Assembly: GCF_026427595.1 (NCBI RefSeq)
Contig: NZ_CP101527.1
Span: 2,327,501 to 2,391,500 of the forward strand
Length of the DNA: 64,000 nt
Reading direction: 5' to 3'
Origin: Alkalimarinus sediminis
GTDB taxonomy: Bacteria; Pseudomonadota; Gammaproteobacteria; Pseudomonadales; Oleiphilaceae
Part shown: piece by piece, positions 1 through 64,000 of the stretch
Position numbering within the stretch: position 1 is the stretch's first letter
Layout: each line of letters begins with the position of its first letter
Translations under genes and position numbers: made by a program
Notes under the pieces: model-generated
Seen by the model: only the letters and a program-made list of their open reading frames with translations
Database searches by the model: none
Told to the model about the DNA's origin: nothing

Positions 1-111
1 GATACCCCTTTGTTTACTATTCACTCTGAAGCGCCAGGAGAGCTGCAATACGCCATTAACTTCTTAAATGATCACCCTGGTGCGATCAGCATAGAGGAGG
101 AAAGCATTTGA
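1..111 (+). CDS. Putative thymidine phosphorylase (archaeal AMP-phosphorylase-like), C-terminal fragment
   Basis: Only the last 36 codons lie in the window; the 5' part is cut off by the window edge. The reading frame starts DTPLFTIHSEAPGELQYAIN and ends in TGA at 109-111. A 'PLFTIHAE-x-x-GEL-x-YA' tail is typical of the C-terminal domain of pyrimidine nucleoside phosphorylases, including the archaeal-type (TIGR02645-like) proteins found in many gammaproteobacteria. The family splits a nucleoside or nucleotide with phosphate to give a base and a ribose phosphate. The stop codon overlaps the TTG start of the next gene (TTGA), so the two are probably translationally coupled. The subfamily is inferred from a short tail plus the PRPP-synthetase neighbour. 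Confidence 0.6.
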   Translation, partial: DTPLFTIHSEAPGELQYAINFLNDHPGAISIEEESI

Positions 112-998
112 AACCGCTACTATTCACACTATTCCACGAAAATAGCTCACTCTCCACTCGACTCATAGAGAGCGGCCAATTTGAGCTAGGAGAAACTGAT
201 ATTCGTCGCTTCCCGGATGGCGAAAGTTATGTAAGGACCCTCACCCCTGTTAATCAACGCAAAGTGATTATTCTAGCTAACCTGCACCACCCTGACGACA
301 AGCTATTACCCCTACTCTTTCTTTGCCAAACCTTAAAAGATCAGCATGCAGCACATATCAGCTTAGTCGCACCATATCTACCTTATATGCGACAAGATAA
401 ACGCTTTCATACAGGAGAGTGCATCACCTCAGCAGTGTTTGCCTCTCTATTAAGCCCTGCTATAGACGAACTAATCACGATAGACCCACACCTTCACCGC
501 TATCATTCACTATCAGAAATCTATAACAGCAAAACTCAAACGCTAAAGGCCGATAACACTATCGCAAACTGGATAAAAGATCATATAGAAAAGCCCTTGA
601 TTGTAGGGCCTGATAGTGAGAGCGAACAGTGGGCTGCAGCAACCGCCGAGATGATTGGCTGCCCTCACCTTGTTTTACTGAAAGAGCGATTTGGCGATCG
701 CGAAGTCAAAATATCAACACCAGAGGCCGATACACTGACAGATCATACACCTGTACTCGTTGACGATATTATTTCAACCGGCAGAACAATGATAGAAACA
801 GCGGCAATGCTAAAGCAAGAAGGTTTTAGACCCCCAATCTGCATTGGCGTGCATGCGGTTTTTTCAGAAGGTGACTATCAAGCGCTAGCAAAAAGTGATG
901 TTGAAAAGGTCATCACCTGCAATACTATCGAACATCATAGTAACGGCATCAACCTGTCTGAAGTCATTATCCACGCACTAGGCTTGCAAGCTAACTAA
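108..998 (+). CDS. Ribose-phosphate pyrophosphokinase-like protein (class III-like)
   Basis: PRPP synthetase family, 296 aa, cytoplasmic; the family makes PRPP from ribose 5-phosphate and ATP. Visible motifs are FPDGE (35-39), RQDKRF in the ATP-binding region (95-100), DPHLH (126-130) and the PRPP-binding loop VDDIISTGRT (218-227). It is shorter than the housekeeping bacterial Prs (about 315 aa), and PYMRQDKRFHTGE resembles archaeal class III enzymes more than the bacterial form. It starts at TTG inside the stop of the upstream phosphorylase gene, with the GGAGGAAAG stretch (97-105) as ribosome binding site. It is probably a paralogue of housekeeping prs, joining nucleoside phosphorolysis to PRPP formation; substrate choice is inferred. 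Confidence 0.85.
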   Translation: MKPLLFTLFHENSSLSTRLIESGQFELGETDIRRFPDGESYVRTLTPVNQRKVIILANLHHPDDKLLPLLFLCQTLKDQHAAHISLVAPYLPYMRQDKRFHTGECITSAVFASLLSPAIDELITIDPHLHRYHSLSEIYNSKTQTLKADNTIANWIKDHIEKPLIVGPDSESEQWAAATAEMIGCPHLVLLKERFGDREVKISTPEADTLTDHTPVLVDDIISTGRTMIETAAMLKQEGFRPPICIGVHAVFSEGDYQALAKSDVEKVITCNTIEHHSNGINLSEVIIHALGLQAN

Positions 999-1023
999 GA
1001 AGCATTTTGTAGATGCAACCGGA

Positions 1024-1194
1024 CTAGGCTGCATCTTTACGAGACTCGCAACGAAATACGGCTATCGGGTCATCATATTGATTATGTGGGTCTTGCTCAT
1101 GAGCCAATGACCAAATTAAATAATCTATAAATGCCTGCTCATTATCTTGGTTTTGTTTAACTGCTGCGGCCTGAGTTTTAATCTGCGTATCCAT
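1024..1194 (-). CDS. Small hypothetical protein (56 aa)
   Basis: A short reading frame on the minus strand: ATG at 1194-1192, TAG at 1026-1024. The protein begins MDTQIKTQAAAVKQNQDNEQ and is rich in D, N and Q, with no signal peptide or membrane segment. A purine-rich GGGGTG lies just upstream of the ATG and could be a ribosome binding site. I do not recognise a family. It is transcribed away from the regulatory RNA at about 1384, so the two could share an upstream region. Coding status rests on the start, the ribosome binding site and clean codons only. Confidence 0.45.
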   Translation of the reverse strand: MDTQIKTQAAAVKQNQDNEQAFIDYLIWSLAHEQDPHNQYDDPIAVFRCESRKDAA

Positions 1195-1247
1195 AAATCA
1201 CCCCATGAACTGTTGTTATGTTTATTGTGGATTAAATCTGTCAAAAA

Positions 1248-1271
1248 TCCGTAAGTAAATGTGCTTACGGA
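1248..1271. promoter_or_regulatory. Inverted repeat TCCGTAAG-N8-CTTACGGA
   Basis: Perfect 8-bp arms separated by 8 bases, between the 56-aa ORF and the GacA box. The GTAAG/CTTAC core resembles the GacA-box half-sites, but the spacer is 8 rather than 6. It could be a second regulator site for the RNA gene, an operator for the small ORF, or a hairpin. Confidence 0.35.
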
Positions 1272-1310
1272 GCTTTAAGCAAAGTAAATGCCACCTAAGG
1301 ATTTAATTTT

Positions 1311-1328
1311 TGTAAGAGATCTCTCACA
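1311..1328 (+). promoter_or_regulatory. GacA/UvrY box upstream of the Csr/Rsm RNA
   Basis: TGTAAGAGATCTCTCACA matches the GacA upstream activating sequence TGTAAG-N6-CTTACA with one mismatch. Its centre lies about 65-68 bases upstream of the inferred RNA start near 1384-1388, the usual spacing for rsm genes. A weak -10 (TACTAT/TATACA, 1372-1380) lies between, and no good -35 is visible, as expected for an activator-dependent promoter. Confidence 0.75.
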
Positions 1329-1383
1329 GCGATTTGAGAAATATCCTACATACACGAACTATGTACTTACGTACTATACACAT

Positions 1384-1533
1384 CGTCAGGACGACATACG
1401 GTTTTCTTTAACAGGAAACGGTAGTTAACGTATGGATGCGGACAAGGAAGTAAACATGGATGGCCGGTTACCTAGGGAATGGTAAGGGAAGCATCAAACT
1501 GACGAGGCGCTGCATGGATGCAGCGCCTTTTTT
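1384..1533 (+). ncRNA. Csr/Rsm-type regulatory RNA (CsrA/RsmA-sequestering)
   Basis: This stretch of about 150 nt has no convincing ORF but contains nine GGA triplets (1389, 1414, 1434, 1440, 1446, 1458, 1476, 1487 and 1516), most within A(N)GGA, the core of the CsrA/RsmA binding site. The last one sits in the loop of the terminator hairpin. A GacA box lies at the proper distance upstream and an intrinsic terminator closes the transcript. This is the architecture of RsmX/Y/Z and CsrB RNAs, which titrate CsrA and so release repressed mRNAs (motility, biofilm, secondary metabolism). The subtype cannot be decided from the sequence. The 5' end is estimated from the promoter. Confidence 0.8.
1506..1533 (+). 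terminator. Rho-independent terminator of the Csr/Rsm RNA
   Basis: Perfect stem GGCGCTGC/GCAGCGCC with loop ATGGAT, followed by six T residues (1528-1533). The loop carries a GGA motif, so it may also bind CsrA. Confidence 0.9.
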
Positions 1534-1550
1534 ATACATAACTTAAGTTC

Positions 1551-2966
1551 CTATTTTTCAGGCCAGACATCTTCTTGCCAAAACCTAGGCGAATAGACTT
1601 GTACACCTCTAACAGGATCTAAACCCGCCCCCCCCTCGATTCGAGCTTTAACCTCAGGATAAACCAATAGTAGCAACCCTAAAACTGTAAAAATCACAAT
1701 CACCTTAACAAATAAAGAACCTACTTTGTGCTTACTCAACTCAAAGAACGAAGGCAATCTAAGGCAATCTTCTATCAAAAGACCGATTAAGGGTGCTAAA
1801 CATATAACTAACAGTAGCTGTGTTAAAGGGGCTACCCACACACCACTAAACATTGACATACCTATCGCAGCAACCACCGACCAAACAAAAGGAAAATAAC
1901 TATTAACTTCAGCTGAGCCAATACGTGATAGCTTTCTATACAGCATAAAGCTTAGCTTTATCACCAACAAAGCGAGCAAAGTTAGCACAGCAACACCATA
2001 CTCTAGCCCAACTTGAAGAATCAGGTTGTGAGGGTGAGCATAGACCGAGCTCGATACAAATGAGTAATGGAGAACACCGACACCCAAGAGCCAATTGTTT
2101 CTAATCAACTCTAACGACTCAACCCACATCCCCCAACGCCCAGAACTATGCAAACTAATACGCACAGGAACACCTTCCCCCCCCAAAAAAAACATAGGAA
2201 TCCCTTTTAAGAGCATGAGGTAACAGAGAAAACCAACCACTAGCACCCAAAGAAAAGACTTAATGTAAGACCTGTATTCTTTAAAAAAAACAAATACAAC
2301 AAGCGCCGCTATACTTAAAGAGCCTAAAGCAGCTCGAGCACTTAGTAGGAACAAGATAGATATCGTTAAAATTGAAATAACCACTGCTAGGTTTCGAACT
2401 AAACGATTATCAGACTCAACTGATAGTGCAAAAATAAACGGAAAGAACAATACTTGAATATGATTTAAAAACCGAATATTTGAAAAGTGATGCACCAGTA
2501 CTTCTCTCTCGATACTTGTACCCGAAACAACTCCTGCAAAATACCCAATAAAGAACTGAAAATAATAAACTAGAAGCCCCGCTAACCCAAAATAAGCCAC
2601 AGCAGAATAAACAAACCCAACATTATTCGATCCATGAATTGCCAATATGACAATAGCAAAGACCAATAAAAAATCATTCCCCCCCCCTTTAGCCGCTATT
2701 ATTGGATAACTTGCACCAATAATGGATAAACCAATAAATATCATTGCAAATAGGGACAAAGCCCTAATCGCTCGAGCCTGTTGACTCCCTATTACATAAA
2801 CTAAGCTAGCAACACGAGACGAAAAAGCACACGAAGCCAAAATAAATACAACACACAACAGCTGCAAAGCACGGTGTAAATCGTAAATACCAAAACCAAT
2901 GTTCACACTAAAATTAATCGCTACTACGATTAGCACCAAGGGCAATATAAAAACAAGTTTAGTCAT
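1551..2966 (-). CDS. Wzy_C / O-antigen ligase-family membrane protein, candidate pilin glycosyltransferase (TfpO/PilO-like)
   Basis: A polytopic inner-membrane protein of 471 aa from ATG 2966; an open TTG 24 bases upstream falls inside a terminator hairpin and is a poorer start. It has about ten or more hydrophobic segments. The Wzy_C signature HPHNLILQVGLEYGV is in the C-terminal half. Members transfer lipid-linked glycans to LPS core or to pilin. Its place directly downstream of pilA is that of P. aeruginosa group I tfpO/pilO, which attaches a glycan to the C-terminal serine of the pilin; this pilin also ends in serine. Length suits TfpO (about 460 aa). The coding strand has G8 (1628-1635), T8G8 (2177-2192) and G9 (2679-2687) tracts, all in frame here, which could drive phase variation. 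Acceptor is inferred. Confidence 0.75.
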   Translation of the reverse strand: MTKLVFILPLVLIVVAINFSVNIGFGIYDLHRALQLLCVVFILASCAFSSRVASLVYVIGSQQARAIRALSLFAMIFIGLSIIGASYPIIAAKGGGNDFLLVFAIVILAIHGSNNVGFVYSAVAYFGLAGLLVYYFQFFIGYFAGVVSGTSIEREVLVHHFSNIRFLNHIQVLFFPFIFALSVESDNRLVRNLAVVISILTISILFLLSARAALGSLSIAALVVFVFFKEYRSYIKSFLWVLVVGFLCYLMLLKGIPMFFLGGEGVPVRISLHSSGRWGMWVESLELIRNNWLLGVGVLHYSFVSSSVYAHPHNLILQVGLEYGVAVLTLLALLVIKLSFMLYRKLSRIGSAEVNSYFPFVWSVVAAIGMSMFSGVWVAPLTQLLLVICLAPLIGLLIEDCLRLPSFFELSKHKVGSLFVKVIVIFTVLGLLLLVYPEVKARIEGGAGLDPVRGVQVYSPRFWQEDVWPEK

Positions 2967-2974
2967 ATATGTAC

Positions 2975-3000
2975 AAAAAAAGGCTGCCAAAGCAGCCTTT
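2975..3000 (-). terminator. Terminator between pilA and the ligase gene
   Basis: On the minus strand the stem AGGCTGC/GCAGCCT is followed by seven T residues. It lies 17 bases past the pilA stop and directly before the ligase ATG at 2966. It would end most pilA transcripts and let only read-through reach the ligase. Confidence 0.75.
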
Positions 3001-3017
3001 ACATAACGCGCTACAAA

Positions 3018-3494
3018 TTATGAGCGACAGCTAGAAGGGAGATACTGATCTGCAACAGTCGTTGCATTCGCTGCACCAGATCCACTTGAACATGACACAG
3101 TCAAACCATTAGTGCTACCTGAATAAGAAAACGTAAGCCTACTATCACTTGCAGCACCTGTAATACTACCACCAAGGTCATCCAAGGTGATTTCAACATC
3201 CATAACATCATCAGATCTTCTAGTGATAGTCACTGCCGAAACTGTAGGTAACGCTGTTAGAGCTGTATCAAGCTGAGTCATTATACCGTCTGTAACTGCT
3301 GGCATCTCACCTTCTGCCACATATGATTCATATATTGTTGCTTTCGCAGCAGCTGCAGCCCCTACTGGTTCAGCTACCTTTGCTCGAATCGTATAATCTT
3401 GATATGCAGGAATCGCGACTGCCGCCAAAATACCAATAATCGCAACAACGATCATTAATTCAATTAGAGTAAAACCTTGTTGTGCTTTTTTCAT
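3018..3494 (-). CDS. pilA: Type IVa major pilin PilA
   Basis: Prepilin of 158 aa that polymerises into the type IV pilus fibre. The short leader MKKAQQG is cut by PilD before F8, which would be N-methylated; the conserved Glu5 of the mature protein is E12. The hydrophobic assembly helix follows ([20 protein letters not shown]). C135 and C156 would form the C-terminal disulfide (D-loop), and the chain ends CRS with a terminal Ser158, the kind of residue glycosylated in P. aeruginosa group I pilins. It is divergent from pilB and has its own sigma-54-type promoter. Downstream lies a terminator and then the candidate glycosyltransferase. Confidence 0.96.
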
Positions 3495-3591
3495 AATTTT
3501 TTCCTCAATTTATTAAAATTCGACCACTTCTTATTGCGTTCGCTATGATCACTTTAAGAAGAGATCAAGAAGCTAGCCATGACTGGAACAA

Positions 3592-3607
3592 AGCAGAAGT
3601 CATGCCA
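3592..3607 (-). promoter_or_regulatory. Sigma-54 (RpoN) promoter of pilA
   Basis: The minus strand reads TGGCATGACTTCTGCT, close to the consensus TGGCAC-N5-TTGCW, with GG and GC 12 bases apart as required. The predicted start is near 3581, giving a 5' UTR of about 87 nt. pilA of Pseudomonas is RpoN/PilR-dependent. Confidence 0.75.
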
Positions 3608-3726
3608 AACATTAAAATAAAATATTTTAATGTTATTTTTCAAAACCTTATTAAACATTCATAAAACCAGACCACCAAAACATAATGAGGTAACACCTCT
3701 TATTTGAGTCAGTATGTGACCATTTA

Positions 3727-3746
3727 CGTCAGTTCCTAAACTGACG
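3727..3746. promoter_or_regulatory. 20-bp inverted repeat between pilA and pilB
   Basis: CGTCAGTT-CCTA-AACTGACG, perfect 8-bp arms. It lies about 150 bp upstream of the predicted pilA start and 93 bp upstream of the pilB ATG. It has no T-run, so an operator or enhancer site is more likely than a terminator. The regulator is unknown. Confidence 0.4.
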
Positions 3747-3838
3747 AAAACAAATACACGGGAAAACTTTAAAAAATAACGGTATAGCACTACACTTTAA
3801 TGCTAGAACTTAAACTATAAGCAATTGATACGGTATCT

Positions 3839-5548
3839 ATGGCATCTAATAGCGCAATCACACTCACAGGTTTAGCCCGAAAGTTTGTGTTGGACAACCT
3901 TCTTGAAGAAGAGGTTGCGAAAGACGCATTTACTCAGGCTAGCAACAACAATATTCCATTTATTACCTACCTGGTACAAAACAAGCTAGCAGGCGCCAAA
4001 GCTTTAGCCTACTCTGCAGCACAAGAGTTCGGGATGCCTGTAATGGATATTTCAACTTTTCTGGTTGAGTTAATCCCTGAAAAGATTGTTGATGAGAAGC
4101 TTATTAGAAAGCATCATGCGCTTCCCCTCTTTAAAAGAGGTAACCGGCTGTTTTTAGCGACCTCTGACCCAACCAATATTCAAGCGCTCGATGAACTCAA
4201 GTTTCACACAGGGTTAAGTACAGACGCCGTTCTGGTTGAAGACGATAAGCTCAGTGACGCTATTGAGAAATACCTAGAGTCGCAAGATACTTCGATGGGA
4301 GATCTCGAGGGCGGAGACTTAGATGATCTAGACATTGAATCGGGTGAGACAGAGCAAGAGGAAGCACAAAACAATGAGGCAGACGATGCACCTATTGTAA
4401 AATACGTCAACAAAATGCTATTGGATGCTATAAAAGGCGGCGCCTCAGATTTACATTTCGAACCATACGAGAAATCATACCGAGTTCGATACCGAACGGA
4501 TGGTATTTTGCATGAAGTATCTAAACCTTCAATTAAGCTTGCGCCCAAAATTGCTGCCCGCATAAAAGTAATGTGCCAAATGGACATTTCTGAAAGGCGC
4601 ATCCCTCAAGACGGACGGATAAAGTTAAAACTCTCTAAAACAAAAGCCATTGATTTTCGAGTCAACACCCTCCCTACACTATGGGGAGAGAAAATCGTAC
4701 TACGTATCCTTGACCCTAGCAGTGCCAAAATGGGGATTGACGCACTCGGCTATGAAGAGGATCAAAAAGAACTTTATATGCAAGCCTTGGCACAACCACA
4801 AGGTATGATTTTAGTAACAGGCCCTACAGGTAGCGGTAAGACAGTATCACTTTATACAGGATTGAATATTCTTAATACGCCAGAAACCAATATATCAACG
4901 GCTGAAGACCCAGTAGAAATCAACCTAGAGGGTATAAACCAGGTTAACGTTAACCCTAAGGTTGGCTTAGGTTTCCCAGAAGCACTGAGATCATTCTTAA
5001 GGCAAGACCCTGATATTGTTATGGTGGGAGAGATACGGGACTTAGATACTGCATCTATCGCAATCAAAGCCGCTCAAACAGGTCACTTGGTATTGTCAAC
5101 ACTGCACACCAATAGTGCCCCTGAAACCTTAACCCGTATGATGAATATGGGCGTACCTGCTTTTAATATCGCGACATCTGTCAGCTTAATCATCGCTCAG
5201 CGATTGGGCAGACGCTTATGCAATAACTGCAAAGAGAAAGCAGATATTCCAAAAGATGTACTTATTAAGCAAGGGTTCACAGAAGAACAAATTGAAACAG
5301 GGTTTACATTGTACCAACCAAAAGGCTGTGATAAATGTTCAGGTGGATACAAAGGGCGTGTCGGTATTTATGAAGTGGTTAAAATTACACCTGCTATATC
5401 TCAATTGATAATGGAAGAAGCGACATCGCTTGATATAGCAGCAGCAGCCCAAAAAGAAGGTTTTAATAATTTAAGACAGTCAGCAATGCTAAAAGCAATT
5501 GAAGGCGTGACAAGCTTGGAAGAAGTTAACCGAGTGACTAAGGATTAA
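3839..5548 (+). CDS. pilB: Type IV pilus extension ATPase PilB
   Basis: GspE/PilB-family hexameric ATPase of 569 aa that powers pilus assembly from the cytoplasmic face of the inner membrane. An N-terminal MshEN-like domain (about 1-150) is followed by an acidic linker (155-183), then the ATPase domain with Walker A GPTGSGKT (328-335), Walker B-like DPDIVMVGEIRD (390-401) and the His box ending STLHTN (420-425). A C-terminal zinc site is shown by CNNC (461-464) and a later CDKC. Full length. It leads pilB-pilC-pilD-coaE-yacG, and pilC starts two bases after its stop. Confidence 0.97.
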   Translation: MASNSAITLTGLARKFVLDNLLEEEVAKDAFTQASNNNIPFITYLVQNKLAGAKALAYSAAQEFGMPVMDISTFLVELIPEKIVDEKLIRKHHALPLFKRGNRLFLATSDPTNIQALDELKFHTGLSTDAVLVEDDKLSDAIEKYLESQDTSMGDLEGGDLDDLDIESGETEQEEAQNNEADDAPIVKYVNKMLLDAIKGGASDLHFEPYEKSYRVRYRTDGILHEVSKPSIKLAPKIAARIKVMCQMDISERRIPQDGRIKLKLSKTKAIDFRVNTLPTLWGEKIVLRILDPSSAKMGIDALGYEEDQKELYMQALAQPQGMILVTGPTGSGKTVSLYTGLNILNTPETNISTAEDPVEINLEGINQVNVNPKVGLGFPEALRSFLRQDPDIVMVGEIRDLDTASIAIKAAQTGHLVLSTLHTNSAPETLTRMMNMGVPAFNIATSVSLIIAQRLGRRLCNNCKEKADIPKDVLIKQGFTEEQIETGFTLYQPKGCDKCSGGYKGRVGIYEVVKITPAISQLIMEEATSLDIAAAAQKEGFNNLRQSAMLKAIEGVTSLEEVNRVTKD

Positions 5549-5550
5549 TT

Positions 5551-6771
5551 ATGGTTGAAAAAGCAGAAAAATTAAGTGCCTATAATTGGGAAGGAACTGA
5601 CCGAAAAGGTAACAAGACCAAGGGTAAAACAAACGGTAAAAATGCTGCGTTAGTAAAAGCACAGCTCCGGCAACAAGGCATAACTCCAATTAAAGTAAAA
5701 AAAGAAGCAATATCACTCGGAGGTCCCAAGAAAAAGAAGATCACCCCATTTGATATTGCTATATTTACCCGACAACTCGCTACAATGATGAAGGCAGGCG
5801 TGCCACTGATCCAAGCATTTGATATTGTTGCAGAAGGCCTGGAAAACCCAAGCCTTCGCGATGTTGTACTAGACATTAAAACCGAAGTCGCCGCTGGTAA
5901 CAACTTCGCTGGCGCTCTTAGAAAACACCCAAAGTACTTCGACGATTTATTTTGTAATCTAGTAGACTCTGGTGAACAGTCCGGTGCTTTAGAAACCATG
6001 CTTGATCGTGTTGCGACATACATGGAGAAAACAGAAACACTTAAGAAAAAAGTTAAAAAAGCAATGAGCTACCCAATCGCTGTAGTATGTGTTGCGGTGA
6101 TCGTAACAGCAATTCTACTTATTAAAGTAGTTCCCCAGTTTGAAGAACTTTTTTCTGGATTTGGAGCGGAGCTTCCAGCATTTACTCAGTTTGTAATTGG
6201 AATTTCCGAGTGGATGCAAGAATGGTGGTATGTCGGGCTTGGTATAATTATCGCCACTATTTTCATATTTAAAGAAGCTAAACAAAGATCTAGTGCATTT
6301 GCAGATAAACTTGACCACCTCATTCTGCGATTACCAGTTGTTGGAATCATAATAGATAAGTCTGCAATAGCAAGATTTGGGCGAGTATTATCAACAACTT
6401 TTGCAGCAGGCGTACCATTAGTCGATGCCCTAGACTCTGTGGCTGGTGCAGCTGGAAATGCCAAATATCGCGATGCAATTTATAGAATAAGAGATGATGT
6501 TTCCACCGGTACTCAACTGCAGTTTTCAATGAAACAAACGAATGTATTTCCTGCCATGGCTGTTCAACTTGTTTCTATTGGCGAAGAATCTGGTGCGCTA
6601 GACTCTATGCTTGAAAAAGTAGCTGACTATTATGAAGAAGAGGTTGACGCCCTTGTCGACAGCCTGACTAGTTTGATGGAACCGATAATAATGTCTGTGT
6701 TGGGTGTGCTAGTTGGCGGCTTAATTGTTGCCATGTACTTACCGATATTCCAGATGGGGCAAGTTGTTTAA
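5551..6771 (+). CDS. pilC: Type IV pilus inner-membrane platform protein PilC
   Basis: Polytopic platform protein of 406 aa that couples PilB to pilin extraction from the membrane. Two T2SF domains are visible (about 75-195 and 275-398), each starting after FTRQLATMMKAGVPL- or FGRVLSTTFAAGVPL-like repeats, with long hydrophobic segments near 173-195, 220-240 and at the C-terminus. Length is typical for the family. It follows pilB by two bases and is followed by an intrinsic terminator, so pilD is probably read through or transcribed separately. Confidence 0.96.
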   Translation: MVEKAEKLSAYNWEGTDRKGNKTKGKTNGKNAALVKAQLRQQGITPIKVKKEAISLGGPKKKKITPFDIAIFTRQLATMMKAGVPLIQAFDIVAEGLENPSLRDVVLDIKTEVAAGNNFAGALRKHPKYFDDLFCNLVDSGEQSGALETMLDRVATYMEKTETLKKKVKKAMSYPIAVVCVAVIVTAILLIKVVPQFEELFSGFGAELPAFTQFVIGISEWMQEWWYVGLGIIIATIFIFKEAKQRSSAFADKLDHLILRLPVVGIIIDKSAIARFGRVLSTTFAAGVPLVDALDSVAGAAGNAKYRDAIYRIRDDVSTGTQLQFSMKQTNVFPAMAVQLVSIGEESGALDSMLEKVADYYEEEVDALVDSLTSLMEPIIMSVLGVLVGGLIVAMYLPIFQMGQVV

Positions 6772-6793
6772 TAACATTCAAGCTCTAATACTT

Positions 6794-6815
6794 GGCCTGC
6801 ACTCGCAGGCCTTTT
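6794..6815 (+). terminator. Terminator after pilC
   Basis: Stem GGCCTGC/GCAGGCC with loop ACTC, followed by TTTTCTTT. It lies 22 bases past the pilC stop and before pilD. Confidence 0.8.
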
Positions 6816-6838
6816 CTTTATAAGAGAACAACTAAGCA

Positions 6839-7708
6839 ATGCAAAATTTCGAAATCTTTTTAAACTCCCCTATATTCTTATACCCCTCAATCTTCATCCT
6901 AGGCCTAATCATCGGCAGTTTCTTAAACGTTGTTATCTTCCGCATCCCCAAAATGCTAGAACAAGAGTGGAAGTCTCAGTGCTGCGAGCTATTAGAAACA
7001 GAGTGCAAGGAAGAACCCAAAGTCACGCTTTCTACACCCAATTCTACTTGCCCTAAATGCGGTCATGAAATTAAGCCTTGGGAGAATATTCCCGTTATCA
7101 GCTATCTATTTCTTAGAGGTAAATGCTCTTCATGCAAAACCTCAATATCACTTAGGTACCCGATTATTGAGTTAGTCACTGGGGTTTTGTCTTTATCGGT
7201 TATTTGCGTCATTGGCGCTAACTGGGCAGGTTTTTCTGCGTTGATATTAACCTGGGTGCTGATTGCGCTAACCATGATTGATTTTGACACTCAGTTACTC
7301 CCAGACAACATGACCCTACCACTTGTTTGGCTTGGTCTTATAGTCAACGCCAACGGTTTATTTGTGCCGCTGGAAGAGGCTCTTTGGGGTGCAGTTGCGG
7401 GTTATTTAAGCCTCTGGGCGGTATATCACGGGTTTAAGCTGCTAACAGGCAAAGAGGGCATGGGCTTTGGTGACTTTAAGTTACTTGCTGCCTTAGGCGC
7501 TTGGATGGGGTGGCAGCTCCTCCCGGTCATTATTCTTTTATCCTCGTTGGTTGGTGCGGTTGTCGGCATATTGCTGATTGCGATAAAGGGACGCGATAAA
7601 AATATCCCAATCCCATTTGGCCCTTACCTAGCGGCTGCAGGTTGGTTGGCGTTACTTTGGGGGCACGATATTACCCAAGCATATTTACAGTTTTCAGGCA
7701 TGAAGTGA
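6839..7708 (+). CDS. pilD: Prepilin leader peptidase / N-methyltransferase PilD
   Basis: Inner-membrane bifunctional enzyme of 289 aa that cleaves prepilin leaders after Gly and methylates the new N-terminus. The cytosolic loop has the zinc tetracysteine C71-P-K-C74 ... C96-S-S-C99. The catalytic aspartates are D148 (MIDFDTQLLPD) and D212 in GMGFGD. About eight hydrophobic helices fit the family. It processes PilA of this locus and probably minor pilins encoded elsewhere. coaE starts six bases downstream. Confidence 0.96.
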   Translation: MQNFEIFLNSPIFLYPSIFILGLIIGSFLNVVIFRIPKMLEQEWKSQCCELLETECKEEPKVTLSTPNSTCPKCGHEIKPWENIPVISYLFLRGKCSSCKTSISLRYPIIELVTGVLSLSVICVIGANWAGFSALILTWVLIALTMIDFDTQLLPDNMTLPLVWLGLIVNANGLFVPLEEALWGAVAGYLSLWAVYHGFKLLTGKEGMGFGDFKLLAALGAWMGWQLLPVIILLSSLVGAVVGILLIAIKGRDKNIPIPFGPYLAAAGWLALLWGHDITQAYLQFSGMK

Positions 7709-7714
7709 TAACTG

Positions 7715-8302
7715 ATGATTATAGGATTAACAGGCGGTATTGGTAGCGGTAAATCGGCAGTGTCTGACTGCTTTGAGAAGTTTGGCGTAACCGTGGTAGA
7801 TGCTGATATTGTGGCGCGTGAAGTAGTTGAACCTGGCACTGCGGCATTAAGGTCGATTGCTGAACATTTTGGTGATGATATTTTAACTTCTCAAGGCGCG
7901 TTGGACCGTGCTGCTTTGCGCACTCTTATTTTTTCTGATGAAAGCCAACGTAAATGGTTAGAGGCGTTGCTTCACCCGCTTATTCGAAACGAAATCACTC
8001 AGCAACTTAGCCAAAGTAGCTCACCCTACTCTATTTTAAGCTCTCCATTATTGCTAGAAACAGATCAGGCATCATTAGCTGATCGCATTTTAGTGGTTGA
8101 TGTGCCGGTTGAGCTTCAAATAGAGCGCACTGTTCAGCGTGACAGCAATTCTATTGATCAGGTTAAAGCGATTATCAACGCACAATCATCGAGAGAGCTA
8201 AAGCAACAAAAAGCAGATGATATTATTCTTAATATCGGTACTATTGAAGAGTTAGAAAAAGACGTTTCTGCACTCCATCGACGTTATCTTCAAATGGTAT
8301 AA
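7715..8302 (+). CDS. coaE: Dephospho-CoA kinase
   Basis: Last step of coenzyme A synthesis: phosphorylates the 3'-OH of dephospho-CoA with ATP. 195 aa, cytoplasmic. The P-loop GGIGSGKS is at 7-14; DADIVAREVVEPG is the acceptor-binding motif, and LLLET lies in the lid region. It is six bases after pilD and upstream of yacG, the usual gammaproteobacterial arrangement in which coaE rides with pilus genes. Confidence 0.96.
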   Translation: MIIGLTGGIGSGKSAVSDCFEKFGVTVVDADIVAREVVEPGTAALRSIAEHFGDDILTSQGALDRAALRTLIFSDESQRKWLEALLHPLIRNEITQQLSQSSSPYSILSSPLLLETDQASLADRILVVDVPVELQIERTVQRDSNSIDQVKAIINAQSSRELKQQKADDIILNIGTIEELEKDVSALHRRYLQMV

Positions 8303-8391
8303 ACACTTAAACCGCTGCGGTTAAAACAAGCAGTACAACCAAGATAAGCAAAACCATCAACACGATCGCGATCAAAAAGGCCAGACACCCA

Positions 8392-8619
8392 ATGAGCAAC
8401 TCGACAAATAAAAAAGTGATTAATGTAAACTGCCCTACTTGCCAAACCGTCGTTGAGTGGGTAGAGCGAAACGAGCACCGTCCTTTTTGCTCGGACCGTT
8501 GCCGTTTAATCGACTTGGGTGCTTGGGCTGCTGAAGATTATAAAATTGCAGGCAAGCCGGCTTCAGAATGGGATATGGCCGATGTCACCATGGGCAATGA
8601 ACCCACCACACTTCAATAG
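8392..8619 (+). CDS. yacG: DNA gyrase inhibitor / zinc-ribbon protein YacG
   Basis: Small zinc-binding protein of 75 aa. Four cysteines C14-P-T-C17 and C33-S-D-R-C37 form the zinc site, followed by the conserved [10 protein letters not shown]. coli YacG binds GyrB and blocks DNA binding by gyrase. It follows coaE after an 89-bp gap, wider than usual, which contains a short AACCGC/GCGGTT dyad. Confidence 0.93.
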
Positions 8620-8667
8620 TAAAACCATCTTAGGTATAACCGGAATACATAAACACAGGGTCACACT

Positions 8668-9114
8668 ATGTCTAACTGCCTTTTCTGCGATATAACACAG
8701 AAAAAAGAAGCATCATCAATCGTCTACGAAGACGAGCGCTGCATGGCAATTATGGATATATTTCCGTTAGGCGAAGGGCATGTGCTTGTGCTACCTAAAC
8801 AACATGGTGTTTTAATAAGTGAACTCGATATATCGATCCAAACTCATCTATTTGCTATTGGCAGTCAGATTGTAGAAGCACAAAGAAAAGCAGGGTTTGG
8901 TATTAAGGGGACAAACTTTTTACTCAATGATGGCAAAGCTGCCAATCAAACCGTGCCCCACATACATCTGCACTTGATCCCTAGAAAGAAGGGAGACTTC
9001 CTCAAAGCAATCCCCAAGTTAGCGCTACATGTTACTGGTGTTTTTGGAAAAGCCACCAAAAGAGAGACTCTTGACCGCCACGCGGCTCTCATAAAACAAC
9101 ACTTAGCACTGTAA
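8668..9114 (+). CDS. HIT family nucleotide-binding protein
   Basis: Histidine-triad hydrolase/transferase of 148 aa. The catalytic motif is H98-I-H100-L-H102 in PHIHLHLIP, and C4/C7 near the N-terminus are typical of zinc-containing HIT proteins. Members hydrolyse nucleoside phosphoramidates, AMP-lysine or dinucleoside polyphosphates. The substrate cannot be told from sequence. The next gene starts 15 bases downstream. Confidence 0.92.
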   Translation: MSNCLFCDITQKKEASSIVYEDERCMAIMDIFPLGEGHVLVLPKQHGVLISELDISIQTHLFAIGSQIVEAQRKAGFGIKGTNFLLNDGKAANQTVPHIHLHLIPRKKGDFLKAIPKLALHVTGVFGKATKRETLDRHAALIKQHLAL

Positions 9115-9129
9115 GCGTAAATATACCCT

Positions 9130-9489
9130 ATGCTGCCTTCACTCACCGTTATTATAGGATTTCAGCTTGCTGGGGCATTTGTTCAGCAATTTCTGAGTCT
9201 GCCAATACCTGGTGCGGTCATCGGTATGATTCTATTTTTTATATACCTTTGCATCACTGGTGGCAAAAACGATAATTTAATGGCCACAGGCAGCCAACTA
9301 CTAAGTCATTTACCTCTTTTATTTATACCTGCAGGCGTCGGCATTCTCGCTTATACCAGCGAACTTAAAGAACACGGCATAGCCATACTGGCATCACTTA
9401 TTATTGGGTCACTGATAGCGTTTATTATTACCTTGTTCATTTTTAAAAAACTTACGTCCAATGCTAACCAACCTGACTCAAAACCATGA
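9130..9489 (+). CDS. CidA/LrgA family holin-like protein
   Basis: Small membrane protein of 119 aa with four predicted transmembrane helices and the family motif SLPIPGAVIGM near the start. CidA/LrgA proteins work with LrgB-type partners and are linked to control of murein hydrolase export, cell lysis or pyruvate transport. It overlaps the LrgB gene by four bases (ATGA), so the pair is coupled. Confidence 0.9.
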   Translation: MLPSLTVIIGFQLAGAFVQQFLSLPIPGAVIGMILFFIYLCITGGKNDNLMATGSQLLSHLPLLFIPAGVGILAYTSELKEHGIAILASLIIGSLIAFIITLFIFKKLTSNANQPDSKP

Positions 9490-10205
9490 ACGAAACCACA
9501 CCCTTTGATTATACAGAGCTACTGGCCAGCCCTCTTTTCTGTATTCCATTAACCCTTGTCGCATATTTAATCGGCACTCGACTTTACAGTCTGAGTGGCA
9601 AAAATACCTTTCTGCAGCCTGTTGTAAGCGGCATTCTGCTGGTCATGGTCGCGATCACACTACTAGATATACCCTACGACCACTATTTTAGGGGAGCAGA
9701 AATCATTCACTTTCTGCTCAGCACTGCCACCGTGGCATTGGCTATCCCTTTATATCACAACATTAAATATATCAGAGAGAATGTACGCCCTCTATTGATA
9801 ACACTATTTATGAGTGGAATTGTTGCTTGCTTTACAGCGGTTGCAATCGCTTGGTTGCTTGGAGCATCGCAAGAGATTATGCTTTCACTTGCGCCAAAAT
9901 CAATCACAACACCCTTTGCCATGGGCGTGGCTGAGAGTATTGGGGGATACCCACCTCTCACAGCAGGTTTTGTTATCTTTACTGGCATTGTCGTCGCTGT
10001 ATCAGCAACCCCTATTTTTAAATGGCTTAATATCAACGACCCTATTATTCAAGGCAGCGCAATGGGAATGGTTGGGCATGGTATTGCAACAGCGAGAGCA
10101 CTAGAGCTAAACAGTAAAACAGGGGCCTTCTCTGCACTATCAATGGGGTTAATGGGTGTTTATACCTCAATTTGCCTCCCCTATGCAGTCAGACTATTTA
10201 ACTAA
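9486..10205 (+). CDS. LrgB/CidB family membrane protein
   Basis: Polytopic inner-membrane protein of 239 aa. The conserved LrgB core is visible as LAPKSITTPFAMGVAESIGG and the later MGMVGHGIATARALE. Partner of the CidA/LrgA protein encoded just upstream. Possible roles are holin-antiholin control or small carboxylate transport; the sequence does not decide between them. Confidence 0.92.
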   Translation: MNETTPFDYTELLASPLFCIPLTLVAYLIGTRLYSLSGKNTFLQPVVSGILLVMVAITLLDIPYDHYFRGAEIIHFLLSTATVALAIPLYHNIKYIRENVRPLLITLFMSGIVACFTAVAIAWLLGASQEIMLSLAPKSITTPFAMGVAESIGGYPPLTAGFVIFTGIVVAVSATPIFKWLNINDPIIQGSAMGMVGHGIATARALELNSKTGAFSALSMGLMGVYTSICLPYAVRLFN

Positions 10206-10216
10206 ATTGAAGTGAT

Positions 10217-10930
10217 ATGACTAACGATCAATTTACCCTTAGTACTATTGGTATTGTTTCTTCTCCTTTTAAAGAGAAATTTGGCATTCCTCGACAACCC
10301 AAATTAGCTCAACATATTATCAGTGAGATTATTATCACACCCAAATTCAGTCGCATAGAAGCCTTTAAGGAACTAGAGCAATTTTCACACTTATGGCTTA
10401 CCTTTATTTTTCATCAAAACCAACGACTTGATTGGAAGCCCTGCATCCGCCCACCTCGACTGGGGGGGAATAAAAAAGTTGGTGTATTTGCCAGTCGTTC
10501 ATCTTTTCGGCCTAATAACCTAGGGCTATCTGCGGTTGAGTTTGTTGCAATAAAACAGACGAACAATCAAATAAGCATAACAATCAAAGGCGCTGATTTG
10601 GTAGATGGGACACCGGTAGTGGATATTAAGCCCTATATTCCTTATAGCGATTCGCTCCCCAACGCTAGCGCAGGATATGCCAACGAAGCACCTAGCAAAC
10701 CTTTGAGTGTGGTTTACTCTGAACACGCTATGCGCCAACTAGAAACACTGAGCCCAAAGCGTTACCCTAATTTCAAGCTTATCATTGAAGATGTGCTATC
10801 AGCTGACCCACGACCAGCCTATAAAGATAATGGAGATACGAAGGAGTACGGCGTTAAGCTCTATGATACAGACATCAAATGGCGGGTATCAGGAGGAGTA
10901 GTGGAAGTGCTTTCAATAACAAGAACATAA
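10217..10930 (+). CDS. trmO: tRNA m6t6A37 methyltransferase TrmO
   Basis: TsaA/YaeB family protein of 237 aa that uses SAM to methylate the N6 of t6A37 in tRNA-Thr. Visible are the N-terminal IGIVSSPFKEKFGIPRQP, the RPPRLGGNKKVGVFASRS block and LVDGTPVVDIKPYIPY, all hallmarks of the family, plus the C-terminal domain ending in a short beta segment. A G7 run (about 10464-10470) lies in the coding sequence. It faces the PilZ gene; no clear terminator is seen in the 123-bp gap. Confidence 0.94.
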   Translation: MTNDQFTLSTIGIVSSPFKEKFGIPRQPKLAQHIISEIIITPKFSRIEAFKELEQFSHLWLTFIFHQNQRLDWKPCIRPPRLGGNKKVGVFASRSSFRPNNLGLSAVEFVAIKQTNNQISITIKGADLVDGTPVVDIKPYIPYSDSLPNASAGYANEAPSKPLSVVYSEHAMRQLETLSPKRYPNFKLIIEDVLSADPRPAYKDNGDTKEYGVKLYDTDIKWRVSGGVVEVLSITRT

Positions 10931-11054
10931 ATCTACATTGTAGTCTGATACAGTGAGTAGGCAGTGACAGTGCGCTCTTACAGACTTTTTTAGTTAGTGG
11001 CTATGGCCACAAAGCAGAATCAGGGTTTGTGTATAGTGCCGTGCTTCCCACAAG

Positions 11055-11492
11055 TTAATTGAGCGTCTCTCGATTCGAAGAGCTAAACGAGGGAAAGTCT
11101 CGAGCATATTTTTCGATCCACTCTTGTGCGGCCTCTTCTATGTTTAAATCACGGCCTTCTTTATCCTTTATCAAGATACGATAGTGCTCTATATGGCAAA
11201 TCTGCTCTACCATTCTTGCAGCATAAGCATCCTGTTCATCAATAAACTTTACACCTACTTCATAATCATGCTGATTTTTCTTACACCACACAACCTTACC
11301 ATGGGTTTCAAACGGTGGCTCTACTAATGGAATTCGAATCTTGATCAACGACTTAAGCTCCAACGCTATATCACTCCTGAGACTAAGCCCCCCAACACTA
11401 ACATCTTTAATACGAGAGTGATCATCATGCATTCGGTCAGAAGGCGATAACTCGATTGGAACATCGGTAGGGTGACGAATATAGGAGCGCAT
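11055..11492 (-). CDS. PilZ domain protein (c-di-GMP receptor candidate)
   Basis: 145 aa from ATG 11492; a TTG at 11534 would add 14 residues. The c-di-GMP-binding motifs are both present: R2-x3-R6 (RSYIR) and D30-x-S-x-x-G35 (DVSVGG), followed by the PilZ barrel. A C-terminal extension of about 45 residues has no recognised domain. Free-standing PilZ proteins tune motility, pilus or exopolysaccharide output. Whether it serves the pilus genes 4 kb away is not shown. It is divergent from the YkgJ gene. Confidence 0.85.
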   Translation of the reverse strand: MRSYIRHPTDVPIELSPSDRMHDDHSRIKDVSVGGLSLRSDIALELKSLIKIRIPLVEPPFETHGKVVWCKKNQHDYEVGVKFIDEQDAYAARMVEQICHIEHYRILIKDKEGRDLNIEEAAQEWIEKYARDFPSFSSSNRETLN

Positions 11493-11632
11493 ACCAGTTA
11501 AGATCCATAGTCGTTTTACCCAAGTATAGTCCAATTAAAATACAACAGATTAATTACGTTGGTTTCGATACACTATTACATGTCATTTAGAGCAAACGCG
11601 ATACAACGGGACTTTAAAAAAGATTCACAGCT

Positions 11633-11887
11633 ATGATGAACTGTCGACTAGGGTGCGGTGCTTGCTGCATAGCCCCATCAATATCAACGCCCATACCCGG
11701 CATGCCTGGGGGTAAACCTGCGGGAGTGAGATGCGTTCAGCTTAACTCGGAAAACTTGTGTTTGTTATTTGGTAGCGAAAGCAGACCTGCTGTATGCGGA
11801 GGTTTTCAGGCAGAAGTTGATATTTGTGGGGAAACCAGTGAAGAGGCGCTCATTAATATCACCGCACTAGAGCAAGCTACCAATTAA
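11633..11887 (+). CDS. YkgJ family cysteine-cluster protein
   Basis: 84 aa with the UPF0153/YkgJ cysteine pattern: C4-x3-C8-x2-C11-C12 at the N-terminus (LGCGACC), then RCVQL, LCLLF and AVCGGF. The family probably binds a zinc or Fe-S centre; its function is unknown. It ends 17 bases before the end of the convergent histidine kinase gene. Confidence 0.85.
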   Translation: MMNCRLGCGACCIAPSISTPIPGMPGGKPAGVRCVQLNSENLCLLFGSESRPAVCGGFQAEVDICGETSEEALINITALEQATN

Positions 11888-11904
11888 AGCGCTCGCTAAA
11901 AGGT

Positions 11905-14250
11905 TCATGCCTCAAGGTAAAGCTCAACCGCAGATTTTAACTGCTTCGCTTTAACCGGTTTAGTTATAAACTCATCCATTCCCGCATCTTGGCAGCGCTC
12001 ACGCTCCCCTTCCATCGCATTGGCCGTTAGCGCAATAATAGGCGTGCGACTTAACCCGAACTCCTTTTCTTGTCGCCTGATTTCGCGGGTTGCTTCATAG
12101 CCATCCATGATCGGCATCATGCAGTCCATAAAGATCATTTGATAGTTTTCATCTAACCATCGTTTAACTGCTTCCTTACCATTGTTCGCCACATCGACTT
12201 TGCACCCAGCTTTTTCTAGCATTCGTGCGGCCAATTTTTGATTCACAATATTATCTTCTACCAGTAAGACGTTTACACTGCCATTACTTGAGATCTCCTC
12301 TGAACGAGGGGCGTCTTGACCTTGAATAGTAAAACGGGTGACCAGTCGCTTCTTATTGGCGAGCTTATCGCTAAACACTTGATTGATAGCGGCTCGCAAG
12401 TATTGGTCTCTTAACTGTTTACTCAAAAAACCATTAACGCCGGCCGAACCGAAGCGGCTTGCATCTCCTCGCTGAGGGTTCGAAGATAGTACGACAAGGC
12501 TAATATCCTTCCATTGAGGTGCAGACCGAACAATTTCACAAAAATCCATGCCATCCATATCTGGCATAAAATCATCCATTAAAATCATATCAAATGGCTG
12601 ACCCGTATCCGCGGCGAGCTCTAACGACCGCAACGCATCGCCTGCAGTATTAGCGGAATCAAACTGAACCCCCCATTGATTGAGTGATTCGAGGGTGATT
12701 TTTCGACTCAACTCATAAGAATCCAGCACTAGAATACGCACACCTTCTAGTGCATTCATATCTTCTAGCACATTGGTTAGTGGCTCTCGAACCATTGGAA
12801 GAGAGAGCGTCACCCAGAAAGATGAGCCTTTATTCTCTTCACTCTCTAGCCCAATCTGCCCCCCCATAAGCTCTATCAACTGCTTACAGATAGCGAGACC
12901 TAAACCAGAACCACCATACTTACGAGTCGTCGATGGATCAGCTTGTTTAAACTCTTCAAAAATAGTTCGTTGATGCTCTTCGCTAATACCAATACCGGTA
13001 TCTTCTACTGCCATTCGAAGTTCAATATCGTTATCAGTCTGTTTAATATATTCAATGCTGATTAACACATGCCCTTGGCTTGTAAACTTGATGGCATTAG
13101 AGGTTAAATTAATTAATATTTGTCTCAGTCGGACAGGGTCCCCCTCTAATAACATTGGCAGTTCGGGGTCAATTCGGGTTTCTAGCGCGATGCCTTTTGC
13201 TTCTGCTTTTTTGCCTAGCAGACCAATGACGTCTATGATCGTATTTCGCAGGCTAAATGCAATAGGCTCGATAATCAGCTTGCCAGACTCTATGCGAGAA
13301 ATATCCAATATATCGTTAACGATACCCAATAACGACTCTGCTGAGCCCTGTATCGTCTGAACGTACTCTCGCTGCTCATTATCCAGGCTCGTATCGAGCA
13401 ACAGCGAAGAAAACCCCAATACACCATTCATGGGAGTTCTAAGCTCATGACTCATATTGGCTAAGAACAAACTTTTAGCTTTGCTGGCCTGTATAGCTTG
13501 ATCTCTCTCATCAATAGACTGGCTTTCAGATTGTTTAAGTCGATTAGTTTCTCGATACAGACGAAGCCGCATCTGATTTAGAGCATAAACAACATCCGTC
13601 AACTCATCGGGCTTTCTGGGCGCTTTGCGTTTAAGTTTAAGGGGGTCGGATAGGTTTTCCATATCAAGGTTACGAGTATAACGAGACATGGTTTCAAGGT
13701 GTTTGGTAACCAATACTCGAACAATCAGCAATATGAAAATCGAGACCACAAAGGTTTTGATACTTTGACTCACCAAAATTATCAGCGCTTTACCCCATAA
13801 GTGCTCATATACAGGATGAAGGCTTGCAACGATGGTGAGTTCACCTAACCAGTGTGCTTCTACGTTATCGTGGGGGCGTTTATAAACAAGCGGATAAGAT
13901 CGGGATACTCGGCGTTTATCGGTTGGCATTTCTCCAAGCGATACCACATCACCGTATCCGGTTGAAACAGAGACAAAATTTATATTCTGTAGTTTCCTTA
14001 TGCCATTAAGGTGAAGATTTAATTCATCCTTATCTACATGCCACAAGCTATTGCTCAAACTATCCGAGAAAGTATCCGACACTTGGTCCAGACTACTTTT
14101 GATTGACTCGACTTCACGCTTGAAATCAAAATAAAGCTGTACCCCTGTTGAGAATATGGCAACAAAGGTACTAAAAATAAGAATATAGGCAAGCACCCGC
14201 GTAGCTAGCGGCCTTAACTTAAAGTATTGTAAGAGATCCTTTAATAGCAA
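11905..14250 (-). CDS. Hybrid sensor histidine kinase with two receiver domains
   Basis: 781 aa, inner membrane. TM1 about 17-38, a periplasmic sensor of about 110 residues, TM2 about 155-180, a HAMP-like linker, HisKA with H268 (MSHELRTP), HATPase with N-box [10 protein letters not shown] (381-390) and G-boxes DTGIGI and GGSGLGL, REC1 (about 504-625, D559) and REC2 (about 660-776, D709 in [10 protein letters not shown]764). REC1 has only VLDS where an acidic pair is usual, so it may be degenerate. There is no Hpt domain, so it differs from GacS/BarA and probably needs a separate Hpt protein. No cognate response regulator is adjacent. The ligand is unknown. Confidence 0.93.
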
Positions 14251-14347
14251 CAGCTTGTCCTAATCGATAAAATAGAGATACTCAATATCTGTCTATTCTA
14301 ACAGAATGAACAAGCATTCATATAAAAGAGATCAATATTCCACCGAC

Positions 14348-14539
14348 TCAGCCCTCTTTGAGGCCCAGCTTTCTAAACGCCCACATTGCAGGGCACCATT
14401 TTGTAAATGCCGATTGAATGAGGTTCAATCCAACAAATAGTGTTAGAAATAGCCACTCTTGAGCAACGTAGTAGCTCAGTGTAACACTTACCAATATCAT
14501 GATGCCTGCCATTACTCTCAATGCTTCATTGATAGTCAT
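14348..14539 (-). CDS. DUF2892 family inner-membrane protein
   Basis: 63 aa from ATG 14539, which has a GGGAG ribosome binding site at good spacing; the frame is open further upstream but lacks that signal. MTINEALRVMAGIMIL is typical of DUF2892, the two-helix membrane part also fused to rhodaneses such as YgaP. It is divergent from an ArsR-family gene, recalling the E. coli ygaV-ygaP pairing, but no rhodanese domain is present here. The exact role is unknown. Confidence 0.85.
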   Translation of the reverse strand: MTINEALRVMAGIMILVSVTLSYYVAQEWLFLTLFVGLNLIQSAFTKWCPAMWAFRKLGLKEG

Positions 14540-14739
14540 TTGTAAACTCCCATAAATGTCTTTCAGAATCACAATGCTCTAGTTTTTTCGTGAATCAAGA
14601 CCAAAACATTATGCTGTTAACCGGATTCACTTATTACTATATTCCTATATAGATATATTATCAATCATAAACTTTGTGGTATATTCAACAAAAGACTTAG
14701 TAATAGTATTTTTTGCAACCTTTTATCGAGCGAGAAACG

Positions 14740-15081
14740 GTGACAGAATTTAATCAGGCCAACAAAGAACTCAGCAGTGAAGCACTTGAGCAGATAGCAC
14801 TCAGATTTAAACTTCTTAGCGACCCTATGCGCTTAAAAATCCTTCATGCCCTGCAAGAAGGTGAACAATCAGTCAATCAACTTGTTAAGGTAACAGGCAG
14901 CTCCCAGCCCAATATTTCTAAACATCTGAACATACTGAGAACAACCGGCATGGTGAAGCGTAGACAAGAAAGTAATCAGGCTTTTTTCTCTATTTCAGCG
15001 CCTTTTATCTTCGATCTGTGTGAGATTGTTTGTAATGGCATTGCCGAAGAACTTGAGCAGCTAAAAAGTAGTTTCTCATGA
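14740..15081 (+). CDS. ArsR/SmtB family transcriptional regulator
   Basis: Winged-helix repressor of about 113 aa from GTG 14740; an open TTG at 14713 would give 122. LLSDPMRLKILHAL and the recognition helix region SSQPNISKHLNIL are diagnostic. Residues DLCEIVC hold two cysteines four apart near the C-terminus, a possible metal or redox site unlike the BigR/SqrR pattern. Its ATGA overlaps the start of the DUF3187 gene, so both share a transcript. It is divergent from DUF2892 across an AT-rich gap with ATATTC/CTATATAG-like motifs that could be its operator. The inducer is unknown. Confidence 0.88.
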   Translation: MTEFNQANKELSSEALEQIALRFKLLSDPMRLKILHALQEGEQSVNQLVKVTGSSQPNISKHLNILRTTGMVKRRQESNQAFFSISAPFIFDLCEIVCNGIAEELEQLKSSFS

Positions 15082-16187
15082 CCCTTCGGCTACCTGAACT
15101 CAACCACATAAAAATAGATAAAGCCGAACTAGCAACCAAAGGTCACATTATTCGCATAATATTAACCTACCTGAAAGGATGGTCTAGTTGGGCACTATTG
15201 ACGATAGTACTGTCAACCAATAGCCATGCCGAAGAAAGCGTCGCATTCAATACACTAAACTTGAACCCGATGATTCAAATATTCGGGCTTCCATCATTAT
15301 CTAACCAGATAGTAAATGCCAAAAACTCATTTCAGATAGAGCTTGAGCAACAAGCAGGCAACTATCATAGCCAATCATCATTACAGAGTGAGCATGTAAA
15401 GTTAGATGGCGAAACATGGCGTACTAATATTACGATAGCCTATGGGCTAACTAACAACTCTCAACTTTCAGTCTCAGCACCTTATCTCAGACATTCATCT
15501 GGCTATATGGATAACCTTATCTACAGTTGGCATGACGCTTTTGGCATGCCTCAAGGGGAACGAACGAAAGAGAGCAATAACGAAATTGACATTCAGTACA
15601 ATACCAATCAATACAATGCCAACCAATACAATACCACTAGACAAAACCAGATCGATATAGATTCGCCTGAATCTGGCATTGGCGATATTCGAATAAAATA
15701 CGCGTATAAACTCCCCGCTTTTAGTCGAGAAATCCTGCTGCAAAGTGAAGTTAAACTCCCGACAGGTGATGCTAACACCTTAACGGGCAGTGGCGGAACA
15801 GACCTCTCATTCGGTTTCATGTTCAACGATGGGGCTTCATTTAGCCATCAACAAATCACGATCTGGGGAGGTGCAGCGGCTACCTATTTGGGTCAAGCAG
15901 ATGCACCCTTATCTAAAGAACAAAAAACGTTAGTCTGGTCGGCGCGAACTGGGATGGGGTGGCGCTTGAATGATACCATTACACTGAAAACACAGCTCGA
16001 TGGCCACTCCGCAGCCTACGATAGCAATACAACTGAGTTAGGCAGTGGCTCTATGATGTTAACGGTCGGCGGCGATTATTACTTCTCTCCCGACTACCGG
16101 TTAGAGATAGCGGCTGTTGAAGACCTTATCACAGAAGCATCCCCAGACATCATATTTAGCGCCAAACTCTCCGTAACGCTTAACTAA
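15078..16187 (+). CDS. DUF3187 family outer-membrane protein
   Basis: 369 aa. An N-terminal export signal lies behind a long basic region (hydrophobic stretch about residues 39-49, likely cut after SHA). The body is rich in alternating beta strands, as in the DUF3187 family of outer-membrane barrels, and it ends SVTLN. A loop at residues 173-187 is built from three 15-bp repeats encoding QYNTN/QYNAN/QYNTT (15594-15638). It overlaps the ArsR regulator gene by four bases and precedes yfaZ. Function unknown. Confidence 0.82.
   Translation: MTLRLPELNHIKIDKAELATKGHIIRIILTYLKGWSSWALLTIVLSTNSHAEESVAFNTLNLNPMIQIFGLPSLSNQIVNAKNSFQIELEQQAGNYHSQSSLQSEHVKLDGETWRTNITIAYGLTNNSQLSVSAPYLRHSSGYMDNLIYSWHDAFGMPQGERTKESNNEIDIQYNTNQYNANQYNTTRQNQIDIDSPESGIGDIRIKYAYKLPAFSREILLQSEVKLPTGDANTLTGSGGTDLSFGFMFNDGASFSHQQITIWGGAAATYLGQADAPLSKEQKTLVWSARTGMGWRLNDTITLKTQLDGHSAAYDSNTTELGSGSMMLTVGGDYYFSPDYRLEIAAVEDLITEASPDIIFSAKLSVTLN
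15594..15638 (+). repeat. Three 15-bp tandem repeats inside the DUF3187 gene
   Basis: Three near-identical units of the form CAATACAATRCCAAC in frame, encoding a QYNxN loop. It probably expands a surface loop of the barrel. Confidence 0.8.
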
Positions 16188-16310
16188 ACAAAAGTAGCGC
16201 TCACAAAACAACATCTTTTCGTACTGAATATGCACTGTAACTTTACCTTTTGGGTGTAACCTTTTACTCTTTGCACCCTCAGATTTAATGGTTTACTAGA
16301 AGGAATATCC

Positions 16311-16880
16311 ATGAAAGCTTCAAAACTGCTACTTGCCACTTCAATTATCGTCCCCCTAATGGCCGGCAGTACTCTCGCTAACGCTAGCGACGTCAGCCTT
16401 CGAATCAGCAATGACTCTGTTCATACTCAGGTGAACCTAAGCCCTAATAATTCAAATATTGATCTAGGGGCGGGCTATATGTATCACGAAGGCAGCAGAC
16501 ACATCATCAATTTAGACCTCCACGCAAAAGGTCAAACGGCCATTGGTAACCTCCCTACGACAGCGGGTATCGGAGTTCAAGCAACAGGCTATGATGACAA
16601 GCGGATAGATGGCGGAGCCTTAGGCCTTGGCGGTTTTGCCAGGCTAAACATTCCCTCCGTACCAGGTTTAGCCTTTGAGGGTGCACTTCATTACGCTCCA
16701 TCGATTCTCTCCTTTGGCGACTCTGATGACTTAACTCGTGTCAGAGCTCAGGTTAACTATCGTGTAATTCAAAATGCAGATGTATTTCTGGGCTATCACT
16801 ACTTAAATACCGACTTAGACGGCGGTAGTGATGTTACGCTAGACAAAGGCATATTCGCCGGTATGAAGTTACTTTTCTAA
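16311..16880 (+). CDS. YfaZ family outer-membrane protein
   Basis: 189 aa with a clear signal peptide (MKASKLLLATSIIVPLMAG, cleavage near ANA-SD) and a predicted beta-barrel ending in the aromatic MKLLF, the typical outer-membrane C-terminus. The GAGYMYHEGSRHIINLDLHA and GYHYLNTDLDG blocks fit YfaZ. It has an AGAAGGA ribosome binding site. It lies 123 bp past DUF3187. Function is not established for the family. Confidence 0.87.
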   Translation: MKASKLLLATSIIVPLMAGSTLANASDVSLRISNDSVHTQVNLSPNNSNIDLGAGYMYHEGSRHIINLDLHAKGQTAIGNLPTTAGIGVQATGYDDKRIDGGALGLGGFARLNIPSVPGLAFEGALHYAPSILSFGDSDDLTRVRAQVNYRVIQNADVFLGYHYLNTDLDGGSDVTLDKGIFAGMKLLF

Positions 16881-16910
16881 ACATGACGCCACTTTTCTAA
16901 ATATGGCGCT
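16871..16910 (+). repeat. 20-bp tandem duplication across the yfaZ stop
   Basis: Two adjacent copies of ACTTTTCTAAAcATGaCGCC (17 of 20 identical); the first contains the last codons and stop of yfaZ. It looks like a local duplication. Confidence 0.7.
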
Positions 16911-16934
16911 AATTTCCAAAATAGCGACTCATGC

Positions 16935-16968
16935 TTTAAAGTCGCAGCATCAGTGCTGTGACTTTAAA
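16935..16968. terminator. Hairpin downstream of yfaZ
   Basis: A 15-bp stem with arms TTTAAAGTCGCAGCA and TGCTGTGACTTTAAA (one G-T pair) and loop TCAG. Its A/T-rich ends suit a terminator, though the T-run after it is interrupted. Confidence 0.65.
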
Positions 16969-17138
16969 AAACAATTTTTAGCCACAAGTCACAAACAAGC
17001 TCTCTCCAACTTTATAACTGCCCCTTCCTGACTTATAGTTACCCCTATCAGTACGTATGTTTTAAATTGATATTTAACGCAAGCACCTTCAACTTCATTA
17101 TTATCTAACTGCAAGACACCTTGCAGGCTAGCTGTGGA

Positions 17139-19634
17139 ATGGCGACTCTTATGTTTACACTAAACATGACTACGTTTAGATCTATCCGACAACACCCTAC
17201 ACGATTTCATATTGTCTACAAAGCTCTACGTCTCTCAGCTCTTGCTGGAATATTAACGCTGCTCTTTGGCTGTGGCAGTGGGACTGAAGCCGTTGATGCA
17301 GCAGGCAAAACCGTAAACTCTTTTGCAAGAAATGCAGTTGACGCTAATGAAGAGATAGCACAAAACGGTACCTCCAACATTACAGCTTGCACCGGCACTG
17401 ACGCGTCTGCAGTTACCTACTGCTTAGTAGTGGAAGCTACTGATTCCATGATAGCTAGTTGGCAGACTGAAGTATTTAATTTAATTACACCCGCCAAAGC
17501 CTATGCGTTTCGCGGATTAACAACCGTACCCGCAAGATCCATTGAAATTATTCAAGTCGACCATAATCTCAATCGCATATCGAGTGAACCCATTCCATCG
17601 TATACGGTAACCGACAACCCTGCCCTAGGTACATACTCCATCAATTTCTCGCAACCACCCTCAGCAAGAATTGATATCATCGCAAAAGTAACCCTTGATA
17701 ACGGCCAAGTATTGTTGGCGCCTTTTATTGACTCCAGCATTGATGAGAACTTCAACCCTATTGTTGTTGTAAATGTGGTGTCAGACTTCTTGGTAAAACA
17801 ACTATATGGCAAATTGAATTCAGCAGATGCACTAAACAGTCTACTCCCTTGTAACGGAGGAACTAGTAACACAGGCAACAACGTCGACTGCACTAAGCAG
17901 CCATTCGCTAAATTCAGTCTGTGGAATGCTCTAAACGAGCTGACACAGGGCTATGAAATTGATATCCCTGCTGATTACACCATTACCCAAGCACTCGAAT
18001 TGTTAGACAGTACTAGTGACTTTAAGGCCCATATCAACACTGTATTAGATGAAATGCTGCGAACTGAAGAAGCCTTTGTAGGGGGAACTGAGCGCACCCT
18101 AGATTTATCTGACCCACAAAATACTTTCGATAATTTATCGACACAAAAAGAGTACAACAGCACTCTATTTTCACTTGCATTTAACCAGGTAGATCCTGAC
18201 AGTGCAGCAAAAGGGGCATCAATTAGCACTACTGTTTCGTCAAAGTTCGACGAGATCTCTGGAGCTATTAACTACCCAGAGCTCACACTGAATACCTCCA
18301 ACTTTTATGTCACCCTAACCGGCTTAGTCGAGAACTTCCCGATACAAAGAAGGTCATTGTCATTTAGTCAGGCTAATGATTTATCGCTATCTGCAGCGGT
18401 AGAAAACGGGCTTTCATCCGCTCCAAGTAATACGTTCCTCACTAGCCAGGGCTTTTATGTTGCTGGGAAGATGCCTTATCAAACGATAACAGACAGAACT
18501 GCTACAACCGCCATTGGTTGGCAGTCTGACCCTTATACTCAATTAATTTATACAGCTGATGCCGACAGCTCTGGCCCGCAGGCGATGCTCTCTTCATTTG
18601 TAAGAAATGGCGGTCAATACGCCATAACAGACAATGGCGATTCAACCTGGACTCGAAATGACAAGCAGGAAGAGCAAAATATTTTCGCTTGGAGCAGTTA
18701 TAACCAAGCATTAGAGAGCGGAAGTGGCTCGGCAATAGAACAGAAAATCAACTCTAAAACGTTTGGTGCAGTTGGCCTATCACTGAAACTCAGTGATACA
18801 GGTGATATTTACACAACAGCCGGCGACATCATGCATTGGAGTGCCGTTAGCCCAGACACCATCACAGAGACACAGCCTTCTGCGCATTATCAAAGCTATC
18901 TCTTTTCTAGAGCGGCAGACCAAACGCTTAATGTCTCTGCGCCGAGTAGCAGTGCCGTAAGAGCAAATAGACAGTACCAAGCCACGCCATCACTTAAATC
19001 GACCAGTTCAGGCCTTCAAAACATCTTTCGTGGCCGATTAACAGTGACAGCTCTTGGAACCTTAGAGCCAAACCAAGCGTCCTCTACTCCAGAAGGCGAT
19101 ATGATCACAGTCATTCAAAATGAGCTTAGTAAAGGTCAGGGGATGATCCAAGCAGTAGAACTAAGAGATACCGCCCCTACTGCTGACAGATCAAATTTGA
19201 GATATCGTTTATCCGGTAACAGTTTTGGATCAGATGCGGGCCTCAACAGATTGAGAAACTATAACAACTCGGTGATAACACTAAATAGTCAAACCACTGC
19301 AGTTCTTTCACTCAATATTTTAGAATCCACTCATGACATTAATAGCCAAGTTGTCTCAAAGATTGCAGAAAGTTCTATCACTAACATTTCTGGAACCTAC
19401 TCAGTTGCATCCAATGGCGAGGTTCAATTTACCTTTCCAAACGTAGAAGGACATGACTTAACGCTAACAGGCTTTATGTCTAAGCACCTTGATGATTCAG
19501 GAAATGAAACAGCTCAAGCAGGTAACGTACTAACATTACTACTGACCCACGACTATGTTGTAGGCGGTAGCCAAGCAACGCTAGGGCTAGTTCAAGCCCT
19601 TAAAGAGCAAACACTGGACGTCAAAATCCAGTAA
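17139..19634 (+). CDS. Large putative lipoprotein, family not recognised (831 aa)
   Basis: The first ATG at 17139 gives 831 aa; later ATGs at 17151 and 17166 are also possible. A hydrophobic stretch (ALAGILTLLFG) ends in the lipobox-like LLFGC followed by GSG, so export and lipidation are likely. The mature part is long, Ser/Thr/Asn-rich, with few cysteines and no transmembrane helix, and shows repeated beta-strand-like segments near the C-terminus. I recognise no domain. It sits downstream of two outer-membrane proteins and ends at a strong hairpin shared with the convergent DUF1145 gene. A surface or periplasmic role is likely; no function is proposed. Confidence 0.7.
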   Translation: MATLMFTLNMTTFRSIRQHPTRFHIVYKALRLSALAGILTLLFGCGSGTEAVDAAGKTVNSFARNAVDANEEIAQNGTSNITACTGTDASAVTYCLVVEATDSMIASWQTEVFNLITPAKAYAFRGLTTVPARSIEIIQVDHNLNRISSEPIPSYTVTDNPALGTYSINFSQPPSARIDIIAKVTLDNGQVLLAPFIDSSIDENFNPIVVVNVVSDFLVKQLYGKLNSADALNSLLPCNGGTSNTGNNVDCTKQPFAKFSLWNALNELTQGYEIDIPADYTITQALELLDSTSDFKAHINTVLDEMLRTEEAFVGGTERTLDLSDPQNTFDNLSTQKEYNSTLFSLAFNQVDPDSAAKGASISTTVSSKFDEISGAINYPELTLNTSNFYVTLTGLVENFPIQRRSLSFSQANDLSLSAAVENGLSSAPSNTFLTSQGFYVAGKMPYQTITDRTATTAIGWQSDPYTQLIYTADADSSGPQAMLSSFVRNGGQYAITDNGDSTWTRNDKQEEQNIFAWSSYNQALESGSGSAIEQKINSKTFGAVGLSLKLSDTGDIYTTAGDIMHWSAVSPDTITETQPSAHYQSYLFSRAADQTLNVSAPSSSAVRANRQYQATPSLKSTSSGLQNIFRGRLTVTALGTLEPNQASSTPEGDMITVIQNELSKGQGMIQAVELRDTAPTADRSNLRYRLSGNSFGSDAGLNRLRNYNNSVITLNSQTTAVLSLNILESTHDINSQVVSKIAESSITNISGTYSVASNGEVQFTFPNVEGHDLTLTGFMSKHLDDSGNETAQAGNVLTLLLTHDYVVGGSQATLGLVQALKEQTLDVKIQ

Positions 19635-19656
19635 CATCAGCCACAAGCATGACCTA

Positions 19657-19683
19657 GCAGCAAGGTTACTTTACCCTTGCTGC
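19657..19683. terminator. Hairpin between convergent lipoprotein and DUF1145 genes
   Basis: Perfect stem GCAGCAAGG/CCTTGCTGC with a 9-base loop. It overlaps the end of the DUF1145 gene and could stop transcription from both sides. T-runs are weak. Confidence 0.6.
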
Positions 19684-19955
19684 CCTTCTGTTTTTATCTC
19701 ATCCAATAGAAATGGCATGATATGAAATATGCCAAAAATCAGTACCATTAACTTATCAAACTTAGGTTCTGTTAACCTACTGCCAAATCGCTTAGTAAAC
19801 ATAGCGACTTCAGCAAAGTGCACCAATAAAACAGCGACACCAACCCAGCCCAGCATCTGAGTAACTGACTGAGAAAAAACAGAAAACAGACTTACTAAGA
19901 CAAAACCCCAAAACGCTAAAGTAATGGTTTTACCTGCTAGAATAATAATTTTCAT
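19671..19955 (-). CDS. DUF1145 family inner-membrane protein
   Basis: 94 aa with three hydrophobic segments (about 5-30, 34-52 and 69-85), resembling E. coli YhhL. MKIIILAGKTITLAFWGFV and FGIFHIMPFL fit the family. Function unknown. It is divergent from the Bax-like gene. Confidence 0.82.
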   Translation of the reverse strand: MKIIILAGKTITLAFWGFVLVSLFSVFSQSVTQMLGWVGVAVLLVHFAEVAMFTKRFGSRLTEPKFDKLMVLIFGIFHIMPFLLDEIKTEGQQG

Positions 19956-20055
19956 AATGTTTCTGTAAACTCATCCTTTTAATTAAATTTTATGAATTAT
20001 ACTACAACATAGACTCAGAATTACTTCTCACAATCAACTAGGTACCCATACCAGT

Positions 20056-20874
20056 ATGCAGACTACCACCAACCGAATTCTATCTATCATTTTCCTACTC
20101 GTTCTGGCCTCCTCTTTTATTTTAGGCACGCAAGTCACAACAACACATTCAGAGCGTATTACACCTAACACTGGCTCTATCAAGCTAGCAGTTAAACCTA
20201 AACGGTTACCAACAAAACCTTTGCCTGACTTTAGTCATATCTACAATACTCAAGAAAAGAAACAGCAGTTTTTTAGCTATCTCATGCCAATCGTTAAACA
20301 AGTTAATAATGAAGTATTAGTAGAGCGCAAAAACATTTCAACGCTGAGCCAAAAATCATCACTAACCAACCGTGATAAAACCTATCTGAATAAGCTAGCC
20401 AAGAAGTATAGGGTTAAAACCAGTCTGGATAACCATGCTAAATTTTTTCAGCGCCTTCTCATAAAAGTTGATCAGATACCCCCCTCTTTGGTTTTAGCAC
20501 AGGCAGCCAACGAGTCTGCTTGGGGCACATCCCGCTTTGCGGTAGAAGGCAACAACCTGTTTGGTCAATGGTGTTTTGCAAAGGGATGTGGTCTTGTTCC
20601 GGTAAGGAGAGATGGTGATGCCTCTCACGAGGTTGCAAAATTTAGTTCTGTATTTCACTCAGTAGAGAGTTACATACTCAATCTAAACCGCCATGCTCAA
20701 TACTCAGACTTAAGAGCAATAAGATTTCGACTCAGGAGTAACGAACAACCTATCAATGGTATCCAGCTAGCAAATGGCTTGCTTGGTTATTCTGAACGAG
20801 GCCAAGAGTATGTCAATGAGATTCAATCTATGATTCGCTTTAACAACTTGGCATCATTTGACAAAAATAGTTAG
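20056..20874 (+). CDS. Bax-like glucosaminidase-domain protein (GH73)
   Basis: 272 aa with an N-terminal membrane anchor or signal (10-25) and a C-terminal glucosaminidase domain. The catalytic Glu is E153 in LAQAANESAWGTSRF, followed by NNLFGQWCF, the family pattern of Bax and FlgJ-like murein hydrolases. It probably cuts glycan strands of peptidoglycan in the periplasm. It precedes the DUF1232 gene. Confidence 0.9.
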   Translation: MQTTTNRILSIIFLLVLASSFILGTQVTTTHSERITPNTGSIKLAVKPKRLPTKPLPDFSHIYNTQEKKQQFFSYLMPIVKQVNNEVLVERKNISTLSQKSSLTNRDKTYLNKLAKKYRVKTSLDNHAKFFQRLLIKVDQIPPSLVLAQAANESAWGTSRFAVEGNNLFGQWCFAKGCGLVPVRRDGDASHEVAKFSSVFHSVESYILNLNRHAQYSDLRAIRFRLRSNEQPINGIQLANGLLGYSERGQEYVNEIQSMIRFNNLASFDKNS

Positions 20875-20924
20875 CATAGAAAGCACCATATATATCTGCT
20901 GATAACTAGGATTTGGGTATTGCC

Positions 20925-21287
20925 ATGGAGCAACTGAACAATAAAACGGCTAACAATAGGACTGATGCAAAGGTCCCGGAGAAGTCTTTTTGGAAGAAGA
21001 TACGATCCAGTGCAACCACTGCAGGTCACGAAGCCACCTATAACGCCTTCGTACTTTATTATACTGCTAGGGCAAAAGAGACCCCTCTCTGGTGTAAAAC
21101 AGTTATCGCAGGTGCTCTTGGATACTTTATTAGCTTAATTGATGCGGTGCCTGACCTGACACCCATTTTAGGGTATACCGATGACGTGGCGGTTATGATT
21201 GCAGCTATCGGGGCATTAGCGGCCCATATAACCCCTGAGATAAAAGAGAAAGCCAAAGAGAAATCAGATAAGCTGTTCAACAAGTAA
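20925..21287 (+). CDS. YkvA/DUF1232 family membrane protein
   Basis: 120 aa from ATG 20925; a TTG at 20913 is in frame. The DUF1232 core is visible as ALGYFISLIDAVPDLTPILG followed by TDDVAVMIAAI. Two hydrophobic segments suggest a membrane protein. Function unknown. It lies 50 bp after the glucosaminidase gene and faces the MalT-like regulator. Confidence 0.87.
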   Translation: MEQLNNKTANNRTDAKVPEKSFWKKIRSSATTAGHEATYNAFVLYYTARAKETPLWCKTVIAGALGYFISLIDAVPDLTPILGYTDDVAVMIAAIGALAAHITPEIKEKAKEKSDKLFNK

Positions 21288-21325
21288 GCGGCTGATACTT
21301 ATATCTAAATACGTTTTTACCGTGT

Positions 21326-24112
21326 TTATAACAGCCCATGCTGCCGCGCTTTCACAATCGCTTGCGTGCGACTCTTTACACCTAACTTATTATTTATTTT
21401 GCGAGCATGGGTTTTAACGGTATGAAGCGAGATAAACAACTTATCAGCAATATCTTGGTTTGAGAGTCCTTGAGCGATAAGCTCCAAAACACCTTTTTCC
21501 CGCTCACTTATTGGGTCTTCAAGCACTTGCTCTGCCTGCTGCTCGCTCGCCTGCTGACTCACGCCACAAAGTAGAGCCAGCGCCTGCAAAAAGGACCCTG
21601 TCGCTGTCTCGGATACTGACACTATCTCCGATATAATTGGCTTGATATCCTGCGCTAAATCCAAAAATGGGCTCAACCAATTTTCCACTTCTGCTTTTTG
21701 TATTGCTGACCGCATAGCCATTATTGCCCGGTCAGGTTTGCGCCCTTTGCTATACATAATAGATTGGTAAATGAGTATATAAATAGACGTCACACTATTG
21801 GGAGCTCTATTCTTCTCGATACGCTGTAACTCAGTTAACTGCTCTAGAGCCCTGGCACTGTCGCCTGTTTTGATTGACAAACGTACATCAAGAAGCTCGC
21901 GAGAACCCGGTAGCAGAGGAAAAAGGTCTGCAACATACCCCTCTTGCTGTTTTTTTCTAAGATCTGCCAACACTTGTTGCGCACGACTATAATTACCTTG
22001 CTCTATCCATAGCATCGCTTTAGCAACACTTAACGCACAGAAATAACTAACATCATCAATCTTCCAAACACGAATAAATCTTTCTGCACGCCCCAATACA
22101 CCAAACGCTAGCTCAAGCTCTCCAGACCCTTTGTGTAACATTGCCTTCAAGATGTAAGAGTAAAAAGCGCCAATGTCATTGCTTCTCTCAGCTTCGCGGG
22201 TGGTCACATTGACGATACGCTCTGCCTCTAACAGTTTACCTTGATGCATTTTCACCAACGCCCAATAGACCTTTAGACGTCCTTCTGCGATATTGTGAAG
22301 ATCATGAATTGACACCCCACTCAGCTCCAGGGCTTGTTTTACAAGTGTGGCAACGCGATTAAGGTAGCCTCTTGCGAGCTCTATTCTGGCTGAATCATAC
22401 AACCCCAACATTTCCAACTTAATATCGTTGTTCTCACGTGAGCTAGAGATAGCGACTCGATTAGCTTTTTTTGCTTCATCAAAACGCCCTGTCAAACTGT
22501 AACCATTTGAGATGATTAAGTGGCAAATAACCCTTACCGCAACTCTATCTTTACTCAAGCGCTCTAGAGCATCACGCGCCAAGTTCAACGATAACTGCGC
22601 GTCACCCCGTGACTTTGCAATAAAAGCATTAACCGCTAACAACTCCGCTTGGATCGCGGGGTTGTTAGTCACAAGATCGAGAGGCAAATTATCAATGTAC
22701 GCCTGTGCCTCATCAACTCGAGAACAAGCCATTAGGGTCCAAAGATAAACTATAGATTGCCTGCTTGCTGGATCCTGCCCTTTTTCGAGGATTTTTTCAC
22801 GAATACCTAACAGTGTTGCCATGTTTTGGTCTAACAACGATACGTTAGATAGTTTTACCAGTAACGAAAGCACCCGATGAGAATCACCAGACTTAATGGC
22901 ATACTCAATTGCGTCAGAAACCATATCTCGAGATTCAAACCAAACAGATACTTTCGAGTAGGTAGCAGAGTACTCTTCTTTCGATTTTTCGATATCAAAA
23001 AGCACCTGCTTTAATAGCGGATGAGGGCGATACCAAACGCCATTATCATTTAGCAGCTCTATAAACCCCAGCTTATCAGACAACTGTTTAAGCCACTCAC
23101 CTCCAAATGCTGACCCTAATATGTGGGAACAAAGATCAGCACACCAATAATCAACAACACTCAAACGACACAAACTATCTAACTCTTGCTCTGTTAAAGC
23201 GCTTAGAATTTCATTGCTAAAATACTCATTGATATACGCAACAGAGGTAGGTAAAACTACCTCAGACTCTAGCCCTTGCCGCTGCAAGGCAATTGATGAA
23301 AGATGAAGACCTGCGCCCCACCCTTCACAACGCTGAACGAGCTCTTGCATCACTTCCGTTTCAATCGATTCTGGAAGAATCGAGCTCAGCAGTCGAGTCG
23401 TTTCAGACTCAGTTAGCTGCAGCTCTTTCACTCCAATCTCTGTAAGTTTACGATCAAGTCGAATTTTTGTCGTCGATAGGCCTGTTGGTTGGCTAGATAT
23501 CACTACAATCGATAAATTGAAAGAAGCATGAGCCAACAACGTGTCAATAAAACGCTTAATCTGAGCAGTCTGAATACTTTGGAAGTTATCGAGAACCAAC
23601 ACGACGGGTGATTTAACGCTTTCTAGACGCTCAATTAGAAGAGCAACCAGTTTTTCAGAAAAAGTTTCACTCCACCGGCAAGCATGAGCATCTAACAACT
23701 TATATAACGAATCTTTTGACTCATCATCCAATACAGAGGCAAGACTTTCTATCAGATAATTACATAACCGAATAATATCATTGTCACGAACATCGAGAGT
23801 CAGCCAGCCAATTTGCGCCACACTGCTCGTATCCTTATTCGCCCAGTAGCTTAACAAGGAGGTTTTGCCATAGCCGGCAGGCGCACACAAAAGGGTTAAA
23901 CGTGACGTATTAATCCGTTCAAGATAGGGGTCAAGCCGATCTAAATGGTGATAATGATCGCTTAACGGGGGTATCGTAATCTTTTTACGCAGAAACGAAC
24001 GTTCTATTGAAGAAGGAGTGTGCTCTTCATAAATAGTTTTGTCCGCTGAATTTGAAGTGCACCCACTTTCATCATCATTGGCGGCTGACGTTGTACTGAA
24101 ACTTGCTTTCAC
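21326..24112 (-). CDS. MalT-like LuxR-family ATP-dependent regulator
   Basis: 928 aa STAND-type activator. Walker A APAGYGKT at about 77-84, Walker B region [11 protein letters not shown], a long helical TPR-like middle, and a LuxR HTH in the last 60 residues ([20 protein letters not shown]). Such proteins bind an inducer and ATP, oligomerise and activate transcription. It sits next to the DUF1329-DUF1302 gene pair on the same strand, the arrangement seen in Pseudomonas and Marinobacter clusters linked to hydrophobic substrate use. It probably controls that pair and perhaps the thiolase beyond it; the inducer is unknown. Confidence 0.92.
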
Positions 24113-24192
24113 CCAAACCCCATAAACAAAGAATCTTTACCTGCAACTAAACAGGAGGGTGACTAATTTAATACAAGTAGTAGCCTAAAAGC

Positions 24193-24227
24193 AAAAAAAG
24201 AGGTCAGGATTAGCCCTGACCTCTTTT
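24193..24227 (-). terminator. Terminator downstream of the DUF1329 gene
   Basis: The stem AAAAGAGGTCAGG/CCTGACCTCTTTT on the minus strand is followed by a T-run (A residues at 24193-24199 on the plus strand). It separates DUF1329 from the MalT-like regulator gene. Confidence 0.85.
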
Positions 24228-24256
24228 GAGGTTTCATGTTTTAAACACCTAAAGAG

Positions 24257-25621
24257 TTAACGCTTACCAGCTCGTCTCAATGCTGCAGGGGTATAATCCT
24301 TAGAAGATCTTTCTAAGTTAAATACATAACTCTCATCTTGCTCATTGTTTAAACCGTTAACCAAGTAGCGACCAGACAATAGGTCATACAAAGTCTCAAC
24401 GGTGTACCATGGCACAAGCTCACCGTAGAAGCTCATGTTATGCGCTTCCGCAACTCGCCACAACTCACCACGACCATCATAATGGTCGATAACGGTTGCC
24501 TGCCAAGTATCCTCATCGATAAAGAATGTACGCTTCGCATAAATGTGTCGCTGCCCATCTTTCAATGTAGCCTCAACCACCCATACACGGTGTAATTCAT
24601 AACGCGTCAATTCTTGGTTAATGTGTCCAGGTTTAATGATCTGATCATACGTTAGATCAGTCGAGTCTAGCTTATAAGAGTTATAGGGAATATATAGCTC
24701 TTTTTTACCGACCAATTTCCAGTTATAGCGATCAGGTGAACCGTTGTACATATCAAAGTTATCTGAAGTACGCAGACCATCCGACGCAGTACCTGGGCCA
24801 TCGTAAGCAACCTGAGGTGCACGACGCACACGACGCTGACCAGCATTGTAAACCCAAGCTCGACGAGGCTCCTTAACCTGATCAATCGTTTCATGAGCCA
24901 ACAGTACGTTACCTGCTAAACGAGTAGGCGCTTGTATCACCTGCTTAAAGTAAAACAGTACGTTTGGATCAACATTTGGATCGTAATCTTTCAAAGATGT
25001 ACGCCAGGTAATCTCATCAAGGAACTGAACAATACTATAGTTACCATTCGCTAGAGGTGTTGCTTGACCAATGGTTCTGCGAACAGAACCACCACGATAA
25101 CGAGTGATATGGTTCCAGATAACTTCTAAGCCATTCTGAGGAATTGGGAACGGAATCGAAACCTGGAACGGTGTTAAGCCGTTACCACCTTCTATCATCT
25201 CAACCGTTGTCGCGTTAGCCTTAGCACCATCATAGATAGCCTGTGGATAAGCAGCAGTTCTACGAGTCTGATAGACAGGGATAATGTAGTCAGGATACTT
25301 TGTCATCATGGCAACCTGGCCAGGCGACATATTATCCTTGTACTGATCCATATTGTCTTTGTTTATCGTAAACAACGGCTTGTCGTCTGGGAATGGATTT
25401 GGAAGGCGAGTCCCCGAGACATACCCTGCTGGAACGTTAGTGTATCCACCCGTCCACTCAGGAATTGTACCCGCAGCATTGCCTGCTTTCTCAGCCCCAA
25501 TTGGAGTCAATTCAGCTCCTAGCTTGGCTGCCTCTGCATCCGAAACCTTTGCTGACACCGCTGATGCCAACAAAGATAGCGTAATAACCCCACCAGCTAA
25601 AATTCTTTTTCTTAGTTTCAT
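24257..25621 (-). CDS. DUF1329 family periplasmic/outer-membrane-associated protein
   Basis: 454 aa with a signal peptide (about 1-24, cut near VSA-K). KLGAELTPIGAEKAGNAAGT at 33-52 and IPEWTGG after it are the DUF1329 signature; the family has a LolB/LolA-like fold. It is read after DUF1302, 38 bp apart. The two are almost always paired and are thought to act in export or uptake of hydrophobic molecules, but the biochemical role is not settled. Confidence 0.92.
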   Translation of the reverse strand: MKLRKRILAGGVITLSLLASAVSAKVSDAEAAKLGAELTPIGAEKAGNAAGTIPEWTGGYTNVPAGYVSGTRLPNPFPDDKPLFTINKDNMDQYKDNMSPGQVAMMTKYPDYIIPVYQTRRTAAYPQAIYDGAKANATTVEMIEGGNGLTPFQVSIPFPIPQNGLEVIWNHITRYRGGSVRRTIGQATPLANGNYSIVQFLDEITWRTSLKDYDPNVDPNVLFYFKQVIQAPTRLAGNVLLAHETIDQVKEPRRAWVYNAGQRRVRRAPQVAYDGPGTASDGLRTSDNFDMYNGSPDRYNWKLVGKKELYIPYNSYKLDSTDLTYDQIIKPGHINQELTRYELHRVWVVEATLKDGQRHIYAKRTFFIDEDTWQATVIDHYDGRGELWRVAEAHNMSFYGELVPWYTVETLYDLLSGRYLVNGLNNEQDESYVFNLERSSKDYTPAALRRAGKR

Positions 25622-25659
25622 TTATAGACCTCTTTAAACCGAAACAGTTACCTTGTTTA

Positions 25660-27507
25660 TTAGAATGAGTAGGCAACACTTAACGCAATGTTGTCCCGGT
25701 CGTTTAATAAGTTGTAAGGCTTGCCGCCGAAATAGTTCGTGTAACTAACATTGGCTGAGTACTGGTTCAGATAAACGGCCTTAACAGATAAACCAACTGA
25801 TTTACGCCCTTCTATAAAGTTACCACCTGGGTCAGGCGCGTATCCGCTCACATCGTGAGACCAAGATATGGTTGGAGTTAGGTTTACACCGGCAAAGACA
25901 TCATTGTAGTCAAGCGCGGTACGCAAACGGTATCCCCATGAGAACGATGTGGTATAACCGCTGTTGTTACAGTTAAGTTTATTAATATTTAACGCAGCGC
26001 CAGTTGAACCATCACAACTATCCAAAGTTCCATCGCCATTTACATCTACAGGGTCAAACGCACCAATACCGTAAGTACCTGCTCTACCGTACCGAGCATC
26101 CTTAGTGCCCTTCAGTCCGTGCACGTAGGTACCACCTACCTCACCGACAAACGTTAGTCGACTTGCACCTGCAACCTGGTCAAAGAACTTAATAACGGTC
26201 ATTTGTGCCTGAGAAACACCATACTCATCATAACCAGCGATTTCCTGACCATATAGAGCCTCAGGAGAACCTGCTTCAGCTACTTCACGCTGGTACAACA
26301 AACTGCTTGGTAAACTTAGGCCACCTTGAATTAGCTCAAACGAGTTCCACTGAAGAGGTAAATCTTTTTTATGGCTGATTTCACCGCCTACAGAATAACC
26401 ACTTTCAGTACTGGTATTAAAACTCACCCCAACCATTTGAATAGCCTCTGGATACTCCATAAAGTATTCAGGGAAGCTATCCCCTGCAGGCGGGTTATTA
26501 ACTACACCAGCGATTAACGGAACGCGACTATGATATTGAACGAAGTAAAAGCCCAATTCTGAATCATTTAGCTCTGGAACATACCAACGAACCGCTAAAC
26601 CAAACTGGTCTGTATCATCTGGCTCATTATCAGCCAAACGATCTGCTTTTAGCCCCTGATCATAGGCAACACCGTCTGGAAGTTGGCCTGCTAGCAATAC
26701 TGGACCACATCCATCTGACGCGAAGTCAGCCGTCGCGAAAAACGTTCCGCAGTCTTCAATCTCTGTTTTTTCCCATTCTAATTGAACGAAACCTTCCAAG
26801 GTGACGTTTTCGCTAAGTCCAATCGAAGAATAAAACATATTAACAGGTAATAGTGCTTCTTTAACTTCTGCACCAGGAGCACGAATAGCTCCTACGTCGA
26901 CAGGGTTTATGACATTGATACCGTTAAAGATAAAAGTACTCTCACCCCAACTGATAACCTGACGACCTAGACGCATATTTAAAGGCATATCACCCAAATC
27001 AAAGTCTGCCCAGACATACGCATCTAAAAACTCAGCGCCTGATGCGTTCTTGTCGCCGTCTACACTAAGTGAACGTCGCTGACCTGCGCCATCCAGTGCC
27101 ATCTCTTCGTCTTTAAGCTGGAAGTCGTACCAGTAGCGACCTCGAACAAAGCCGCCATAGTTTTCATAACTTAGTAATAATTCACTGGTCCCTTTTACTC
27201 GCTTTGAGTAAGTATCACCTTTGTCGAAGTTCCAGTTACCATCGTCGTAGTTGTTAGTTGATGCACCCGTAGTACTGTATACATAAGGATTGGACCCTAA
27301 TGGTGCCAAGTTACCCTGAGACAACTGTCTGCTATCACGATCCTGAACACGCCAGCTCACACCTGCAGTCAGCGTAGTATCGAAACTCGCTTCTACGTCC
27401 CCCATGTAAAACTGAAATGCGCTAGCTGGAGTCGACACAGAAGCCGCTACCGCTACCGCCAATGGCAGTCTGGCCAGTTTGTGCCATCGTTGTGTGTTTT
27501 TTGTCAT
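25660..27507 (-). CDS. DUF1302 family outer-membrane protein
   Basis: 615 aa with a signal peptide (cut near ASA-F, about residue 30) and a beta-rich body ending SVAYSF with terminal Phe, the usual sign of an outer-membrane barrel. MRLGRQVISWGESTFIFNGI is a family hallmark. Partner of the DUF1329 protein; together they may move lipids or sterol/alkane-like substrates. It is divergent from the thiolase across a 368-bp regulatory region. Confidence 0.92.
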   Translation of the reverse strand: MTKNTQRWHKLARLPLAVAVAASVSTPASAFQFYMGDVEASFDTTLTAGVSWRVQDRDSRQLSQGNLAPLGSNPYVYSTTGASTNNYDDGNWNFDKGDTYSKRVKGTSELLLSYENYGGFVRGRYWYDFQLKDEEMALDGAGQRRSLSVDGDKNASGAEFLDAYVWADFDLGDMPLNMRLGRQVISWGESTFIFNGINVINPVDVGAIRAPGAEVKEALLPVNMFYSSIGLSENVTLEGFVQLEWEKTEIEDCGTFFATADFASDGCGPVLLAGQLPDGVAYDQGLKADRLADNEPDDTDQFGLAVRWYVPELNDSELGFYFVQYHSRVPLIAGVVNNPPAGDSFPEYFMEYPEAIQMVGVSFNTSTESGYSVGGEISHKKDLPLQWNSFELIQGGLSLPSSLLYQREVAEAGSPEALYGQEIAGYDEYGVSQAQMTVIKFFDQVAGASRLTFVGEVGGTYVHGLKGTKDARYGRAGTYGIGAFDPVDVNGDGTLDSCDGSTGAALNINKLNCNNSGYTTSFSWGYRLRTALDYNDVFAGVNLTPTISWSHDVSGYAPDPGGNFIEGRKSVGLSVKAVYLNQYSANVSYTNYFGGKPYNLLNDRDNIALSVAYSF

Positions 27508-27875
27508 CGAACGCTACTCCGTCAATTTTTTTATTTGATACGCTGTAATACTTGTTGTAGTTATCTAACTTTTCTATCAGTTGTCGCACTATAGCTAAGC
27601 AAAATACAGATTTTTATCAGTCAAAAGTATGATTTAGGTATGATTACTTATTTAACAACTTAGAAAACAGTGTTTGGAACCTAAGGCAACTATAGACCCA
27701 AATTTGCGATTCAACCAATTTTAAATCTGATTTTTTTCAGCCTGTTAGCCGGCAAAGCTGATAATTTTGGTACTCAGTGACATTCTGGTTTCAGATCAGA
27801 CGGTAAAAAAGGTAAAATAGGACTTTTAGTAAGAACCGCATAATTATTTATCAATCAATAGAACGAGGCTTTGAC
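27508..27875. other. DUF1302-thiolase divergent intergenic region
   Basis: 368 bp, AT-rich, without a gene. A possible -10 TAAAAT (27813-27818) and a GAGG ribosome binding site precede the thiolase. No convincing operator palindrome or regulator site was found by eye. Confidence 0.5.
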
Positions 27876-29060
27876 ATGTCAACAGATAACGTCGTAATTG
27901 TAAGTGGTGCTCGAACGCCAATGGGTGGCTTTCAGGGGAGCCTAAGCAGCATCAGCGCTACTGAGCTTGGTTCAGTTGCTATCAAAGAAGCGGTTGCAAG
28001 AGCGGGCCTTAAGCCAGAAGACGTCCAAGAAGTCATAATGGGTAATGTACTGCCTGCGGGCCTAAAGCAAGGCCCTGCACGTCAAGCCTCACGTCAGGCT
28101 GGACTACCTGACGCAACAGGCTGTACTACTATAAACAAGTTATGCGGATCAGGCATGAAGGCCGCTATGCTCGCACATGACCTAATCAAAGCAGGAACGA
28201 ATAGCGTAATGGTTGCAGGTGGCATGGAGAGCATGTCAAATGCCCCTTACATACTGCCAAGCGCTCGTAAAGGGTATCGAATGGGGCATGGCGATAAGGC
28301 GATGGATCACATGTTCCTTGATGGCCTAGAAGATGCCGAAACAGGGCGCCTAATGGGCTCTTTCGCACAAGATGTGGCAAGTCAAAAAGGCTACACCCGT
28401 GAAGAGATGGACGCCTATGCAATTAATTCTCTAAAACGTGCACAAAAAGCAATTGAAGAAGGCTCATTAGAGCAAGAGATTGTGCCTATTACAGTCAAAA
28501 GCCGCAAAGGTGAAACGGTTGTTAAAGACGATGAGCAACCTCACAATGCCAACATCGAAAAAATACCATCTTTACGTCCTGCGTTTGCAAAAGATGGCAC
28601 TATCACAGCGGCTAACGCTTCATCTATTTCAGACGGTGCTTCAGCGCTAGTGCTTATGAGTGAATCAGAAGCGAACGCTAAAGGGTTAACACCACTAGCG
28701 CGTATCGTTGCACACAGCACTCAATCTCAGCACCCTTCTGAGTTTACTATTGCACCTGTGGGCGCAATTGAGAAGCTGCTAGAGAAGACCAACTGGAGCT
28801 TAGAAGATGTTGATCTATTTGAGATCAATGAAGCTTTCGCAATGGTTGCTATGATGCCGATCAAAGAGTTAGGGCTAGATCCTGAGAAAGTAAACATTCA
28901 TGGCGGTGCATGCGCACAAGGTCACCCTGTTGGCTCAACAGGCTCACGAATATTGGTGACACTTATGTACGCACTAAAGCAGTATGGCAAGAAACGCGGC
29001 GTTGCGGCTCTTTGTATTGGTGGTGGAGAAGCTACCGCTATGGCGATTGAGTTGATTTAA
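27876..29060 (+). CDS. Acetyl-CoA C-acetyltransferase (thiolase)
   Basis: 394 aa, cytoplasmic. Condenses two acetyl-CoA to acetoacetyl-CoA or runs the reverse thiolysis. The nucleophile is C90 in NKLCGSGMKA, with H350 in GGACAQGHPVGSTG and C380 in ALCIGGGEA completing the catalytic set. Length suits AtoB/PhaA-type enzymes. No PHB or beta-oxidation genes are adjacent, so the pathway is open; the divergent DUF1302/DUF1329 pair makes a lipid or ketone body role plausible. Confidence 0.93.
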   Translation: MSTDNVVIVSGARTPMGGFQGSLSSISATELGSVAIKEAVARAGLKPEDVQEVIMGNVLPAGLKQGPARQASRQAGLPDATGCTTINKLCGSGMKAAMLAHDLIKAGTNSVMVAGGMESMSNAPYILPSARKGYRMGHGDKAMDHMFLDGLEDAETGRLMGSFAQDVASQKGYTREEMDAYAINSLKRAQKAIEEGSLEQEIVPITVKSRKGETVVKDDEQPHNANIEKIPSLRPAFAKDGTITAANASSISDGASALVLMSESEANAKGLTPLARIVAHSTQSQHPSEFTIAPVGAIEKLLEKTNWSLEDVDLFEINEAFAMVAMMPIKELGLDPEKVNIHGGACAQGHPVGSTGSRILVTLMYALKQYGKKRGVAALCIGGGEATAMAIELI

Positions 29061-29087
29061 TCGTTTAAGCACACCTTAGCTTCACTA

Positions 29088-29161
29088 CGCGCAAAAGTGG
29101 CTCTCTTACAGAAAATAGATCAAATATTTTGATCACTTGTAGGAGCCACTTTGGTGCGAAT
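29088..29161. repeat. REP-like inverted pair, copy 1
   Basis: The right arm reads TGTAGGAGCCACTTTGGTGC (29138-29157); the left arm (29088-29110) is an imperfect reverse complement. It lies between the convergent thiolase and zapE genes. The same sequence family recurs at 63174-63270. Confidence 0.8.
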
Positions 29162-29187
29162 CTTTTTCGTTTAACTTGATATCACAT

Positions 29188-30297
29188 TTAAGGCTTATGT
29201 GGCGCTTCAAGGTACTCATGAGACTGCATCTCAAGCAAACGACTTTCTGTACGTTCAAATTCAAAACTTAGTCGCCCACCTCGATATAGCTCGTGAATTG
29301 CCGCTTCTGCCGAAATAATAACTTTTACATTTCGGTCATAGAACTCATCAATCATATTAATAAAACGCCGAGCCTGGTCATCGGTATCCCCTCCCATAAT
29401 CGGCACGTTGCTCACCAATACTGCATGAAACTCTCTAGCCAACTCTATGTAGTCATTCTGGCTTCTCGGGCCATCACATAACTCTTTAAAATCGAACCAA
29501 ACAACATCGTCAGAGTGCTGCCTTGCCGTTAGCTGTCGGCCATTGATATCTAATGTGAGGCCATGACTACCGGCTTCAAGAGCAAGATTGCTATAACTCG
29601 CTGCCAAACTTTTATCTGCACCATCATCTAAAGGAAAGTGGTATAGCTCAGCCTGTTCTAGTGAGCGAAGGCGATAATCAGTACCACCATCAACGTTCAC
29701 AACTTGCGTGTGCTCTTTCACAAGCGCTATCGCTGGCAAGAATCGGGCACGCTGCAAACCGTCTTTATACAGACCATCAGGCACAATATTGGAGGTACAC
29801 ACCAACGAAACGCCGTTGGCAAATAGCTCTTTCATTAAGCCTGCCAAAATCATCGCGTCACCGATATCGGTAACAAAAAACTCATCAAAACAGATAACTC
29901 TCGCTTCGTCACTAAAGCGTCTTGCTACATCTACTAACGGATTCGGGCGCCCTTCAAGCTCGGCAAGCTCATTGTGAACTCTCTGCATGAATCGGTGAAA
30001 ATGAACTCTCATTTTTCGATCAAACGGCAGGCTTTCGTAGAAAATATCCATCAAGTAGGTTTTACCTCGACCAACTCCACCCCAAAAGTAGAGCCCCTTA
30101 ATCGGCGCTACCTTTTTGCGCTGAACCTTTGCCGCAATTTTTGCAAACCGCCCTTGCTTCTTATTACTTTCTGCTTCTACCAACTTTTCATAAAGCGCTT
30201 GCAGGTGGTTAATAGCAGTTTCCTGAGCAGAATCACGCATAAACCCGCTATTCTGTAGGTCATGTTGGTATTGATCAATCGGAGATAGATGAGGCAT
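29188..30297 (-). CDS. zapE: Cell division ATPase ZapE (AFG1 family)
   Basis: 369 aa from ATG 30297 (MPHLSPIDQYQHDL), which matches the usual start; the frame is open 27 codons further. Walker A GGVGRGKT at 73-80, Walker B ARVICFDEFFVTDIGDAM, then a sensor SNIVPDGLY block. ZapE is a Z-ring-associated ATPase. It is divergent from zapG, as in E. coli, where the two genes are also neighbours. Confidence 0.94.
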   Translation of the reverse strand: MPHLSPIDQYQHDLQNSGFMRDSAQETAINHLQALYEKLVEAESNKKQGRFAKIAAKVQRKKVAPIKGLYFWGGVGRGKTYLMDIFYESLPFDRKMRVHFHRFMQRVHNELAELEGRPNPLVDVARRFSDEARVICFDEFFVTDIGDAMILAGLMKELFANGVSLVCTSNIVPDGLYKDGLQRARFLPAIALVKEHTQVVNVDGGTDYRLRSLEQAELYHFPLDDGADKSLAASYSNLALEAGSHGLTLDINGRQLTARQHSDDVVWFDFKELCDGPRSQNDYIELAREFHAVLVSNVPIMGGDTDDQARRFINMIDEFYDRNVKVIISAEAAIHELYRGGRLSFEFERTESRLLEMQSHEYLEAPHKP

Positions 30298-30534
30298 TCC
30301 AGTAATTCTCTTTCTTAATAAAGGGCCAATCATAATTTCGCGGCGCATATTTTGCCCTTTCTCATCCTCAAAGGCCAATTTTAAAATAAATAAAGCCCTA
30401 GTTAGATGATTGGGTTACGATAATTATATTTGACCCCTTAACGCTAACAATTAGACTTATGATTAAGCTAAAATAATTAACAACGATTACTTTCATCTAT
30501 CTACTTAATGCAAATAACCTAGGTGTAAACAACC

Positions 30535-31017
30535 ATGAATGAGATGGAAAACTATATTGCGATAGCTGTGATTGCATTTTTATCAGGAGCCTTCTTGGGT
30601 ATCCTTATCTACCGAGCTATCAGAAGCGATGCTAGCCGAAGCGCTAGAGTGGAACAACAAATGGACGAACTACAACAGACACATACACGCTATCAGGCAC
30701 AAGTGAGCGACCATTTTGTACAAACCGCTCACCTAATCAATCGATTAAATCAAGATTATCGTGATATACACAACCATCTGGCCAAAGGTGCAACTGAACT
30801 TTGTAGCGAAGATAGCGCAAACAGTCTGCTAAGCCTCTCAAGTGAAACACCTGAACAACCAATAATCGATCATCAAGAAGAAATCAGTGAAATCGAAAAG
30901 ATCTATGCCGAGCCACCGAGAGATTACGCCCCTAAATCAACTGATGATCAAGGGACGCTTTCTGAAGAGTTTGGATTAAAAGAGAATGAGAAGAACAAAA
31001 ACAGTACTGAGTCGTGA
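30535..31017 (+). CDS. zapG: ZapG/YhcB (DUF1043) division and envelope protein
   Basis: 160 aa with one N-terminal transmembrane helix (about 6-26, AIAVIAFLSGAFLGILIY), then a coiled-coil region with LNQDYRDIHNHLAKGATEL, the DUF1043 core, and an acidic disordered tail. YhcB/ZapG links divisome and envelope synthesis. It is divergent from zapE. The protease gene degQ/algW that often follows is absent; Nif3 comes next in the opposite direction. Confidence 0.9.
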   Translation: MNEMENYIAIAVIAFLSGAFLGILIYRAIRSDASRSARVEQQMDELQQTHTRYQAQVSDHFVQTAHLINRLNQDYRDIHNHLAKGATELCSEDSANSLLSLSSETPEQPIIDHQEEISEIEKIYAEPPRDYAPKSTDDQGTLSEEFGLKENEKNKNSTES

Positions 31018-31034
31018 AGGGTTAATCTAGCAAG

Positions 31035-31796
31035 TCAAACCGGGTTGTCAATATCAACAAACTCGTGCTCTATATCAAACACCTCGGCGAGTTTTTTACC
31101 TAAGGCCATTGCACCATAGCGCTCCGTAGCATGATGACCCGCAGCAAAGTAATGTACACCACTCTCTCGTGCAATGTGTACGGTTGGCTCGGAGATCTCA
31201 CCACTGATATAAGCATCAACATTTGCAGCTATCGCTTTTTCAATGTAGCCCTGAGCACCACCAGTACACCAACCAACCGTTTCGATAATCGCAGCTTCAT
31301 CATTACTGATAACCTGCGGGGCTCGCTTTAGTTTTTCTTGCAACCACTCGGCAAACTGCTTGACACTAAGCGACTGCTTCAATCGCCCTACCTGGCCAAC
31401 ACTCACTCGGCTCTCAGGATCTAAAGGTCCCTCAACTGAAAGTTCCAACAGATCTGCCAACTGGGCATTATTACCAAGCTCAGAATGAACATCTAAAGGA
31501 AGATGGTACGCCAGCAGGCTTATATCGTTTTGCAACAACGATTTAATTCGCCGCTTCTTGATTCCGACAATATTAGCTTGCTCCCCCTTCCAGAAGTAAC
31601 CATGGTGAACCAGCAACAGGTCTGCGCCTCTTGCAACAGCTTCATCAATCAGCGCCTGACTTGCCGTAACCCCGGAGACAATTTTTTTTACTTCAGCAGA
31701 CCCTTCTATCTGCAAACCGTTTGGGCAGTAATCAGATATTGGGCGCTCTAACATTAGCGCGTTTGCGTACTCAACAATTGCATCTAAAGCGGCCAT
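31035..31796 (-). CDS. Nif3-like dinuclear metal centre protein
   Basis: 253 aa, cytoplasmic hexamer-forming family (YbgI/GTP cyclohydrolase 1 type 2). Metal-binding HH64-65 in LLVHHGYFWK and the C-terminal GHHATERYG are clear. Molecular role is unsettled. It lies 32 bp downstream of hisD on the same strand. Confidence 0.93.
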   Translation of the reverse strand: MAALDAIVEYANALMLERPISDYCPNGLQIEGSAEVKKIVSGVTASQALIDEAVARGADLLLVHHGYFWKGEQANIVGIKKRRIKSLLQNDISLLAYHLPLDVHSELGNNAQLADLLELSVEGPLDPESRVSVGQVGRLKQSLSVKQFAEWLQEKLKRAPQVISNDEAAIIETVGWCTGGAQGYIEKAIAANVDAYISGEISEPTVHIARESGVHYFAAGHHATERYGAMALGKKLAEVFDIEHEFVDIDNPV

Positions 31797-31828
31797 TTTT
31801 AGGCTCCCATATCAGTTACGACCAAAGC

Positions 31829-33166
31829 TTACTGCCCCACACTACCTTTAATTCTATATTCTGCGGAACGAGCGTGAGCCGTCAACCCCTCACCTCGCGC
31901 CAACACTGACGCTACCTTACCCATCTCACTGGCACCATCAGCCGAAAACTTTATGATCGAAGAGCGCTTCTGAAAATCATAAACACCTAATGGGGAGGAA
32001 AAGCGAGCCGTTCCTGACGTAGGTAACACGTGGTTTGGGCCTGCGCAGTAGTCACCTAAAGCTTCAGCAGTATAGCGCCCCATGAAAATCGCACCTGCAT
32101 GCCGAATGGCAGGCAACAGTGCGTCAGGGTCTTCTACAGATAGCTCCAAGTGTTCAGGCGCTATGCGATTGCTGACGTTAACCGCTTCATTCAAATCTTG
32201 CACTTCGATAAAGGCTGCTCGCCCTTCAATTGATGCGCTAATAATATCCTTTCTTTCCATCGTGACTAGAAGCTTATCAATACTATTTTGAACCTGATCG
32301 AGGTACTGTTTGTCGTGAGATATCAAAATCGACTGTGCATTCTCATCATGCTCTGCTTGAGAGAATAGGTCCATTGCAATCCAGTCTGGGTCGGTCTCCC
32401 CATCACAAATAACCAATATTTCAGAAGGCCCCGCAATCATATCAATACCGACAGTGCCAAATACTTCACGTTTAGCGGTTGCGACATATATATTTCCAGG
32501 CCCGACAATTTTATCAACAGCGGGAACTGTCGCGGTTCCATACGCTAAAGCCGCTACTGCTTGCGCTCCACCAATTGTGAAAACTCGATCAACGCCACTA
32601 ATGGCCGCTGCCGCCAACACCAGTTCATTAACTTCACCGTTAGGCGTTGGTACCACCATGATCAACTCAGACACACCTGCAACCTTAGCAGGAATCGCAT
32701 TCATTAATACCGACGAAGGATATGCCGCTTTACCGCCCGGCACATACAAACCAACCCGATCCATCGCCACTACCTGCTGCCCTAGCACGGTGCCGTCAGT
32801 TTCTGTATAACTCCAAGAAGCCTGAGATTGCTTCTCGTGGTATCTACGAATCCTGTCAGCAGCAACCTCTAAAGCCCTTTTCTGCTCAACAGATATTTTA
32901 CTTAACGACTCAGATAGCCGCTCTGGTAATATTTCAAGCTCCGACATCTGACTAGCCGTTACACCGTCAAATTGGCGGGTATACTCTACTACGGCATTAT
33001 CCCCGTTGTTTTTTACATTCGATAGAATATCTTTAACCACCTCGTGAACTCGATGGTCTGCGGCTTCGTCCCATGCCAGAATATTGCTTAACTGCTCGTC
33101 AAAATCAGAATCTGATGAGACAAGACGCGTAATGGAGACTCCAGACATCGCACTTTTATCATTCAT
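31829..33166 (-). CDS. hisD: Histidinol dehydrogenase
   Basis: Final enzyme of histidine biosynthesis: oxidises L-histidinol to L-histidine with NAD+ in two steps. 445 aa, slightly long because of an N-terminal extension; MSGVSITRL (ATG 33148) may be the true start. The [22 protein letters not shown] and SQAEHDE motifs (zinc and substrate site) are intact, as is the C-terminal [11 protein letters not shown]. It follows hisG; hisC, often next, is not here. Confidence 0.96.
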
Positions 33167-33279
33167 GAGGTTGTACCTACTAAGATATTCTAAAACAAAA
33201 CGTAAATAATCAGGCCACGCAGATTGTTGACCTGAAATAAGCTTGAGGTATTGATCAATGTTTAAACGTGAAAGCTAGA

Positions 33280-33909
33280 TTATCTAACTTTTTCAGCCAG
33301 TTGATCAATAATAGACTGTATATGATGGTGCTTCATCTTCATTGAAGCTCGGTTAACCACCAAACGCGAGCTTATATTATGAATAAGTTCGCGAGGCTCT
33401 AACCCATTTGCTTTTAAGGTATTGCCAGTATCGACAATATCTACGATTTCATCTGCTAACCCTAATATCGGAGCAAGCTCCATTGCACCGTAGAGCTTAA
33501 TGATATCCGCCTGAATACCTTGCCCGGCATAATACTGCTTAGCCAAGTTAACGAACTTAGTCGCAACTTTTAAGCGTCCTTTAACCGGTTTCGCATCTGT
33601 TTTAGCAGCTGTCATTAATCGGCACTGAGATATTTTCAAATCGAGCGGCTCATATAGGCCTTCAGCCCCATGCTCCATCAATACATCTTTACCCGTAACC
33701 CCCATATCAGCACCACCGTACTGAACATAGGTCGGAACATCAGTCGCTCTGATGATAATTAGTTTAACTCGACTATCAGTGGTATCAAAAATAAGCTTCC
33801 TGCTTTTAGATATATCCTCTAGAGGCTCTATCCCTGCTGCAGCAATTAACGGCAGCGTCTCTTTTAATATCCGCCCTTTGGACAAAGCAATGGTCAGCGT
33901 ATCGCTCAT
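33280..33909 (-). CDS. hisG: ATP phosphoribosyltransferase, short form (HisG-S)
   Basis: First, feedback-controlled step of histidine synthesis (ATP + PRPP). At 209 aa this is the short form, which needs the HisRS-like HisZ as a regulatory partner; hisZ is not in the window. [14 protein letters not shown] and the PRPP-binding [14 protein letters not shown] segment are present. It lies between murA and hisD, as in Pseudomonas. Confidence 0.96.
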
Positions 33910-33943
33910 TTAACTCTCTCAATCTTTGTAAGCATGTATTTTT

Positions 33944-35263
<1,320 letters not shown>

Positions 35264-35268
35264 TTATT

Positions 35269-35508
35269 CTAGCTGGCTTTTTGCCGCTCCGACGGAGTAT
35301 AGGTCTTCATAGTGATTGCGTGGATAGTGCCATCCGCGATATAGGAGTTGAGGCATGCATATACAGTTTGCTGCCTTTTTACTGACGACAACCCTTCAAA
35401 TATCTCACCAACAATAGTCAACTGAAAATGATTACCTTCTCCTGCAACCGTAACTTCACAGCCTTCAAGTGATTCGGTAAGAATTTTTGCTACGTCTTCT
35501 GCTTGCAT
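35269..35508 (-). CDS. ibaG: BolA-like protein IbaG
   Basis: 79 aa, BolA/IbaG (YrbA) family, involved in Fe-S/glutaredoxin biology and acid stress. GEGNHFQLTIVGEIFEGLSS and AIHAITMKTYTP match. It is between mlaB and murA, as in many gammaproteobacteria. Confidence 0.92.
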   Translation of the reverse strand: MQAEDVAKILTESLEGCEVTVAGEGNHFQLTIVGEIFEGLSSVKRQQTVYACLNSYIADGTIHAITMKTYTPSERQKAS

Positions 35509-35674
35509 TGCTTAACCTTTATGTTCTTTCATTAATATTCAAATATAGTGCTTCGGGAGATATTTGACCTACGGCAACGCCTACCACAAAACAACACCTT
35601 CACAATTATGCAAAGAAAATACGCCATGATACCGAAAAGCAGGCCGCTAAAGAAGACAAAAAGAAAGATTCTGT

Positions 35675-36037
35675 TTAACGACCTACAGATTCGAAAGGCA
35701 AGACCAACTCCAAGCCACTGACCCTAGCCATATCAAACAGTGTATTTGGAGGCTGACTTATCGTTAACGAGACATTGCTGCGCTTAGCAAATCGCAACCA
35801 AGATAGGAGCAACGAGAGAGTGATCGTGTTTGCAGAACACAACCCCGACAAGTTAATAACGCTTTTAGAATGCAGACTCTGAATCATAGCCTCTCCTTTT
35901 GCACGAAGCGCTACTACATTTTGGGCTGTTACATCACCCGTTAACAACAGCGTATCAGCATTTTGAACGGTAACATCCGCTGCCAACGCAGTCGCTTCTG
36001 GGGTGTTATTTATGTCAGATTTACTGAACTGCAACAT
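35675..36037 (-). CDS. mlaB: STAS-domain protein MlaB
   Basis: 120 aa from ATG 36037, preceded by a GAGAGTGAAG ribosome binding site; it overlaps mlaC by 17 bases. The STAS fold is shown by LLLTGDVTAQNVVAL and SVINLSGLCSANTITLSLLL. MlaB is the cytoplasmic regulator of the MlaFEDB ABC complex and contacts the ATPase MlaF. Last mla gene of the operon. Confidence 0.88.
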   Translation of the reverse strand: MLQFSKSDINNTPEATALAADVTVQNADTLLLTGDVTAQNVVALRAKGEAMIQSLHSKSVINLSGLCSANTITLSLLLSWLRFAKRSNVSLTISQPPNTLFDMARVSGLELVLPFESVGR

Positions 36038-36659
36038 CTTCACTCTCGACATCAATCTGGGCCGACCAATTAGCGATCACTTTATCAATATCCCCTTGCT
36101 GTTGACGCATCTCTTGGCTAAACCGATCTCTAAACGCCAGCCCCACATTCACGCCGTTTACAATAACGTTCTCAAGCATCCAGAGCTCATTCTTGCCGTA
36201 ATTCATGGAGTAAACAACTGGGTAATGATTACCACTGGCCGATGTCACCACCAAGTTTACCGAAGCCTTTTTATCACTACGAGGGTTCACCTGAACACCC
36301 TCTACTGTTATTTCGAACGCTCCACTCTCAACCAGTGCTTTAGAGTACGCCACATATAAGCTCTGTTTAAACGAATCAAGAAATCTAGCACGCTGATCTT
36401 TGCTCGCCTTTCTTGCGTTTTTACCCATCACTCTGGCAGCGATCCTCTTAAAATCAACTAACTCACTTAATGCGGCGTCCATTTCACTATAAAACCGTTC
36501 CGGATTTTCAGCATAAGTCGCCTTTTCTTGATTGAGCTTTTCAACCAGTTGAGCAGTGCTATCTACGACTACTTTTCTAACTTCATCTTCTACACTGCTA
36601 GCCTCAACAGTTGAAAAAGCGAACACAGCCAACATCAACACCCAATAACGAGAAAGCAT
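36021..36659 (-). CDS. mlaC: Periplasmic phospholipid-binding protein MlaC
   Basis: 212 aa from ATG 36659 (MLSRYWVLMLAVFAFSTVEA gives the signal peptide), with an AGGT ribosome binding site upstream. It carries lipids between the outer membrane MlaA and inner-membrane MlaFEDB. DFKRIAARVMGKNARKA and the beta-rich C-terminal half fit the family. mlaA is not in the window. A 185-bp gap separates it from mlaD. Confidence 0.93.
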   Translation of the reverse strand: MLSRYWVLMLAVFAFSTVEASSVEDEVRKVVVDSTAQLVEKLNQEKATYAENPERFYSEMDAALSELVDFKRIAARVMGKNARKASKDQRARFLDSFKQSLYVAYSKALVESGAFEITVEGVQVNPRSDKKASVNLVVTSASGNHYPVVYSMNYGKNELWMLENVIVNGVNVGLAFRDRFSQEMRQQQGDIDKVIANWSAQIDVESEDVAVQ

Positions 36660-36844
36660 CATCACACCTGACTCCATTTTATTTCCGACTGATAACAATC
36701 ACCACAAGCACTCATCCGTTCGACCTCATGATAATTATTTGGTTCTACTTTTTTATGTCTGAATCACCAGACACATTACACCTAAATCTCAAAACTTAGC
36801 ACTTCGAAAGACTAAAAGCTGCTGAGTACAGTTGGTGACTGGCA

Positions 36845-37294
36845 CTACTTACCTGACGCAAAAGTACCAATTAACTTTTCTATATTCAGTGCGGACTGAG
36901 TATCAAAAATGGTATCACCATCAACTAGGTACTCTTCATCAGCGCCAACACTTATAGAAATGTACTTCTCTCCTAACAAGCCAGCCGTCTGAATTGCAGC
37001 ATTACTATCAGTCGTAAGATTGTCAACTGAACTGTCTAACTCCATCTCCACTAGCGCCATATAGGACTCTTTATCCAGCACTATATTACTCACCTTGCCA
37101 ATAGTAACGCCTGCCATTGAGACACGCCCTCTAACGGTTAGGCCACCTAAGTCATCAAACTGAGCATATACTTTGTAGGTCTCTGTATCCAGTTTGGTTG
37201 AAAGTCCGCTTACCTGAAAAGCCAACACCGCCATTGCACCTATGCCAGCTATAAGAAATAGCCCTACGACAACTTCTACTGTCCGATTATACAT
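36845..37294 (-). CDS. mlaD: Phospholipid transport protein MlaD (MCE domain)
   Basis: 149 aa: one N-terminal membrane helix (about 6-26, VGLFLIAGIGAMAVLAF) followed by an MCE domain (about 38-120; VYAQFDDLGGLTVRGRVSMAG). MlaD forms a hexameric ring in the periplasm on the ABC transporter. Length typical. Followed after 185 bp by mlaC and preceded after 143 bp by mlaE; these gaps are wider than usual. Confidence 0.95.
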   Translation of the reverse strand: MYNRTVEVVVGLFLIAGIGAMAVLAFQVSGLSTKLDTETYKVYAQFDDLGGLTVRGRVSMAGVTIGKVSNIVLDKESYMALVEMELDSSVDNLTTDSNAAIQTAGLLGEKYISISVGADEEYLVDGDTIFDTQSALNIEKLIGTFASGK

Positions 37295-37437
37295 TTTAAC
37301 TCCAATATCACTTATCTAAGTCTTTGCACGACGGAGTAAGTTCTCACTGCGACATATATACATTGCCAAACAGCAGTCACAAAATCCTACTTCGATCTTA
37401 CTGAAGAGTAATTACACCTTGGTCATCACAACAGCTA

Positions 37438-38220
37438 CTAAAAAGCGGTAAACATGACGGCAGTTAGAACGAAATCCAACCCTAATACCGCTAAAGATGA
37501 ATACACAACAGTTTTAGTGGTCGCAGCACTTATTCCTTCAGAGGTTGGAACCGAATCATAACCCTGAAAAACAGCTATCCACGTGCAAACGAAACCAAAT
37601 ACGACACTTTTAATGACACCATTGAGTATGTCATCTTGAAAACTAACCGATGATTGCATGTTCGCCCAAAAGGAGCCTTCATATACACCTAACCAATCAA
37701 CCCCAACGAGCATACCACCCCATATACCGACAACACTAAAAATCATCGCTAACAAAGGCATTGAAATAAAACCAGCCCAAAGACGAGGAGCGATAACTCT
37801 CCGTAAGGGGTCAACCCCCATCATCTCCATGCTCGTCAACTGCTCAGTCGCCTTCATCAAGCCTATTTCAGCAGTGAGCGCAGAACCCGCACGCCCAGCA
37901 AACAACAACCCGGTGACAACGGGCCCCAACTCTCTTACTAGCGTTAATGCCACCATCTGACCAATTGCCTGCTCAGAGCCATAATCAACTAAAATATTGT
38001 ACCCTTGCAGCCCCAATACCATACCGATAAACAGGCCAGAGACAATGATAATCACCAACGATAGCACGCCGACCGAATAAAGTTGCTTTACCAACAGAGG
38101 AAAGCCTGTTCTAGGGTTCGGCACACCGACCAGCGATTGCGTCAAAAACACACCGGACCGCCCCAACACCGAGATCGTATGAATAGTTTGCCGGCCCAAC
38201 TTTCGTAAATAATCTATCAC
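37438..38220 (-). CDS. mlaE: ABC transporter permease MlaE
   Basis: 260 aa, permease of the Mla phospholipid transporter, with five or so membrane helices. [20 protein letters not shown] is the MlaE/YrbE signature. It starts one base after the end of mlaF, so the ATPase and permease genes are tightly linked. Confidence 0.96.
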
Positions 38221-38221
38221 T

Positions 38222-39055
38222 CTAGCTCCCTGGCAATAAATCAGACTGATAATCAGAAGCAGGATAGTGAAAAGGCACTGGGCCGTCAGGTAACCCCTGC
38301 AAAAACTGCTTCACCAATGGCGACCCATGCTCTTTTAAGTACCCTGGGGCGCCCTGCCCAATAACCTTGCCATCAGCAATAATGCAAACATGGTCACTAA
38401 TACTCAGTGCTTCAGAAACATCATGAGACACCAAAACACTGGTCATCCCTAGCGCATCATTCAAAAGCCTGATCAACTGCACCAAGACCCCCATTGCGAT
38501 AGGATCTTGCCCTGCAAATGGTTCGTCATACATTACCAACGCCGGATCAAGCACAATGGTTCTGGCAAGCGCTATACGTCGGGTCATCCCACCCGACAAT
38601 TCAGATGGCATAAGATCTCTGGCACCACGCAAACCAACGGCATGGAGCTTCATTAACACGATATCTCTAATCATATCTTCAGGTAGTTTGGTATGCACCC
38701 GAAGTGGGAAAGCAACATTTTCATAAACAGAAAGATCAGAAAACAAGGCACCACTTTGAAATAGCATGCCCATTTTTTCTCTCGCGATGTAAAGTTCTTT
38801 TCTATTCAAGCTCAAGAAGTCTTGGCCGTCGACAGTAATAGTCCCTTTTTGAGGTTTCAACTGGGCACCGATCAGCCTGAGTAAGGTTGTCTTACCCGTT
38901 CCGCTGGGTCCCATAATAGAGGTTACTTTTCCACGAGGTATATCGATGTCAATATCATTAAATATGAGTCGATCGCCCCTTGAAAAAGACATCCCCCTAA
39001 TTTCAATAAAATTACTCAAATCAATATTCCCAATCCTAGACCTATATCGCTGCAA
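38222..39055 (-). CDS. mlaF: ABC transporter ATPase MlaF
   Basis: 277 aa, cytoplasmic ATPase of the Mla system. Walker [10 protein letters not shown], signature LSGGMTRR, Walker [12 protein letters not shown], then H-loop SHDVSEA. First gene of the mla-ibaG-murA-hisG-hisD run; divergent from the antiporter across 150 bp. Confidence 0.96.
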
Positions 39056-39205
39056 CGAAGTCTACATCAACTAACATCTTATTTAATCAAATATTTCTAT
39101 CTATTAAGCCAAAGATTTTTCATAACACAGGTGTTTTTTATCATTTGCCATTGCAAGGAGAGAGCAAGTTCAGCACAATTCACGCCATAACTCTATACGC
39201 AACCA

Positions 39206-40204
39206 TTGCATGAGCGACTCATGCATCTTTTTCGAGACAAATTCATGATTCTATTTTTTACCGGTATTATTGTAGGGTTAATCGTATTGGTATTAAGTGC
39301 TGACCGCTTTGTTAACGGGTCTGTCGCCACTGCACGTAACCTTGGCATGTCGCCAATGCTTATAGGCTTAACCATTGTGGCATTCGGTACTTCCGCACCA
39401 GAGATGATCGTTTCAGGAACCGCCGCCCTTGCTGACTCTAGCAGCCTAGCTGTAGGTAATGCCATTGGCTCAAATATCGCTAATATCGCACTCGTTTTAG
39501 GTATTACAGCACTGGTTTCACCAATTCCTCTCAAGGCTGTCGTACTTAAGCGAGAGTTCCCTGTACTGCTTGCTGCCACCCTGGCAGTGACGGTTTTGTT
39601 CCTTGATAACCATTTAGGGGTGTGGGATGGCGTCATTATGGTGGTCATTCTGGCTATTTCTATGTATTTCTTAACCAGAAATAACCTGGACGCACCAGAA
39701 CTAATTGATGAGGTTGCAGAAGTCCCCGCTACCAGCACTCCCAAAGCAGTGATAGAACTGGTTGTCAGTCTAGCCCTTTTATTGGCCAGTTCAAAACTAT
39801 TGGTATGGGGTGCCAGTGGTGTCGCAAGAGAGATGGGGGTTAGCGAACTGATTATCGGTTTAACCATTGTAGCCATCGGCACCAGCCTACCAGAACTGGC
39901 AGCCTCGGTAGCCAGTGCACTTAAAGGGCACCATGACATCGCTCTGGGCAATATTATTGGTTCAAATCTGTTTAACCTGTTGGCCGTATTACCGATTCCA
40001 GCCTTATTAAACCCAGTCAACCTAGATGGCGAAGTACTATTGCGCGACTACAGTATTATGCTTGGGCTAACCATTTTCCTTGCTGCATCTGCCTACATAA
40101 TGCAAAAGAAGGGACATTTGGGTCGCGTCTTGGGGGGATTTCTATTAGCCACCTACTTAGGCTACCTAGTATTACTTTACCTATCGGTGAATGTACAAAT
40201 CTGA
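39206..40204 (+). CDS. Calcium/sodium antiporter (YrbG family)
   Basis: 332 aa polytopic protein of the CaCA superfamily. The two alpha-repeats are visible: GLTIVAFGTSAPEMIVSG with NAIGSNIANIALVLG, and GLTIVAIGTSLPELAAS with GNIIGSNLFNLL. It exchanges Ca2+ and Na+ across the inner membrane. In E. coli this gene also precedes kdsD. The start at ATG 39206 may be slightly early. Confidence 0.94.
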   Translation: MHERLMHLFRDKFMILFFTGIIVGLIVLVLSADRFVNGSVATARNLGMSPMLIGLTIVAFGTSAPEMIVSGTAALADSSSLAVGNAIGSNIANIALVLGITALVSPIPLKAVVLKREFPVLLAATLAVTVLFLDNHLGVWDGVIMVVILAISMYFLTRNNLDAPELIDEVAEVPATSTPKAVIELVVSLALLLASSKLLVWGASGVAREMGVSELIIGLTIVAIGTSLPELAASVASALKGHHDIALGNIIGSNLFNLLAVLPIPALLNPVNLDGEVLLRDYSIMLGLTIFLAASAYIMQKKGHLGRVLGGFLLATYLGYLVLLYLSVNVQI

Positions 40205-40273
40205 CGATAATGAATACACAAGCCTGACAACAAGTAATATCGAAATATAATGTCACTTTGCATTAAATATTAT

Positions 40274-40327
40274 TAACGAGAGAGCAACTATCAACTTTTA
40301 AGTCAAAAGTAAGTTACACTCTCGTTA
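40274..40327. promoter_or_regulatory. Nested inverted repeats upstream of kdsD
   Basis: Outer arms TAACGAGAG (40274-40282) and CTCTCGTTA (40319-40327) enclose inner arms ACTTTT (40294-40299) and AAAAGT (40305-40310). It could be a structured leader, a terminator of the antiporter gene, or an operator. No T-run of note. Confidence 0.4.
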
Positions 40328-40366
40328 TTACACTACTTTTCACACAAATTCTTTTCGGGTAATAGA

Positions 40367-41341
40367 ATGGTAGACTCTGCTAAATTCATAAACTCAGCAA
40401 AACGCGCCATCGAAATTGAAAGGGACGCGATCTCCCAACTTATCGGCAGAATCGACGCGTCATTTGCAAAAGCCTGCCAAATACTGCTTGACTGCAAAGG
40501 CCGAGTCGTTGTCACCGGCATGGGTAAATCCGGACATATTGGCAAAAAAATAGCCGCAACACTAGCGAGTACAGGCACACCCTCATTTTTCGTTCATCCC
40601 GGAGAAGCAAGTCACGGCGACCTCGGCATGATTACTGCCAATGATGTTGTTATTGCAATCTCAAACTCAGGAAATACTGCCGAAGTCGTAACGATCCTGC
40701 CGCTGATTAAGAGAATGGAAGCACCACTGATTAGTATGACAGGCTCGCCAACATCGGCCCTGGCTCAAGAGGCCAATGCAAATCTAGATGTCAGTGTAGA
40801 GTTAGAGGCATGCCCATTGGGCCTTGCCCCCACTTCCAGCACCACCGCCACACTGGTCATGGGTGACGCTTTAGCTATTGCACTTTTGGAAGCGAGAGGC
40901 TTTAGCGCAGAAGATTTTGCATTTTCACACCCTGGAGGAAGTTTAGGAAGACGGTTACTCCTAAAAGTATCTGACATTATGCACTCTGGAGACCGAATAC
41001 CGTCCGTTAATCATAACGTACTTTTAAGCGATGCCTTACTGGAAATCTCTGAGAAAGGGCTGGGCATGACGGCGGTCGTTGATGATGAGCAAAACTTATG
41101 CGGACTATTTACAGACGGTGACTTAAGGCGCACCATCGATAAAAGTGTCGATATACATAAAACCCGAATAGACGAAGTCATGACCGCAAATTGCCGCACC
41201 ATTTCGGCAGATATATTGGCTGCTGAAGCACTCGCGATAATGGAAGATGGCAAAATTAACGGGCTTATTGTGGTCGACAAAGAGCAACATGTAGTTGGCG
41301 CACTCAATATGCACGACTTGCTAAAAGCAGGCGTAATTTAA
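40367..41341 (+). CDS. kdsD: D-arabinose 5-phosphate isomerase KdsD
   Basis: Interconverts ribulose 5-phosphate and arabinose 5-phosphate, the first step of Kdo synthesis for LPS. 324 aa: SIS domain (GMGKSGHIGKKIAATLASTG, then SNSGNTAE) and two CBS domains in the C-terminal third. Its usual downstream neighbour kdsC is absent; lptC comes 115 bp later. Confidence 0.95.
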   Translation: MVDSAKFINSAKRAIEIERDAISQLIGRIDASFAKACQILLDCKGRVVVTGMGKSGHIGKKIAATLASTGTPSFFVHPGEASHGDLGMITANDVVIAISNSGNTAEVVTILPLIKRMEAPLISMTGSPTSALAQEANANLDVSVELEACPLGLAPTSSTTATLVMGDALAIALLEARGFSAEDFAFSHPGGSLGRRLLLKVSDIMHSGDRIPSVNHNVLLSDALLEISEKGLGMTAVVDDEQNLCGLFTDGDLRRTIDKSVDIHKTRIDEVMTANCRTISADILAAEALAIMEDGKINGLIVVDKEQHVVGALNMHDLLKAGVI

Positions 41342-41456
41342 GAGCGGGCATAACTTTAGGCGCATCGCCCTCCTGATAGAGTTATTAAGGGGGGGGCTCG
41401 GAAGCCTCAACGACAAATATACTCTGAGCATGGATTAACGCTTAACCGAGAATAAC

Positions 41457-42023
41457 GTGAACAACGAAAAAATAAAAAAATACGCCATATTCATCGTGTC
41501 TATTTTCGCGGCCATCGTCATCATTTGGCAGAACAACGAAGACGAGACGCCACCTGCTGCCAGCATTGATGCTGAAGATGAAGCTGATTTCTTTATTACT
41601 AAAGGCCAGTACACCGTATTTAATGAAGAAGGCGAACTCTCTTCTATTATGAAAAGTGATGAAGCCAAACACTACCCTGTTCGCAACAATGCACTGCTGA
41701 TAAACCCAAATTTACTGGTTTATCGAGAAGATAACCCACCATGGCGTTTAACCGCAGATAAGGGTGAATATAGCATGGGGGACGAAAACCTCACCCTCAC
41801 TCAAAATGTTGTTATTACAAGAAATGAAGCATCAGAAAATCCTTGGACTTTAAAGACCGAATCACTGACCCTTCTCAATAAAACTCGCTTTATTACTACA
41901 CAGCAACCCGTTACCATTAGTGATAATTTCAGCACACTTGATGGCACGGGCATGAACGCCTGGGTTGATGATAAAAAGATCGAACTTACATCCAACGTAC
42001 GAGGCAACTATGCCCCAGAATAG
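41457..42023 (+). CDS. lptC: LPS transport protein LptC
   Basis: 188 aa from a GTG start. One N-terminal membrane anchor (about 8-25) and a periplasmic LptC domain (GEYSMGDENLTLTQNVVITR). It takes LPS from LptB2FG and passes it to LptA. It overlaps lptA by 14 bases. Confidence 0.93.
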   Translation: MNNEKIKKYAIFIVSIFAAIVIIWQNNEDETPPAASIDAEDEADFFITKGQYTVFNEEGELSSIMKSDEAKHYPVRNNALLINPNLLVYREDNPPWRLTADKGEYSMGDENLTLTQNVVITRNEASENPWTLKTESLTLLNKTRFITTQQPVTISDNFSTLDGTGMNAWVDDKKIELTSNVRGNYAPE

Positions 42024-42567
42024 ATATCACCAAAGCCTAAACAACAAACCTACATCATTAATACCTATACTTGTCGCCACATTACTTGCACTCTTTTCCT
42101 TGCAGGCTACAGCGTTTACAGCGACGAGTAATGAGCCGATAAAAATACAGGCAGACCATGCAGAATTAGATGAAATTAAAGGCCACTCCATTTATACCGG
42201 TGCCGTCGTTATCACTCAAGGTACCACAGTTCTTACATCAGACAAAGTCATCGTTTATACGAATAAGAGCGGTTTAATCAAATTGGAAGCGTTTGGTGCT
42301 CCAGCCAAGTTCACTCACCAACAAGAAGGTGAAGCTGAGCCAACTCATGCTTACGGTAAAAAAATTATCTATACACGAGCGGATGAAAACTTAACGCTTA
42401 TAGACGAGGCCAAGCTAGAACAAGGAAAGAACACTTTTCGTGGCTCCACCATCAAATACAATACTGTTAGCCGCGTTGTAACCGCTGAAGGTGGCGAAGA
42501 AAAGTCTCAGCGTGTTGAAATAATCGTCCACCCAGTGAACAAAGACTCTGGCGAAACAAAAGAATGA
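42010..42567 (+). CDS. lptA: Periplasmic LPS transport protein LptA
   Basis: 185 aa from ATG 42010 (MPQNRYHQ), 15 codons inside the longer frame. Signal peptide with a core of [16 protein letters not shown]. The body is an OstA/LptA beta-jellyroll ([26 protein letters not shown]) forming the bridge across the periplasm. It overlaps lptC upstream and lptB (ATGA) downstream. Confidence 0.94.
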
Positions 42568-43289
42568 AAACGTTAAAAGCAGACAACCTCGCTAAGAGTT
42601 ACAAAAAAAGATCCGTAGTTAAAGACGTATCGCTCGCCATCCAAAGCGGCGAAATTGTCGGACTGCTCGGCCCCAATGGTGCCGGAAAAACCACCTGTTT
42701 TTACATGATTGTCGGACTCGTTGAGGCAGACAAGGGGAAGATATCCATAGACGGTCAAGATCTAACCAATCTGCCTATGCACGGCCGAGCTAGAAAAGGA
42801 ATAGGCTACCTCCCTCAAGAGGCCTCTGTATTTAGAAAGCTTAGTGTGAAAGACAATTTGATGGCTATTTTGGAGACTCGAAAAGACTTATCTAAGCAAG
42901 AGCGGATTGATAAGATGGAAACACTCCTTCAAGAGTTCCACATCACTCACATCAAAGATAGCTTGGGGATGAGTTTGTCTGGTGGTGAACGGCGACGAGT
43001 AGAAATTGCCCGAGCACTCGCTACCGAACCCCACTTTATCCTGCTCGACGAACCCTTTGCAGGTGTAGACCCCATATCCGTTAGTGATATTAAACAAATC
43101 GTTACCCACCTCAAAGAAAAAGGAATTGGAGTCTTAATAACCGATCACAACGTTAGGGAAACCCTTGATATTTGTGAAAAAGCGTATATCGTGAGCGATG
43201 GACACATTATTGCTTCAGGAACAGCTGAAGACGTGTTATCGAACCAACAGGTAAAAGATGTATACCTAGGGGACGAGTTCAAGTTGTAA
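42564..43289 (+). CDS. lptB: LPS export ABC ATPase LptB
   Basis: 241 aa. Walker [10 protein letters not shown], signature LSGGERRR, Walker [14 protein letters not shown]. It powers LPS extraction with LptFG and LptC. ATGA overlap with lptA. rpoN follows after 216 bp without a clear terminator. Confidence 0.97.
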
Positions 43290-43505
43290 GCACGACTTTC
43301 AACAACTTTTACGCAGGTTTATAAATATTAGGCACGACAAAGACTACTAATTTTTAGATCTCCTTACTAGAATGTTATTAACCATTAATAATAAAACAAA
43401 TAACGCCAGTCTAAATTACACTAAACCTAACGGCGTACAATTAAGTAAACTCATAGCGGGGAGACCTTGTTCATTGATGTTTTTGTATAAGGCGGTAGAC
43501 AATAA

Positions 43506-45038
43506 ATGGTCATGAAAGCATCACTTCAGCTCAAGCTAGGTCAGCAGCTGACGATGACCCCTCAACTGCAGCAAGCGATCCGCTTACTGCAACTTTCTAC
43601 TCTGGACTTACAGCAAGAGATTCAAGAAGCCCTTGAATCCAACCCGATGCTGGAAGTATCAGACGATGACAGAAATACATCAGACACTACAGACTCTGAC
43701 TCTAATACTGAAACAAACGCACAGAGCCAGTCGGAGGAGTCAACCCAATCCGCGAAAGAGAGCGTTGCAGAGGCCGGCTCTGAAGAGATCATGAACTCGG
43801 AGGACTGGTCTGACAGCATTCCCAACGACCTTCCAGTTGACACAGCCTGGGATGATATTTACCCAAACAACGCCCCTTCAGGACCTGCACCAGAGGAAGA
43901 CAGTGATTTTGAAACGCGCAATAGCGTCGGCGAATCACTACAAGATCACCTACTCTGGCAGCTGAACCTAACCCCAATGTCGGATATTGACAAACTAATA
44001 GGCATGTCGATTATCGATTCGATAAATACCGATGGCTATTTGTCTAGCACAGTTGAGGAGATACTCTCAGGTTTTGCCGAATCCAACCAAGAAGAAGCGG
44101 ACGCCCATGAAGTAGAACTTGATGAAGTCCAAGCGGTATTAAAGCGGATCCAACATTTCGACCCTCCCGGGGTTGCAAGTCGAGACCTTCAAGAGTGTTT
44201 ATTAATACAGCTAAACCAACTACCTGATGATACGCCTTGGCTTCCACAAGCGAAGTTAATTATCAATCATTACCTCAATCTACTAGGAAATCGGGATTAC
44301 GCACAGCTGATGAGGCGCAGCCGGATAAAAGAAGCCGACCTTAAAGAGGTGATAAAGCTGATCCAGTCGCTAAACCCTCGCCCCGGTGAACAGATCAGTG
44401 GCGATACGCCTGAATACGTCATACCCGACGTAGTAGTGAAAAAGATTAATGACCGCTGGAAGGTTGAGCTTAACCCTGAAATAGCACCTAAAATTCGCGT
44501 AAATTCAGGTTACGCATCCCTTGTTAAGCGCGCAGATAGCAGCGCAGACAACACATACATGAAAGACCAGCTGCAAGAAGCGAAGTGGTTTATTAAAAGC
44601 TTACAAAGTCGTAATGAGACACTACTCAAAGTTTCGAGTAAGATCGTAGAACATCAACAAGGGTTTCTCGATCATGGAGAGGAGGCAATGAAACCCCTTA
44701 TTCTTCACGATATAGCTGAAGCTGTTGAGATGCACGAATCAACAATCTCAAGAGTGACAACTCAGAAGTATATGCATACGCCAAGAGGGATATTTGAACT
44801 TAAATACTTCTTCTCAAGCCACGTTAGTACGGCTTCCGGCGGTGAATGTTCTTCAACCGCTATTCGAGCAATTATTAAAAAGCTAGTGGCAGCTGAGTCG
44901 GCAAAAAAACCACTTAGTGACAGCAAAATAGCCACTATTCTTGACGAACAAGGGATTAAAGTTGCAAGGCGTACCATCGCAAAATACCGTGAGGCAATGT
45001 CCATACCGCCATCTAATGAACGCAAGCGCTTAATATGA
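43506..45038 (+). CDS. rpoN: RNA polymerase sigma-54 factor RpoN
   Basis: 510 aa. Region I is Gln/Leu-rich ([20 protein letters not shown]), an acidic region II follows (about 50-135), then the core-binding and HTH parts, and the RpoN box [12 protein letters not shown] near the C-terminus. It would direct the -24/-12 promoter of pilA seen in this window. A second ATG (43512) gives the more usual MKASLQLKL start. Confidence 0.97.
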
Positions 45039-45330
45039 TTATATTCGGCATGACGATTTAGAGTTAAACGGTTTTAGATCAATAAATTAGCAAGACGATA
45101 TGCTAAGATCGAACCAAAGTAATAAAAAATCGTATGAGTACGGAATAGGTTTCCACCGAGCCGTGCACTGGCTCTCCTAAAGTGCAATCTAGCCAGGGTT
45201 ACTTTAACTGGTTGGTGTTTTTATGATTAAGTACGACGAAAACTAAAGGTAATGAAGTTCTGTTTCTTGTCAGCGATTGTCTAGTGTTACGCTGCAAGAG
45301 ATATATAACAAACGACATCAGGAGCGAAAT

Positions 45331-45639
45331 ATGCAATTGAATATCACGGGACATCACGTTGATTTAACTGACTCTTTGAAAGACTATGTCAGCACTAAAC
45401 TCGAAAAACTCGAACGACACTTTGATCATATTAGCAACGTTCAAGTGACCTTATCAGTGCAAAAACTTCGTCAGATTGCAGAAGCGACTCTTCACATTAG
45501 CGGTGCAGACATTCATGCCACAGCAGAGCAGGAAGACATGTACGCTGCAATCGACCAACTAGTTGATAAGCTGGATCGTCAAATACTTAAGCACAAAGAG
45601 AAGAATGTTGACAGACTACATGGTGCGTCAGCTAGATAG
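45331..45639 (+). CDS. hpf: Ribosome hibernation promoting factor (short HPF)
   Basis: 102 aa from ATG 45331, which has an AGGAG ribosome binding site. MQLNITGHHVDLTDSLKDY is the standard start. HPF binds the 30S subunit and promotes 100S dimers in stationary phase. It sits between rpoN and ptsN as in Pseudomonas. Confidence 0.95.
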   Translation: MQLNITGHHVDLTDSLKDYVSTKLEKLERHFDHISNVQVTLSVQKLRQIAEATLHISGADIHATAEQEDMYAAIDQLVDKLDRQILKHKEKNVDRLHGASAR

Positions 45640-45671
45640 TCCCTTGCCATAGAATAGAATAAGCATTAATA

Positions 45672-46136
45672 ATGACCGATACGTCAGTTTCAATTCAATC
45701 TATCCTGTCTCCCGAGTTGGCTATTTGCGGCCTTCCCGGGAGCAGCAAAAAAAAGGTGCTGGAAGAAATTGCACAACGCATTGCGCAGCAGTATCCAGAC
45801 ATTAATGAAAACACGATATTTAATAGCCTCATCGGCAGAGAACGATTGGGTAGCACTGGCATAGGTCAAGGGATTGCAATCCCGCATTGCAGGCTAGAAA
45901 ACTGCCAGAAAGTCATAGGAGCCTTGCTAACACTAGATCAGAAAGTTCCTTTTGACGCGATAGATAATGAACCAGTAGATCTTTTATTTGTGCTACTAGT
46001 ACCCCAAGAAGCAACTAGCGAGCACCTAGAGTTACTCAGCCAATTAGCCGAGAAGTTCAATAATACAGAACTATGCCAAAAGCTAAGAGGTTGCAAAGAT
46101 AACGAATCACTATACCAAACTATTATTCGATCATAA
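45672..46136 (+). CDS. ptsN: PTS IIA-like nitrogen-regulatory protein PtsN
   Basis: 154 aa EIIA-Ntr. The phosphorylated His is H72 in GQGIAIPHCRL. Receives phosphate from NPr, encoded two genes downstream, and adjusts potassium and nitrogen functions rather than sugar uptake. Confidence 0.95.
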   Translation: MTDTSVSIQSILSPELAICGLPGSSKKKVLEEIAQRIAQQYPDINENTIFNSLIGRERLGSTGIGQGIAIPHCRLENCQKVIGALLTLDQKVPFDAIDNEPVDLLFVLLVPQEATSEHLELLSQLAEKFNNTELCQKLRGCKDNESLYQTIIRS

Positions 46137-46178
46137 GCAGTCTACGCAAACCATACCTTACACCAATCAGGTAGGATC

Positions 46179-47057
46179 ATGAAACTTGTCATAGTAAGCG
46201 GCCGCTCAGGTTCAGGAAAAAGTACAGCGCTACATGTTCTGGAAGACCTCGGTTTTTACTGTATCGACAATCTCCCTATCGGGCTATTGTTACCTCTAGC
46301 AGATGAAGCGTTAATAAGTGAAGAGTCTCGATTAGAAAAAATTGCCGTTAGTATTGACGCACGAAACCTTTCTACCGGCATTGACCAATTTACCGACATA
46401 GTGAACCAGTTTCAGCATCGTCATTTTGATATGGATATTATTTATCTCGATGCCCTAAATCAAACACTACTAAAGCGCTTTCATGCTACTCGTCGCAAGC
46501 ACCCTCTGAGTAATGATTCTGTATCACTCAAAGAGGCTATCGAGGCAGAAAAAGAACTTTTATCCCCTATATCGTCTGCTGCAGACCTAGTCGTAGATAC
46601 CAGCGATATGACCATGTACCAACTTCGAGACCTAATTAAAGAGCGAGTAGTAGGTAGGACCGGTCAGGACATTGCCTTATTATTTCAATCGTTTGGTTTT
46701 AAGCATGGAGTACCTATTGATGCAGACTTTGTATTTGATGTCAGATGCCTCCCAAACCCATATTGGGACCAATCCCTACGGGCTTATACAGGTAAAGATC
46801 AGCTGATCCACAATTTCTTGGAGCAACACCCCGAAACCGGAGAGATGCTTAGCGATATTGTTAACTATTTGAATAAATGGCTACCTCAGTTCGCCAACTC
46901 AAATAGGAGTTATCTAACGATAGGTATCGGCTGTACTGGTGGACAACATCGATCAGTTTATATCTGTGAAAAGTTAGGAGAGACATTTAAGTCAATGCAG
47001 TCTAATGTTCAAGTACGACATAAAGAGCTGCCATCTCGGCCCAAAGAACATGACTAA
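46179..47057 (+). CDS. rapZ: RNase adapter protein / nucleotide-binding RapZ
   Basis: 292 aa. P-loop GRSGSGKST at 8-16; C-terminal YLTIGIGCTGGQHRSVYI and HKELPSRP near the end are characteristic. RapZ of E. coli guides RNase E to the GlmZ RNA; in other bacteria the role is less clear. Confidence 0.95.
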   Translation: MKLVIVSGRSGSGKSTALHVLEDLGFYCIDNLPIGLLLPLADEALISEESRLEKIAVSIDARNLSTGIDQFTDIVNQFQHRHFDMDIIYLDALNQTLLKRFHATRRKHPLSNDSVSLKEAIEAEKELLSPISSAADLVVDTSDMTMYQLRDLIKERVVGRTGQDIALLFQSFGFKHGVPIDADFVFDVRCLPNPYWDQSLRAYTGKDQLIHNFLEQHPETGEMLSDIVNYLNKWLPQFANSNRSYLTIGIGCTGGQHRSVYICEKLGETFKSMQSNVQVRHKELPSRPKEHD

Positions 47058-47099
47058 AAAGCTGATGAAAGCCATCAATCTAAATGATACGAATTGATT

Positions 47100-47369
47100 A
47101 TGATTAATGAAACCGTCCCTATTATTAACAAATTAGGCCTGCATGCCCGAGCTGCAGCTAAACTTGTAAGTACTGCAACCCGATTCGAAAGCAGCATAAA
47201 GATTGCCAGAAACGGTAAAGAAGTAGATGGAAAAAGCATCATGTCGGTTATGATGCTTGCGGCTAGCTGCGGCACAGATATAGAGCTTATTATTGAAGGG
47301 CCGGACGAAACAGAGGCTGTAGAGGCATTAAAAGAACTTATTGCAGATCGCTTCGGAGAAGGGGAATAA
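47100..47369 (+). CDS. HPr-like phosphocarrier NPr
   Basis: 89 aa from ATG 47100; an open TTG at 47094 adds two residues. The active His is H15 in LGLHARAA, and the Ser region KSIMSVMML follows. Gene name ptsO/npr is used in relatives. It completes the ptsN-rapZ-npr set; the rest of the PTS-Ntr (ptsP) is not here. Confidence 0.93.
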   Translation: MINETVPIINKLGLHARAAAKLVSTATRFESSIKIARNGKEVDGKSIMSVMMLAASCGTDIELIIEGPDETEAVEALKELIADRFGEGE

Positions 47370-47381
47370 TTACCCCCCGCC

Positions 47382-47401
47382 TCTATCTCTTTTGAGATAG
47401 A
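47382..47401. other. Hairpin after npr
   Basis: TCTATCTC-TTTT-GAGATAGA, perfect 8-bp stem, 12 bases past the npr stop. There is no T-run after it, so it may be a weak terminator or an mRNA 3' stabiliser. Confidence 0.45.
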
Positions 47402-47533
47402 AGCTCTCTTCACCCCCATTTAACCATCTGTTTTTTATCCCACTTTAAGCATTCTTCTTTTTACAAATTAACGCATACGTTATACTTGTCTGAGTTGCGA
47501 ACACTTAACCGGTCACATCGCTCCTGATCACAT

Positions 47534-47545
47534 TGTTCTAGAACA
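47534..47545. promoter_or_regulatory. Palindrome TGTTCTAGAACA upstream of mgtE
   Basis: Perfect 12-bp palindrome 75 bp upstream of the mgtE start, near AT-rich DNA that may hold the promoter. Regulator unknown; chance is possible. Confidence 0.3.
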
Positions 47546-47620
47546 TGTTTCTAAATATATATCGTCTCTAAAGCAATACATGTTCCGCACCGACCATCAC
47601 TCAAAATCCCTGGTTTACAA

Positions 47621-48982
47621 ATGGATAAGACACTAGAGCAAGCAAAGCGCCATCAAAAAATACGAAGCTTAAATGAAGCATTAGATAGTGGTTCATTAGA
47701 TCAAGTCGCCCGTATTTTGAATCGTGGTCTTAGCCCGAGTGATATTGCGCATCTATTAGAGTCTACACCACCTAAAGAACGTTCGATCCTCTGGCGGCTT
47801 GTAGATAAAGACTTAGAAGGTGAGATTCTTCAGTACCTGAGTGACGAGGTACGGACTGATTTCTTGAGTAAACTAAACCCTCAAGAACTGGTAAGCATCA
47901 CTGAAGATTTTGAAACCGATGATCTTGCGGATGTTCTGCAGCAACTCCCTGAAAAAGTCATTCAGGAAGTTCTCGACTCGATGGATTCACAAGACCGGCA
48001 CCGCATAGAAGCGGTACTTTCCTATGCGGAAGATACCGCCGGTGGTCTGATGAACACCGATACCATTACAATCAGACCAGATATTAGCATTGACGTAGTG
48101 CTCCGCTATTTGCGCCGACACCGCTCACTCCCTGATATGACCGACAAACTCATTGTCGTCAATCGAAAAGATGAGTTTATCGGTACACTGCCCATTACCA
48201 CTATGCTGGTAGCAAGCCCTTCTTCAACCGTTCGAGAGGTTATGAATACCGACGCGGTCACTATATCAGTCAATACACCAGATACCGAAGTTGCTAACTT
48301 GTTTGAACGAAGAGATCTGGTTTCTGCTCCCGTTCTTAGCTCAGAAGGCAGGCTCTTGGGGCGTGTCACGATTGATGATGTCGTCGATGTTATTCGTGAT
48401 GATGCAGATCACTCACTAATGAGTATGGCGGGTCTAGATGAAGATGATGATACGTTTACTCCGATCATCAAAACCGCTAAACGAAGAGCTGTATGGTTAG
48501 GCATAAATCTAATCACGGCATTCATTGCATCAGCTGTTATTGGCTTATTTGAAGCAACCATAGAGAAAGTGGTAGCACTAGCCGTGCTGATGCCTATTGT
48601 TGCCAGTATGGGCGGCATAGCAGGCAGCCAAGCACTGACACTGGTGATTAGAAGCATGGCAGTAGGCCAAATTAGTCGTAATAACTTAGGTTGGCTATTA
48701 AACAGGGAGTTTATTGTCGGCATCATAAACGGAACGCTGTGGGCATTAGTGGTCGCTGGGGCCGCCATTGTTTGGTTTAATGACCTGATGATAGGTGTTA
48801 TTATTGCGCTTGCACTCATGATCAATCTAATCGTTGCAGCAGTAGCGGGCACAATGCTCCCAGTTATACTGCGGGCTAGAGATATTGACCCCGCACTTGC
48901 AGGTGGAGTTATCCTCACCACCATCACCGATGTCGTAGGGTTCCTATCATTTCTAGGGCTAGCCACGATTGTTTATGCTTGA
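47621..48982 (+). CDS. mgtE: Magnesium transporter MgtE
   Basis: 453 aa. N-terminal MgtE-N helical domain, a CBS pair (about 140-260), a plug helix and five C-terminal membrane helices. MPIVASMGGIAGSQALTLVI and the final NLIVAAVAGTMLPVIL are typical of the pore. Imports Mg2+ with gating by the CBS domains. No M-box or ykoK-like leader was obvious in the 250-bp upstream gap. Confidence 0.95.
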   Translation: MDKTLEQAKRHQKIRSLNEALDSGSLDQVARILNRGLSPSDIAHLLESTPPKERSILWRLVDKDLEGEILQYLSDEVRTDFLSKLNPQELVSITEDFETDDLADVLQQLPEKVIQEVLDSMDSQDRHRIEAVLSYAEDTAGGLMNTDTITIRPDISIDVVLRYLRRHRSLPDMTDKLIVVNRKDEFIGTLPITTMLVASPSSTVREVMNTDAVTISVNTPDTEVANLFERRDLVSAPVLSSEGRLLGRVTIDDVVDVIRDDADHSLMSMAGLDEDDDTFTPIIKTAKRRAVWLGINLITAFIASAVIGLFEATIEKVVALAVLMPIVASMGGIAGSQALTLVIRSMAVGQISRNNLGWLLNREFIVGIINGTLWALVVAGAAIVWFNDLMIGVIIALALMINLIVAAVAGTMLPVILRARDIDPALAGGVILTTITDVVGFLSFLGLATIVYA

Positions 48983-49016
48983 TTAACCCTTTAAGAGTAT
49001 CCGCAGGAAAAGCCAG

Positions 49017-49550
49017 ATGACCGATTTTGATCTACCTGAAGAGTTTGATGAAGAGAACATCATTAGTAAAACCTCTATCAAACGCGATATGCATGAGCTT
49101 CAGGCTTTGGGAAAGCGCTTAACGGAACTCAAGCAAAACCAACTCGACAAAGTGCCCATGAGCGAACAGCTAAGAAAAGCTGTTGAAGAATCTAGGCGAA
49201 TTACCAAGCGAGAAGCAACCCGACGACACATGCAGTACATTGGCAAACTGATGCGTGATGAGGATGAAGAAGCCATCAAGAATGCTGTTGACCTATTTGA
49301 TGCTGGCAGTAAGGCTTTTGCACAAGCGCTACACGCACTTGAGCGTTGGAGAGACCGTTTGATAGAGGGTGGTAACGATATTTTATCTGAGTACGTAGAT
49401 GAAAACCCAAGTGCTGATATTCAACATTTAAGGCAATTGGTTCGAAATGCTAAAAAGGATGTAAAAAACGAAAAAAATACCGGTGCATCTAAAAAGCTAT
49501 TCAGGTATTTGAGAGCAATTGATGATATGGATGCCGAGCTAGATGCATAG
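49017..49550 (+). CDS. darP: Ribosome biogenesis protein DarP (YjgA)
   Basis: 177 aa, DUF615 family, needed for late 50S assembly. SKTSIKRDMHELQALGKRL and MQYIGKLMRDED are hallmarks. In Pseudomonas it lies between tldD and pmbA; neither is here, and darP instead faces the nitrilase-family gene. Confidence 0.93.
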   Translation: MTDFDLPEEFDEENIISKTSIKRDMHELQALGKRLTELKQNQLDKVPMSEQLRKAVEESRRITKREATRRHMQYIGKLMRDEDEEAIKNAVDLFDAGSKAFAQALHALERWRDRLIEGGNDILSEYVDENPSADIQHLRQLVRNAKKDVKNEKNTGASKKLFRYLRAIDDMDAELDA

Positions 49551-49598
49551 CTCTACCAGACAATTCTCAACCTGCAACTATCCAATTTAAGCAAGCAA

Positions 49599-49636
49599 TA
49601 CTGCGCTCTGTTGCGTTGAAGCCCGAGAGCGCAGTA
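49599..49636. repeat. 11-bp perfect inverted repeat downstream of darP
   Basis: TACTGCGCTCT and AGAGCGCAGTA with a 16-base loop. It is a possible terminator for the convergent darP/nit pair, without a T-run. It lies just before a 14-bp tandem array. Confidence 0.6.
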
Positions 49637-49646
49637 CCCCACTCAC

Positions 49647-49702
49647 AGTAATACACTCATAGTAATACACGCACGGTAATACATTCACAATAATACACTC
49701 AT
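49647..49702 (+). repeat. Four 14-bp tandem repeats
   Basis: Four units of consensus AGTAATACACTCAT (49647, 49661, 49675, 49689), differing at a few bases. Non-coding, in the darP/nit convergent gap. Confidence 0.8.
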
Positions 49703-49769
49703 TAAAAACAGAGCTTGCTGGTTAGCACTCTCTTTATCAGTTGGCTTTTATTTGTCATCTGCTTTATAA

Positions 49770-50621
49770 CTAAATTCTACGATGAGAGGCAACTGGCATC
49801 GCAGCTCTTAGTTTAGTGATTTCCTCTAAATCAATATCGGCACTGATCACCCCTTCCCCCTCTTCTGCTACTGCAATGATCTTCCCCCAAGGGTCGATGA
49901 TCATAGAGTGTCCCCAAGTTTCTCGCCCTTTTGAGTGTAAACCCGTCTGGTTAGAGGCAATAACATAACACTGGTTTTCAATGGCCCGCGCTCTTAACAA
50001 TACCTCCCAATGTGCTTGCCCTGTTTTATGGGTAAAGGCTGCGGGTACAGTAATTAGCTGAGCCCCTTTTTTGGTCAACAGCGCATAAAGCTCTGGAAAC
50101 CTTAGGTCATAACAGATAGATAACCCTAATACCCCTACAGGAGTATCCACGACCTCTGCCGAAGTCCCTGGTTCAAACTGTGAAGATTCTCGGTAAGCGC
50201 CGTAACTATCACCCACATCCACATCAAACAGATGTATCTTGTCATAACGAGACACCTCTTTACCCTCGCTGTTGTATACCCAGCAAGCAGAACGAACTCG
50301 CTCTTCTATCGTTGAACCATCCGGTCTGACCGAGCAGGGTATAGAGCCAGCTACAATCCAGACTCTTAGTTTAGCGGCCAAAGAAGAGATGGCGCGCCTC
50401 ACATCTCCTAACTCTGTTGCCTGCTGTTGGCCTAACTCAAGTGCTGCGGTACCATCGAATAACGAAAAGTTTTCAGGTAGTAGTACAAGTGTTGCGCGAT
50501 GGAGGTTAACAGCTTCTTCCACCAACCTAGAAACAGTATCGAGATTATGAGCCTTGCTATCACTGCTATTCATTTGGATTGCGGCAATACGTGGCTTGGC
50601 GGAACACCTGGAGTCTACCAT
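49770..50621 (-). CDS. Carbon-nitrogen hydrolase (nitrilase family)
   Basis: 283 aa. Catalytic Glu in LLPENFSLF, Lys in YDKIHLFDVDV and Cys in GLSICYDLRFPELY make the Glu-Lys-Cys triad. Nit1/Nit2-like members hydrolyse omega-amides such as deaminated glutathione. Its last base of start overlaps the yhdP stop at 50621, so both are on one transcript, as in Pseudomonas. Confidence 0.93.
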   Translation of the reverse strand: MVDSRCSAKPRIAAIQMNSSDSKAHNLDTVSRLVEEAVNLHRATLVLLPENFSLFDGTAALELGQQQATELGDVRRAISSLAAKLRVWIVAGSIPCSVRPDGSTIEERVRSACWVYNSEGKEVSRYDKIHLFDVDVGDSYGAYRESSQFEPGTSAEVVDTPVGVLGLSICYDLRFPELYALLTKKGAQLITVPAAFTHKTGQAHWEVLLRARAIENQCYVIASNQTGLHSKGRETWGHSMIIDPWGKIIAVAEEGEGVISADIDLEEITKLRAAMPVASHRRI

Positions 50622-53600
50622 TACTCTTCCCTCTTTCTTTGACTAGGGCTCATACCTTTATATTCGTCAGATCGGTCAAATACGTTTTTGAGCTTTATCT
50701 CGGGGTTATCCCAACTACCTTTCATTTCATAGGTTGCACTGGTTAACTTGCTCAGTGGCTCCCCTAAAAGCTTATCAATAACCCACACAGCGCCTCCAAT
50801 TTGGGGAGCGCCCAAAAATAAAGCCGCTAGTGGCAAATTTTTAGTTAATGGCAATACCACGACCATCTCCATATCAAGGGTTTCATCTTTTAAGTCAGCG
50901 GTACCGGTAAATTTATAGGCGCTCGACGGCCCTTGTAGCGCCAACGGTTTTTCTAACGTTAAGGTGCCTTTATCCATTCGAGCCACACCTTCAATTCGAT
51001 CATACCCCAGACCTTTCTGATAGAGGTCTGAAAAATCCAGCGTGAGTCTCCGAGTAATCGCTTCTGCATTGAGGATCCCAAACACTTTAAATGCTTCGGT
51101 GGCACTTTGAGCGTCTAACAAAGTCCCATTCTCTAGCATTATCGCTATTCGACCCGACAAGTCAGCTAACTCAAAATCCGTTGGCGCACCAGTCCAAACC
51201 ATCGAAATCTCAGATGAGAAGCTCTCACTCGTTAACGACTCAGCTTTGTTGAGCGCACCAGATATCGCTGCAAGATCACCACCATCAACAGTAGCTGTTA
51301 GAATGCTGGTGCTTGTTCCGTAAACATCTTTCATCCAACTGAGTCGTCCCTGAAAATGCGTGCCGGCTAGTTCACCTTTGATATCTTTCGCGACAATACC
51401 GTTATCCTTGCGAACCAAGTCGGCAGACCATTGCCCATAACCAACATTGTCTACCACCAAATCATCTACTAGCAGCGTCATTTCGGGGATATCAAAAGGC
51501 GAAAGGTCCTTCGCCTTGGAGTCAGTGTTCGGCGTAGAGAGCTGAATGCTCTTAACAACAATATTCGGTTTATGATTATCAGATGGGAGATAGACTATAC
51601 CTTCAACATCATCGCCTTTTAATGCTACTGTCCATTCATCTTTGTCAGGTTCGATTACCAGGTTAACCGACTGAAATAGCTGATCATAAACATTCAATTG
51701 ATCGACCTTCAAGGCTAGTTTTTTTAGCGTAATATCACTATTGCCGCCCGCGTTAGCAGCCAAATAGTCAACCCAAGGGGCTACGGTGAGGTACTCCAGA
51801 TCTCCCGATATCATAAACCCACTATCAGCCAACCTGTTAACCTCTCCTTTTCCTATCCTTACCCCCCCTTTATTCAGTTGGTCATCTTCAAAAAAAGCCT
51901 TGATACTGGCTATATCACCTACCTCAGCATCAAGTGATAAAGCATCGTGACCTACCTCCATCTTTACAGACAGCGGAGCGGTGTCTTCAGATTTTTTTCC
52001 CAGAGGTTTTGGTAGGGTAATGGCTACACCTGATAGCGGACTAGTAAAGGTAAATAAAGCCTGTTTGCCCGCTTCACTTGAAAGCATTAATGATGCAGTA
52101 TATTCAGACTCGCCTGTTACCGGCAGATCTTTCGGTAAAGAAAAACCATCGAACAGAGCATCAAGACTCATTTCACCGGATAAAACCAGATTGGTCGAAG
52201 TACCTTCCGGCAATACCTTTGAGGCAATATTAAGCTCCGCAGGGTGTCCAAGAACACCCAGATTTACCCCCTCGGCATTCAATCCAGAGCGACTAGATAA
52301 ATGTGCCGAGCCAGAAACCTTTTCAAAAACAAGGTTGGTCGGCAAATGTTTAACGTCTGCACTGCTGATGTTAATAGCAAGGTCATAAGCGACGCCTAAA
52401 TCCATATTGTGTAGCGGCACACCTAACTCAACATTAACATTAAACTCGCCTTGTACCTTTAATTGCTCAGTCACTTCTCGTATATGATCTTTTACCGGTG
52501 AGTCATATAACCAGTAATGAAGATCTGAGTCAGTGGGCTGGGTATGGGTTGTCACTTTCAACCAAGACTCTGCCGTTTCTCGACCTGATTCTAACTCTAC
52601 TTGTGTACCTGTTAGTGGAGAGCCTCTAAAGCTCACTTCCGGTGCATCGATATTTAAATAACCATTCTGCAAAAATATCTTACTACTAAGACCTTCAAGT
52701 TCAGGCCATCCTGAATCAAATAACAAGCGAGCACCAGACGTATTAAACACCATCGAAGAGGTAAAACTATGCTCGGCAGCCTCATCTTCAATAGATCCAT
52801 AACCCACATACAAACCACTTTCAACTAGACCACCCTTAATCGATGATTTGAGCCAATGATATATCCCCTCATCAACCAAATAATAAGGCACAAGTTGATG
52901 TGTCCTGACTGCATCTAAGTCATTTAAGCCTACTTTTAACGCTAGTATATCTTCTTCAGTGTCTGACAATAGCAAAGAGAATTCACCAAACACTAAACTC
53001 TGGTCAGTCAGGTATAAATTAATACCTGACGAAAAAACATCGATATCGCCTGATTCAGCGATATTCCAACTCACAATTACCTGACTTTTTTCGAAAGACC
53101 ACCCATCCAAAAATAGATTCGGAAACGACAAGGTAAAATCATCACTATCTACCAGAACTTCTCCGTGCCGATCATCAAGTATTAAGTAACCTGTCATTCC
53201 GGTAGCACCAGGGGCCCCTCCTACCGCTTTAGCCGAAACGTTATCGATATTGGCTTCTAGCTGGAATAGCGGCATTGGCTCATCACTGCCTGATAGCGGC
53301 CTATTTTTTAACGGAATATTTAGTTCAAAGTTAGTCAAACTACCACCAGGACGATAGGCTTCTAACTCTTGTTGCCCTGGTAGCGGCAGAATAGCGCTCT
53401 CTAGCAATATCTCTGTAAGCATCGATAGATTAATATGTTGGCCACTCGCACTAATTCGCTCATCAGAAAAGTGCATCGAGTATCCAGCGGGTGACCAACG
53501 ATAGTTTTGCCATTCCATAGAAAGGTTATAGATCGACAGAATACTACTGCCATCTAGTTGGCTCCAAAAAACATCTGCTTTAATGTTTTTTAGCGGCGCT

Positions 53601-54523
53601 ACCAGCCCTTTTTCACTCTTCCACTGAATCGTTTCGGCATCTAGCTCCCCTTGCAGAGATAAAACCTCACCCTCAAGAAAATCAAGCCACAGTCGTCCTG
53701 AAGCATCTATCTCTTCTAGGTGAGCACCCTGCCACTGGTATGCACTAAGATACTGGTTAAGAAGTGGGCCTGATGCCCAATCCAGAAAGAGCTTCCCGGT
53801 AAACTCATTGGATAAAACCCATCCCGCTCCTTTTGCTGAGAAACGAATAAATGGCCGTTTGGATTCTGTATCCAGAACCTCTCCACTCGCACTAAAGGCT
53901 CGTCCATCATAGGTCATGATGGCACTAGGGACGGTCCAAGAGCTTATGCTGCCCTCGGCGCTAAGTAGATCTACCTGAATGTCGGAAATAAACAGACTTG
54001 GTTGCTCCAGTACCGAAAGTACACGAGCAAGGTCACTCTCTTCACTACTATGACTCTCAGGAAACCCTGGGATCTCCCATTCACCCTCACTATTTTGGCT
54101 TAGAGGGAGTGTAATGCCGTTAGCCTCTATTGATTGAAACTGTAGCTTGCCATGGAGCAGACTTTGGATGACTGACAAATGAATATAAAAAGAGCCAATA
54201 CGTAAAGGGGAAAGTGCGTCTGATGGATCACTCAAATCACTTTCAGAGTCATCATCAACTTGATTATCGAGTTCACCAGGCGTCTTAAATTGAATATCCG
54301 AAACAATCAACACAGGGTCGAGCCAACGCCAGCTCCCCTCTATTGAGCCAATAGAAACTGGCACGCTCAGCTGCTCGGTCAGAAGATGTTCCAGGTCTGT
54401 TTGATAAGATGCAACAAATGGAAAGAACTGCCTTCCCGCTGCCATATATGTAGCGACAAGCACCAGAAAACACAGAGCTGTCATCCAAACCAGGCGAGTC
54501 AATCTAACAATCAGTGGATACAA
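50621..54523 (-). CDS. yhdP: YhdP family AsmA-like lipid transporter
   Basis: 1300 aa from a TTG start preceded by a GAGGTG. One N-terminal membrane anchor (about 10-32), then a very long repeating-beta-groove body and a C-terminal segment (LGAPQIGGAVWVIDKLLGEPL) typical of YhdP. AsmA-like proteins of this size bridge inner and outer membranes for phospholipid transport, together with TamB and YdbH. It is downstream of rng. Confidence 0.94.
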   Translation of the reverse strand: MYPLIVRLTRLVWMTALCFLVLVATYMAAGRQFFPFVASYQTDLEHLLTEQLSVPVSIGSIEGSWRWLDPVLIVSDIQFKTPGELDNQVDDDSESDLSDPSDALSPLRIGSFYIHLSVIQSLLHGKLQFQSIEANGITLPLSQNSEGEWEIPGFPESHSSEESDLARVLSVLEQPSLFISDIQVDLLSAEGSISSWTVPSAIMTYDGRAFSASGEVLDTESKRPFIRFSAKGAGWVLSNEFTGKLFLDWASGPLLNQYLSAYQWQGAHLEEIDASGRLWLDFLEGEVLSLQGELDAETIQWKSEKGLVAPLKNIKADVFWSQLDGSSILSIYNLSMEWQNYRWSPAGYSMHFSDERISASGQHINLSMLTEILLESAILPLPGQQELEAYRPGGSLTNFELNIPLKNRPLSGSDEPMPLFQLEANIDNVSAKAVGGAPGATGMTGYLILDDRHGEVLVDSDDFTLSFPNLFLDGWSFEKSQVIVSWNIAESGDIDVFSSGINLYLTDQSLVFGEFSLLLSDTEEDILALKVGLNDLDAVRTHQLVPYYLVDEGIYHWLKSSIKGGLVESGLYVGYGSIEDEAAEHSFTSSMVFNTSGARLLFDSGWPELEGLSSKIFLQNGYLNIDAPEVSFRGSPLTGTQVELESGRETAESWLKVTTHTQPTDSDLHYWLYDSPVKDHIREVTEQLKVQGEFNVNVELGVPLHNMDLGVAYDLAINISSADVKHLPTNLVFEKVSGSAHLSSRSGLNAEGVNLGVLGHPAELNIASKVLPEGTSTNLVLSGEMSLDALFDGFSLPKDLPVTGESEYTASLMLSSEAGKQALFTFTSPLSGVAITLPKPLGKKSEDTAPLSVKMEVGHDALSLDAEVGDIASIKAFFEDDQLNKGGVRIGKGEVNRLADSGFMISGDLEYLTVAPWVDYLAANAGGNSDITLKKLALKVDQLNVYDQLFQSVNLVIEPDKDEWTVALKGDDVEGIVYLPSDNHKPNIVVKSIQLSTPNTDSKAKDLSPFDIPEMTLLVDDLVVDNVGYGQWSADLVRKDNGIVAKDIKGELAGTHFQGRLSWMKDVYGTSTSILTATVDGGDLAAISGALNKAESLTSESFSSEISMVWTGAPTDFELADLSGRIAIMLENGTLLDAQSATEAFKVFGILNAEAITRRLTLDFSDLYQKGLGYDRIEGVARMDKGTLTLEKPLALQGPSSAYKFTGTADLKDETLDMEMVVVLPLTKNLPLAALFLGAPQIGGAVWVIDKLLGEPLSKLTSATYEMKGSWDNPEIKLKNVFDRSDEYKGMSPSQRKREE

Positions 54524-54616
54524 ATTCGCTACACCTCGCTAACTAGCGGGCTTCTCCTGCAAAAGGTTAAACAAATAAACCTACTAACCTCAATTGAACA
54601 ATATTGCGACGAGATA

Positions 54617-56107
54617 CTAAATTAGCACCACATCATATTGAATCTGACTATACATAACCTCTACCTGAAACTTAACGCTTTTTCCAATAAAGGTCTCAAG
54701 ATCCGCGACGTTATCAGACTCTTCATCTAATAATCGATCGATAACCCCTTGAGATGCCATCACAAGATAACCCGCCGCATCATAGGCTCTATTAATTCGC
54801 AAAATTTCACGAAGTATCTCATAGCATACAGTTTCAGGCGTCTTGATAAACCCACTACCTTCGCAAACATTACAAGGTTCACAAAGTGCCTGCCCTAAAC
54901 TCTCTGTTGTTCGCTTGCGAGTCATTTCAACTAGGCCCAATTCAGACACACAGCTCAATTTAGTTTTGGCATGGTCTCGCTCAAGCATTTTCTCCAACAT
55001 CCTAAGTACCGACCGCTGGTGCTCTGGGTCTTCCATGTCGATAAAATCGAGAATAATAATTCCACCAAGATTTCTAAGACGCAACTGCCGGCTAATTGCT
55101 CTGGCAGCTTCCAGGTTAGTCTTAAATATGGTCTCTTCCAAGTTGCGATGACCCACAAACCCACCGGTATTTACATCTATGGTGGTCATCGCTTCAGTTT
55201 GGTCGATGATCAAATAACCACCAGACTTTAATTGTACTTTTCGACCTAGTGCTTTTTGAATCTCGTCTTCAACGCCATAAAGATCAAATACAGGTCGCTC
55301 GCCTGGGTAATATTCCAACCGATCAGTGACATCAATTAAAAACTCTTCTGAAAATGACTTAACTCGCTGAAAACTCTCTTTTGAGTCAATCCTGATTTTT
55401 TCTGTCGCAGGGCGAACAAGGTCTCTAATAGTTCTAATGCACAGTGGAAGGTCTTGATAGATAACGGAGGGTACTTTCGCACTCTTGATTTTTTCTTCGA
55501 CAGAGACCCATAATCTTTCGAGGAACTTAATATCAGACTTGAGCTCATCTTCACCTGCGCCATCCGTTACAGTTCTCACTATATAGCCCGCTAAAGGTGA
55601 ACTGCTCTCTTGCCGGTAACTCTCCACCAACCCTTTAAGGCGCTCACGCTCTTCTTCATCTTCAATACGTTGAGAAATACCCACATGATCGGTGCCGGGC
55701 ATATAGACCAGATATCTGGATGGAATTGATAACTGAGTAGTCAGTCGAGCCCCTTTTGTTCCAATAGGGTCTTTGGTTACCTGAACAACCAGTGACTGCC
55801 CCTCTCTTAGCAATGAGCTGATGTCAGGTACAGGACGCCCCTGAGCACTACCATTGGCATCATCTTTGTTATCGACGCGCACAATATCAGACGCATGAAT
55901 AAAAGCTGCACGCTCCAAGCCGATTTCCACAAACGCGGCCTCCATGCCAGGTAATACACGAACCACCTTGCCTTTGTAGATATTCCCAACAATACCTCTA
56001 CGCCCAGTACGCTCGATATAGACTTCTTGAAGCATACCGTTTTCAACCAGGGCGACTCTAGTTTCAACTGGAGTGACGTTAATAAGAATCTCTTCTGTCA
56101 TATTCAC
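54617..56107 (-). CDS. rng: Ribonuclease G
   Basis: 496 aa endoribonuclease that matures the 16S rRNA 5' end and cuts mRNAs. An S1-like region near the start (GNIYKGKVVRVLPGMEAAFV), RNase E/G core with the catalytic region IIILDFIDMEDPEH, and CEPCNVCEGSG, where the two cysteines form the Zn-link. Size and lack of a long C-terminus make it RNase G, not E. It follows maf. Confidence 0.96.
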   Translation of the reverse strand: MNMTEEILINVTPVETRVALVENGMLQEVYIERTGRRGIVGNIYKGKVVRVLPGMEAAFVEIGLERAAFIHASDIVRVDNKDDANGSAQGRPVPDISSLLREGQSLVVQVTKDPIGTKGARLTTQLSIPSRYLVYMPGTDHVGISQRIEDEEERERLKGLVESYRQESSSPLAGYIVRTVTDGAGEDELKSDIKFLERLWVSVEEKIKSAKVPSVIYQDLPLCIRTIRDLVRPATEKIRIDSKESFQRVKSFSEEFLIDVTDRLEYYPGERPVFDLYGVEDEIQKALGRKVQLKSGGYLIIDQTEAMTTIDVNTGGFVGHRNLEETIFKTNLEAARAISRQLRLRNLGGIIILDFIDMEDPEHQRSVLRMLEKMLERDHAKTKLSCVSELGLVEMTRKRTTESLGQALCEPCNVCEGSGFIKTPETVCYEILREILRINRAYDAAGYLVMASQGVIDRLLDEESDNVADLETFIGKSVKFQVEVMYSQIQYDVVLI

Positions 56108-56173
56108 TTACTCACCATAATTCTTATCATTCACTTTTCTTATGTTTTATAAAACAATACTACCATCTTGCAA

Positions 56174-56782
56174 CTAATACTGTTGCCAGATGGCTACACC
56201 TGCAGTACTAAGTAATTCGGCGGTCTCAGCTAGTGGTAGCCCGACAACTGCACTATAGCTACCTTTAATACTATCAACAAAGACAGCACCAAACCCCTGT
56301 ATACCATAAGCACCGGCTTTATCTTGAGGCTCCCCTGAGTTCCAGTAGGATTGAATTTGACCCTCGCTTAACGGTCGGAATTTAACATCAGTAGTGACCA
56401 GGCGAGTCATTAGGTCTGCAGACTCAGGCGTTCTACCAAGACTACATGTCACAACACAAATCGACGTCATAACCTGGTGCTCACGCCCTGACAACTTGAG
56501 CAACATCTCTTTGGCCGACTCATAGTTATCAGGTTTGCCCAATATATCGCCATCAACAATAACACTTGTATCGGCACCTAAAATAGTCACAGTCTGCAGC
56601 CCTTCTAGTGAGGAGGTACAGGCCATCACCTTTTCACGGGCCATCCTGACAACATATTCGGATGCTGGTTCAGATGCTAAAGGCGTCTCATCAATATCTG
56701 CCGACATCACATCAAAGCTAACACCAATCTGGGACAGCAACTCACGACGGCGTGGTGATGATGAGGCTAATATCAATTTCAT
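56174..56782 (-). CDS. Maf-family nucleotide pyrophosphatase (YhdE)
   Basis: 202 aa. ASSSPRRRELL at the N-terminus and TILGADTSVIVDGDILGKP are the Maf motifs. YhdE-type proteins hydrolyse dTTP/UTP and modified pyrimidine triphosphates. It is between mreD and rng, the conserved place, with a 12-bp gap to mreD. Confidence 0.94.
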   Translation of the reverse strand: MKLILASSSPRRRELLSQIGVSFDVMSADIDETPLASEPASEYVVRMAREKVMACTSSLEGLQTVTILGADTSVIVDGDILGKPDNYESAKEMLLKLSGREHQVMTSICVVTCSLGRTPESADLMTRLVTTDVKFRPLSEGQIQSYWNSGEPQDKAGAYGIQGFGAVFVDSIKGSYSAVVGLPLAETAELLSTAGVAIWQQY

Positions 56783-56794
56783 AATAGTTCTACA

Positions 56795-57274
56795 CTAACG
56801 CAGCTTTATTGCTACTTTATCAATAAAAAGAGACATAACAGGCCAAACAATAGCACTCGATAGGGCTGGAATAAGATACGCCATGCCTGAAACCGGATCA
56901 TCCACTACATTACGAATGAAATGTCCTATCATCAAATGTATGCCCACAACGAGAAAAACGGTAAACGACTGCTGAATCAATGGGAACAGTTTAATTCGTT
57001 GGTGCATCGTTAACACCAAATAAGCAACGACAGCTAAAGAGAGAGCATTCACGCCCAGTAAACTTCCTTCTAGGACATCTAACACCAAACCTGATGACCA
57101 AGCCACCACAACCCCTACCTTAGCAGGCGATTTAATTACCCAATAGACCACCACCATTGCCACCCATTCGGGTCGCAAGTAAGAGACCGCATGGGGTAAC
57201 GCAAGAATGCTAAATAAAAATGCAACGCTAAAGCTGAAAAAAATAAAAACTGAACTCGCTCTGGTAGCCGCCAT
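56795..57274 (-). CDS. mreD: Rod-shape protein MreD
   Basis: 159 aa polytopic inner-membrane protein with about five helices, e.g. PEWVAMVVVYWVI. Part of the elongasome with MreB, MreC, RodA and PBP2. Its ATG overlaps the mreC stop (TAATG). Confidence 0.94.
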   Translation of the reverse strand: MAATRASSVFIFFSFSVAFLFSILALPHAVSYLRPEWVAMVVVYWVIKSPAKVGVVVAWSSGLVLDVLEGSLLGVNALSLAVVAYLVLTMHQRIKLFPLIQQSFTVFLVVGIHLMIGHFIRNVVDDPVSGMAYLIPALSSAIVWPVMSLFIDKVAIKLR

Positions 57275-58173
57275 TATTCATCCCCCTCAGAGGCTGAGGT
57301 TGACTCGCTGATATCAGAATCTACCTGTTCATCGACTAACTCATCGATACCACTGACCTGTTTGGCAACAATCAGCACTAATCGACTTCGGTTAAGCTGT
57401 GCTTTCGGTTGTGCAGTCACCTTGGCAAATGGTTGCCCTGGGTCATGCTGTACAGAAGCTACTTCAGCAACAGGGTAACCTGGCGGGAATAGCCCTCCCA
57501 AACCAGAGCTCACCAGTAAATCTCCTTCTTTTATATCTGCTGTATCCGGCACATTAGCTAGCTCTAGGTAATCAAAGCTACCGTTACCCAACGCAATCGC
57601 TCTAACGCCATTTCTATTAACTTGAACAGGCACTGCATGGCTGTTATCCGAGATCAGCAATACCCTGCTGGCAAACTCGCTCACCTCTATCACCTGACCA
57701 ATAAGCCCACTTGAATCCAATACCGCCTGCCCAACCATCACCTGGTCTGAGCGCCCTTTATTCACCATCACTGTATGCTTGAAAGGGTCTGGACTGACAC
57801 CGATTAGCTCTGCAACCTTAACCGTTTCATCCACCACACCAGAGGCATTTAACAACTCTCTCAGGCGACCATTCTCAGCCATAATAAACGCAAACTTTTG
57901 TGCTTTTCGCTCAAGCACGAGGGTTCTTGCTTTCATCGCATCAACATCTTCTTGTAGCTGTTGTCGCGATGTAGTCGTCGCATCGACCCAATCAACAACA
58001 CCTCGCGGCAAATTACTCAGCCACTGCATAGGCGTTAAGGCAGAGCTCATAGCATGACGAACCGAGTGCAAATAATCGAAACGGCTATCCACAAAAATAA
58101 GGAGACAAGAGATGACAGCGACTAACAGCAGACGGTAGCCTAAATATGGACCCTGAACAAAGATTGTCTTAAT
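57274..58173 (-). CDS. mreC: Rod-shape protein MreC, apparent ATT start
   Basis: The frame from GTG 58092 gives only 272 aa and lacks the membrane anchor. The same frame is open upstream and encodes the missing N-terminus: IFVQGPYLGYRLLLVAVISC then LLIFVDSRFDYL, matching other MreC proteins (GP-x-L-x-x-RLLL). The only start in reach is ATT (58173-58171), six bases after a strong AAGGAG. No ATG, GTG or TTG occurs between the upstream in-frame stop and 58092. This gives 299 aa, the normal size. A coiled coil (about 70-100) and the beta-rich MreC domain follow. Periplasmic scaffold of the elongasome. Confidence 0.9.
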   Translation of the reverse strand: MKTIFVQGPYLGYRLLLVAVISCLLIFVDSRFDYLHSVRHAMSSALTPMQWLSNLPRGVVDWVDATTTSRQQLQEDVDAMKARTLVLERKAQKFAFIMAENGRLRELLNASGVVDETVKVAELIGVSPDPFKHTVMVNKGRSDQVMVGQAVLDSSGLIGQVIEVSEFASRVLLISDNSHAVPVQVNRNGVRAIALGNGSFDYLELANVPDTADIKEGDLLVSSGLGGLFPPGYPVAEVASVQHDPGQPFAKVTAQPKAQLNRSRLVLIVAKQVSGIDELVDEQVDSDISESTSASEGDE

Positions 58174-58185
58174 TGCAGACTCCTT
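58174..58185 (-). promoter_or_regulatory. Shine-Dalgarno that decides the mreC start
   Basis: AAGGAG (58185-58180 on the minus strand), followed by six bases and ATT. Its strength and spacing favour initiation at ATT 58173. Confidence 0.75.
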
Positions 58186-58291
58186 TACACATTTTCAATC
58201 AGGATTAGGTTCTAATTAGGTATAGCTTGATACGCTTGGCGTAGCAAACCCCTTCAAATTTAAGCCAAAAAAACAAAGGCTATATAACGGC

Positions 58292-58320
58292 AAAAGCCAG
58301 ACCTTTCATGCCTGGCTTTT
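58292..58320 (-). terminator. Terminator between mreB and mreC
   Basis: Stem AAAAGCCAG/CTGGCTTTT with an 11-base loop, 20 bases past the mreB stop, ending in T residues on the minus strand. It probably lowers mreC/mreD relative to mreB. Confidence 0.75.
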
Positions 58321-58339
58321 AAGCTAATAGTGTTAAGCG

Positions 58340-59769
<1,430 letters not shown>

Positions 59770-60057
59770 GTGTCGATAAAACGCGAAGACGCAGAAAACA
59801 TTGCCCGATTGGCAAAACTGCAAATTAGCGATGATCAACTGGAAAAAATTACTGGTGATCTGTCTAATATACTTAGCCTGGTAGACCAGCTACAAGCAGC
59901 TGATACCAGCAACATCGAACCGATGGCTCATCCGATGGACGCTGTTCAGCGCCTTCGTCCAGACCAGGTTACAGAAACAAACAATCGCGAAGCCTTTCAA
60001 AAAATAGCCCCGGCAACAGAAGAGGGTCTATATCTCGTACCTAAGGTCATTGAATGA
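59770..60057 (+). CDS. gatC: Asp-tRNA(Asn)/Glu-tRNA(Gln) amidotransferase subunit C
   Basis: 95 aa from GTG 59770, with a GAGGGAG ribosome binding site. [18 protein letters not shown] and the C-terminal [12 protein letters not shown] are typical. GatC stabilises the GatA-GatB complex. First of the gatCAB operon. Confidence 0.94.
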
Positions 60058-60151
60058 GTATAACTGAACCGTGTTTGTTCCACGCTTAAACCACTGCGTA
60101 CACGAAGCAACAGTTAACATTACCGTCTAACTTTAAAGATCAAAAATTGCC

Positions 60152-61606
60152 ATGCACAATAAAACAGTAGCCGAACTTTCAAAAGGACTCGCAACTGGAG
60201 AGTTTTCCAGTGTTGAGCTAACCCAGCACTTTTTAACGCGTATAAAACAACAAGACCCTGCACTGAACAGCTTCATTACTGTATGCAATGAAGAGGCACT
60301 CATAGATGCTAAAGCAGCAGATGCCAAGATTGCAGCAGGAGACGCCAACCCTTGGACCGGTATTCCATTTGCACATAAAGATATTTTTTGTACTCAAGGC
60401 GTCAAAACTAGCTGTGGTTCAAAGATGCTTGATAACTTTATCCCACCCTACGACTCAACGGTCACTCACAATTTCAAACAACAGCGCGCGGTTTGCTTGG
60501 GTAAAACCAATATGGATGAGTTCGCCATGGGCTCTTCAAATGAGTCTAGCTACTACGGTCGAGTCACAAACCCTTGGGGTGAGAACTTAGTGCCTGGAGG
60601 TTCATCGGGGGGTTCTGCTGCTGCCGTTGCCGCTAGATTAACTCCCGCCGCCACAGCAACAGACACCGGCGGTTCGATTCGACAACCTGCAGCGCTTTGC
60701 GGTGTTACTGGCCTAAAGCCTACCTATGGTCGAGTTTCAAGGTATGGCATGATTGCATTTGCTTCCAGTTTAGATCAGGGTGGCCCTATCGCTAGAACCG
60801 CTGAAGACGCTGCAATGATGCTTAACGTAATGGCGAGCTATGACGATAAAGACTCAACCTGCATCGAACGAGACGTACCAGACTACACCGCCACACTCAA
60901 TAATAGCATTGAAGGTCTAAACATAGGGCTGCCAAAGGAGTTCTTTTCAGAACACCTAGATTCAAATATGCAGCAGCAGGTTGAAAACGCAGTTAAAGAG
61001 CTTGAAAAGCTTGGCGCTAATATAAAAGAGATCAGTCTTCCTCATACTGAGCTTTCAGTCCCGGCTTACTACGTGATCGCGCCTGCCGAATGTTCTGCCA
61101 ACCTCTCTCGCTTTGACGGCGTTAGATACGGACATCGCTGCGAAGATCCAAAAGACCTTGAAGACCTATACTGTAGAAGTCGCACCGAAGGGTTTGGCGA
61201 CGAAGTCAAACGCCGCATTATGGTGGGAGCCTATGCATTATCGGCTGGTTACTACGATGCATACTACCGCAAAGCCCAACAGGTTCGCAGACTTATCAAA
61301 AATGACTTTGCCACAGCCTTTAATGACATAGATTTAATTGTAGGGCCTACCTCACCATCCCCTGCATTTGGATTTAACTCTAAAGGTGATGACCCGGTAA
61401 AAATGTATCTTGAAGATATATTTACCATTTCAACAAACTTGGCCGGGCTTCCTGGTATGTCGATACCAGCAGGGATGGTTAATAATCTACCAGTAGGCTT
61501 GCAACTGATTGGTAACTATTTTGATGAAGCCCGTTTACTTAACGTTTCTCATCAATTCCAGCAAGTAACAGACTGGCACACTAAAGCCCCCAAAGGTTTT
61601 GAATAA
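60152..61606 (+). CDS. gatA: Glutamyl-tRNA(Gln) amidotransferase subunit A
   Basis: 484 aa amidase-signature enzyme that releases ammonia from Gln. The Ser-cisSer-Lys region is clear: FAHKDIF for Lys, [14 protein letters not shown] and [11 protein letters not shown]. Works with GatB and GatC to correct Glu-tRNA(Gln) and Asp-tRNA(Asn). 94 bp after gatC. Confidence 0.97.
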
Positions 61607-61711
61607 GAACAGCCCTACAGGCTGGAAAATATAAGTGCCATTGAGGCCAAAAATTAGATACTCACCCGCCTACGACATCAGGCGGGATATATGAGCAAAG
61701 AGGTTTATAGT

Positions 61712-63160
61712 ATGCAATGGGAAACAGTGATCGGATTAGAAATCCACGCTCAACTCACCACCCAGTCAAAAATTTTCTCAGGTTCTAGCACTCAATTTGG
61801 TGCGGAGCCCAATACGCAAGCGTCTGCCGTAGACTTAGCTATGCCTGGAACCTTGCCAGTGCCTAACGAGCAAGCCTTTCGTAACGCCATCAAATTTGGC
61901 CTGGCAATCGATGCAGACATCAATAAACGTTCTGTGTTTGAGCGTAAGAACTATTTTTACCCAGATCTCCCTAAGGGTTATCAAACCACACAATTAGAGC
62001 AGCCCATCGTCGGTGCAGGGCATGTTGAGATTCAGTTAAAAGATGGTAGTAAAAAGACTATTAGAATCCACCACGCACACCTAGAAGAAGATGCAGGTAA
62101 GTCACTACATGAAGACTTTCATGGTATGTCAGGCATTGATCTAAACCGCGCCGGTACACCTCTGATTGAGATCGTCACCGAACCCGACATGAGTAACGCT
62201 GAAGAGGCCGTTGCTTTTGCTCGCAAACTTCACGGACTGGTGACTTCGCTAGGCATCTGTGATGGTGAAATGTCACAAGGCTCATTGCGCTTTGACGTAA
62301 ACATATCGGTTCGCCCAAAAGGTCAAGAGAAGCTCGGCACACGAACCGAAACCAAAAACTTAAACTCATTCAGGTTTATGGAAAAAGCCATAAAACTGGA
62401 AGTAGAGCGCCAAATCGAATTAATTGAAGATGGCGGCGAAGTAGTACAAGAGACTCGCCTTTATGATGGCGACAAAGACGTCTCTCGCTCTATGAGAAGC
62501 AAAGAAGAAGCCAACGATTACCGTTACTTCCCCTGCCCTGACCTTCTGCCAGTGGTATTTGATGACGACTATATCGAAGCCATTCGAGCAACACTACCTG
62601 AGCTGCCTGAAGCTCGACAAGCCCGCTTTATTGCTGAGTTTGGCCTGTCCGAGTATGATGCCGGTATTCTAAGTGCTGAAACAGGCACAGCTGACTTTTT
62701 CGAAGCAACTGCTAAAACCTGCAATGATGCAAAACTAGCCGCAAACTGGGTCACTGGTGAACTATCTGCTCGCCTCAACAGCGAAGAGAAAAGCATAACA
62801 AGTATCGACCTTAAAGCAGAGCAATTAGGTACCCTGATTAGCCGCATTAAAGACGGCACTATTTCATCTTCAGGCGCCAAAAAAGTATTTGACGCATTAT
62901 GGACTGGCGAAGACTCGAATGTTGACAACCTGATCGAAGCCAAAGGTTTGAAGCAAGTATCTGATACCGGTGCACTTGAAAAAATTGTTGATGACGTGCT
63001 TGCGGACATGGCAGATCAAATCGCGCAATATAAAGCGGCAGATGAGAAGAAGCGCAAGAAACTAATGGGTGGCTTTATGGGTCCATTGATGAAAGCGTCA
63101 AAAGGACAGGGTAATCCTAAGCTATTTAATCAGATTTTAGCTAAGAAACTAGCTGATTAA
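61712..63160 (+). CDS. gatB: Aspartyl/glutamyl-tRNA amidotransferase subunit B
   Basis: 482 aa from ATG 61712 ([15 protein letters not shown]), the usual GatB start; a further ATG at 61691 is open. [19 protein letters not shown] and [13 protein letters not shown] are conserved. Carries the kinase-like site that activates misacylated tRNA, plus a C-terminal YqeY-like tail. Confidence 0.97.
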
Positions 63161-63173
63161 TCAGGCTAGTAGC

Positions 63174-63270
63174 ATCGCGCCAAAGTGGCGCTCCTACAAA
63201 GTAGATTCACTACTAACGTCACTACGAGCGACGAAGTTTAAGTTTTTGTAGGAGCCACTTTGGCGCGAAT
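63174..63270. repeat. REP-like inverted pair, copy 2
   Basis: Left arm (63174-63198) and right arm TGTAGGAGCCACTTTGGCGC (63247-63266) are near-perfect reverse complements, 48 bp apart. It lies between the convergent gatB and pdxJ genes, as copy 1 lies between thiolase and zapE. It resembles Pseudomonas REP sequences such as GTAGGAGCGAGCTTGCTCGC in layout. Confidence 0.85.
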
Positions 63271-63300
63271 ATTTTGAATATCGTAATTTAACGAATATAC

Positions 63301-64000
63301 CTATCGAGATGCTCTCTCAATTATCGCCTTCATCTCTTTCACTGCTTCCTTTAACCCCACGAAAACTGCATGTGCAATAATACTGTGGCCAATATTGAGC
63401 TCATTGATACCCTTGATTGCAGCGATTGCATCAGTATTATGATAATGCAGCCCATGACCGGCATTAACAATTAACCCCTGACTAAGCGCATACTCAACCC
63501 CAGCCTTAATTTTTTCGAATTCTGAGGCAACACTCTCGGGGGAAGTCGCATCTGCATAATGTCCGGTATGGATCTCGATAGCCGGAGCACCGCATCGAAC
63601 TGCCGCATCAATTTGAGCAAAGTCGGCATCAATAAACAGGGATGCCTCACTCCCCATTTCAGCTAATCGACTACACGCATCGGTTATTTTTGCTTCCTGA
63701 GCCAAGACATCCAGACCGCCTTCGGTCGTAAGCTCTTCACGCTTTTCAGGCACTAGGCAGCAATGCTCTGGTTTAACTCGCTCAGCAAACTGTAACATAT
63801 TCTCAGTTACCGCCATTTCGAGGTTCATTCGGGTATTTAAAGTTTCTTTTAAAACCAATACATCCCGCTCTTGAATATGCCTTCGATCTTCACGAGGATG
63901 GATTGTAATACCGTCTGCCCCGGCTTCTTCTGCTAATAGAGCCGCTAACACAGGGTCAGGATACCGCGTCCCCCTTGCCTGACGAAGCGTTGCCACATGA
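63301..64000 (-). CDS. pdxJ: Pyridoxine 5'-phosphate synthase PdxJ, 5' end cut by the window
   Basis: About 233 codons in the window; the start is beyond the right edge. The frame opens [17 protein letters not shown], which in other PdxJ follows [27 protein letters not shown] and the final [15 protein letters not shown] are conserved. Condenses 1-deoxy-D-xylulose 5-phosphate with 3-amino-2-oxopropyl phosphate. The GTG at 63996 is internal, not the start. Confidence 0.96.

Follow-up and report, generated by a model that had tools for sequence, protein, structure and literature searches.

A predicted GacA-driven, CsrA-titrating small RNA, present in four genome copies, in a bacterium with a single CsrA

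The 64-kb stretch of Alkalimarinus sediminis DNA analysed here (the window, 64,000 nucleotides) contains a predicted small-RNA gene that we consider, with high confidence, to encode a GacA-driven CsrA-titrating RNA, acting with sister copies and with two further RNA types (B and C) against the single CsrA of the host. This RNA very probably soaks up this global regulator; judged from its sequence, it is an ordinary RNA of its kind with a new sequence, and it is shared with related genera. The initial annotation had proposed a GacA-driven RNA of the Csr/Rsm type, a reading that the GGA motifs, the recurrence of the box in other genera, and the presence of CsrA, GacA, and a BarA-type kinase in the host support well at the level of sequence. 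The features of the region are collected in Table 1.

Table 1. Features of the predicted small-RNA gene and its surroundings (window coordinates)
Feature	Position	Strand	Remarks
Ribose-phosphate pyrophosphokinase gene	108-998	+	
Conserved 56-codon frame, divergent to RNA	1194-1024	-	
GacA/UvrY box 1, TGTAAG-N6-CTCACA	1311-1328	+	Centre ~64 nt before predicted start
Box 2, degenerate, GacA-like	1333-1350	+	22 bp after box 1, start to start; centre ~-42
Predicted -10 element, TACTAT	1372-1377	+	TANTAT in 16/18 type-A rows
Predicted CsrA-titrating small RNA, ~150 nt	1384-1533	+	Nine GGA; fold z = -5.1; four genome copies; predicted start
Core, conserved, six GGA (1434-1489)	1432-1492	+	Alignments A2 and A3
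Hairpin UUACC..GGUAA, GGA 1476 in loop	1468-1485	+	RNAalifold, 18 copies
Intrinsic terminator, GGA 1516 in loop	1504-1533	+	Four pairs with two-sided changes
O-antigen-ligase-like gene, convergent to RNA	2990-1551	-	

The nine GGA triplets originally counted in about 150 nt, one of them in the terminator loop, were confirmed at positions 1389, 1414, 1434, 1440, 1446, 1458, 1476, 1487, and 1516, the last being the one in the loop. Six of the nine read ANGGA, the CsrA-type binding motif (PMC2375449). This density is found at a single place in the window when both strands are scanned, the maximum on the minus strand being seven GGA per 150 nt, and nine GGA were reached in 0.5% of 10,000 shuffles of the 150 nt in which base composition was kept fixed. 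The intrinsic terminator has 11 pairs, a 4-nt loop (TGGA), and a terminal run of six T, two of which are counted in the stem.

The fold of the RNA strand beats 200 of 200 dinucleotide shuffles. In the consensus structure of 18 copies obtained with RNAalifold, GGA 1476 and GGA 1516 both lie in hairpin loops, and in the window copy GGA 1476 has an unpaired probability of 1.0. The expectation that the GGA motifs lie in loops held on average, the mean unpaired probability over the 18 copies being 0.71 for GGA versus 0.50 for other purines, but not for each motif: in the window copy, GGA 1414 (0.00) and GGA 1458 (0.16) are predicted to be mostly paired, and GGA 1487 (0.47) about half paired. Two-sided changes were observed in 6 of the 27 predicted pairs, four of the six in the terminator, and the covariation support for the predicted fold is thin.

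Multiple GGA motifs are conserved, and many of them are exposed in the predicted fold. Conservation across relatives, which had been put forward as a check on the assignment, spoke in its favour: across 18 copies every GGA except 1414 is invariant (eight of nine), and the base before GGA 1434, 1446, and 1476 takes all four letters. Invariant GGA beside a freely varying preceding base would be as expected of CsrA sites. Invariant columns amount to 24 of 27 in GGA versus 42 of 124 elsewhere, a comparison that overstates independence because the 18 copies are related.

The near-consensus box originally noted stands. Box 1 reads TGTAAGAGATCTCTCACA, is palindromic, fits TGTRRGNNATNNCTYACA with zero mismatches, and is identical at every letter to the reverse complement of the csrB UvrY site in Escherichia coli, TGTGAGAGATCTCTTACA; it lies upstream of the predicted promoter. 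Perfect matches to TGTRRGNNATNNCTYACA occur at three places in the 4.23-Mb genome, each before a copy of the window RNA, and the box of the fourth copy has one mismatch. With up to one mismatch allowed, the box pattern gave 10 and 11 matches on the two strands of the genome, the reversed pattern 2 on each. Five near-box places (163284, 231720, 2204590, 2976692, and 3147468) were set aside; the 260 nt that follow each of these boxes contain no more than four GGA on either strand.

Box 2 departs from the widened consensus by one mismatch in the window copy and, over 17 type-A rows from genus g1, by one to four. Among offsets of 19 to 59, an offset of 22 gave the best second site, with a mean mismatch of 4.75 versus 7.34 for the next best, over 32 upstream segments of which two are both strands of one site. 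None of the six rows of genus g5 has a second box at this offset (7 to 10 mismatches there). The distances of the two boxes from the predicted start are those expected for two dimers on one helix face, and in such a layout the nearer box would adjoin RNA polymerase. The exceptions to the -10 pattern read TACCAT (G3d and G36, 2 of 18 type-A rows), and no clear -35 element was seen upstream of the window RNA.

The box was also followed into other genera with a model, R1, that covers the 3' core only. R1 was trained on g1 rows and on a single row from each of G022 and G036, which makes its recovery of g5 and g4 less than fully independent; the box is absent from the model, and boxes upstream of R1 matches therefore constitute independent evidence. 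With one located match per genome (49 loci with full 1500-base flanks, g1 and G036 excluded), a box within two mismatches was found upstream at 15 of 49 loci versus 2 of 196 control segments drawn from the same loci. The nine strongest located matches (L078 to L086) all carry the box, eight of them at 83 to 89 nt before the core; outside these nine it was found at 6 of 40 loci.

The genome contains four copies of the window RNA (type A), each behind a box. The box of the window copy lies at genome position 2328811, two copies form a tandem pair (1995960-1996184 and 1997136-1997360) beside a gene that by eye is argG-like, and the fourth is located at approximately 3594413-3594612. The initial annotation had called the RNA "the (or one)" CsrA sponge of this organism; the second wording is right, since the window RNA has three sister copies and belongs to a set of about six candidates rather than being the sole sponge. 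Type A is present in all five g1 genomes, the model matches in G000 to G004 numbering 4, 5, 3, 3, and 6, counts that take in the 3' part of one split G001 copy as well as weaker or partial copies. That split copy is the syntenic counterpart of the window RNA (714192-715680; L023, L029, and L063); the element inserted into it carries two transposase frames and is taken to be IS3-like. This is a natural loss of that copy, comparable with intact strains.

Of 163 genomes in the family, the type-A model finds a match at E <= 0.01 in 28 (five of g1, seven of g5, four of g4, one of g14, and eleven, weakly, of g12), and in the order sample 30 of 391 genomes match, own included, the others at E 3e-5 or weaker; where a search took in more than 40 genomes, stricter filters applied, and these lose weak matches. 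The eleven g12 loci were treated as chance because they are weak model matches and none has a box within two mismatches. Such a box is present at 4 of the 27 order loci (L135, L139, L149, and L154). The g5 genomes (6.6 to 7.2 Mb) contain two to seven type-A matches each, some arrayed about 235 to 320 bp apart. A scan of genome contigs matched the relatives Hahellaceae BB19, Oleiphilaceae SRR3933263_bin.5, and Oleiphilus SRR5469033_bin.65; 7 of its 14 stretches came from other groups (e.g., Prevotellaceae and Pedobacter) and were taken as chance.

The next large gene downstream is convergent, and the RNA is therefore not its leader. On the other side, the divergent 56-codon frame stands beside the RNA in all five g1 genomes, and the frame was found in four genomes of g4 as well, which makes 9 of 58. 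Searches of Pfam and NCBIfam with this frame gave no match; it is a putative small protein, possibly sharing a regulatory region with the RNA. A palindrome, TCCGTAAG-N8-CTTACGGA, at 1248-1271, directly upstream of the TTGACA that precedes the 56-codon frame, could be an operator, and an element resembling it is present in G001.

Two further sponge candidates were found outside the window, for neither of which did the Rfam search reach a family. Type B has its box at 2323707, 5.1 kb upstream of the window box, and an RNA region at 2323707-2323900 (L059) with seven GGA in 131 nt and a weaker site at offset 23 from the box (four mismatches). It is present in all five g1 genomes, and a sixth matching genome of 58, G013, matches the box region only; the spacing between types A and B is 4.9 to 5.1 kb in G000 to G003 and 3.6 kb in G004. 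Its fold is no better than shuffles (z = 0.43), and it is a candidate by virtue of its box and its conservation in 5/5 genus genomes. Hydrolase-like genes flank the region (L059 3739-5130 and 5970-7325, both on the minus strand); Beta-Casp and RMMBL domains, which are typical of RNA processing, are present in the second, and the first resembles it by eye.

Type C is a long CsrB-like RNA predicted at 2987256-2987776 (locus L060, 2987071-2987776), with 24 GGA in 521 nt and a fold z of -2.4. Its box is centred at about -177 and has weaker sites on either side (three and four mismatches), the far-side one, with four, at offset 23. Each of the five g1 genomes carries it, G001 and G004 in pieces; three g5 genomes match over a stretch from at or near its predicted start and, with G013 and G010, bring the total to 10 of 58. 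In three aligned genomes the CUUCGUANGGAUACGAAG stem halves are constant and N is variable. Taken together, six CsrA sponges of three sequence types (four of A, one each of B and C) are predicted from sequence against one CsrA.

The host has the regulators that such RNAs call for, CsrA and a GacS/GacA system. A single CsrA was found in the genome, its gene lying between a lysC-like gene and a tRNA-like sequence (both read by eye). GacA shares 55% identity with UvrY and clears the cut-off of the UvrY/SirA/GacA model (309.9 versus 280 bits); a uvrC-like frame, read by eye, directly follows gacA, as uvrC follows uvrY in E. coli. A kinase with a BarA-type sCache_4 domain is also present, and among 14 control genomes sCache_4 matches E. 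coli only. The best match of this kinase is the BarA model, at 641.5 bits with 676 of 987 residues scored, which is below the cut-off of 890.

From these observations we infer the transcription start, the dependence on GacA, CsrA binding, and titration. A GacS/BarA-type kinase would phosphorylate GacA, which would then bind box 1 and activate the RNA gene, probably also binding the weaker box 2. The gene would give an untranslated RNA of about 150 nt, able to bind several CsrA dimers through its exposed (A)NGGA motifs and so to free CsrA-repressed mRNAs. The window RNA, its three sister copies, the second short RNA, and the long CsrB-like RNA would all act against the single CsrA. Two promoter layouts can be distinguished: the short type A has paired boxes at about -64 and -42, the long type C a cluster of boxes at about -177. 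It is conceivable, though we regard it as rather doubtful, that the six sponges respond to different levels of phosphorylated GacA, so that CsrA targets would be released by degrees and not all at once.

Other explanations of the locus were considered. A GacA-driven RNA that acts mainly by base-pairing with mRNAs, with CsrA binding secondary, would be consistent with the invariance of 42 of the 124 non-GGA columns; however, invariance is focused on GGA while the adjacent bases vary freely, which is unexpected under mRNA pairing, and we hold this account to be very unlikely. The same small probability is given to a window copy that is present but nearly silent, its contribution being minor because the sister copies suffice. 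The split G001 copy indicates that the window copy can be lost, whereas in the window genome the box, the -10 element, the GGA set, and the terminator look intact.

Least probable, to the point of being almost negligible, is a gene for a very small protein. The initial annotation had stated that there is no open reading frame; two short frames do exist, of 46 and 17 codons, neither of them conserved across aligned copies, and both were rejected as genes. The 46-codon ATG frame (1288-1428) spans the GacA box and the 5' part of the RNA, beginning upstream of the box, and although 7 of 19 aligned copies are free of inner stops, the other 12 contain them. Of 18 copies, 12 keep the 17-codon frame from 1432 open up to a shared stop, but only 4 have its start codon and 6 show length changes of 1 nt. 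The locus has an intrinsic terminator and no conserved reading frame, and the preferred reading remains that of a GacA-driven CsrA sponge.

This RNA would fill a gap left blank by Rfam in this bacterial family, and combining the core model with the box would allow such genes to be annotated family-wide. The three sequence types and six predicted genes, against one CsrA, also point to the extent that sponge multiplication can reach. The covariance search with the CsrB, RsmX, RsmY, and RsmZ models, suggested at the outset, did not place the RNA in a named family: at the Rfam cut-off there was no match in the window, nor in 14 loci including relatives. The best lax match of the window RNA was RsmY, at 14.9 bits versus a cut-off of 57, and lax matches to LINC00901, mir-297, and the like were taken as chance. 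Since the cut-off is not reached, the RNA is RsmX/Y/Z- or CsrB-like in its predicted working and lies outside every Rfam family. No description of it was found among the papers listed for Hahella, Oleiphilus, Marinobacter, and Oceanospirillales, mostly outside subscription journals, and a prediction paper names neither Hahella nor Marinobacter in its accessible text (PMC5568370).

Multiplied CsrA sponges are an already known phenomenon. In Vibrio, sibling csrB copies arose by duplication, with four csrB in Vibrio tasmaniensis (PMC6262261), and new Csr RNAs are still emerging in marine bacteria, e.g., Pseudoalteromonas fuliginea (PMC11882849). CsrR1 and CsrR2 of the marine gammaproteobacterium Alcanivorax dieselolei, described as predicted CsrA-related RNAs, share with the window RNA the possession of several GGA, a likeness by description (PMC9788540, the main text of which does not use the term GacA). 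The window RNA resembles RsmX, RsmY, and RsmZ of Pseudomonas, which are likewise reported as short RNAs with several (A)NGGA and a GacA-type palindrome upstream (PMC2375449), and differs from them in lacking an Rfam match at the cut-off. Like the window RNA, rsmX has been multiplied, up to five copies being described in P. syringae and a tandem arrangement in P. brassicacearum (PMC7911923). With E. coli csrB it shares an identical UvrY palindrome and a second, weaker site just downstream: the csrB site is reported to have its centre at -183/-182 and to be followed 5 bp downstream by a further TGTAGGAGA (PMC4682653), and both are visible in the E. coli K-12 sequence. The two differ in scale: csrB has a length of 369 nt and a box at -183, the window RNA a length of about 150 nt and a box at about -64; the csrB-like layout is instead found in the separate predicted long RNA of type C.
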